Assembly: GCF_000430005.1 (NCBI RefSeq)
Contig: NZ_AUCY01000038.1
Span: 1-33,931 of the forward strand
Source of the DNA: Desulfovibrio cuneatus DSM 11391
GTDB lineage: Bacteria; Desulfobacterota; Desulfovibrionia; Desulfovibrionales; Desulfovibrionaceae
Direction of reading: 5' to 3'
DNA length: 33,931 nucleotides
Shown: positions 1 through 33,931 of the stretch, piece by piece
Numbering within the stretch: position 1 is the stretch's first letter
How the letters are laid out: each line of letters begins with the position of its first letter
Position numbers and translations under genes: made by a program
The notes under the pieces: generated by a model
The model's database searches: none
What the model saw: the letters and a program-made list of their open reading frames with translations, nothing else
What the model was told of the DNA's origin: nothing

Positions 1-615
1 CCTAAGCACCGTCATCCCTGCAAAGGCAGGGATCCAGTATTTTTTGGGTGATAGTATTTTCTTGCGGCGCAAGCGCCACACCATTCCTCTTTTCTCTTTA
101 TTCTTCCGCTCCGCTTGGGTTAGGGAGCCCTCGCCCGGCCCCCTAACAACCCCAGGCGCTTGGGGCTCTGCCCCAAGACCCCGTTTAGCTCCCGGCCTGC
201 GCTCAGTAGATTTGTTCCGCTCACTCGAAGACTCGTACGCTGCACAAATATATTCGCGCGGAGAGGACACCCTGCCAGAAATGAGTAATGGCGCTTATCG
301 GTTGCCTGCCGGAATAATCTGTTGTGCCACAGAAGGTAATCGCCACATAATCAGGCAGCGGCAACTAAACTACCGCTCTCCGTGTGAGTGGGCGGGCGCA
401 GCAAAGCGCGCGGGGGCTGGGGGGGCTATGAGTAGGCTCGGTTGAGTCGGGAAGTGGGAACGCGCAAGCTGTGCCACAAAAGATAATTCCCACACAGATG
501 GAAAGTGGCGACAAAGCAAGCACATTCTGCATGAGTGGGCGGGCGCAGCAAAGCGCACGTGGGGTGGGGGGATACTCAAAGAATTACCTGTAAGGTGCGG
601 CGAAGACGCCGCGAT
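1..615 (+). repeat. Left arm of long inverted repeat flanking the Rhs cassette
   Basis: This stretch is an imperfect inverted copy of 3733-4198. Matching blocks include the REP-like CATCCCTGC...GGATCCAGTATT near 10-41, the segment GGCGCAAGCGCCACACCATT at about 65-84, the block around GTAGATTTGTTCCGCTCACT near 206-225, and AGTGGGCGGGCGCAGCAAAG near 388 and again near 535. The arm carries an internal partial duplication (about 380-410 and 535-565) that the right arm lacks. It may extend beyond the left edge of the window. Short ORFs inside it follow the repeat and are not credible genes. From 616 to 712 I see only the leader of the next gene. Confidence 0.8.
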
Positions 616-712
616 AGCCCAATTCCTTACCCATTGCCACTGCCCTGGCCTTCATGTAGTATCAAGTATACGTTTACTCATTGCCCTGCACCGCTTACAC
701 TCCGGGGGCCGT

Positions 713-1507
713 ATGCACCGCATATTGTTCTATCTGTTCATGTTTTCTGGTATGTTTCCTTGCAATCTCCCAGTATCGGTTGCTAGTTCCGCGACAAAAC
801 ATAACGCAAATAGCACCCAAAGCACTGCCCCTGTGCCCCCGGCACCGGGGGACATCGTGGCAGAGTTTGTAGGGTGTTATTCTGGGGGACTAGGTGAGCC
901 TAGTTGTGTTTATGCAGAACCTGATGGTAATACCTTTTCCGTCCTTGTATGTGCAAGTTTCTTAGTAAAAGAAATATGTGAAGAAATGGGTGCATTCTAT
1001 GCCACTTTTGATCCCTATGATGCCAACTTACGAGAACTAAATCTTGGTCGGCAGTTTATCATTACACCTGAAAAAACGATAGAAAAAGAGAAAAATGGCA
1101 TTCCTCGCATTGACTGGATACGCCCAAGCGCTATTCGTCTTGACACTCGGCCTGGTGTGCCCCGCAACACACAGGTTTTACCCTACCAAACCCTGGAGGG
1201 CACGGTGGAGTGCGTGGAAAATCCTAATTTTCAAATGTATTTTACGAATAGCAAGCATCAACGGTATAGTTTGCACCGTAAAATGTTTTATGGCACAAAT
1301 GGCGACTTTATGGCAACGTTTTGCCCTGATGTACCTGGATACCGAGAAGATGGTCGTCCAGGCCCATATCGTTTACAGGGTGATATTGTCTATAATGAAG
1401 ATGAATCAGGAATCCCGAGGTTTGAAGTGGTGCGGCCAGCCTGGAAAAAAAATAAAAAAGGCCAGTGGCGAAAAGTGCGACTTCCTTGGCCCTATGACAA
1501 AGAATAA
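713..1507 (+). CDS. Secreted two-repeat protein, candidate periplasmic immunity partner of the adjacent Rhs tip
   Basis: I do not recognise a named family for this 264-residue protein. The N-terminus (MHRILFYLFMF, then a stretch to VASSA near residue 27) reads as a Sec signal peptide, so the product probably sits in the periplasm. The mature part contains two copies of one domain, at about residues 45-145 and 165-255. Each has a GxFxATF segment (GAFYATFDPYD and GDFMATFCPDV) and ends alike (NGIPRIDWIRPS and SGIPRFEVVRPA). The gene converges on the Rhs gene, with 66 bases between their stops, and both lie inside the same inverted repeats. A periplasmic location would suit an immunity protein against a cell-wall-cleaving tip, but that role is inferred from context only. 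The ribosome binding site is a weak G-rich run before ATG 713. Alternative: an unrelated exported protein. Confidence 0.7.
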   Translation: MHRILFYLFMFSGMFPCNLPVSVASSATKHNANSTQSTAPVPPAPGDIVAEFVGCYSGGLGEPSCVYAEPDGNTFSVLVCASFLVKEICEEMGAFYATFDPYDANLRELNLGRQFIITPEKTIEKEKNGIPRIDWIRPSAIRLDTRPGVPRNTQVLPYQTLEGTVECVENPNFQMYFTNSKHQRYSLHRKMFYGTNGDFMATFCPDVPGYREDGRPGPYRLQGDIVYNEDESGIPRFEVVRPAWKKNKKGQWRKVRLPWPYDKE

Positions 1508-1573
1508 TTCCTGCCAGTAATTGTAAGGAATACGGCTGCTGGCAGGAATTGTTTTTCATTTATCTAATTACAT

Positions 1574-3541
1574 TTATTTTTCGTGACTCTTAAGCACATA
1601 ATGAGCTTTATCAATGAACGTATTGACAAATTCTTGTAGCTTCACTTCAGCATGCTGTTTTGTGGCATATTCCCCATTCTTTTTGAAATAAGTAGGGTTG
1701 CCACTTATTGCCCCTTCAGATAATGTACCTTTCACCGTTTTATCAGGCGAAAGATTATTAAATGCGGCACTTCCATTTGGTCCCATTAAATATCCTTTGT
1801 ATAACTCCAGGGCAATTTTTTCTGAATCTGCCGTGGGTTCTATTCCCTTTTTTTTCAGCAACAGTTTCGCGTACATGGGGCCATCATACAAAGAGGAATC
1901 TCCATATCGTTTGATGATTTCAGCCCTTTTTGCCTTTTCGGCATCAGTTTCTGGTGCGACAGCCTCACGCGCGTCCTTACCCACCTGAAACATTCCTTGA
2001 AAACCTTTAACAGATTCACTTGTTGTTTCAGTGTCAAGCTTATTTTCTAAAATTGCTATTCCCACCAGTATCTCCAGCGGAATACCTGTAATTTTTGCCA
2101 TGTCTTCCAGCACAGGTTGTACGGCAGGAAATTTTTTCGCAAAGATATCTGCATCCCTTTTATGTTTGCTGTACTCTGCATCTGTCATGTTCAGTCTGTG
2201 CTGTCGCAAAACTTCGGGTAGTTGTTCCACCCCTTTCCCATCAATGGTCTTTGGTATTTCCCCTACTGTGCTTTCTCCATGTGGGGCACCAAAGGGGTGC
2301 GAAATACCTTTATGTGAAGCGCCACCAGAGCTTGCCTCGGCCTTTGTAAAGCGCAACCCCTGCGGGTCAACACAACTCACGGGGTCGTCCACGCAGTAGT
2401 CATACAAATCGGCATCGCCACGCAGGTCGCGGGCAGGGTCTTGGGCGGTGAAGCGTCCGGTTTGCGGGTCGTAGTCGCGGTAGCCGAAGCGCACGAAGCC
2501 TGTATGTTCATCCACCAGCCCGCCCGCAAAGCCTAGGGGGAAGGACAATTCCGGGAAGGAGTCACGCAGGACGTTGCCAAAGCTGTCGTAGGTGATTTCC
2601 TTCACCATGCGGCCGTCTTCCGTGCTCAAGATGCGGATGCTGCCCACCTGGTCAGCCCCGATGTGCAGGAACAGGGTGTCTGTAGCCCCTTGTGCTTGGA
2701 ACATGGGGGAATACTGATCCAGATTGCCGCGTTGAAAGCGTTCACGTATGAATGCCGCCCCGGTACCGCTGATATGCACCCCGGCGGGCACACGGTTTCC
2801 CTTGTACTGGAACGTGTAGCGGGTGTCCTGCATCACGTCGTAGTATTCGTACAGTTGCAGCGGGCTGTGCCAGCGATATTCCCCCATAAGCCGCCCCGCC
2901 AAAAGAATGCGCTCCGGCAGCAGGCTTTGCCCATATTCATAGCGCACCTCAAACCCGGGAGGCAGGGTGACGCTGTCCAGCCGAGTGTCGTCGCCGTAGC
3001 TGAAATAGGTGTTTTTGCCGTTTTCCTGCCTGCCGCGCAGAGTGCCGGATGCGGTGTAGTAAAAGCGAGTAGCGTTCACCTCTACCAGTTGCCCTTCGTC
3101 ATTGTAGGTGAACCGCCGCTGCCCGCCCCGGTGGCGCAAGGCATCGGGCACGCGGTCGGCAATGCGCTGGCCCTGGGCGTTGTATGTGTATTCTTCGGTT
3201 ACCGCGCCGTTGCAGCGTACCGTGGCAAGGTGCCCAGCAACGTCATAGGTATACTCCCAGTGGGTACTTTCATTGGGGGTGTGTTCTTCCTTGGATTCTA
3301 TTTTGCCATGCTGGTTGGTGAGGCAGCGCATGCGGAAGACATTGGCACCAGAACCCGAGGGAGCACTGCCAGCCTGTGGTGAACCAAGCAATGACTGGCG
3401 CGGAGCAGTGGCTTGCCAACCTTCCGCCTGCGAGGTCATGGGGCGGGATGCCCCGGAAAGAAGCGTGCCGGAACTGCTGGCATTGCCTTTGTTACCAAAC
3501 ACGATTTCACGCAAAAAATCCTCGGTACTCATGGGGTGCAT
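1574..3541 (-). CDS. Short Rhs/YD-repeat protein with a lytic-transglycosylase-like C-terminal tip
   Basis: The 655-residue product has YD-type repeats from about residue 96 (YTYDVAGHLATVRCNG, EEYTYNAQGQRIADR). It carries the conserved Rhs core end at about 335-395 (GFAGGLVDEHTGFVRFGYRD, GRFTAQDP, DLYDYCVDDPVSCVDPQG), followed by a variable tip of about 260 residues. In the tip, ITGIPLEILVGIAILENKLD near 490-503 followed by GFQGMFQV near 515-520 resembles the catalytic Glu and GLMQ-type region of SLT transglycosylases. YLMGPNGSAAFN further on also fits that fold. The likely role is a polymorphic toxin delivered to a rival's periplasm. It is far shorter than full Rhs proteins (usually over 1200 residues) and has no visible PAAR, VgrG-like or signal sequence, so it may be an orphan Rhs end. 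The start at 3541 is chosen because AGGAGG lies 6 bases upstream; an upstream in-frame ATG at 3607 lacks this. Confidence 0.85.
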   Translation of the reverse strand: MHPMSTEDFLREIVFGNKGNASSSGTLLSGASRPMTSQAEGWQATAPRQSLLGSPQAGSAPSGSGANVFRMRCLTNQHGKIESKEEHTPNESTHWEYTYDVAGHLATVRCNGAVTEEYTYNAQGQRIADRVPDALRHRGGQRRFTYNDEGQLVEVNATRFYYTASGTLRGRQENGKNTYFSYGDDTRLDSVTLPPGFEVRYEYGQSLLPERILLAGRLMGEYRWHSPLQLYEYYDVMQDTRYTFQYKGNRVPAGVHISGTGAAFIRERFQRGNLDQYSPMFQAQGATDTLFLHIGADQVGSIRILSTEDGRMVKEITYDSFGNVLRDSFPELSFPLGFAGGLVDEHTGFVRFGYRDYDPQTGRFTAQDPARDLRGDADLYDYCVDDPVSCVDPQGLRFTKAEASSGGASHKGISHPFGAPHGESTVGEIPKTIDGKGVEQLPEVLRQHRLNMTDAEYSKHKRDADIFAKKFPAVQPVLEDMAKITGIPLEILVGIAILENKLDTETTSESVKGFQGMFQVGKDAREAVAPETDAEKAKRAEIIKRYGDSSLYDGPMYAKLLLKKKGIEPTADSEKIALELYKGYLMGPNGSAAFNNLSPDKTVKGTLSEGAISGNPTYFKKNGEYATKQHAEVKLQEFVNTFIDKAHYVLKSHEK

Positions 3542-3732
3542 GTGCTGCCTCCTGCCATAGGGTAAACACAATTGCGCCGCCCATTCACAACGAATATGCG
3601 GCAGCAATTTTCCCCATAGCAGAAGAAGATACGTATAGTAAGGCTTGGTTGTAGGCTTAGGACATGCGGGAGAGGGGTGAGTGGCATAGCTAAGAAGCTA
3701 CGCGCTATCATTCACTCATAGTAAAAAATATC

Positions 3733-4198
3733 GCGGCGTCTTCGCCGCACCTTACAGATAATTCTTCGTGTCACCCCCAGCCCACGCGCGCTTTGCTGCG
3801 CCCGCCCACTCACACGAAGTGTGGTAGTTTAGTTGCCGCGTCCTTACTACGTGCCGCTTATCTTTTGTGGCACAGCGTATTCTTGCAGCAAGCAACCGAT
3901 AAGCGCCCCTTACTCATGCCCTGCACGGTGTACTTTCCGCGCGAATATATTTGTGCAGCGTACGAGTCTTCGAGTGAGCGGAACAAATCTACTGAGCGCG
4001 GGCCACAGGCTTAGCGGGTCACGGGGTGCAACCCCGTGGGTGTGGGGTTGTTAGGGGGCCGCACAAGGGCCCCCTGACCCTAGCGGAGCGGAAGAATAAA
4101 GAGAAAAGAGGAATGGTGTGGCGCTTGCGCCGCAAGAAATTAGCCTAACCCCCTAAGAATACTGGATCCCCGCTTGCGCGGGGATGACAGTGCTTAGG
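3733..4198 (-). repeat. Right arm of long inverted repeat flanking the Rhs cassette
   Basis: Read on the minus strand this repeats 1-615 in the same order: REP-like GGATCC unit, CGCAAGCGCCACACCATTCC, the GTAGATTTGTTCCGCTCACT block, the GCAGCAAAGCGCGC block, then TGTAAGGTGCGGCGAAGACG. I judge identity by eye at roughly 80-90 percent, with runs of 40 or more identical bases. The gap 3542-4350 between the Rhs gene and nadE holds only this arm and a further REP-like copy at about 4243-4290. Confidence 0.8.
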
Positions 4199-4242
4199 CC
4201 ATGGCTGCGGTACGCCGCACAAAACTACGCGCTATCTCATTG

Positions 4243-4330
4243 AAAATACTGGATCCCAGCCTGCGCGGGGATGACGGTGCTTGGGCCATGGTGGCGGCAC
4301 GCCGCACTACCTCCTGCACCACCACCTCTT
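4243..4330 (-). repeat. REP-like repeat, family C
   Basis: AATACTGGATCCCAGC followed by TGCGCGGGGATGACGGTGCT and a CACGCCGCAC segment repeats the unit seen at 4155-4230 and, with changes, at 12762-12838. The core can pair as a short hairpin across the GGATCC region. It lies just downstream of the nadE stop. Confidence 0.65.
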
Positions 4331-4350
4331 CCACAAACTCCTTACCCCAC

Positions 4351-5994
4351 CTATTTACACATCGCCCTCATGGCCAGCGGCAACTGCTGTTCTGGCCCAA
4401 AGGGCTGTGCAGAAACATGCAACGCCGGGGGCGTTTGCCTGCGTTTAAACTCCGAGCCATCCATTAGCCTTCGCACCTCGTTCACCACGGCACTGTCAAA
4501 CCCTGCTGCCACCACCTCGGCCCGGCTTTTTCCTTCTTCCACCAGCAAATACAGCACCTTGTCCAGCACCTCGTAGGGCGGCAAGGAATCGCTATCTTTC
4601 TGGTCTGGTCGCAGTTCTGCGGAAGGCGCTTTTTGCAGAATAACTGAAGGAATCACCTCTTTCCCGTTGCGGGCATTGAGCCAGCGGGCCAAAGCGTAGG
4701 TTTCCGTTTTATACACATCGGCTATTACCCCCAAGCCGCCGCAGCTATCGCCATACAGGGTGCTATACCCCACAGCCGATTCTGACTTGTTGGAGGTGTT
4801 CAGCAGCATGGCCCCAAACTGATTGGCGTAGGCCATAAGCAACATGCCGCGTATTCTGGCCTGAATATTTTCTCCGGCAAGGCCAGTCAGCCCTGGGGGA
4901 AAGGCCGCTTCCATGGTGTGCCGCGCAGCATCCAGCACAGGTTCAATAGGTACGGTGTGGGTGGCAATGCCCACATTGGCTGCCAGTTCCAGGCTGTGGT
5001 CTATGCTGCCCTGGCTGGAATAGGGGGAGGGCAGCAACAGCCCCATAACGTTTTCCGGCCCCAGCGCTTCTGCCGCAATAGCCGCCACAAGGGCGGAATC
5101 CATACCGCCGGAAAGCCCCAGCACCACACGGGTAAGGCCACATTTACGCACAAAGTCGCGGGTGCCCGTTACAAGGGCTTGCCACAGGGCTTCTTCCCTG
5201 CCGGCCAGAACAGCCGCTTCGCCTTGCAGCGGGGTGGCTTCGCCCTTTGCCTGCACAACGGCTTCCTGAAACAGCGGGGCCAGGGCCAGCAGTTGCCCCT
5301 TGGCATTGCAGGCAAAACTGCCGCCGTAAAACACGTTGCTGTCTGTGCCGCCTGCAAGGTTTGCCAGAAACACCGAAGTGCCGTGGCGCTGGGCCATGCT
5401 GGCGGCGTTCTTCATGACCTTTTCACGCCGGAAATGCCTGTATGGCAAGGCCCCCAAAATACAAATGCCTGCCACACGATGGTGTTGCAGGCAGTCGCAC
5501 AAAAGCGATTCTTCCTCAGGAAACGATTCAAGCAGGGAAGCTTCCCCCAGCAACACGGCAAAGCGGTGCCCCCCAACCCGGACCAAGCCGCAGGGTTCCC
5601 CTGGCACCAGAATACGGCTGGCCTGCTCCCCTGCCCCATGCGGGGTAAAACACTGGCGGGCCACCACAGTGTACGTGCCATTTTCCACCAGCACGGCTGC
5701 GTGCTGGCGTTCTGCTGCTGCGCCATGGGCCGCAATGGCTACCCCCAGCAACACCGGGGGCAGGCCCTTGGCGGCATGGGCTTTGGCAAAAGCGGGCAGC
5801 GCTTCCTGGTTGGCCTGGGCAAACACATTGCGCTGCAACAAGTTCCCCGCACCACCTCCGCACAGGGCCCAGCCTGGGGCCACACACAAGGCCGCCCCCT
5901 GGGCCGCGGCTTTGGCCACCTGGGCCAGCAACGTGGCACTGTTACCTGCAAAATCCCCCAGCATGGGGTTGTGCTGCACAATGCCTATGTTCAT
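4351..5994 (-). CDS. nadE: NAD+ synthetase, glutamine-dependent type, with a degenerate glutaminase domain
   Basis: This 547-residue enzyme makes NAD+ from deamido-NAD+ and ATP. The C-terminal synthetase half is well conserved: the ATP pyrophosphatase loop LGLSGGMDSALVAAIAAEAL, LLPSPYSSQGS, NTSNKSE and GDSCGGLGVIADVYKTE. The N-terminal nitrilase half (about 1-250) is recognisable (MNIGIVQHNPMLGDFAGN), but all three catalytic positions look lost. The usual PE before the GYPPEDL region is P40-G41, the lysine before LPNYGVF aligns with R113, and the nucleophile of ICED aligns with G150 in VLLGEASLL. The enzyme may therefore use free ammonia rather than glutamine. The start at 5994 overlaps the dapB stop as ATGA, which implies translational coupling. 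An in-frame upstream ATG at 6048 lies within dapB and is not favoured. Confidence 0.92.
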   Translation of the reverse strand: MNIGIVQHNPMLGDFAGNSATLLAQVAKAAAQGAALCVAPGWALCGGGAGNLLQRNVFAQANQEALPAFAKAHAAKGLPPVLLGVAIAAHGAAAERQHAAVLVENGTYTVVARQCFTPHGAGEQASRILVPGEPCGLVRVGGHRFAVLLGEASLLESFPEEESLLCDCLQHHRVAGICILGALPYRHFRREKVMKNAASMAQRHGTSVFLANLAGGTDSNVFYGGSFACNAKGQLLALAPLFQEAVVQAKGEATPLQGEAAVLAGREEALWQALVTGTRDFVRKCGLTRVVLGLSGGMDSALVAAIAAEALGPENVMGLLLPSPYSSQGSIDHSLELAANVGIATHTVPIEPVLDAARHTMEAAFPPGLTGLAGENIQARIRGMLLMAYANQFGAMLLNTSNKSESAVGYSTLYGDSCGGLGVIADVYKTETYALARWLNARNGKEVIPSVILQKAPSAELRPDQKDSDSLPPYEVLDKVLYLLVEEGKSRAEVVAAGFDSAVVNEVRRLMDGSEFKRRQTPPALHVSAQPFGPEQQLPLAMRAMCK

Positions 5995-6773
5995 TGCAAA
6001 ACATCCTGCATGGAATACAGCTTGCCCGCAGGTTGTTGCTGCAACCACAGGGCTGCACGCAAGGCACCACCAACAAAATTCTCCCGCGAATGGGCCTGGT
6101 GGGTCACTTCAACGCGTTCCCCCGGCCCCATAAAGTACAGGGTATGCACCCCCACCACATCGCCGCCGCGCAATGTTTGAATGCCAATTTCCCTTTTTGG
6201 ACGCTCCCCAATAATGCCCTCACGGTGGTAGCAGGCGGTTTCCGCCAGGGGCCAGTCACGCGCTTCGGCCACACATTCCGCAAGGTGCAGGGCAGTGCCG
6301 CTGGGGGCATCTTTTTTGCGGTTGTGGTGAATTTCCATAAGCTCCATATCGTAATCCGGGCCAAGCAAGCGCACCAGCTCTGGCAACACCTTGAGCAGGG
6401 CATTTATCCCCAGGCTCATGTTGGGCGACCAAAAAATAGGCGTTTTCTGGGCCAACACTTCCAGGGTGGCGCGTTCTTCTTTTGTCAGCCCGGTGGTGCC
6501 AATAATGTGCCGTGCCCCGGCAGCCACGGCAGCATGGGCCGTGTGCAGGCTGCTGGCAGGGGAAGTAAAATCAATAATGGTGGCCCCCGGCACGCTGGCC
6601 AGCACTTGCTGTACCTGGCTGGATGCAGGGCAGCCAAGGGTTTTGGCTTCTTCCAGTTTTTCTTCGCGATCCACTACCCCGGCAAGGGTAAATGCGGGGT
6701 TTTCCCGCACGGCACGCACAAGCATGGAACCCATTCTGCCCATTGCCCCCATAATAATTACTGGAACTGCCAT
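5991..6773 (-). CDS. dapB: 4-hydroxy-tetrahydrodipicolinate reductase
   Basis: DapB reduces 4-hydroxy-tetrahydrodipicolinate with NAD(P)H in the lysine and diaminopimelate pathway, so it feeds peptidoglycan synthesis. The 260-residue length is typical. Visible motifs are the nucleotide-binding IIMGAMGRMGS at 6-16 and the substrate signature EIHHNRKKDAPSGTA near 150-163. The first ATG follows GGGAGG at good spacing. It is the first gene of a two-gene unit with nadE, and a family B repeat lies upstream in the same orientation, so that element could be part of its leader RNA. Confidence 0.97.
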   Translation of the reverse strand: MAVPVIIMGAMGRMGSMLVRAVRENPAFTLAGVVDREEKLEEAKTLGCPASSQVQQVLASVPGATIIDFTSPASSLHTAHAAVAAGARHIIGTTGLTKEERATLEVLAQKTPIFWSPNMSLGINALLKVLPELVRLLGPDYDMELMEIHHNRKKDAPSGTALHLAECVAEARDWPLAETACYHREGIIGERPKREIGIQTLRGGDVVGVHTLYFMGPGERVEVTHQAHSRENFVGGALRAALWLQQQPAGKLYSMQDVLQ

Positions 6774-6883
6774 AACAACCTCCCAAAACGGTTATAATAC
6801 TCAATGCGGTTACTGTAGAAAAAAATAGCTGGAATTACCAGCCCAAGCCGTGGGTATTCTTTTTAGGAATTTTTGACTGGGGG

Positions 6884-7007
6884 ACGCTGTCCCCCAAGCC
6901 CCCTGCAAGGGACGTGACGCCCCTTGACCCCCATTAGCGTTCAGCTTTTCGCATAGCGAAAAACTGAACGTAAAGGTGGGGTTCCAAGGGCATCATGCCC
7001 TTTAACG
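6884..7007 (-). repeat. Multi-hairpin repeat, family B copy 1
   Basis: On the minus strand this reads AAGGGCATGATGCCCTT, then a central hairpin GTTCAGTTTTTCGC-TAT-GCGAAAAGCTGAAC, then GGGGGTCAAGGGG..., then GGGGGACAGCGTCCCCC. The order matches copies at 14214-14377 and 28054-28219, but the central stem has a different sequence with pairing kept. The first GGGGAGGC hairpin is missing here. The rest of 6774-7167 holds the dapB leader and an AT-rich stretch with no gene I can support. Confidence 0.75.
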
Positions 7008-7167
7008 TACTGTTCAATAAAATTCCAGATTGTGCAATTTTTTTGCTGTCAATGGTTTTATGGCTACTTTTGTCCAAAATTGAACCGCAAAAAGCGTTGC
7101 AACCCTAAGCTATGTTGAGTGTCTTTTTGAGTACGCAATATGCACATACTCAATGAGAGGGGGGGCA

Positions 7168-7515
7168 ATGTTTACTGCAAAGCAAGAGCAGAGCAAGCGT
7201 TTTGAGTTTACGGTACGTTTTCTTGAAACCGTCAAGGTCACGGACAAGGAAGAACGCTACACCGATGCTAAAACGCCATGGCTTACTTTAGCGGTGAAGC
7301 CTTCCAAGCGCAAGAAGGAAGGTACAAAGCTCTGGCGTTTTCGGTACATGGTAGATGGTGAAGCGCAGATGATTTCCTTGGGTGTTTATCCTACCGTGTC
7401 CTTAAAGAATGCCAGAGGCAAAGCCCATAACGTGCGCAAGATGCTGGACAAGGGACTTGACCCTTCCCAAAAGCGGCGACTGCCTGCCATTACCGCCCTG
7501 GAGCAGGCTGCATAG
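7168..7515 (+). pseudogene. Truncated tyrosine-recombinase integrase, N-terminal arm-binding domain only
   Basis: The 115 residues match the DUF4102 N-terminal domain of P4-type integrases: YTDAKTPWLTLAVKPS, then LWRFRYMVDGEAQMISLGVY, then PTVSLKNARGKAHNVRKML and DKGLDP. The core-binding and catalytic domains, which should follow for about 280 more residues with R-H-R-Y, are absent. I place the start at 7168 because the G-rich run between 7153 and 7168 fits a ribosome binding site; ATG 7153 is the alternative. It is most likely a relic of the element that brought in the island to its right. Confidence 0.8.
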
Positions 7516-7655
7516 TGTATTCTTTTCATGCAGGCCTGACTTTACAATTCTTACCTCTCTACTACCACGCTTATTATTCCTTGGAAGGTATGCGCCATTG
7601 TGCACCATGCCTTCCTCTTTTTCTGTGCCCTTAGTCCTGAAAGGCATCATCTGCC

Positions 7656-7787
7656 ATGTCTAAAGTTCTGTCCTTCCCCCTTGTGATTCTTGGGGGTTGG
7701 GGCTGCGTATTCGCCCTGATGGGTTCAACGGGAAAGAAACGGGCAGAATGGCAGAGCAAATTTTGGCACAACGTTACCTGCAAATAG
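7656..7787 (+). CDS. Possible small hydrophobic protein
   Basis: This 43-residue frame begins MSKVLSFPLVILGGWGCVFALM, a single likely membrane segment, followed by a polar tail (GKKRAEWQSKFW). I do not recognise it. The only ribosome-binding-like sequence, AAAGG, is rather far upstream, so it may not be translated. It lies in the 7516-7858 gap between the integrase fragment and the regulator, which otherwise holds the AT-rich promoter region of the regulator. Confidence 0.3.
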   Translation: MSKVLSFPLVILGGWGCVFALMGSTGKKRAEWQSKFWHNVTCK

Positions 7788-7798
7788 AATTACATATT

Positions 7799-7827
7799 TT
7801 GACGTATTCAAAATGAGTATTTTTTAT
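7799..7827 (+). promoter_or_regulatory. Candidate sigma-70 promoter for the regulator cassette
   Basis: TTGACG at 7799-7804 and TTTTAT at 7822-7827 are 17 bases apart in a markedly AT-rich stretch. The site lies about 30 bases upstream of the regulator start, which itself has AGGAG 7 bases before its ATG. Confidence 0.45.
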
Positions 7828-7858
7828 TTATTATCAATTTAAACCGCAGGAGATATTT

Positions 7859-8309
7859 ATGACACATGCGCCCATGACCAAACGAGAGCGAGATATTCTA
7901 CGATATTTGGCTCAAGGTTTTTCCGATAAAAGTAATAGGGCAGTATTTGTACATAAGTCCCCATACTGTCAGTCGGCATATCCGTAATATATGCAAAAAA
8001 TGCAGCGCAGCAAACAGTGTGCATTTGATTTCTCTGTTTGCCGGAGTTTCTTGTCTTGCGCCATATCCTGGCCTTACCCGCAGAGAAAATCAAATTGTTT
8101 CCTTCTTGGCGCGTGGAATAATCCCGCACGCTATTGCCGAGGCAACAGGTATTTGTATTTCAACTGTGTATAAGCATCGTGAAAATATTCTGCTTAAACT
8201 CGAAGCGCACAGCACTCGTGAAGTGGTGGCATTGTTATATCAAGCCCAGAAACAGCAAGAGCAGAAAGCAAAAACGCATTATACAATCAAAATATCAAGT
8301 TACAGGTAG
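7859..8309 (+). pseudogene. Double LuxR-type HTH regulator with a frameshift
   Basis: The intact form would be about 150 residues with two GerE/LuxR-type HTH domains and no sensor domain. The first runs MTKRERDILRYLAQGFSDK | VIGQYLYISPHTVSRHIRNI; the second is LTRRENQIVSFLARG, then ISTVYKHRENILLKLEAHST. The reading frame changes between GFSDK and VIGQY, at the AAAA run 7928-7931. Read straight through, the ATG frame stops about 40 residues in, while the rest continues in the other frame to 8309 (a TTG at 7947 could start it). One extra A explains this. It could be a true mutation, slippage-controlled expression or a sequencing error. Its place directly upstream suggests it once regulated the DUF2589 cassette. 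Confidence 0.8.
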
Positions 8310-8358
8310 CCGTGTGCCCATGTTCATACTCATATAACAGCATAACTTCAAGGAACCC

Positions 8359-8955
8359 ATGATGCCGAATATCTCCTCCCTCAGCCAGTTGGTTACCGCC
8401 ATCTCCAGCGCAGTGTTGGAGGCACAGGAAAAGATTGAAGCCGCTCAGGTGGCTAACCTCATGAGTTACTTCAAGCGCAAGCCTGGGCACGCGGGTTTCT
8501 TCCCTGTAACCATGAAGGTGAACTTGCCTTCGCAACGGCCCGGAGCACCAGCCGGAAGCACAGAGGCTTACCGTGTGCCTTATTTGTCCGTATTGCCCTA
8601 CAGCGCGTTACGCATCAAAAAAGCGGATGTGGATTTTGATGTCAGCTTCAATTCCCTGGATATAGATGCTGGCGGTCTGCCGGATATGGATATTCAGGGC
8701 AGCAATTCCACACAACGTTCCCTGGAGCGGGCGGAACAACTGCCCAACCTGACCATTGATATGGGAGCCCATAAAAAAAGCGGCTCTTTTACGGCGCACG
8801 TCCAATTGACTCTGGAAGGGGTGGATTTGCCGGAAGGTGCGGCCCGCCTCATTAATGAATTGATAAAAACCAGCCAGACATATGAAAGCCCTGCTTCATC
8901 AGGTGGGGCAGCAGCGTCTTCCGCACAGGCTGCAAATGCAACATATGATGACTAA
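8359..8955 (+). CDS. DUF2589-like protein 1
   Basis: This 198-residue protein is soluble, has no signal peptide, and shows the layout I associate with DUF2589: a helical N-terminus (LSQLVTAISSAVLEAQEKIE), then a beta-rich part with paired hydrophobic strands (VPYLSVLPYSALRIKKADVD), then TAHVQLTLEGVDLPEGAARL near the C-terminus and an Ala/Ser-rich tail. Its biochemical function is unknown to me. AAGGA precedes two adjacent ATG codons (8359 and 8362); either may start. It shares the ending ...E-x-x-x-PEGxAR with the next gene, so the two are paralogues that probably act together. Confidence 0.8.
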   Translation: MMPNISSLSQLVTAISSAVLEAQEKIEAAQVANLMSYFKRKPGHAGFFPVTMKVNLPSQRPGAPAGSTEAYRVPYLSVLPYSALRIKKADVDFDVSFNSLDIDAGGLPDMDIQGSNSTQRSLERAEQLPNLTIDMGAHKKSGSFTAHVQLTLEGVDLPEGAARLINELIKTSQTYESPASSGGAAASSAQAANATYDD

Positions 8956-9014
8956 ACACACAAAAACGCTTGGTCGCGGAGCAAACGCAACCTGCAACAT
9001 AACGGAGATGCATC

Positions 9015-9758
9015 ATGTCAGAACTTGTATCAATGGGCGATCAATTCAAAGGGTTGCCCATGGGCGACCTTATTGGCGGCCCCTTGCGGGCTGCCTGCGA
9101 TTCGCAAATCCAACTGGCCAATGCCACAGCCGACTTCATTAAAGCCGTGGGTTTCATACCCAACAAAGATGGAGGCATGGGGCCTGTGAGAACGGCCTGC
9201 TTCCAGTACACAAAAATGATTCAGGGCAGCGACGGGACAGTGACCCCCTATAAGGCGGAGTTGAACGTGCCGCTTTTGGCCATCGTTAAAATTCCGTGCC
9301 TGGCGGTGAAAAAGGTAGACATCACCTTTGATATGGAAGTGAAGTCCTCCTTCAGCGAAAAGTCTTCGCTGGACGCATCAGCTAAATTATCCGCCTCGGC
9401 AAAATTCGGCTTTGGCCCCATCAGCGGTACGGTGAACATATCCGGCTCTGTCGCCAGCCATAAGGAAAATGCCCGGTCTTCAGACAATTCGGCAAAATAC
9501 CATGTGCAGGTACTGGCCGAAGATGAAGGCATGCCGGAAGGCCTTGCCAGAGTGCTGGATATTCTTCAAGCGTCTACCGAACCCATCTTGCTGGATAGTG
9601 AAGGCAAGGCGCTTGATGGCAACGGCAAAGCTATTATTGGGGCAATTCCCGGTACTCAGGATGCAGAAGGAAAAGAGCGCCAAGGCAGCAGCAAAGCCAT
9701 TGCGCAGCCCATGAAAGAAGTAACCGGGCAAGGGGCGCAAAGTTCTGCTTCTGCTTAG
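9015..9758 (+). CDS. DUF2589-like protein 2
   Basis: This 247-residue paralogue of the preceding gene has an N-terminal helix region (GGPLRAACDSQIQLANATAD), then VPLLAIVKIPCLAVKKVDIT, the strand-rich FDMEVKSSFSEKSS, a Ser/Ala-rich segment, and the family-like YHVQVLAEDEGMPEGLARVL. The C-terminal 60 residues are polar and low in complexity. There is no signal peptide or membrane segment. GGAG precedes the ATG at good spacing. The function is unknown; the repeated association with a muramidase downstream suggests a surface or lysis-related system, which is inference. Confidence 0.8.
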   Translation: MSELVSMGDQFKGLPMGDLIGGPLRAACDSQIQLANATADFIKAVGFIPNKDGGMGPVRTACFQYTKMIQGSDGTVTPYKAELNVPLLAIVKIPCLAVKKVDITFDMEVKSSFSEKSSLDASAKLSASAKFGFGPISGTVNISGSVASHKENARSSDNSAKYHVQVLAEDEGMPEGLARVLDILQASTEPILLDSEGKALDGNGKAIIGAIPGTQDAEGKERQGSSKAIAQPMKEVTGQGAQSSASA

Positions 9759-9841
9759 TCCTTCAAGCCATTCCCTTACATAGTCCCGGCGGCAGTACAT
9801 TCACCCCATAGCCACGACCAGGCGCTTTGCCGTCGGGATTT

Positions 9842-9866
9842 GGGCAATTGCACGTTGCAATTGCCC
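9842..9866. repeat. Perfect 11-bp inverted repeat
   Basis: GGGCAATTGCA, loop CGT, TGCAATTGCCC. It lies in the 241-base gap between the second DUF2589 gene and the next small gene. No T-run follows on either strand, so it is not a classical terminator. It may be an operator or an mRNA hairpin that protects or separates the two halves of the cassette. Confidence 0.6.
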
Positions 9867-9999
9867 GGTGCGCGCGCAGCGGGCACCCGCACAGCGTGTC
9901 ATTGTATGTTGTCCTTTTTCTGAATGTTTGAAGAAAATCAATGCCCTTGCAAAATACGCATGGCTATTTTTTAAGCCAAACTGTTCTGGGAGCGTTACC

Positions 10000-10260
10000 A
10001 TGAGCCTGACATTCGACCTCAGCACAATACGCTTCATAAAGCGCATCTCCGTTGGCAGCAGCAACCCCGCCAACCCGGAAGGGGAAGCGGAAATAGAAGC
10101 TGCCACGGAACTGCTAAACCGCTGCCTGAATGAAACGCCGCGCGGCGTCATTCTGGGTATAGAGAAAAACTTCGGCTTGTTCAACTTGGGCGAGCACCAG
10201 GTGGTGTTGCAGTGGATGGTCTACCATGTGGGCTTTCCGCGCAAACCCGGATGGTTGTAA
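10000..10260 (+). CDS. Small protein of unknown function in the DUF2589 cassette
   Basis: The 86-residue product (starting MSLTFDLSTIRFIKRISVG) is soluble, with the segment GVILGIEKNFGLFNLGEHQV and no recognised motif. GGGAG lies before ATG 10000, which decides this start over an upstream in-frame ATG at 9868. The next gene follows after 47 bases. It is small and acidic to neutral, with no signal peptide. Confidence 0.7.
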   Translation: MSLTFDLSTIRFIKRISVGSSNPANPEGEAEIEAATELLNRCLNETPRGVILGIEKNFGLFNLGEHQVVLQWMVYHVGFPRKPGWL

Positions 10261-10307
10261 TAAGTTGGCCTTGAAAAAGGCCGGCATCAACAAGTAAGGA
10301 GGCGGCG

Positions 10308-10697
10308 ATGCGCACGGCAACCCTTGCTACAGAAACGCTTGCGGAATACTTGCGGCGGCTGGCTGTTGCAGAAAATCTGCGCTTAGTCAAAAGCTGGCGC
10401 ATGCGTTTGTGCGCGCTGGCCCAACGCTGCGACCCTTTTGCCGCGCAAGCGTTGTGTGGTGAACATGGGCCGCGCATCAGCCGTCTGTTTATGGAAATAG
10501 CCTGCTTCGAGCGTGTGCCGCTGGGCTTTCTTCTGTCTGAAAAGGAACTTCCTGCCGCGCCCCTTTCCCGGCTTACTCTGGGTGCCCCCGGTGTGCTACG
10601 GCGCTGGCTCAACCTATACCGTCCGCATACCCTGTGCATTGAAGTCTCCCTGCACGGGGTAGATGCCGCAGTGCGGGTATTCCTGAAGAAACGCTGA
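10308..10697 (+). CDS. Small unknown protein whose stop lies in a repeat
   Basis: This 129-residue, Arg- and Leu-rich protein (YLRRLAVAENLRLVKSWRMR) has no motif I recognise. A strong AAGGAGG precedes the ATG. The last codons, AAG AAA CGC TGA, coincide with the first bases of the family A repeat (GAAACGCTGA...), so the repeat supplies the end of the gene. The original C-terminus may have been longer or different. Confidence 0.65.
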   Translation: MRTATLATETLAEYLRRLAVAENLRLVKSWRMRLCALAQRCDPFAAQALCGEHGPRISRLFMEIACFERVPLGFLLSEKELPAAPLSRLTLGAPGVLRRWLNLYRPHTLCIEVSLHGVDAAVRVFLKKR

Positions 10698-10984
10698 TTT
10701 ATTCCGTTTGGCTGCGTTACTCGCTAAAGCCGACAGCAGTCGCGAGCATAGCGAGCCGTGGAGTGACAAGGCGGGCGTAGGCGGCTTTGCCGCCGAAGTA
10801 TGAATCCCGCCGCAAGAGCGGAGAAATGAAACAGTCGAGGACGGAAGAGTTGACTCGGCCCGTCCTGGGCCTCGGCCTTCGGCTCCCGCCCTTTGGGTGG
10901 GTCCCAATTCTGCTTTCCTGCAGAATTGTCACTCCTGCTTCAAAAAAAACTTGTGCCTTGCCAAACGAAATAACTGCGCGTTTC
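10688..10984. repeat. Family A terminal-inverted-repeat element with family D insert
   Basis: The left end GAAACGCTGATTTATTCCGT is mirrored at the right end by CCAAACGAAATAACTGCGCG TTTC. Inside is a family D module (TCGCGAGCATAGCGAGCCG, about 10735-10753) and the GAGGACGGAAGAG segment common to other copies. No coding capacity of its own is evident. It fills most of the 10698-11027 gap. Confidence 0.7.
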
Positions 10985-11027
10985 AACAATGCCATTTAAA
11001 CCGAAAACAGCACAAAAGGAGCAGAAA

Positions 11028-11369
11028 ATGAATAATTTCGAGCAGTTCACAAAACAATGGTTGACGGCTTTGCTTGTGTGCCTCGTTCTTGCCCTTACGG
11101 CCTGTGGGCCAGATACCTCGAAAGTGCTGGCCCATGCTCCAAAGCCCGACACATTGGCGAGCCAGGCAAGCGGCGGGTACAACCCTGCCATGCCCGAGGG
11201 CCAGGTACTGGTTGCGGCTTCCGCCGCCAATGCCTACCGTTGCTACACAGTGAACAACTGCCGCAGTAATTATACTTCCGGTGTGCCCACAGCCCAAGCG
11301 TGTAGCGAGTTGGGCGGCAACAGTTGGACAGATAAAAATGGCACATGCATTGCCAACATTGGCGAATAA
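11028..11369 (+). CDS. Small cysteine-rich lipoprotein
   Basis: The 113-residue precursor has a hydrophobic signal (WLTALLVCLVLALTAC) with lipobox LTAC and lipidated Cys26. The mature part is Ala/Pro-rich and ends in a domain with four cysteines (YRCYTVNNCRS, AQACSELGG, GTCIANIGE) that could form two disulphides. AAAAGGAG precedes ATG 11028. It stands directly before the muramidase gene (21 bases), so an outer-membrane-linked or spanin-like role in cell-wall release is possible but unproven. Confidence 0.75.
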   Translation: MNNFEQFTKQWLTALLVCLVLALTACGPDTSKVLAHAPKPDTLASQASGGYNPAMPEGQVLVAASAANAYRCYTVNNCRSNYTSGVPTAQACSELGGNSWTDKNGTCIANIGE

Positions 11370-11390
11370 TTGCAGCCCAAGGAGTTTCTC

Positions 11391-11993
11391 ATGCCTCAAC
11401 CACCATTAACCTGGGAAGACATTACCCGTGCTGCTGCCGATTTGGGCATTGAACCATGCACCATGCAGGCCGTGTGCACGGTGGAATCCGCCGGAAACGG
11501 CTTTTTACCTTCGGGCCGGGCCAAAATTCTGTTTGAAGGGCACATTTTCTGGCGTGAATTGAAAAAACGGGGCGTACCCCCGGAAGACTATGCCGAGGCC
11601 CACCCCACCGTGCTGTACCCCAAATGGACAAAGGCCCATTACCTGGGCGGGGAAAAAGAACATGATCGCCTGAATGAAGCCAAAAATATTCAGGAAGAAG
11701 CGGCGTTGGCTTCCGCTTCCTGGGGGGCGTTCCAGATTATGGGATTCAACCACGCCGCGTGCGGCTATGCCACGGTGCGCGAGTTTGTGCACGCCCAGGA
11801 ACAAGACCCCATAACCCAACTGGAGGCGTTTTGCGGCTTCATTCGCACTAACAACCTGGTGCGGCACTTGAAAAACCACGATTGGGCCGCCTTTGCCAAA
11901 GGCTACAACGGGCCGGGGTATGGGCAGAACAGGTATGATGAAAAACTGGCAGGGGAATATGCGAAGTGTTTGGAAAGAAGTGCGCATGGGTAA
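11391..11993 (+). CDS. N-acetylmuramidase (DUF3380-type endolysin)
   Basis: This 200-residue peptidoglycan hydrolase has the family signature near residue 28: VCTVESAGNGFLPSGRAKIL, then FEGHIFW. E32 is the likely catalytic glutamate. SWGAFQIMGFNHAACGY and KGYNGPGYGQNRYDEKL are also typical. There is no signal peptide, so export needs a holin-like partner, lysis or a secretion system. The ATG at 11391 follows AAGGAG, and is preferred over the TTG at 11370. Similar enzymes serve as phage endolysins. Here it sits within the DUF2589 cassette, not next to tail genes. Confidence 0.9.
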   Translation: MPQPPLTWEDITRAAADLGIEPCTMQAVCTVESAGNGFLPSGRAKILFEGHIFWRELKKRGVPPEDYAEAHPTVLYPKWTKAHYLGGEKEHDRLNEAKNIQEEAALASASWGAFQIMGFNHAACGYATVREFVHAQEQDPITQLEAFCGFIRTNNLVRHLKNHDWAAFAKGYNGPGYGQNRYDEKLAGEYAKCLERSAHG

Positions 11994-12058
11994 TTCCGGA
12001 CGCATGTAAAGCCATAACCTGCACGGCAACAGTAAGTGCAAACTACAAGGAGAATGTT

Positions 12059-12532
12059 ATGCGTATTCAAAGAACGAACGGTGAGTACTTGATTCTTGGA
12101 CATGGCAGCTACCCGGAGGGAGAGGCTGAGTGGTTTGGTGAGTTTACCGCCCCTGAAGGCATCGAACTGATCCTTTTGGCTGTGCCCAACGCCGCCGTAA
12201 AGATACGGCTTGGTCAAGCCATGGTGAACAATGAAATCTGCGACCTATGTTTGCGTGAACGAACAACCAGCGAAATCAAGGACGCCAACTACACCCCGCG
12301 TACGTACAGGGCGGACGAGCAAGTTCCCTCTTACCGTTTGCAGCATGCTCCGGAAATTCGGGTTGATGGCGCAACGGGAATCATTTCTCCGTCAATAGGG
12401 GGAAATGCGGCTTACTTGGCAGATTTAGTCAGGCAAATCCCTGTGCGACAAGGAAAAACAACACGTTGTTATGTGGCCTGTTGCGCTGGGTTGCAGGGTG
12501 CAACAATTCGCTATTCTGTGGACCTCAAATAG
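12059..12532 (+). CDS. Protein with a possible caspase-like His/Cys pair
   Basis: The 157-residue product begins MRIQRTNGEYLILGHGSYPE and ends with CYVACCAGLQGATIRYSVDL. A hydrophobic strand ending in His-Gly (H15), then a second strand ending in Ala-Cys-Cys-Ala-Gly (C141/C142), recalls the His and Cys positions of caspase-fold proteins, including the putative adhesin Stv type. This is weak motif evidence. There is no signal peptide. AAGGAG precedes the ATG. It is the last gene of the plus-strand island; beyond it lie repeats and core genes. Confidence 0.7.
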   Translation: MRIQRTNGEYLILGHGSYPEGEAEWFGEFTAPEGIELILLAVPNAAVKIRLGQAMVNNEICDLCLRERTTSEIKDANYTPRTYRADEQVPSYRLQHAPEIRVDGATGIISPSIGGNAAYLADLVRQIPVRQGKTTRCYVACCAGLQGATIRYSVDLK

Positions 12533-12589
12533 CCCTAGTGTGCTGCCTTTGTATATTACAATTCAGTAGAGCGAAGGTAAGCCTTTTAT

Positions 12590-12840
12590 TCTCAACAATG
12601 AAGATGGATTGCCACGCGGCGTTGCCGCCCGCAATGACAAAAGCGAAAGTATTGCATCGTGGCAAGAAAAGTGCCCCTGCGCAGGCAGGAATCCAGTATT
12701 CTTAGCATGTTAGGCTGTCTTATGCGTGTGGCAAGTGGAAATGGGTAAAAGCAAAAGACACAATACTGGCCCCCTGCCTGCGCAGGGGCGACGGTGCTAT
12801 GGCAATGGCACGCCGCACAAACTCACGCGCTACCGCTCTT
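12590..12840. repeat. Inverted pair of REP-like family C units
   Basis: GCCCCTGCGCAGGCAGGAAT plus CCAGTATT (about 12668-12700, plus strand) faces AATACTGGCCCCCTGCC plus TGCGCAGGGGCGACGGTGCT (about 12762-12797). The second is followed by GGCACGCCGCACAAACTCAC, as at 4201-4230. Together they occupy most of the 12533-12852 gap between the island and rimO and could form a large stem-loop. No gene is seen here. Confidence 0.7.
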
Positions 12841-12852
12841 AAAAACTCCCCC

Positions 12853-14163
12853 TCATTCCCCCTCCTCCGCATTCACCAGCGCCACCAGATCATACGTTTG
12901 TGCTTCGGTAATTTCTGCCTGCACCAGCGCGCCGGGGGCCGCGCCCGGCCCACTGATATACGTTACCCCGTCGCTTTCCGGGGCCTGGAACCAGGCCCTT
13001 CCGGTGAACAGCCCCGGCCATTCCCCTTGCGGGGCATCCACAAGAATATCCATGGTTTGCCCAACGTATTGTTGCAGCAGTTCTTCGCTGATATCGGCCT
13101 GAATTTCCATTAACGCATCGCGCCGCCACTGTTTTTCTCTATCTGGAATCTGGTCTGGCATGGTGGCGGCAGGGGTGCCTTCTTCCTGCTGGTAGGCAAA
13201 CACTCCCAGGTGGTGGAAGCGCGTGGCCTGCACAAAGTCGCACAGTTCCTGAAAGTCTTTTTCCGTTTCACCGGGAAAGCCCACAATAATACTGGTGCGC
13301 AGGGCTGCCTGCGGAAAGAATTCCCGCACCCGTTCCACCGCGGCGCGGGGGTTTTGGGCAAAGGGGCGGCCCATGCGTTGCAGCACGTTTTTGGAAGCAT
13401 GCTGCAAGGGAATGTCAAAATAAGGTACAAAAGGCTTGCCTGCTTCCTGCAAAAAGGAAAGCAGCGGGCGGGTAAGCCCGGCGGGGTACAGGTACATCAG
13501 GCGCAGCCGTTCCAGCCCCGGCAGGGGCAGCAGTTTTTCCAGCAGGCGTTTTAAGCCGCCGCTTTTGCCAAGGTCGCGCCCCCAGGAGGTGACGTCCTGG
13601 GCTACCAGCACAAGCTCTTTTATGCCGCTGTGCACAAGGCCTGCGGCTTCTTCCACCAGCATGGCTTCCGGGTGGCTTGTCAGGGGGCCGCGTATGGCAG
13701 GAATGGTGCAAAAGGAACAGGCATGGCGGCAGCCGTCGCTAATTTTCAGCCAGGCGTAAGAAGGCCCGGTGGAGGCAAAACGCCCTTCCGGGGCAGGGCC
13801 AAGGCCCAGCTTTTGGCACAGCATTTCCGCCCAGTTGGCAAGGTCGCGGTTGTCCAGAAACAGGTCTACCTCTGGCAGGTCCGGGGCCAGGTCTTTGGCC
13901 CCGTAGCGGCCCACAAGGCAGCCTGCCACGGCAATAAAGGGGCGCTTGGCCTTGGGCTGGGTGCCTGCGGCTTCAATGGCTTCCAGAATGGTGCGGACAG
14001 ATTCTTCCACCGCAGGGCCAATAAACCCGCAGGTGTTAATGAAAATAAGCTCGGCAGCTTCTGGTGTTTCCACCATGCGTACAGGGCCAATGCTGCCAAG
14101 AGTGCGTTCCGTGTCTACCCGGTTTTTGGGGCAGCCAAGGCTGGTTGAATAAATACGAAGCAC
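12853..14163 (-). CDS. rimO: Ribosomal protein S12 methylthiotransferase
   Basis: RimO adds a methylthio group to an aspartate of ribosomal protein S12 through radical SAM chemistry. The 436-residue product shows the N-terminal UPF0004 motif (STSLGCPKNRVDTE), the radical SAM cluster CRHACSFC near 140-148, GFPGETEKDF, and a C-terminal TRAM region. The GTG at 14163 is preferred as start because AAGGA lies 6 bases upstream and the protein then begins with LRIYSTSLGCPKN, as in the family. Upstream lies a family B repeat and then galE on the same strand. Confidence 0.95.
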   Translation of the reverse strand: MLRIYSTSLGCPKNRVDTERTLGSIGPVRMVETPEAAELIFINTCGFIGPAVEESVRTILEAIEAAGTQPKAKRPFIAVAGCLVGRYGAKDLAPDLPEVDLFLDNRDLANWAEMLCQKLGLGPAPEGRFASTGPSYAWLKISDGCRHACSFCTIPAIRGPLTSHPEAMLVEEAAGLVHSGIKELVLVAQDVTSWGRDLGKSGGLKRLLEKLLPLPGLERLRLMYLYPAGLTRPLLSFLQEAGKPFVPYFDIPLQHASKNVLQRMGRPFAQNPRAAVERVREFFPQAALRTSIIVGFPGETEKDFQELCDFVQATRFHHLGVFAYQQEEGTPAATMPDQIPDREKQWRRDALMEIQADISEELLQQYVGQTMDILVDAPQGEWPGLFTGRAWFQAPESDGVTYISGPGAAPGALVQAEITEAQTYDLVALVNAEEGE

Positions 14164-14213
14164 AATGATCCTTGCTTGATAGAGATAATTACACAATGAA
14201 TTTTATTGACTTT

Positions 14214-14377
14214 TATTTGGGAAGGCTCTGCCTCCCCAAACCCCTCCGCCAAGGGCATGATGCCCTTGGAACCCGCATCTACGTTCATGCTCCCGCTTCG
14301 CGGGAGCATGAACGAAAATGGGGGTCAAGGGGAATCATTCCCCTTGCAGGGGGTTGGGGGACAGCGTCGCCCAATAA
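14214..14377 (+). repeat. Multi-hairpin repeat, family B copy 2
   Basis: In order: GGAAGGCTCTGCCTCCCC, CCAAGGGCATGATGCCCTTGG, central hairpin GTTCATGCTCCCGC-TTC-GCGGGAGCATGAAC, CAAGGGGAATCATTCCCCTTG, GGGGGACAGCGTCGCCC. Each is self-complementary. The element lies between galE and rimO, antisense to both. Confidence 0.85.
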
Positions 14378-14407
14378 AATCAATGGAATTTATTGTGCAA
14401 TGGCCTC

Positions 14408-15394
14408 TTATACGGTGTTTTTTTGGCGGGTGGCGGCATACCACTGTGCGGCGGTATGTAAAATGTGGTCCAGTTGCGAGGTGCGCGGCACCCAGCCAAG
14501 GGTTTCCTTGGCAAGCCCGGCCTGGGCCACCAGGGCTGGCGGGTCGCCGGGGCGGCGCGGCCCCATGGTGTGGGGCACGGGTTTGCCCAGCACGTGTTCA
14601 GCGGCCTGAATAATTTCCTGCACGGAAAAACCGCTGCCTGTGCCCAGGTTCAGGCGCAGCACGCCGCCATTTTCCAGCAGATGCTCCAGGGCCAGCACAT
14701 GGGCGCTGGCAAGGTCTGCTACGTGAATGTAGTCGCGTATGCAGGTGCCGTCTGGCGTGGGGTAGTCGTTGCCAAAAATGTGCAGGGCAGGAATGTCGCC
14801 AAAAGCGGCCATGAGTACGCGGGGAATAAGGTGCGTTTCCGGCACGTGCCATTCCCCGGTTTCCCCTTCCGCATCGCACCCGGCAGCGTTGAAGTAGCGC
14901 AGGGCAGCGCTGTGCAGGCCATAGGGGGCGTGGTAGTCTGCCAGCATACGTTCCATCATGCTTTTGGTGGCCCCGTATGGGTTAATGGGGTTCTGCGGGG
15001 TGGTTTCGTCCATGGGAATAGTGGGGGGCAGGCCGTACACCGCGCAGGTAGATGAAACAACAATGTGCTTTACCCCGGCAAGGCCCATGGCTTCCAGAAT
15101 ACTGTGGGTGCCTACCACGTTGTTGTGGTAGTACAGGCCTGGATCGGTAACAGATTCCCCCACGCAGGAAAGGGCTGCAAAATGGATGACGCCTTCAATG
15201 CTGTGCTGGCGCATGGTGCTGGCAAGCAGGGTGGTGTTGCGGATGTCGCCGTGCACGAAGTCGCCCCAGCGCACCAGGGAGCGGTAGCCAGTGGAGAGGT
15301 TGTCGTACACCACGGGGGTGTGGCCTGCCTGGGCCAATGCCTTGCAGGTGTGGGAACCAATGTAGCCGGCACCGCCGGTGATGAGAACACGCAT
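14408..15394 (-). CDS. galE: UDP-glucose 4-epimerase
   Basis: GalE interconverts UDP-glucose and UDP-galactose with bound NAD+, supplying sugars for surface polysaccharide. The 328-residue length is normal. Motifs are the Rossmann loop TGGAGYIGSH at 6-15, VVSSTCAVYG near 118-127, and the catalytic YGATK of the YxxxK type near 145. RNAAGCDAEG-like substrate contacts appear as YFNAAGCDAEGETGEW. The ribosome binding site is weak (TTGGTGAAC). Confidence 0.96.
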   Translation of the reverse strand: MRVLITGGAGYIGSHTCKALAQAGHTPVVYDNLSTGYRSLVRWGDFVHGDIRNTTLLASTMRQHSIEGVIHFAALSCVGESVTDPGLYYHNNVVGTHSILEAMGLAGVKHIVVSSTCAVYGLPPTIPMDETTPQNPINPYGATKSMMERMLADYHAPYGLHSAALRYFNAAGCDAEGETGEWHVPETHLIPRVLMAAFGDIPALHIFGNDYPTPDGTCIRDYIHVADLASAHVLALEHLLENGGVLRLNLGTGSGFSVQEIIQAAEHVLGKPVPHTMGPRRPGDPPALVAQAGLAKETLGWVPRTSQLDHILHTAAQWYAATRQKNTV

Positions 15395-15534
15395 AGTTCA
15401 CCAAATTGTTTTTGAAGTAGTAAGTGGGAGTATTCTGGAAGGTATTGTGCGTGGAGGTGGAGCGAGTGTCAAGGGGGAATGCGGGATGCAGGGGCAGAAG
15501 AGGATTAGTTTTTTGTGTTTTGTTTTGGGCGTGG

Positions 15535-15912
15535 CACGTTGGTAAAACTAGCCTTTTTCGCGCATGCGACCTTTTTCCGCTCGGGCTGCGTGGAGATGCT
15601 TCAGCGGCGTAGCCGCTTTCGCCCTCCGCCCTCGCTCCACGGCTCGCTAACGCTCGCGACTGCCGCCGCCTTGTCTGCACAAAAAATTCTATCTTTTTAC
15701 CAACGCCCCGCCCAAGCACAGCCCCCTTGCTCGCGCCGTGGATGCACCTGTGGTGCCTCCACTCGCTCGCAAGGGCTTGGAATGTCGCTAAGTCGTAGTG
15801 TTGCCCAATACACCCCTCCGCCAAAATCTTCCCTAAAGCCGACGGCAGTCGCGAGCATAGCGAGCCGTGGAGCGAGGGCAGAGGGCAAAGGCAGCTTTGC
15901 TGCCGAAGCATC
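15535..15912. repeat. Mosaic of family D units and related repeat blocks
   Basis: This covers the left half of the 745-base gap 15395-16139. It holds an inverted pair of the family D core (CACGGCTCGCTAACGCTCGC near 15640, and GTCGCGAGCATAGCGAGCCG near 15848). It also holds AAAACTAGCCTTTTTCGC and GCACAAAAAATTCTATC, which reappear at 30660 and 30770. Stray ORFs here (for example about 15515-16168) are repeat translations with no family features. Confidence 0.6.
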
Positions 15913-16023
15913 TCTACGATGCCCGAGTGGAAGGAAGGCGGCTACGCCGCCGGAGCATCCTATCCGCCGCAGGAGCAAAAGAAAGTCGAGTGAGGCCGGA
16001 GGGTGCAAGAAAGGATGTGCTGA

Positions 16024-16139
16024 TTTTTTTCGTTTGGCAAGGCGCGATGCTTTTTTTGCAAGGGCGGGCTGGGCTCTTTCGCCCTGCCCCCCTTCAAAAA
16101 AAGCAAGCAACGCCGCCAAACGGAAAAAGGCGGCACATC
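16024..16139. repeat. Family A hairpin element abutting the trxB stop
   Basis: TTTCGTTTGGCAAGGCGCGA on the left and GCAACGCCGCCAAACGGAAA on the right flank a hairpin (GGGCTGGGCTCTTTCGCCCTG...) with T-runs and A-runs either side, a form able to end transcription from both sides. The right edge touches the trxB stop codon at 16140. Confidence 0.6.
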
Positions 16140-17057
16140 CTAGCGGCGTAAAAAACGGTCAGCCATAAGGGACGCAATAGTCCCGTCTGCCGCAGCGGTT
16201 GTCAACTGGCGGAATGTCTTGGCGTTAATGTCGCCAGCGGAAAATACGCCGGGTATGTTGGTTTGCATGTTGGCGTCTGCCAGCACGTAACCCTGCTTGT
16301 CCAGGGTAATGGAATGGGCAAACAGGCGGGAGTTGGGAAGCTGCCCAAGGAACACAAACACGCCGTCTACAGGAATGGTTTCCCGCGCTCCGGTTTGGGT
16401 GTTCTCTAACACAGCCCCGGTAAGCACGTTGTGTTCCACCACCAGGTCATGCACACGTGTTTCTTTCATGGTGCGCACATTTTTATAGGCCATGAGCTGG
16501 TCCTGCGTTTTTTCCGCGGCAAAAAAGCGGGGCATTACTTCCACCAGGGTAAGGTGGGCAACGCCAAGCTGCATCAGGTATAGGCTTTCATCAAAGGCAG
16601 AGTTCCCGCCGCCTACCACCAGCACGCGCTTGCCCTTGTAGGGGGCACCGTCGCAAATGGCACAGTGGTGCACCTGGTCGCTGGGGGTGGGCACTTCCAG
16701 GGGCAGGGGCTTTCTGCCAGTGGCAAGAATAATGGTGGGGGCTTCATACACGCCTTCGTCGGTGTGTACGCGCTTCGTGTCACCGTTCAACTCAAGGCTG
16801 GTAATTTCGCACACTTCTTCCACAGGCACGCCCAGGGCGTCTACCTGGTCGCGTACTTTTTGCATCAGCTCCATGCCATTAATGTCTGTGTAGGAAGGAA
16901 AGTTTTCCACTGTATAGGTAGAATTGCACAGCCCGCCTGTAATGTTGGATTCCAGCACCACGCAGGAGTGGTTGGCACGGGCAAGGTACACAGCGGCTGT
17001 CATGCCGGCAATGCCGCCGCCAATAATAACGGTGTCAAATTGCTTAGCAGCATCCAT
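16140..17057 (-). CDS. trxB: Thioredoxin-disulfide reductase
   Basis: This 305-residue flavoenzyme passes electrons from NADPH to thioredoxin. It shows FAD-binding VIIGGGIAGMTAAVYLARA at about 11-29, redox centre HHCAICDG near 131-138 (CAIC instead of the common CATC), NADPH-binding VVGGGNSAFDES, and the C-terminal FAD contact GVFSAGDINAKTFRQL. The ATG at 17057 follows AAGGAG by 7 bases, so the upstream ATG at 17072 is unlikely. It forms a unit with the thioredoxin gene 79 bases upstream. Confidence 0.95.
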   Translation of the reverse strand: MDAAKQFDTVIIGGGIAGMTAAVYLARANHSCVVLESNITGGLCNSTYTVENFPSYTDINGMELMQKVRDQVDALGVPVEEVCEITSLELNGDTKRVHTDEGVYEAPTIILATGRKPLPLEVPTPSDQVHHCAICDGAPYKGKRVLVVGGGNSAFDESLYLMQLGVAHLTLVEVMPRFFAAEKTQDQLMAYKNVRTMKETRVHDLVVEHNVLTGAVLENTQTGARETIPVDGVFVFLGQLPNSRLFAHSITLDKQGYVLADANMQTNIPGVFSAGDINAKTFRQLTTAAADGTIASLMADRFLRR

Positions 17058-17136
17058 AATGGTCTCCTTCAAAAGCGGTGCAAAAGTGTCTGGCGTGGTG
17101 GCAGTGGCGGGTGCGGCAGTGTGTGCTGTGGCGGGG

Positions 17137-17451
17137 CTAGGCCTTGGCGCTGTCGTAAAATGCAGCCATTTCCTTGGGGTTCATCAGGCCGGCCTTGGTG
17201 GCAGCCACTTTACCGCCCTTGATGACAAGAATGGTGGGGGCGCGCTCTGCACCAAATGCTTTGGCGGTGTCGGCTTCTTCTTCAATATCAATAGAATAAA
17301 AAGAAATTCCCTGGCGCTGGCCAGAAAATTTTTCCAGCACTTTTTCCATGTTTTTACAATGGGGGCAAAGTTTTTTATAAAAAAGAGCAACCCCTTCCTT
17401 GGTGCTTTCAAGGGTAGTGGCAAAATTGGCAGATGTGAGCTGGGTGAACAT
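17137..17451 (-). CDS. Atypical thioredoxin with CPHC active site
   Basis: This 104-residue cytoplasmic thioredoxin-fold protein has LFYKKLCPHCKNMEKVLEKF near 23-42, with Cys29 and Cys32, and the cis-proline segment ERAPTILVIKGG near 68-79. The CPHC centre differs from canonical CGPC and resembles DsbA. A CPHC thioredoxin has been described from Desulfovibrio vulgaris, as far as I recall. A different redox potential and partner set are therefore likely. AGGAGG precedes the ATG. trxB follows on the same strand, so its reductase is probably the partner. Confidence 0.9.
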   Translation of the reverse strand: MFTQLTSANFATTLESTKEGVALFYKKLCPHCKNMEKVLEKFSGQRQGISFYSIDIEEEADTAKAFGAERAPTILVIKGGKVAATKAGLMNPKEMAAFYDSAKA

Positions 17452-17527
17452 AACGCCTCCTAGGTAACGACAGGTGGTTTTTTTCGCACTGTACGGGAAG
17501 CAGCAAGATGCTGCATAGGTTTTTTAG

Positions 17528-17562
17528 GGAACCGCTGATTAAGGTCGAATAATCAGCGGTTC
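17528..17562. repeat. 12-bp palindromic hairpin upstream of the thioredoxin gene
   Basis: AACCGCTGATTA, spacer AGGTCGAA, TAATCAGCGGTT. There is no T-run directly after it on either strand. Its position upstream of trx-trxB suits a regulatory site or an attenuated hairpin. The remainder of 17452-17894 holds a doubtful small frame and the ATPase leader. Confidence 0.5.
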
Positions 17563-17785
17563 ATTGACCTTTGTGAAACAAAGTATACACCAAAGATACT
17601 GTGGGTTCTGTAGTTTTGGCAACAATTAGATAGTCTCCCCTGAAAAAAGGGAATGCATTTGAAGGTGGCCAATAATCATCTATTCCACTTATTTTTATGC
17701 AATAAATGCAAAAATGACCCAATAACCAAACGGGAATTGGGTCTGGAGGGTGGACAGTAGGCGGGTAAAACGCTTCCTTGTGCAT
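17561..17785 (-). CDS. Doubtful small protein
   Basis: The 74 residues begin MHKEAFYPPTVHPPDPIPVW and end FFRGDYLIVAKTTEP...LFHKGQ. The composition is protein-like, but I see no ribosome binding site before the ATG and know no family. It may be a gene remnant or chance frame. It is kept because the region has no other content. Confidence 0.3.
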   Translation of the reverse strand: MHKEAFYPPTVHPPDPIPVWLLGHFCIYCIKISGIDDYWPPSNAFPFFRGDYLIVAKTTEPTVSLVYTLFHKGQ

Positions 17786-17894
17786 AAAAGAAGAGTTATA
17801 AGAGGACTGTTACACTGTACGGGGGCTTTCACTGTATCTGCAAGGTGCAGGTGTACACAACACAACAGGTATTTTAGCCGAGGAAACCATTGCT

Positions 17895-20456
17895 ATGGAC
17901 CATGTTACCAATGACAACATATATTCTGGGCTTACTGCACAAGAGGTTGCCGCAATACAGGCCAGAGAGGGATATAATGAGTTAATGGGCACGGCCCCGC
18001 GCACCTTTTGGTACATTGCCCTGGGTGTGGTCAGGGAACCTATGTTCCTGCTTCTTGTTGCGTGTGCCACCATATATATTATTCTTGGCAGCATGGAAGA
18101 AGGCATAATGCTGTTGGGTTTTGTGCTTGTGGTTATGGGAATAGAACTTTATCAGGAACGAAAAAGTGAAAAGGCGCTGGAAGCGCTCAAAAACCTCGCC
18201 AGCCCCCGTGCTTTGGTTATACGAGAAGGGCAACAAGTACGCATTGCAGGAAGAGAGGTTGTTTGCGGCGACATTATTGTGTTGCAGGAAGGGGACAGAG
18301 TTCCGGCAGATGCCACCGTTTTGCAGAGCACAAGCCTGCTTGTGGATGAAGCGATGCTGACGGGCGAATCTGTTCCCGTGCGCAAGCAGGAATGGCACGA
18401 CGAACAGCAGGATGCACAACCAGGGGGCGAGGACAGGCCTTTCGTATATTCGGGAACCATGGTTGTTCAGGGGCACGGCCTGGCAAGGGTGACGCACACA
18501 GGTATGCATACCCAATTGGGGCGCATAGGCAGCACCTTGAATGAAATTGAAGAAGTTCCTACACGGCTGAAAAAAGAAATTGGGGTGCTGGTAAAACGCC
18601 TGACGTTTGTGGGCATTATCTTGTGTGCCCTTGTTATGGGGGTGTATTATTTTACCCGCGGGGAGCTGTTACAAAGCTTTCTGGCAGGGATAACCCTTGC
18701 CATGGCCATACTGCCTGAAGAGTTTCCTGTGGTGCTCACCATTTTTTTGGCGCTTGGGGCGTGGCGTATTTCCAAGAATAATGTTCTTGCCCGCAATGCT
18801 TCTGCCATTGAAACGTTGGGTTCTGCCACCGTGTTGTGTACCGACAAAACAGGCACCCTTACTGAAAACAACATGAAGGTAGTAACACTTTATAATGGGG
18901 AACGTTTTTGGGAATTTGCTGAAACAACGAACTTTCCCGAAGAATTTCATGGCATTATTGAGTATGGCATACTTTCAAGCCAGCAGAACCCTTTTGACCC
19001 CATGGAAAAAGCCATTAGCGCCATGGGCGATGTTTTTTTGCAGAATACAGAACACCTGCATGCTGATTGGGAAATGCTCAAGGAATATCCGCTTTCTAAA
19101 AAACTGCTGGCCATGTCCAGGGTGTTCCGCAGTGCAGCAACAAACACACGGGTTATTGCTGCCAAGGGTGCCCCGGAAACAATATTTGACTTGTGCCACC
19201 TGCCTGCCCATGCCCAGGCCCAGTATGCCGAAGCCGTACAAGCCATGGCCCGCAAAGGGTTGCGTGTTTTGGGGGTAGCTAAAGCCATGGTGCAGGAAGA
19301 ATCCCTCCCCCAGGAACAGCATGACTTTGATTTTACGTTTATAGGCCTAATTGGCTTGCAAGACCCTGTTCGTCCGGAAGTTCCTGCTGCGGTGAAAGAA
19401 TGCCAGCAGGCAGGGGTGCGGGTTATTATGATTACGGGCGATTACCCTGTTACGGCACAAAATATTGCCAAGCATATTGGGTTGCAGCACGTTGAGCAAT
19501 GCATTACCGGCAGTGAGCTGGCCGAAATGGATGAAGCAGAGCTGCGCCGCCGCCTGAAGGAAACATGCATTTTTGCCAGGGTTATTCCTGAACAAAAACT
19601 CAAAATAGTAAAGGCCTTGCAAGCCAATGGCGAAATAGTAGTGATGACGGGCGATGGTGTGAACGATGCCCCGGCCTTAAAAGCCGCCAACATTGGCATT
19701 GCCATGGGAGAGAAAGGGACTGATGTGGCGCGGGAAGCCGCAGCGCTTGTTCTGCTGGATGATAATTTTGGTTCTATTGTCAATGCCATGAAAATGGGCA
19801 GGCGCGTTTTTGATAACCTGCAAAAAGCCCTTGCCTACATATTTGCCATTCATGTGCCCATTGCAGGGCTATCTCTTATTCCCGTACTGTTTGCCGGGTA
19901 CCCACTTGTTTTGTGGCCCGTGCACGTTGTTTTTATGGAGCTTATTATAGACCCGGCCTGTTCCATAGTGTTTGAAGCCGAGCAGGCGGAAAAAGGGGTT
20001 ATGGCAAGGCCGCCGCACAAAACAACGGAACCCTTTTTTGGCATGCGTAAAATTGGCATCAGTTGTTTTCAGGGCGTGTGGGTTCTGCTTGCCTGCCTGG
20101 CTGTGTACTTTACAACAATACGCCTTGGCTACCCGGCAGAAGAAATGCGGGCCATGACCTTTATTGCCCTTGTTACGGCAAACATCATGACAATTCTTGC
20201 AAACCGTTCATGGCATGAATCGCTTGTAACCATTATGCGCACACCAAACCCGGCCGTGTTCTGGGTAATTGGTGGTGCCTTGTGTTTTATTACTGTAGTG
20301 CTCCAGGTTCCCTTTCTGCTGCGGCTTTTTCAGTTTTCCCAGCCTGGGGCGTGGGAAATACTGTTGGCTGTTCTGGCCGGAACGAGTTCGGTATTCTGGT
20401 TTGAGGGGTACAAGTATGTACAGCGAAGGAAGGGGCGATTATTGCTCAACACCTAG
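17895..20456 (+). CDS. P-type cation-transporting ATPase (P2/Ca2+-like)
   Basis: The 853-residue membrane pump has an N-terminal cation-ATPase domain (YSGLTAQEVAAIQAREGYNE), actuator motif MLTGESVPV, ion-pathway motif ILPEEFPVVLT, phosphorylation site CTDKTGTLTEN with Asp near 317, ITGDYPVTAQNIAKH, and hinge MTGDGVNDAPALKAANIGIA. About ten hydrophobic segments are arranged as in P2 ATPases, with the last six at the C-terminus. No CPC heavy-metal motif or N-terminal CxxC metal domain is present, so Ca2+ or a similar cation is more likely than Cu or Zn. The exact ion is not clear. GAGGAAA precedes the ATG at rather long spacing. A family A repeat begins right after the stop. Confidence 0.92.
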   Translation: MDHVTNDNIYSGLTAQEVAAIQAREGYNELMGTAPRTFWYIALGVVREPMFLLLVACATIYIILGSMEEGIMLLGFVLVVMGIELYQERKSEKALEALKNLASPRALVIREGQQVRIAGREVVCGDIIVLQEGDRVPADATVLQSTSLLVDEAMLTGESVPVRKQEWHDEQQDAQPGGEDRPFVYSGTMVVQGHGLARVTHTGMHTQLGRIGSTLNEIEEVPTRLKKEIGVLVKRLTFVGIILCALVMGVYYFTRGELLQSFLAGITLAMAILPEEFPVVLTIFLALGAWRISKNNVLARNASAIETLGSATVLCTDKTGTLTENNMKVVTLYNGERFWEFAETTNFPEEFHGIIEYGILSSQQNPFDPMEKAISAMGDVFLQNTEHLHADWEMLKEYPLSKKLLAMSRVFRSAATNTRVIAAKGAPETIFDLCHLPAHAQAQYAEAVQAMARKGLRVLGVAKAMVQEESLPQEQHDFDFTFIGLIGLQDPVRPEVPAAVKECQQAGVRVIMITGDYPVTAQNIAKHIGLQHVEQCITGSELAEMDEAELRRRLKETCIFARVIPEQKLKIVKALQANGEIVVMTGDGVNDAPALKAANIGIAMGEKGTDVAREAAALVLLDDNFGSIVNAMKMGRRVFDNLQKALAYIFAIHVPIAGLSLIPVLFAGYPLVLWPVHVVFMELIIDPACSIVFEAEQAEKGVMARPPHKTTEPFFGMRKIGISCFQGVWVLLACLAVYFTTIRLGYPAEEMRAMTFIALVTANIMTILANRSWHESLVTIMRTPNPAVFWVIGGALCFITVVLQVPFLLRLFQFSQPGAWEILLAVLAGTSSVFWFEGYKYVQRRKGRLLLNT

Positions 20457-20640
20457 GGGAACGCTCATTTATTCCGTTTGGCAAGGCAGGAACTTTTTTT
20501 GCTGGGGGATTCAAAGAAATAAACGCTATAATGGGGTAAAAGGCGGAGGTTTTTCGTTTGGCAAGGCGCGAGGTTTTTTTACCGGGGCGGCTGGGCTCTT
20601 TTGCCCTGCCACCCGGCAAAAAAGCCGAAGCAACGCCGTT
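20457..20640. repeat. Composite family A element between convergent ATPase and holB genes
   Basis: It starts GGGAACGCTCATTTATTCCG directly after the ATPase TAG. A second left-end-like segment TTTTTCGTTTGGCAAGGCGC lies near 20550, followed by the hairpin GGGCTCTTTTGCCCTG region and a right end GCAACGCCGTTTTAACGGGG overlapping the holB stop. It separates convergent genes and probably acts as a two-way terminator. Confidence 0.6.
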
Positions 20641-21660
20641 TTAACGGGGTAGGAGAAGATAGAGCCGTGTAGCCAGCCATTCCAGCACAATAGTGGGGTT
20701 GGCCATGTACACAAGGCTCTCCTGGCATTCGGCCAAAATTTCATCCACCATGCGCAGGCGCGGGGCAGGCAGGCGGGCAAACAGCGCTTCCAGGCCTTCT
20801 GTTGGCTTGGCCCCTGTGTGCAGGGCTTGCAGGCAGCCCACCAGGGCGTGGCGGCACAGGTTGGTGATGTTGTTCACCAGGGCCGGGGTAACAGACCCCT
20901 TGGAGCTGGTAAGAGAAAACAGCCCTTGCCCGGTAAGCATAAACTGGCACAAAGCCGCTTCCCACGGGGCAAGTTCATTGCGCAGGGCGGCGGCGCTGTG
21001 TTCTGCCCTGGGCCACGGCAGGGTAACCACCATGCTGCGGGAAACAAGGGTGGGCAGCAGGCGTTCACGCTGGGGGGCAAGCAGCAGGAAGGATGTGGCG
21101 GGCCGGGGTTCTTCCAGTGATTTCAGCAGGGCGTTGGCGGCAGCTTCCACCAGGGCCTGGGCTTCATGCAGAATAATAACGCGGCGGGTAGCTTCGCGCG
21201 GGGGTTCACCCAGCACGCTGCGCACTTCGCGCACGTCGTCAATTTTAATGCTGGCGGCTGCGCCGTCTAAAAAGAAGATGTCGCGGTGCAGGTGGGTAAT
21301 GCAGCGCATGCACACCGGGCATTCCAGGCAGGGGCCTTGCCCGTTTTGGGGGCTGGCGTTGGGGCAGTTGGTAAGGGCAGCCCAAATATTGGCAGTGTTC
21401 AGGCGTTCTTGGGCAGTGCCACCTTCAAATAGCAGCACTTGCGGCGGGGCAGTGGCAAGGCGCAGCAGGGCGGCGCGGGTGTGGGCAAGGCGGGGGTTGT
21501 TCCATAGGGTGGTGGCTTGCAGCAGTAGCGCTGCCACTTCAGCTTCATCGGGCAGGGCGTCTTCCCCCGGCTGTTCTGCCGGGGCGGCTGCACGGGGCTT
21601 TGCAGCGCTGCCAGAAGCTTTGCGGCTTCTGGCAGCGGGAGTTGCGCGGGGGGTGCTCAT
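20641..21660 (-). CDS. holB: DNA polymerase III delta-prime subunit
   Basis: Delta-prime is the stator subunit of the clamp loader. The 339-residue product has the family's four-cysteine zinc module ([20 protein letters not shown], then MRC), the region [20 protein letters not shown], and the highly typical [20 protein letters not shown]. The P-loop position reads [13 protein letters not shown] and cannot bind ATP normally. This is expected, since delta-prime of E. coli also lacks a working site. The N-terminal 40 residues are Ala-, Pro- and Arg-rich and poorly conserved. The start overlaps the purA stop as ATGA, so translation is coupled. Confidence 0.93.
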
Positions 21661-22934
21661 CGCAAAATGGTCTGTTCCCGGCCTGGCCCAACAGAAACGA
21701 TGGAAACAGGGGCGTGTGCAAGCTCTTCAATGCGGGCAATGTAGCGCTTGGCGTTTTCCGGCAGGGCGTCCCAGGTGGTGATGTTTTCAATGGACTCATT
21801 CCAGCCGGGCATGGTTTCATACACCGGGGTAACGTGGGCCATACCATTTTCCAACTGGGGCGGGTACTGAATGCGCTGGCCTTTGTATTCATAGGCAGTG
21901 CAAATGTGCAGTGTTTCCAGGCCGGAAAGTACGTCCAGCTTGGTCAGGGCAATGTCGGTAATGCCGCACAGGCGGGAAGATTCGCGCAGTACCACCATGT
22001 CCAGCCAGCCACAGCGGCGCTTGCGCCCGGTGGTGGCCCCAAATTCAAAACCTTTCTGTTGCAGGTATTCCCCTGCTTCATTCAGTTGCTCGGTGGGGAA
22101 TGGCCCGGCGCCCACGCGGGTGGTGTAGGCTTTTACAATGCCCACTACGCGGTCCAGGGCGGAAGGAGCCACCCCGCTACCAGCGGCGGCGTTGCCTGCC
22201 ACAGTGTTGGAAGAGGTCACAAAGGGGTAGGTGCCGTGGTCAATGTCCAGGTGAATGCCCTGGGCCCCTTCAAACATAATGTTGCCACCTTTGGCCACGC
22301 AGTCTTGCAGGGCGCTGCTTACGTCCGCAAGGTAGGGGGCCAGCTTTTGGGCGGCGGGCAAAATTTCTGCCAGCACGGCGTCTGCGTCCAGCGGGGCAGA
22401 ACCATACAGGTATTGGAGCAGGGCATTTTTTTCCTGCAGGGCTTTGCCAATTTTTTCCCGCAGCAGGGCTGTGTCTACAAGGTCGGCAGCGCGAATGCCA
22501 ATGCGGGCGGCTTTATCTTCATAGCACGGGCCAATACCGCGGCCAGTGGTGCCAATTTTGCCGTCTTTTTTGCTGGCTTCGCGGGCTTGGTCCAGCACTT
22601 TGTGGTACGGCATAATCATGTGGGCTTTGTAGGAAATTTTAAAGCGGTCCGGGCTAATGGGCACGCCCTGGGTGGCAAGTGCTTCCATTTCCTGGCACAG
22701 TACCACGGGGTCTGCCACCACGCCGTTGCCAATAAGGCACAGCTTGCCTTCATGCAGAATGCCCGAAGGAATAAGATGCAAAATATACTGCTGGCCTTTT
22801 ACCTTAACAGTGTGGCCCGCGTTATTGCCGCCTTGAAAGCGGACAATGGCAGCAATTTCAGGGGAAAGCAGGTCAACAATTTTTCCCTTGCCTTCGTCGC
22901 CCCATTGCGCACCAATAATAACTATGTTGGACAT
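21657..22934 (-). CDS. purA: Adenylosuccinate synthetase
   Basis: PurA converts IMP, aspartate and GTP to adenylosuccinate, the first committed AMP step. The 425 residues carry the GTP loop [19 protein letters not shown] at 6-24 with the catalytic Asp13, [10 protein letters not shown] near 34-43, [39 protein letters not shown], and [17 protein letters not shown] 22934 follows AAGGAG; the in-frame ATG at 22973 is not favoured. Confidence 0.97.
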
Positions 22935-22997
22935 GCAATTCTCCTTGGCGCCCAGTGCCCCGGGCATAGCCATGGGCTGCGCGGCGCGCGCTTGTGG

Positions 22998-23366
22998 TCA
23001 GTCTTTTTTGGGAAAGCTCAAAACCGTTGCTTTGGTGGGAGCCTGTTTTTTGGCAGGCTTGCGGCCTTCATGCCCTTTGCCCTGATACTCTTTGCCCTGC
23101 ACAAATAAATTGGCGGGGGGCAGGGTTGGTTCTGGCGGGGGGGGCATATCTGCCGTGTTTTCCGCCTGGAGCATGAGATTATAGTTGAATAGCTTATTTT
23201 TCCATTGCACCGCCTGAATCATGCAAAGGGCCAGGGCTGCTTCTTCCCACCGCTTGCTTGGTTCAAACTCATGCACTTGCATGGCATATTTCTGCCACAG
23301 GTTCATCAGCGAAGCTTCATCATAGCTGTTCAGTGTGCCAGCCAGCTTTTGCAGCATTCTTTCCAT
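22998..23366 (-). CDS. Conserved-looking small protein of unknown function
   Basis: This 122-residue soluble protein has an N-terminal helical part (MERMLQKLAGTLNSYDEASL, then WQKYAMQVHEFEPSKRWEEA), a proline-rich middle (PPPPEPTLPPANLF), and a Lys-rich tail (GRKPAKKQAPTKATVLSFPK). A good AAGGAG precedes the ATG. It lies 63 bases upstream of purA on the same strand and is likely co-transcribed with purA-holB. I do not recognise the family. Confidence 0.8.
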   Translation of the reverse strand: MERMLQKLAGTLNSYDEASLMNLWQKYAMQVHEFEPSKRWEEAALALCMIQAVQWKNKLFNYNLMLQAENTADMPPPPEPTLPPANLFVQGKEYQGKGHEGRKPAKKQAPTKATVLSFPKKD

Positions 23367-23474
23367 GGGCAGGCTCCTTCACCTTGTTGCGCGTGCTGTA
23401 TGTAGCGCACACGTATGGCGCGGCCCATCAGTTTGCTTTATATGCGGCAAGCTGTCAGGCAGCGCTTCCTGAGT

Positions 23475-23675
23475 AAACGCTGAGTTCTTCCGTTTGGCGG
23501 TGTTACTTTGCTTTTTTTGAAACAGTCGAGGACGGAAGAGTTGACTTGGCCCATCCTGGGCCTCGGCCTTTGGCTCCCGCCCTGTGGGCGGTTCCTAATT
23601 CCGCTTTCCTGCGGAATTTTCACTCCTGCTTCAAGCAAAAGCTCGTGCCTTGCCAAACGAAAAACTGAGCGTTTC
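23475..23675. repeat. Family A terminal-inverted-repeat element
   Basis: Left end AAACGCTGAGTTCTTCCGTT TGGC, right end GCCAAACGAAAAACTGAGCG TTTC. The inside holds GAGGACGGAAGAG and paired GGAATT/AATTCCG-type segments. The remaining part of the 23367-23948 gap (23676-23948) holds short palindromes such as CATGCCCCGTGGCATG near 23863 and no gene that I can support. Confidence 0.75.
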
Positions 23676-23948
23676 CAAAAAATCGTTAAAACAAGGGTGT
23701 CCCCAAGCTTCAGCCACACGCACCTGCCCACTGCATGCAGGGGCTGGTGCCCGTATTTTCGCTGGGCACGACTGTTCAACAATGCCAGTATACGCCAAAG
23801 ATTCGCATCCTAGCAAACAAAAAATAGGGGTAATTGCCGGGGCGTGGCCCAAGGTATTTTTTCATGCCCCGTGGCATGATTGACAGGCAGGACGTTTTGT
23901 CCTACTTTCCTGCTCTTCACGCACGGCATATACGCTTGTGTGCAAAGT

Positions 23949-24025
<77 letters not shown>

Positions 24026-24031
24026 AATTTT

Positions 24032-24065
24032 AAGGGCTTACTGAACATCAGTAAGCCCTTTTTTT
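24032..24065 (+). terminator. Rho-independent terminator of tRNA-Arg
   Basis: AAGGGCTTACTGA, loop, TCAGTAAGCCC followed by seven T residues, a few bases beyond the tRNA end. Confidence 0.93.
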
Positions 24066-24206
24066 GTTTTTTGGCACAGGCTTTTCTCTTTTACTTTCCT
24101 GTAGCCCTCACAGCACGTCGTTCAATCTCTGTGTGAGCGGACGCGGTAGGTGAGAATCCCTTGCAAGAAAGATGAGAATTGAGGAAAAGAATTTTTGAAG
24201 GAATTT

Positions 24207-24241
24207 ACACGGGTCAGGCTTGCGCCTGGCCCGTGTTTTTT
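24207..24241 (+). terminator. Second intrinsic terminator, no gene before it
   Basis: ACACGGGTCAGGC, TTGC, GCCTGGCCCGTGT then TTTTTT. It works on the plus strand. The 140 bases between the two terminators encode no protein I can support but contain CTCACAG...CTGTGTGAG, able to pair. This implies an untranslated transcript, or a relic. Confidence 0.85.
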
Positions 24242-24340
24242 ATGTGGTATGGGTGGTAGTGTGCAGTGTTATTTTTAGCACAGTTTTGTGGTGCTACATG
24301 GTGTATTATTATGTGTGTTTATTGTGCTGGATGTATTTGG
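24242..24340. other. TG-rich stretch, possible right end of the Mu-like prophage
   Basis: The stretch is AT/GT-rich with repeated TGTG and GTGT steps (TATGTGGTATGGGTGGTAGT, ATTATTATGTGTGTTTATTG) between the plus-strand terminator and the methylase stop. Mu-like phages end close to com/mom with several transposase sites and TG..CA termini. No exact end can be fixed here. Confidence 0.35.
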
Positions 24341-25150
24341 TCACCGAGGTTTTGATTCGGGGGTATAGTTGCTGATAAGCACTTCTCCTGCTGTTATATT
24401 TTTTTCTTTGTTACAGGTATATTTAGTGTTCACGCTTTCAATGGTGAACTGGTTGAATATAGTGCGCACTTCGGGGGTATCATTCAGGCTAAGGAGGAAT
24501 TTACCTTTGATGCCGGAGAGTTGTGTATTCAGTTTTGTGAAGTCTTCCTGGCTGAAGATGTCCGGGCCGTAGTAATTTTCGCAGTTCCAGTATGGTGGGT
24601 CTATGTAGAAGCACGTTTCTGGCCCGTCGTAGCGGTGTATAATGTCGCTATAGGGCAGGCATTCCACATACACGCGGGAGAGGCGAAGGTGTGCGGCAGA
24701 GAGGTATTCTTCCAGGCGCAGCAGGTTCAGTTTGCTGGGGCGGGTAAGAGCGTATCCAAAGGTCGGGCCAGTTATTTTGCCACCGAAGCAGGCCTGGTGC
24801 AGGTAGTAGAACCGGGCGGCCCGTTGGATGTCGGTAAGGGTTTCCGGGGGTGCTGTCTTCAGGCGCTCGAATTCTTCGCGGGCTACCAGCACCCATTTGA
24901 AGTAGCGCATGAATTCTTCCAGGTGCCATTGGAGGCAACGGTACAGGGTGATAACTTCCTTGTTGATGTCGTTGATAACTTCCACGCGGCTCTCTGGCTT
25001 TTTAAACAGCACCCAGGCGGCACCGGCAAAGGGTTCCACGTAGCAGGTGTGTTGTGGCAAGCGTTCAATAATACGTTTGGCAAGAAGGCTTTTGCCGCCC
25101 ATCCACCCGGCAAGCGGGGGGCGGCAGGCAAGAGAAAGGTTGTTTGGCAT
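24341..25150 (-). CDS. D12-class DNA adenine N6-methyltransferase
   Basis: This 269-residue enzyme transfers a methyl group from AdoMet to adenine in DNA. Motifs are WMGGKSLLAKRI at about 16-27, AdoMet-binding YVEPFAGAAWVLFKKP near 37-52, and catalytic DPPYWNCENYYG near 181-192. Target site is not predictable from sequence; GATC is possible. It takes the place of mom after com in Mu, so it probably protects phage DNA from restriction. AAGGA lies before the ATG. Com ends 20 bases upstream. Confidence 0.93.
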   Translation of the reverse strand: MPNNLSLACRPPLAGWMGGKSLLAKRIIERLPQHTCYVEPFAGAAWVLFKKPESRVEVINDINKEVITLYRCLQWHLEEFMRYFKWVLVAREEFERLKTAPPETLTDIQRAARFYYLHQACFGGKITGPTFGYALTRPSKLNLLRLEEYLSAAHLRLSRVYVECLPYSDIIHRYDGPETCFYIDPPYWNCENYYGPDIFSQEDFTKLNTQLSGIKGKFLLSLNDTPEVRTIFNQFTIESVNTKYTCNKEKNITAGEVLISNYTPESKPR

Positions 25151-25170
25151 AGAGTATCCTTACAGAGGCT

Positions 25171-25323
25171 CTAGGCCTTCATGGGTTTGGCGGTCTGTGC
25201 GGGGGAGCCCGCGCCGCTGGTTATGTGGTTAAGGGTGGCGCACCGGGGGCATTTGATGGTAATGCTGAGGGCGGTGCCTTTGGCGAGAAGCCGGTGACAG
25301 TGACCACAACGAATTTCTGGCAT
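25171..25323 (-). CDS. com: Com-like zinc-finger translational regulator
   Basis: This 50-residue protein begins MPEIRCGHCHRLLAKGTALS and continues ITIKCPRCATLNHI. Two CxxC pairs (C6/C9 and C25/C28) make the zinc finger typical of phage Mu Com, which binds the mom mRNA and permits its translation. The gene lies directly before the methylase, as com lies before mom. AAGG precedes ATG 25323. It was found by direct translation. The 204 bases upstream (25324-25527) hold no frame I trust. Confidence 0.88.
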   Translation of the reverse strand: MPEIRCGHCHRLLAKGTALSITIKCPRCATLNHITSGAGSPAQTAKPMKA

Positions 25324-25527
25324 GAATACACCTTGTGTGCTTGCCTTTTCCGCTGTACTTCTTTTGTGTCCGCGCGTGGACGAGGCAGCGGAACGAACCG
25401 GGCATGGCTTAGGTGCCTGGGGGCCGTGGGCGGTAGGTCAATACCGTTCGGTGGGGCGTTGGCGCGCCCTGCCTGCCTGCTTTCCTTTTTTCTCTCTCTT
25501 CCGTTGTCAAAGAACAATTCTACGCTA

Positions 25528-25710
25528 TTATGCCACCCTTCCGGCTTTATCTTCCGCTGCTTTTTTCCAGCAGGCGTGGCATTTGGCTTCATCACCGCCG
25601 GGGCAGGTGGTGTGGCCCGGCGGGCAGGTTATTGGTGTGCTATAGTCCCAGCGTTTTGCGATTATCATATTGAGCAGGGCATCAAGCACGGCGCTATTTT
25701 TGTGTGGCAT
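25528..25710 (-). CDS. Small phage protein with cysteine pairs
   Basis: The 60-residue product contains CPPGHTTCPGGDEAKCHACW, a possible zinc-binding group. The start shares a base with the stop of the upstream gene (TAATG), indicating coupled translation. The function is unknown; it is part of the late prophage operon. Confidence 0.65.
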   Translation of the reverse strand: MPHKNSAVLDALLNMIIAKRWDYSTPITCPPGHTTCPGGDEAKCHACWKKAAEDKAGRVA

Positions 25711-25949
25711 TACTTTTGTTCCCGCATTTCCGGTGGCAGTTGCCGCCCAAGGCGTTCATTTTCAAAGCTTGCTTTACAGTGGTTAGGGTCAAAGAAAAAA
25801 AGAGAATCAATGACACGTCTGGGCCAGCTTCTTTTCCCGTTTTTTTCCCAGCGCCAGGCCCGGCTTGAGAGTGTTTCATCTGGCCAGCCACCTAAGAGAG
25901 TATTGAACAGTTGGTCAATGGCAATTAACAAAGCTTTCAGGCGGTTCAT
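25710..25949 (-). CDS. Small phage protein of unknown function
   Basis: This 79-residue protein starts MNRLKALLIAIDQLFNTLLG and continues GWPDETLSSRAWRWEKNGKR, a form I associate with conserved hypothetical proteins in phages of this kind. It begins with a short hydrophobic stretch. The ATGA overlap with the preceding fibre-assembly gene supports the start. No function is assigned. Confidence 0.75.
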   Translation of the reverse strand: MNRLKALLIAIDQLFNTLLGGWPDETLSSRAWRWEKNGKRSWPRRVIDSLFFFDPNHCKASFENERLGRQLPPEMREQK

Positions 25950-26557
25950 GCGACAGTTTCGCTTTCAGCTTCCAGCGCTGCTTTACGTTGCCCGCCAAGT
26001 TCCATGCACGTTGCCTTATGCGCCAGCGCCCCTTGCAGGTAAAGCGCCAGGAACTCTTGCGGGGTGAGTGTAAGCCGCACAAGCTGGCGGGTTGTGTTGT
26101 CTTCTGCATCTTTTGCATGCTCCCAGCCGTTCCAGGTAACGCTTTGGGGTACGCCGGGCACGCCCATGGTGGCCAGTGTTGCCGCGTTGGCGGTATCGGC
26201 AAAGTTTTGCTGGTCTTCCAGTTTGTAGGAAAAATGCAGCGTTTTGCCATTGATGTCATAAGGAAAACCAGCAAGGATGGCGGTGGATGTTTCGGCATCA
26301 ATTTGGGCAAGCTGTTCTGCCAGTGTTTGCGACGGGGTAAGTTCGCCAAGGGGCAAACCATAGAATACCAATGCATCCTGCAAGCCGTGCAGGGTTCTTT
26401 GCCCTTCAGCATCTACGGGGCTTGGGGGAATTTGCGACAGGCCAGTGGCTTTGGCCCAGGCTTGTGCCACTGCTGCATCTACAAATGAGCTGGCAGCGGT
26501 AGACCACACGCGGCCATCTGGCAGTTGCCAGTACCAAGCTTCTTTTACAAAATCCAT
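25946..26557 (-). CDS. Tail fibre assembly protein (DUF4376-like)
   Basis: This 203-residue protein starts MDFVKEAWYWQLPDGRVWST. The C-terminal half has the DUF4376-like pattern INGKTLHFSYKLEDQQNF, then TWNGWEHAKDAEDNTTRQLV, then LTPQEFLALYLQGALAHKAT. Such proteins commonly follow tail fibre genes and help fold or attach the fibre. AAGGAG precedes ATG 26557 and lies at the fibre stop, 11 bases away; the in-frame start at 26584 is within the fibre gene and less likely. Confidence 0.8.
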   Translation of the reverse strand: MDFVKEAWYWQLPDGRVWSTAASSFVDAAVAQAWAKATGLSQIPPSPVDAEGQRTLHGLQDALVFYGLPLGELTPSQTLAEQLAQIDAETSTAILAGFPYDINGKTLHFSYKLEDQQNFADTANAATLATMGVPGVPQSVTWNGWEHAKDAEDNTTRQLVRLTLTPQEFLALYLQGALAHKATCMELGGQRKAALEAESETVA

Positions 26558-26568
26558 ATTCCAACTCC

Positions 26569-28026
26569 TTACGAATAAATACAATATTGGTTTGCAGGCA
26601 CGGTGCCCGCAACGTTACCGGGCAAAAAATTAGCCCCACGTCCACCGGAATAAATGTGCGACGCTGGCCCCATAAAAAAACGTATGCCCGTGAAAGCACC
26701 GGTAAATGTGGCTAAATAGGTGTGGCACGTTGTAAATACTGAAAAATCACTAATTGCTACAAAGCATTTGGCAGAACCAGTTACATCAAATGAATCCCAT
26801 AAAATAGCTACTGCGGCGTAGGCTAACGAGAAAACACTTTCGGTGAAAGCGCCCGAAATTTTTGTGTTGCCATACAATGATATTTCCGCAGACCGTGCGC
26901 GGAGACAAATGCGCGAGGGGCCTACAAAGTGGCAACCAACAAAGGACAAGGACGCATAGTAATAAGCTCCCACCATGGCTATGGTTGTATCCCCTGCCAC
27001 TGTTACATTTTTAAACGTTACGTTCATTGCCGCCAGTGCATAAATAGTGAAGTCATCCCTGCTGGCGGTAATTTTTGTACTGTCTGCATTTTCCCCTTGA
27101 AAAACCAGAGAGGTAAAACCCATGCTACTGTGCGCACCAAGCACAATAGATTCTGTGTATATCCCGACCCCAATAACGATTGTGGCAGAATAGATACCCA
27201 GCCCATTATATTGCCCCAGAATTACTAGTGCCCGTGTAATTGTCGCGACAGCCCCCGCAGGCGTGTTTTTCAACCCGTTATTTGTATTGTTGCCATCCTT
27301 GCGCACGTAGATAACTACATCGGCAGACAACGGAATACTAGCAGGACGCCATTCCGTTTTACCACCCAAGCTGGCAAGATAGGTGTTGTCTGGGCCGGGT
27401 TGAAAACCCAGTGTAAGGTCTTTACTTAAAACACCACCCCCTGTGAGAGGTGCCGTGGTCTTTATTTCGCGGATTTGCGGGACGTATTTTTTACCACAAG
27501 CCTCTTGCACAGGCGCGTGGGAGTCTGGCGCTTCATTATGGGCCTTGATGATGACGTAAGCGAATTTATCTACATATTCCCGGCTGGCCATGACGATGGC
27601 GGGGTCTATCTTCAGGGTGGTTTTTTCCGCGTTGGTGTGTTCCACCATGAACCGGCCCCGCATTTCCACCCCGGCCCCGTTATCTACTGTGGGCTTGTAG
27701 CTTTCCGGGTAGTTGCCCACGGCCAGCATGGTGCCTGCGGCATCGAACAGGCCCACCTCACGCACGGTGAAGCCGCCCACGGCGTGGGGAATGTACATTT
27801 CCACCACCACAATGCGCGGGTTATCCTTGTCTACATCCACCAGAATGGGTTCACCGCGCCACACTTCACGCGCAAGTTTTGTCCAGTTTTCCGCTGGTTG
27901 CACGGGCTGGCCAGCACCGTCGCCCACGGCGGCAAAGGCGTAGGCCACGCTGGGGCCGCCTGCGCCTGCACGGGCATAGGCGGCAAGGCCAGCTTCTGTG
28001 AGCAGCATGTAGTATTCTTGTGCCAT
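26569..28026 (-). CDS. Phage tail fibre with beta-helix receptor-binding part
   Basis: This 485-residue fibre has an N-terminal particle-binding domain at 1-150 of the P2 H / DUF3751 type (AQEYYMLLTEAGLAAYARAG, GGFTVREVGLFDAAGTMLAV, EHTNAEKTTLKIDPAIVMAS). A short linker follows, then from about 235 a parallel beta-helix-like region: DVVIYVRKDGNNTNNGLKNT, ITRALVILGQYNG, MNVTFKNVTVAGD. This resembles pectate-lyase folds and suits binding or cutting a surface glycan. AAGGAG lies upstream. A family B repeat sits between it and gene I. Confidence 0.9.
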   Translation of the reverse strand: MAQEYYMLLTEAGLAAYARAGAGGPSVAYAFAAVGDGAGQPVQPAENWTKLAREVWRGEPILVDVDKDNPRIVVVEMYIPHAVGGFTVREVGLFDAAGTMLAVGNYPESYKPTVDNGAGVEMRGRFMVEHTNAEKTTLKIDPAIVMASREYVDKFAYVIIKAHNEAPDSHAPVQEACGKKYVPQIREIKTTAPLTGGGVLSKDLTLGFQPGPDNTYLASLGGKTEWRPASIPLSADVVIYVRKDGNNTNNGLKNTPAGAVATITRALVILGQYNGLGIYSATIVIGVGIYTESIVLGAHSSMGFTSLVFQGENADSTKITASRDDFTIYALAAMNVTFKNVTVAGDTTIAMVGAYYYASLSFVGCHFVGPSRICLRARSAEISLYGNTKISGAFTESVFSLAYAAVAILWDSFDVTGSAKCFVAISDFSVFTTCHTYLATFTGAFTGIRFFMGPASHIYSGGRGANFLPGNVAGTVPANQYCIYS

Positions 28027-28053
28027 GATGGCGATACTCCTTGTATTCAGTTA

Positions 28054-28219
28054 TTATATGGGGAGGCTCTGCCTCCCCATTCCCCACCGCCAAGGGCATG
28101 ATGCCCTTGGAACCCGCATCCGCGTTTACTTTCCCGCGTTGCGGGAGAGTAAACGTAAATGGGGGTCAAGGGGAATCATTCCCCTTGCTGGGGGTTTGGG
28201 GGACAGGGTCCCCCAAGAG
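28054..28219 (+). repeat. Multi-hairpin repeat, family B copy 3
   Basis: Same order as copy 2: GGGGAGGCTCTGCCTCCCC, CCAAGGGCATGATGCCCTTGG, central GTTTACTTTCCCGC-GTT-GCGGGAGAGTAAAC, CAAGGGGAATCATTCCCCTTG, GGGGGACAGGGTCCCCC. It lies antisense inside the tail operon and overlaps the last 14 codons of gene I. Confidence 0.85.
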
Positions 28220-28946
28220 TAGCTAAAGGTTGAATTGTGTAGATATTCCACGCCTGCCAGCCAAGGTGCAGATAGGTGGAATTGTGTGCTGTACGAATAG
28301 GCCGCACCCAGGGGGCAATGGTGACCACCTGGCCTGCCACCATAGCGGCGGCAATGTACAGTGTGGCTTTGGGTTTCAATATCAGGGTGCTGGATTCCAA
28401 AATGCTTTTGGCGGGTTTTGTGGTGTTCAGCACCCATTTAATGAGTTCATAGTCTTCATCCGTTATGGGGTATTCCCCGCCAAATTCACACCGGAAGTGC
28501 GCCCACAGGGCTTCTTCGCCCTCTTCCGCCCTATTAATGATGACGCTGCCGGTGTAGCCGTAGTGGGCCAAAATTTGGGGCATGCCTAGGGTGCGGCCTG
28601 CCAGTTTGTGCCAGGCCATGGCCGCGCATACCCTGCGCCGCCACATTTCTTCTGTTTCCCGCCAGTGGCGGGTAAGGCCACGGGCAGCGCCAAAGCGGTC
28701 TACATATTCTTTTTCACACGTTGCCGGGTTCCACTGGTTCACGAACCAACGCACGTCTGCCAGCACGTGGTCTGCGGCGCTGGCAATGCCCGCGCACAGG
28801 CAGGCAATGGGGCCGCCCATGAGCAGGAAAGGCCAGCGCAACACGGTGCAGAACCACTGCCAGAAGAACGGTGGTATGGGCAGGGCTGGCAGGGGCAAGC
28901 CCTGGGGTGTAGCACCCTGGGTGACGTTGCCGGGTGGAATGGCCAT
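28176..28946 (-). CDS. Baseplate/tail protein I (Mu gp48 / P2 I-like)
   Basis: The 256-residue wedge protein contains WFVNQWNPATCEKEYVDRFG, then ALGLTRHWRETEEMWRRR-type sequence (ARGLTRHWRETEEMWRRR), then LGMPQILAHYGYTGSVIINR and the WAHFRCEF segment typical of tail protein I. The start at 28946 shares one base with the J stop (TAATG), indicating coupled translation. The last 14 residues (TLGGPCPPNPQQGE) and the stop codon are encoded by a family B repeat, so the native C-terminus was probably replaced. Confidence 0.88.
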   Translation of the reverse strand: MAIPPGNVTQGATPQGLPLPALPIPPFFWQWFCTVLRWPFLLMGGPIACLCAGIASAADHVLADVRWFVNQWNPATCEKEYVDRFGAARGLTRHWRETEEMWRRRVCAAMAWHKLAGRTLGMPQILAHYGYTGSVIINRAEEGEEALWAHFRCEFGGEYPITDEDYELIKWVLNTTKPAKSILESSTLILKPKATLYIAAAMVAGQVVTIAPWVRPIRTAHNSTYLHLGWQAWNIYTIQPLATLGGPCPPNPQQGE

Positions 28947-30118
28947 TACTGCTGCACCATGCCTGCGGTAAGGGTGAGGCTGGCCAGGGCCACCAGGCCG
29001 TCTTGGGGCACGGCAACCACATCTGCCGGGGTTTGCCACACCAGGCGCTTGAGCCCGGCCACCTTGCCAATGCAGGCGGCCACGGCTTTATCCCGCGTAA
29101 AATCTTCACCAATGCCAAAGGTAGGCACGTCTTCCATGTTGCTGCCACTGCCGGGAAAGAGCGCCCGCAAGCGGTTTTCCACTTCCTGCTTGCCAGTTTC
29201 CGGGCTGCCGGAAGAAAATTCTGCATGCAGGAGCAAGGCCACGGGCACTTCCACCGGGGCTTTGACCAGCCAGCGGTCGTTGACGGGAATTTTGTGGGCA
29301 ATGGAGGCCCGCACCTTTTCCAGCAACGATTCTGTGGGAATGCCTGCGGTGCCCCGCACCACTACGTCTACGGTGCCTTCGCCGCGTGGGTGCTGGTCCA
29401 GAATTTCCGCCGTGAGGACGGCGGGCACGGCCAGCGCCCACGATTTATAGGCAGCCGCTGTGCAGCCTGCCTTTTCCAGCCAGGCCAGCACATAGCGTTC
29501 CTGCAATTGGGCGTCTGTTTCCGTATTGGCCCCTTCTTCTTGCAGCCAGTCTTCGGTATTGTTCACGCCTGCAATGCCGGGAATGTGGGTGGAAATTTCG
29601 CAAATTTGCCCGGCGGTGGCGTTGGCAGCCTGGCCGTATTCTTCCGCCTGCACCGGCACGGCCACGGTTTCTTCCCCGTTTGGCAGCACGGCTTCGCCTT
29701 GGGTGATGTAGCGGTAGACGTTGCCCCGGCCATCGGGCCGGGTACGAACGATGCGCCCGGCGGGAATGCGGATGTTGCCGGTTACCCCTGGGGCGCGGGA
29801 AAACAGCACATGCCCGCTGGCGCGGGTGGCTTCCCGCCGTTCCAGGGTAACCTGGTCGGCATGCAGGTTCAGCCAGTCACCTTCGGCCTGCAAGGGGAAT
29901 GCCTGGGGCAGGCTGCGGCGCAAAAATTCGTAAAAGGCCCACAGCACCCAGGCGTAAATTTCTAAAAGGCCGCGCACGATGCCTGCATTAAGGTTGAGCC
30001 GGGCAGGCAGCCAGCCTTTGTTCTGGTAGTCTTCATGCACTTCTTGCACATGGGAAAAAACCAGTTCCCGGCATTCTTCCAGGGTTTTATGGACGGGCAC
30101 TTGGGCGGGGGTTCGCAT
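28946..30118 (-). CDS. Baseplate assembly protein J (gp47-like)
   Basis: This 390-residue baseplate wedge protein shows DWLNLHADQVTLERREATRA, then GHVLFSRAPGVTGNIRIPAG and VRTRPDGRGNVYRYITQGEA, a sequence pattern typical of baseplate J. GIAGVNNTEDW and TDAQLQERYVLAWLEKAGCT follow, then the gp47-type AEILDQHPRGEGTVDVVVRG. The start overlaps W by 32 bases, with GGAG upstream. Confidence 0.93.
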   Translation of the reverse strand: MRTPAQVPVHKTLEECRELVFSHVQEVHEDYQNKGWLPARLNLNAGIVRGLLEIYAWVLWAFYEFLRRSLPQAFPLQAEGDWLNLHADQVTLERREATRASGHVLFSRAPGVTGNIRIPAGRIVRTRPDGRGNVYRYITQGEAVLPNGEETVAVPVQAEEYGQAANATAGQICEISTHIPGIAGVNNTEDWLQEEGANTETDAQLQERYVLAWLEKAGCTAAAYKSWALAVPAVLTAEILDQHPRGEGTVDVVVRGTAGIPTESLLEKVRASIAHKIPVNDRWLVKAPVEVPVALLLHAEFSSGSPETGKQEVENRLRALFPGSGSNMEDVPTFGIGEDFTRDKAVAACIGKVAGLKRLVWQTPADVVAVPQDGLVALASLTLTAGMVQQ

Positions 30119-30560
30119 TTTTCAGTATCTCCATAACCAGGGTGCCGTTGTGTTCTGCCACGCGCAGCATGAGGAGCTGCGGGTGGGGTTCTTCCACCAG
30201 GGTAAATTCAAGGGCCAGGTCCACGCCTTCGTGGTTCCAGCCTTGTACGGTGCAGCGGGCGGTGCCGGGCTGCACATGGGGGTCGATGTTGGTGCGGGTT
30301 TCCACTTCCACGCACAGGGCGGCGCGGGTGGTGGGGGTGGATTCTTCACGTATCCACATGAGGGTGAGGGAGCCGAAGTCGACATCGTAGAACAGGTTGC
30401 CGAGGAGCACGAACAGGCGCAGGGCCACCATTTGCACGGCGCATTCACAGCCTTCCACCAGCACCAGCTCGCCGTTGGCGGCGACGGAAGCCTGGAAGTT
30501 GTTGCCAACGGCGATGTCGGCACCGAAGAGGTGGGCGGGGTGTGCTGGTGTGTTGTTCAT
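30087..30560 (-). CDS. Baseplate protein W/gp46 (gp25-like)
   Basis: The 157-residue product has the N-terminal GADIAVGNNFQASVAANGEL, then ALRLFVLLGNLFYDVDFGSL, and a C-terminal strand-rich part, matching the W/gp46 baseplate wedge group by content and by its place before J. No ribosome binding site is visible before the ATG (the leader reads CTCTCCCCCC). The repeat block that starts about 60 bases upstream may have displaced the original leader. Confidence 0.78.
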   Translation of the reverse strand: MNNTPAHPAHLFGADIAVGNNFQASVAANGELVLVEGCECAVQMVALRLFVLLGNLFYDVDFGSLTLMWIREESTPTTRAALCVEVETRTNIDPHVQPGTARCTVQGWNHEGVDLALEFTLVEEPHPQLLMLRVAEHNGTLVMEILKNANPRPSARP

Positions 30561-30627
30561 GGGGGGAGAGTAAAAGAAACGGCAGGGAAAGGCAGGGGCG
30601 CGGCGGGGAATATGGGAGGAAATGGAG

Positions 30628-30855
30628 GTGGGGAAGGTTGTGCTTCTGGATTGCAGGGGGAAAACTAGCCTTTTTTACGCAGACTTCGTTGGCGGCGAAT
30701 TTTCCTGCGGGGCAGTATTTATATACAGCCCCTTGAAAAATCCACCGCCGCCTCGTCTGCGCAAAAAATTCTATCATTTCCCCCCTGCCATCCAGAGAGT
30801 ACCCCCCCGGCAAGACCGCGAAGCGCGGCCCTTGCCGGGTTTTAAGGTGGCTTCG
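30628..30855 (+). repeat. Inverted repeat arm beside the spike gene (left)
   Basis: Runs such as AAGGTTGTGCTTCTGGATTG, GGCAGTATTTATATACAGCC and TCTATCATTTCCCCCCTGCC are found inverted at 32040-32272. By eye the identity is above 90 percent over roughly 230 bases. Together with a family A element it fills the 30561-31040 gap between W and the spike gene. No gene is seen in this gap. Confidence 0.85.
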
Positions 30856-30912
30856 CGTGGAGAATAATAATTCGTGCGCGGTGTTTTGACTACTTTCTAA
30901 GCCGGGCACTAG

Positions 30913-31038
30913 GAAAACGTTCAGTTTTTGTGTTTGGCAAGGCGCGAGTTTTTTTGGAAACAGGAGTGGACTCTTCCGTCCTCGACTGTTTTCAAAAAAG
31001 CAAAGCAACGCCGCCAAACGCAAAAAATGGATGTTTTC
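30913..31038. repeat. Family A hairpin element touching the spike stop codon
   Basis: Ends GAAAACGTTCAGTTTTTGTG and GCCAAACGCAAAAAATGGAT. The inside is a long hairpin: CGAGTTTTTTTGGAAACAGG facing GACTGTTTTCAAAAAAGC. The right end lies two bases from the spike gene stop at 31041. Confidence 0.7.
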
Positions 31039-31040
31039 CC

Positions 31041-31793
31041 CTACCCGCATCCGGTACACCCCACAACCTTGCCATGAATACCCCCGGAAACGGTGAGGCT
31101 GCCGCTAATGCTGACATTGCCTGCCACCGTTTGTGGGCCTGTTAAGCTGTAGCTGCCCTCGTGGGTGCGGTGGCTTCTTTCATTCGTGGTGCCAATGCCG
31201 CCGTTTTCCCCGGTGCTGGTTTGGTTGCCAATGATGTTAATTTGCGGGGCCTGCGCCGTTATTTCGCTGCCGGATTTGATAACGGTGTTTTTGCCTGTTT
31301 CAATGGTGGTATTGTTGCCCACCTTCACCACCCAGTCTTTGCCAGCTTCATCTTCCACATTGGTGGGGGTAAGGGTAAGCACCTTATGTTTTTTATCAAT
31401 TTTAATGTGCACGCCCGGTTCTTGCTGGATAATGAATTCCGTCAATTCCGCTGCCGGGGCCTGCTGGTTGTACCAGCGAATGTGCATGATGAAGGGATAG
31501 CTTGGGTCGCCGTCCAGGTAGCCCACAATGCAGTAGGTGCCCACGGCAGGCGGGCACACAACGCCCCGGTTTTCCCCGCCCCACAGAATGGGCAGTTCCA
31601 GCTTGGGCAGCACGGGTTCTGTGGTGTCGTCGCTTTCATCGTTACGCAGGGGCTGGACGTCGGCAAACCACTGGCCACCTTCTGATGCGTAAGCTGCCAC
31701 GATGCGCCCCTTGCGGGGCATGCGGTAGTATTTGCGCAGGTCTGGCTGGCACAGTTCCACTAGTCGCTTCATGCGGGCGCGTAAGTCTGGCAT
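31041..31793 (-). CDS. Baseplate spike protein V/gp45-like
   Basis: This 250-residue membrane-piercing spike has an N-terminal OB-fold region (YYRMPRKGRIVAAYASEGGQ, then CPPAVGTYCIVGYLDGDPSY) and a repetitive beta-helix (VVKVGNNTTIETGKNTVIKS, then GNVSISGSLTVSGGIHGKV). The C-terminus VVGCTGCG lacks the HxH metal site seen in P2-like tips, but has two cysteines. It follows the hub gene, as gp45 follows gp44 in Mu. AAGGA precedes the ATG. Inverted repeats flank the gene on both sides. Confidence 0.88.
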   Translation of the reverse strand: MPDLRARMKRLVELCQPDLRKYYRMPRKGRIVAAYASEGGQWFADVQPLRNDESDDTTEPVLPKLELPILWGGENRGVVCPPAVGTYCIVGYLDGDPSYPFIMHIRWYNQQAPAAELTEFIIQQEPGVHIKIDKKHKVLTLTPTNVEDEAGKDWVVKVGNNTTIETGKNTVIKSGSEITAQAPQINIIGNQTSTGENGGIGTTNERSHRTHEGSYSLTGPQTVAGNVSISGSLTVSGGIHGKVVGCTGCG

Positions 31794-31822
31794 GGTATTC
31801 CTTTTATTCTTTGTTGCTTACT

Positions 31823-31851
31823 TGGGGAGGCTCTGCCTCCCCAAACCCGAC
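31823..31851 (+). repeat. Family B fragment
   Basis: TTGGGGAGGCTCTGCCTCCC followed by CAAACCC: only the first hairpin of family B, directly upstream of the spike gene. It is followed by family D sequence. Confidence 0.6.
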
Positions 31852-31859
31852 CTTCTCCA

Positions 31860-31955
31860 CTCCTGCTGCGGGATATATGCTTCGGCGGCAAAGCCGCCTT
31901 CGCCCCGCCTTGTCGTTCCACGGCTCGCTACGCTCGCGACTGCCGTCGGCTTTAG
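31860..31955 (-). repeat. Family D repeat
   Basis: On the minus strand it reads AAGCCGACGGCAGTCGCGAG, then CATAGCGAGCCGTGGAACGA-like sequence (here CGTAGCGAGCCGTGGAACGA) and GGCGGCTTTGCCGCCGAAGC. It matches the modules at 10723-10800 and 15837-15912. Confidence 0.7.
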
Positions 31956-31993
31956 GAAAGGGTGCTTTAGCAACGACCTAAAAATGAGGCTCG

Positions 31994-32303
31994 GAAAAAG
32001 TTCAGTATTTTGGTGTGGCAAGGTGCTTGTTTTTATGGGCGAAGCCACCCTAAAACCCGGCAAGGGCCGCGCTTCGCGGTTTTGCCGGGGGGGTACTCTC
32101 TGGATGGCAGGGGGGAAATGATAGAATTTTTGTGTGCAGGCAAGGCGGCGGCGGATTTTTCAAGGGGCTGTATATAAATACTGCCCTGAAGGAAAATTCG
32201 CCGCCAACGCCGCCTGCACCAAAAAGGCTAGTTTTTCTCCTGCAATCCAGAAGCACAACCTTCCCCCACCCAACGTCGCCAAACGGAACAAATGGACGTT
32301 TCC
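31994..32303. repeat. Family A element carrying the right inverted repeat arm
   Basis: Left end GGAAAAAGTTCAGTATTTTG with TGTGGCAAGG; right end CGTCGCCAAACGGAACAAAT plus GGACGTTTCC. The right end touches the stop codon of the hub gene at 32304. The interior (32040-32272) is the inverted partner of 30628-30855. With the family D and B pieces it fills the 31794-32303 gap. Confidence 0.75.
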
Positions 32304-33119
32304 CTAATATCTGCCATGCTCTGTGCCATACCATAAAAACGTGCGGGCCTTGTGCCCTGTGACCTCGTGGCGCACACGTTGTGCCCGGTACAGGCCGGAC
32401 ACGCCCCTATACATATCTTGCAGCCGGAACTGGTGACTATGGCGCATATGGGGCAGCAAGAATGTTTCCACCTGGCCAAGGGCGGCTGCGTCGGTGGCGG
32501 GGCTATGCACAATAAGGTTGCCGCCGGTGACAACTCCGGGCACGCTGGTTTGGTCCGGGGCGTCCATGTCGCCCCAGTGGGCCGTGCCGGTACTGTCCAT
32601 AAACAGGGCCCAGCGGCTGGTATCAATGGCAAAGGCTTGCTGGCAGGTAAGTTCCAGCTTTTCCGCAATTTGCCACACGTTCTCATTACTTACGGCAAAA
32701 CGCGGCAAGGTGCAGCCGGGGGCGTTGATAGTGCCGGGCACAATGCCTGCTGCCGAAAGCACCCGGCGCAAGATGGCTTCCGGCGTTTCGTGCATCCAGG
32801 CTTCGGTAAAGCGTTTACGGGCAAAGGCGGCATCTGCTGCCACCAGCCCCAGTTCCACCTGGTGCTGTGTGCCGGGGCGTACCCATGTTACTTCCGCCTG
32901 CCAGCAGCCTGGCGCTTCCCCCCTGTAGCCCATGACCACCGTAACGGCATTGCCCTTGCTGATGCGTTGTATTTCTTCCCCTGTGGGGTCTGGCAGGGTA
33001 AGGCCACCACGGGTAAGGGGGCAGCGCCGGATACTTTCCAGCCAGAAGCTGGGCAGGCGCAGATATTCTTTCCCGGCGGCTATTGCGCTGGTTTGGATAC
33101 CGTCAATAGTTATTTGCAA
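32304..33119 (-). CDS. Tail hub protein D (Mu gp44 / gp27-like)
   Basis: The 271-residue hub links tail tube and spike. Features: an N-terminal QITIDGIQTSAIAAGKEYLR, central TPEAILRRVLSAAGIVPGTI, then NENVWQIAEKLELTCQQAFA (typical of the late control D hub region), and C-terminal HSHQFRLQDMYRGVSGLYRA. The start is a TTG at 33119, 7 bases after AAGGAG; no ATG is suitable. The neighbouring spike gene follows on the same strand. Confidence 0.87.
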   Translation of the reverse strand: MQITIDGIQTSAIAAGKEYLRLPSFWLESIRRCPLTRGGLTLPDPTGEEIQRISKGNAVTVVMGYRGEAPGCWQAEVTWVRPGTQHQVELGLVAADAAFARKRFTEAWMHETPEAILRRVLSAAGIVPGTINAPGCTLPRFAVSNENVWQIAEKLELTCQQAFAIDTSRWALFMDSTGTAHWGDMDAPDQTSVPGVVTGGNLIVHSPATDAAALGQVETFLLPHMRHSHQFRLQDMYRGVSGLYRAQRVRHEVTGHKARTFLWYGTEHGRY

Positions 33120-33135
33120 GTATGTTCTCCTTGCG

Positions 33136-33258
33136 GAAACGCTGAGTTATTCCGTTTGGCGGCGTTGCTTGCTTTTTTTGAAGCGGGGCAGGACCAAAGA
33201 GTCCAGCACCCGCTTCCAAAAAAGCTCGCGCCTTGCCAAACGAAAAACTGAGCGTTTC
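33136..33258. repeat. Family A element, shortest clean copy
   Basis: Ends GAAACGCTGAGTTATTCCGT and CCAAACGAAAAACTGAGCGT TTC are near-perfect inverted repeats. Inside, GCTTTTTTTGAAGCGGGGCA faces GTGCTGG...CCCGCTTCCAAAAAAGC, so the whole 123 bases can fold into one hairpin with T/A-runs. It fills the gap between the hub and the tail protein genes. Confidence 0.85.
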
Positions 33259-33280
33259 TAAATTCAGTCAATTTTTGTCG

Positions 33281-33826
33281 TCAATTGGTGTCAATAACCA
33301 GAACCTTCTCATTAGGCTTGGCGCTGGGCGCAGCAGGGGCCGTGCCCTTGTTACCCGTTGCAGCGGCTTGTTGTTCTGCCAGAGTTTTGCCCACCACCCG
33401 GTTTTCCGCAACGGTGATGGGGGGAATATGTTCAGTAAATGTCAGCGACGCCATGATGGTGTCGTCGCGGTTGGTTTCCCGGCTGGAAAGGCCGGAGAAC
33501 ACCACCTGGTTGATGTTGCGGGCCCGCAGGTGGCGGTTGACCACCCCCACTATTTTGGGGGCGGCCCTGGGGTTTACGTCTTTGAACTGGCGGGAAATGG
33601 TGGTGAGTTTATCGTAGCAGGTGCCGGAATCGTCGGTGAGTAGTTCCAGGTCGATGTTGACGGTGGCGTCTTCATACCCCATGGGGGTTTTCTTTTTGCC
33701 ACTTTGGCCATCGGTTTTGGCTTCGTCGAAGCGTACTTCACCGGAAATGGTGAGGGAAGCCAAAAGGCCCGGCAGTTCTGCCCCGCCAAGGCTGACGATT
33801 CCATCGTCAAACGTAAGGTATTGCAT
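33281..33826 (-). CDS. Phage tail/baseplate-associated protein
   Basis: This 181-residue protein (MQYLTFDDGIVSLGGAELPG) has strand-rich segments SLTISGEVRFDEAKTDGQSG, then YEDATVNIDLELLTDDSGTC and VVFSGLSSRETNRDDTIMAS, and a low-complexity Ala/Pro-rich tail. It lies immediately upstream of the hub in transcription order, where Mu-like phages have tail-completion genes. I assign it to the tail by context and do not recognise the family. ATG 33826 follows GGAGAAAG; the upstream in-frame ATG at 33904 lies in repeat sequence and is rejected. Confidence 0.7.
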   Translation of the reverse strand: MQYLTFDDGIVSLGGAELPGLLASLTISGEVRFDEAKTDGQSGKKKTPMGYEDATVNIDLELLTDDSGTCYDKLTTISRQFKDVNPRAAPKIVGVVNRHLRARNINQVVFSGLSSRETNRDDTIMASLTFTEHIPPITVAENRVVGKTLAEQQAAATGNKGTAPAAPSAKPNEKVLVIDTN

Positions 33827-33839
33827 GTTTTTTTCTTTC

Positions 33840-33931
33840 TCCGTTCGGGCTACGTTGAGATGAACAGCCAGCAAAGCTGTCTGTTCCCTCCGCCCTCGCT
33901 CCACGGCTCGCTATGCTCGCGACTGCCGTCT
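33840..33931 (-). repeat. Family D repeat at the window edge
   Basis: On the minus strand AGACGGCAGTCGCGAGCATA then GCGAGCCGTGGAGCGAGGGC match the modules at 15840-15880 and 31930-31950. It reaches the window end, immediately upstream of the tail protein gene. Confidence 0.7.

Follow-up and report, generated by a model that had tools for sequence, protein, structure and literature searches.

The window analysed here is a 33,931-nucleotide stretch of the Desulfovibrio cuneatus DSM 11391 genome (contig NZ_AUCY01000038.1, forward strand). Between positions 7153 and 12532 it carries a cassette whose genes all lie on the + strand beside an integrase relic, as an earlier note on this DNA had described. 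The cassette is bordered on either side by dapB and rimO, for which no tblastn match was found in loci L026–L117. The relic (7153–7515, 120 aa) consists of the N-terminal arm-binding domain only (Pfam Arm-DNA-bind_3, 60.8 bits, the sole Pfam family found), and this truncated integrase lies directly upstream of a gene encoding a tandem-HTH regulator. The Shine-Dalgarno sequence of the regulator, AGGAG (7848–7852), can be read directly 6 nt upstream of the ATG at 7859. It is followed by a zero-frame first part of 42 codons plus a stop (7859–7987) and, in the +1 frame, by a second part (7929–8309) encoding the remainder of HTH1 and the entire HTH2, of the LuxR/GerE type (GerE, 58.5 bits).

Downstream are the genes for two DUF2589 proteins, D1 (8359–8955) and D2 (9015–9758), which match PF11655 with 80.3 and 153.4 bits, respectively, both in excess of the curated cut-off of 23. 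Two small proteins of no named family come next: U1 (10000–10260, 86 aa), which has no Pfam or PHROG match, and U2 (10308–10697), which has no Pfam match of its own. A Cys-containing lipoprotein (11028–11369), with the lipobox LTAC read directly at its signal, precedes an endolysin-type protein (11391–11993) that matches PF11860 with 227.2 bits over positions 2–173 of 175, which is the whole domain, and the endolysin family phrog_1224 (E 3.3e-76). The product is predicted to be an N-acetylmuramidase; no signal peptide was seen in it by eye, and a second copy of this family is encoded elsewhere in the genome. The genes listed in the earlier note, including the lipoprotein and the signal-less muramidase, were all recovered at exactly the coordinates given, except that the regulator, which does have two HTHs, is not a single ORF, as the frame opening at ATG 7859 stops at 7985–7987. 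That note had overlooked both the split of the regulator and D1-D2-U1 as a conserved core.

The last gene (12059–12532) encodes a protein that matches PF21527 'Stv' (30.7 bits, against a cut-off of 24.2). Residues G14, H15, G16 and C142 are invariant in all four aligned members, and the window's copy reads GHG...ACC. Together with the Stv match, this points to a possible His/Cys, caspase-like (clan CD) hydrolase. The earlier proposal of a His/Cys protease-like protein is supported to this extent; the predicted model, built from four sequences, has a pLDDT of 54.3, and none of the 311 chains aligned to it reached a Z of at least 2. PDB sequence searches gave nothing significant for this protein (best E 0.23), for D2 (best E 0.75) or for U1 (no match). 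Promoter-like and terminator-like matches in 7500–12800 were near shuffle level (3 against 4.2 expected, and 11 against 8.1 expected, sd 2.2), direct repeats of at least 16 bases were absent from 6700–12900, and tRNA and Rfam scans of the whole window returned only a tRNA-Arg at 23949–24025.

The split regulator gene and its frameshift site

In no single frame does the window's regulator contain two complete HTHs. For HTH1 to be whole, a +1 join is needed at AAA_A (7928–7931; zero frame GAT AAA AGT), whereupon the first 24 codons of the zero frame complete it. The features expected of a programmed +1 frameshift, namely the same site and direction with both halves conserved, were found in 25 of 26 tandem-LuxR-HTH regulators, the window's included. 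These share the join at the same codon, a zero-frame start and a first half, and come from 21 genomes and one plasmid; in the sole exception, L222, the first half is lost or lacking. An HTH model was built on four HTH domains taken from other genes; by this model the join added at least 5.5 bits in 25 of 25 cases, with a mean gain of 16.1 bits, and HTH1 of the window's copy (L203) gained 20 bits. Over the 20 codons up to the shift site stops occur in none of the 25 zero frames versus 23 of the 25 C-half frames, and over the 30 codons past it in none of the 25 +1 frames versus 22 of the 25 zero frames; the way the halves were found accounts for part of this openness, but not for the identity, which is higher in the frame expected. 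Single-HTH matches from the same search (n = 19) all lie in stop-free frames. From these alignments, the regulator family apparently carries a conserved programmed +1 frameshift. Since the gene is split at the conserved site, the full two-HTH protein would require the ribosome to slip from one AAA to the AAA that overlaps it; at sites with 8 or 9 A, transcript slippage could be an alternative reading route. RNA folding around the shift site was unremarkable (mean z −0.29 for the downstream sequence).

A leader-peptide role for the first part, with independent initiation of the C-half, is very improbable. The frames overlap, so translational coupling is possible, but the C-half frame has no consistent start codon (the position of the first ATG, GTG or TTG ranges from 14 codons upstream of the site to 60 downstream, and two of the 25 frames have none within 80 codons), and it is the first part that supplies the start HTH1 otherwise lacks, as reflected in the mean gain on joining. 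That the window's copy is simply broken, as a pseudogene or through a sequencing error, is scarcely credible: a single-base discrepancy in one genome would give the same picture, and L222 is without its first half, but the shared split in 25 of 26 relatives contradicts a plain pseudogene for the family.

AAA_A-type regulators were found in presumed Desulfovibrionaceae and in one cockroach-gut deltaproteobacterium. A search of 183 genomes of the phylum gave two matches at E 1e-14, one in the window's own genome and one in a genome of the same family, and the regulator was not found in IMG/VR. Only 3 of the 26 (the window, L038 and L202) adjoin DUF2589 genes. Twenty regulators were viewed in context away from DUF2589, and a tyrosine integrase cluster was nearby in 16, an HTH_17 excisionase-like gene in 13 and a relaxase in three. 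An integrative element was probably the source of the regulator, whether the gene was acquired from it or is a remnant of it.

Two reports (PMC10359603, PMC5009743) describe FseA (msi172-msi171) of ICEMlSymR7A, in which a +1 programmed frameshift joins two ORFs and the product activates an excision gene; genes split in this manner are said there to be often misannotated. The likeness is of a mobile-element transcription activator formed from two ORFs via a +1 programmed frameshift. In contrast, FseA combines DUF6499 and DUF2285, whereas the window's regulator has two LuxR/GerE HTHs with the shift inside HTH1 at AAA_A; indeed, a scan of its C-half matched GerE and other HTH models, and neither DUF6499 nor DUF2285. 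Few bacterial genes are known to have a well-characterised programmed +1 frameshift, prfB and the mobile-element-borne FseA among them. About two dozen regulators with a shift at one exact codon, most of those viewed lying beside integrases, would represent a directly testable new example, and split regulator genes of this kind are readily taken for pseudogenes.

Scanning of DUF2589 loci turned up tandem-HTH genes at only eight, and two of these genes are in one frame. Those at L086, L087 and L109 have an in-phase C_CCA_AAN within the overlap. This motif resembles the X_XXZ_ZZN heptamers at which −1 programmed frameshifts occur in IS elements and dnaX, according to one account (PMC4066793), but it sits in a tandem-HTH regulator rather than in a transposase or dnaX.

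The DUF2589 core and its partner genes

Among 235 candidate stretches, 216 relatives of D2 were found, and 88 loci were gathered through D2. Their genes were called with homology weighting, longest-ORF calling having been dropped because it picked antisense ORFs. The D1 cluster is present in 80 of the 88 loci and U1 in 82, the window's U1 being 42–72% identical to the other 42 alignment rows, and the trio occurs in more than one phylum. By this recurrence, D1, D2 and U1 are a conserved core. The window's genome contains no DUF2589 matches beyond D1 and D2. U2 has a homologue in L038, equivalently placed (E 3.7e-12), and the L099 protein at this place matches DUF2589 below the cut-off (E 0.0011); position and this sub-threshold match suggest that U2 is possibly a third, degenerate DUF2589-type protein.

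Of the 88 loci, 60 encode a hydrolase that belongs to any of four mutually unrelated cell-wall-lysin clusters, always within 5 kb and on the strand of D2, although several loci are close relatives (about ten are from Xanthomonas) and this count overstates the number of independent events. The clusters, each named from one or two representatives, are GH108 (26 loci), GH19 (23), PG_binding_1-type (7) and PF11860 (4), and the hydrolase family varies from lineage to lineage; the remaining 28 loci contain no member of the four. In a 43-locus control, 121 core-near proteins, confined to the strand of D2, included GH19 (9), GH108 (5), PG_binding_1 (3), GH24 (1) and GH25 (1). Among 121 proteins at least 6 kb away, on both strands, these families were absent from the 25 of 122 families listed, and single far hydrolases could be hidden in the remainder. 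Endolysin and holin families showed a like contrast between near and far (the latter among the 25 of 74 families listed). As judged from these gene neighbourhoods, interchangeable cell-wall hydrolases of phage type accompany the core.

Other partners recur as well. A holin-like cluster, named from one representative (phrog_2359, E 1.7e-12), occurs in 9 loci; an EndoU nuclease gene, with a conserved small ORF after it, in 7 (3 of 3 tested exceed the cut-off), 6 of them in Pseudomonas; a small protein whose start resembles that of a signal peptide in 41; and a protein of membrane-bound appearance, by eye, in 17. The earlier note had staked its reading on DUF2589 genes elsewhere keeping company with the muramidase or the His/Cys protein. 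Such company was found, with PF11860 in the four loci above and Stv-domain proteins in two further loci, shortly after the core in L109 and on the opposite strand about 3.5 kb away in L169. The window's lipoprotein has a weak homologue upstream of the L038 muramidase gene, with one ORF between (E 8.5e-4); its match to a spanin family was not significant (E 0.1). DUF2589 is little named in the literature searched, and the association of the core trio with interchangeable hydrolases offers a concrete functional lead. A gene set of DUF2589 core plus changing lysins thus appears to recur across bacteria, here under a putatively frameshift-dependent regulator.

Candidate functions of the cassette

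The best explanation, which we advance tentatively, is a mobile-element-associated, lysis-linked release cassette, for which we infer the lysis step. A fraction of ribosomes would shift, giving low or conditional amounts of the double-HTH activator, which would switch on the downstream genes. D1, D2, U1 and perhaps U2, none of which has a signal peptide by eye, may assemble in the cytoplasm. The word assembly is a guess, since the D2 AlphaFold model (70 sequences) is of middling confidence (pLDDT 66.9, pTM 0.47) and has no Foldseek match at E 0.001 in PDB or viral models. The muramidase would then open the wall, the producing cell would lyse or leak, and the assembly with any co-encoded effector could be released; the lipoprotein and Stv protein may be accessory, in self-protection or maturation. 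The earlier note had proposed self-lysis, release or antagonism. The recurrence of holin-like and EndoU genes supports explanations of the release or antagonism type. As for lysis itself, PF11860 would supply the peptidoglycan hydrolase of a lysis cassette, but no holin was recognised among the nine window proteins scanned, and 28 loci lack all four hydrolase clusters.

A bolder version of the release cassette, and an unlikely one, would make DUF2589-U1 cassettes a class of their own, spanning phyla and not described before: protein assemblies set free by lysis, comparable to tailocins without the tail, that enlist whichever endolysin is available. Frameshift gates would have evolved independently in the regulators of at least two lineages (+1 AAA_A of Desulfovibrionaceae type and −1 C_CCA_AAN of betaproteobacterial type), such that lysis or element excision is entered only by rare cells, or by cells whose translational state favours it.

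Type 10 secretion systems and lysis cassettes are made up of a holin plus a hydrolase. Phage-derived lysis genes reportedly release host proteins in Salmonella and Yersinia entomophaga. Non-lytic export of the kind proposed for Type 10 secretion, in which local opening of the wall by the hydrolase lets a DUF2589 machine or cargo through and the cell survives, is a doubtful alternative. It would draw on the same association of hydrolase and core, on the holin-like genes and on the recurrent membrane-bound-looking protein; however, neither a holin nor an export partner was recognised in the window, and by eye the DUF2589 proteins lack the look of membrane proteins. The window differs further in its DUF2589/U1 core, which is not mentioned in the accessible Type 10 secretion literature searched, and in a hydrolase family that changes with lineage.

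Antagonism, whereby D1, D2 and U1 with a hydrolase or nuclease hit neighbouring cells and small co-encoded proteins confer immunity, is rather improbable. The EndoU genes with their small ORFs and the small proteins with signal-peptide-like starts would suit it, but the EndoU loci are nearly all from one genus, no toxin was recognised in the window and no delivery part is known.

That the cassette is a domesticated phage lysis module, in which the muramidase alone matters and DUF2589 is a passenger, is decidedly unlikely. The hydrolases resemble phage endolysins, the integrase relic adjoins the cassette and D2 relatives lie on 28 IMG/VR contigs called viral; on the other hand, D1-D2-U1 is constant while the hydrolase varies, and D2 found one distant match in 50,697 phage records. 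The nine proteins of 7153–12532 include no tail, capsid or terminase, the strong matches being to the integrase piece, the HTH regulator and endolysin families. A prophage reading was set aside on these grounds, and the earlier statement that this is not an ordinary prophage holds for the cassette, the viral-called contigs notwithstanding. A known anti-phage defence system was likewise set aside, as D1, D2, U1, U2, the lipoprotein, the muramidase and the Stv protein had no PADLOC match at E 0.01; the HTH of the regulator weakly matches PADLOC CARF-protein models. PHROGs assigns the endolysin family of the window's muramidase to its head and packaging category.

A conserved +1 split in the tandem-HTH regulator

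The cassette spans positions 7859-12532, exactly the coordinates put forward in the earlier note, on contig 33 of a 3.36-Mb draft genome. Together with an integrase N-terminus (7153-7515, + strand), it sits between dapB-like and rimO-like genes, both named by eye from their translations. The + strand encodes a LuxR-type tandem helix-turn-helix (HTH) regulator from ATG 7859, in two frames, and downstream of it the DUF2589 proteins D1 and D2, the small proteins U1 and then U2, a lipoprotein, a PF11860 muramidase and a Stv-domain protein. An imperfect inverted repeat just after the cassette (12673-12789; arms of 28 nt, spacer of 61 nt) is possibly a small mobile repeat or a terminator.

The regulator had been proposed to be a double-HTH protein, and it does contain two HTH domains, but not in a single reading frame. 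An AGGAG precedes ATG 7859, which opens a frame of 42 codons with its stop at 7985-7987, and the remainder of HTH1 and the entire HTH2 are read in the +1 frame. A related regulator is present at two further DUF2589 loci, on the Smac51 plasmid (L038) and in a Desulfovibrio MAG (L085; L202 is this same gene), and both copies are split at the codon seen in the window. A profile of the C-halves (the parts after the shift) of these three regulators was run on 285 genomes from the window's family and recovered 44 places in 41 genomes: tandem HTHs at 25 places (22 genomes) and a single HTH at 19, the latter in stop-free frames of 226-323 residues. A single stop codon falls within each of six tandem matches. 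Joining was possible for five of the six, and both HTHs of each resulting protein precede its stop.

With L038 included, the +1 arrangement is present in 25 of 26 regulators (24 places in 21 genomes, plus L038). For the sole exception, L222 (- strand), a first half was looked for and not found, and this is possibly a decayed or different tandem-HTH member. The shift site is in all 25 a zero-frame AAA with an A after it, lying 21 to 23 codons past the start (7928-7931 in the window); AGN comes next in the zero frame in 18 and AAA in 7. Independent events number fewer than 25, because the proteins from L210/L211 and from L218/L219 are identical and others are closely related.

In the 20 codons leading to the site, the zero frame is stop-free in 25/25 and the C-half frame has a stop in 23/25; in the 30 codons that follow, it is the +1 frame that is stop-free in 25/25 and the zero frame that has a stop in 22/25. 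This openness arises partly by construction, because C-halves were found by open match and starts were sought in an open zero frame. The search does not account for the identities, which peak on either side of the site in the frame expected there: mean pairwise identity before the site is 0.363 in that frame against 0.238 and 0.214 in the others, and after the site 0.382 against 0.192 and 0.186. Moreover, joining the frames raises the score against an HTH model, made from four HTH domains belonging to other genes, in 25/25 (mean 16.1 bits, minimum 5.5). No consistent start codon for the C-half was found across the 25 sequences, and no conserved RNA structure was seen at the shift site. The sequences make ribosomal slippage very likely as the mechanism of the join; transcript slippage in its place is possible where the A run reaches 8 or 9. 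The regulator joined by ribosomal slippage would be likely to activate the cassette.

Relatives and settings of the split regulators

The tandem-HTH regulator would work like FseA, a regulator that sits on an integrative element and is gated by a +1 shift according to the available text of PMC10359603 and PMC5009743. It lies outside the FseA family, however: its scanned C-half matched neither DUF6499 nor DUF2285, the domains of FseA. Searches of literature mostly readable without subscription gave no apt prior report among the titles listed. Word searches of the text available found no mention of LuxR, helix-turn-helix, Desulfovibrio or integrase in the GeneTack study (PMC3711429), and none of the first three in the review that covers FseA (PMC5009743).

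Of the 23 tandem places away from DUF2589, 20 were viewed with a wide stretch of surrounding sequence (L232-L251). Near these 20 regulators lie an integrase cluster (16/20), a ∼102-residue excisionase-like gene (13/20), a relaxase (3/20) and a ParA-like gene (3/20); tested representatives exceeded the cut-offs for integrase PF00589 (two), PF12728 HTH_17 (two, barely), PF03432 relaxase (one) and CbiA (one). The family therefore consists largely of regulators of integrative, sometimes mobilizable, elements. Among 183 genomes of the phylum, matches at E 1e-14 came from the window's genome and one other of its family, and no others.

DUF2589 loci (88 in one set, 42 in another) were scanned for tandem HTH genes, which were found at eight: the +1 split at three (the window, L038 and L085), a -1 split at three (L086, L087 and L109) and a one-frame gene at two (L054 and L169). 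The -1 regulators of L086 (13250-13950, - strand), L087 (13400-13990, - strand) and L109 (6850-7400) all break between HTH1 and HTH2. Where the two open frames overlap, each gene carries C_CCA_AAN as an in-phase heptamer, and L109 has G_GGA_AAA as well. Across 42,725 codon positions, taken from genes of at least 150 residues at eight loci of betaproteobacterial type, there are 4 instances of C_CCA_AAN and 93 of any such heptamer. The -1 arrangement is a second split, convergent with the +1.

The DUF2589 core, its hydrolases and its distribution

Relatives of D2 occur in 216 of 235 candidate stretches of the genome collection. The best 80 of the 216, seven from the search of the window's family and the window itself gave 88 loci, four duplicates being dropped. 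The loci were collected through D2, which is accordingly recognised in 87; U1 is found in 82 and D1 in 80, making a D1-D2-U1 core trio. In a variant layout (L112, L114 and L117, titled Eubacterium, Agathobacter and Oscillospiraceae), two D2-type proteins accompany U1 and D1 was not recognised.

A hydrolase is associated with this core in 60/88 loci (GH108 26, GH19 23, PG_binding_1-type 7, PF11860 4, each cluster named from one or two representatives), always within 5 kb of D2 and on its strand, and 28 loci have none of the four clusters. LuxR-type genes occur in 32 of the 88, small proteins with a signal-peptide-like start in 41, membrane-like proteins in 17 and holin-like proteins in 9. In a control of 43 loci (121 near and 121 far proteins), the near set contained GH19 (9), GH108 (5), PG_binding_1 (3), GH24 (1), GH25 (1) and GerE (7), none of which was among the 25 of 122 far families listed; PHROGs agree with this contrast for endolysins and holins (25 of 74 far families listed). 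The cassette may operate in the manner of a Type 10 lysis or secretion cassette, but no holin was recognised in it; lysis or release is about an even prospect. A second PF11860 muramidase gene in the window's genome (L037:6894-7493, contig 12) lies away from DUF2589 and is 51% identical to the window's over the matched part.

An EndoU nuclease gene lies downstream of DUF2589 in seven loci (L056, L057, L058, L059, L065, L066 and L068), with three of three tested passing the cut-off, and is followed in 7/7 by one conserved small-ORF cluster. In the DUF2589 neighbourhood, the two genes make up a candidate toxin-immunity pair.

The distribution of DUF2589 is patchy: in samples that each include one genome known beforehand to carry it, it was found in 12/288 genomes of the window's family, 11/395 of the phylum, 9/399 and 1/199 of two other families, 5/16 of one genus and 1/37 of Smac51's family. 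Both DUF2589 matches in the window's genome are in the window. With D2 as query, 4/72,556 plasmid records and 1/50,697 phage records matched, and IMG/VR holds 28 DUF2589 loci. Its contigs L175-L195, called viral and up to 73 kb long, carry DUF2589 proteins alike among themselves (52-54% to D2); tblastn found no U1 on any of them and a D1 on one. This group is either phage-borne or misclassified. The one paper found to name DUF2589 (PMC3949148) describes, in its available text, DUF2589 genes of Archaeoglobus as up-regulated on lactate.

The Stv-domain protein

The last cassette protein, described in the earlier note as caspase-like, exceeds the PF21527 (Stv) cut-off. So do three further proteins, two of them close to DUF2589 (in L109 and L169) and the third elsewhere, in L253. 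All four share an invariant GHG motif and late Cys, in keeping with that description, but fold prediction and structure comparison did not confirm a caspase-like fold. On these conserved residues, a candidate His/Cys hydrolase is a reasonable lead. Stv proteins were found in 2/169 sampled genomes of the class of L109, whose own genome is one of the two.
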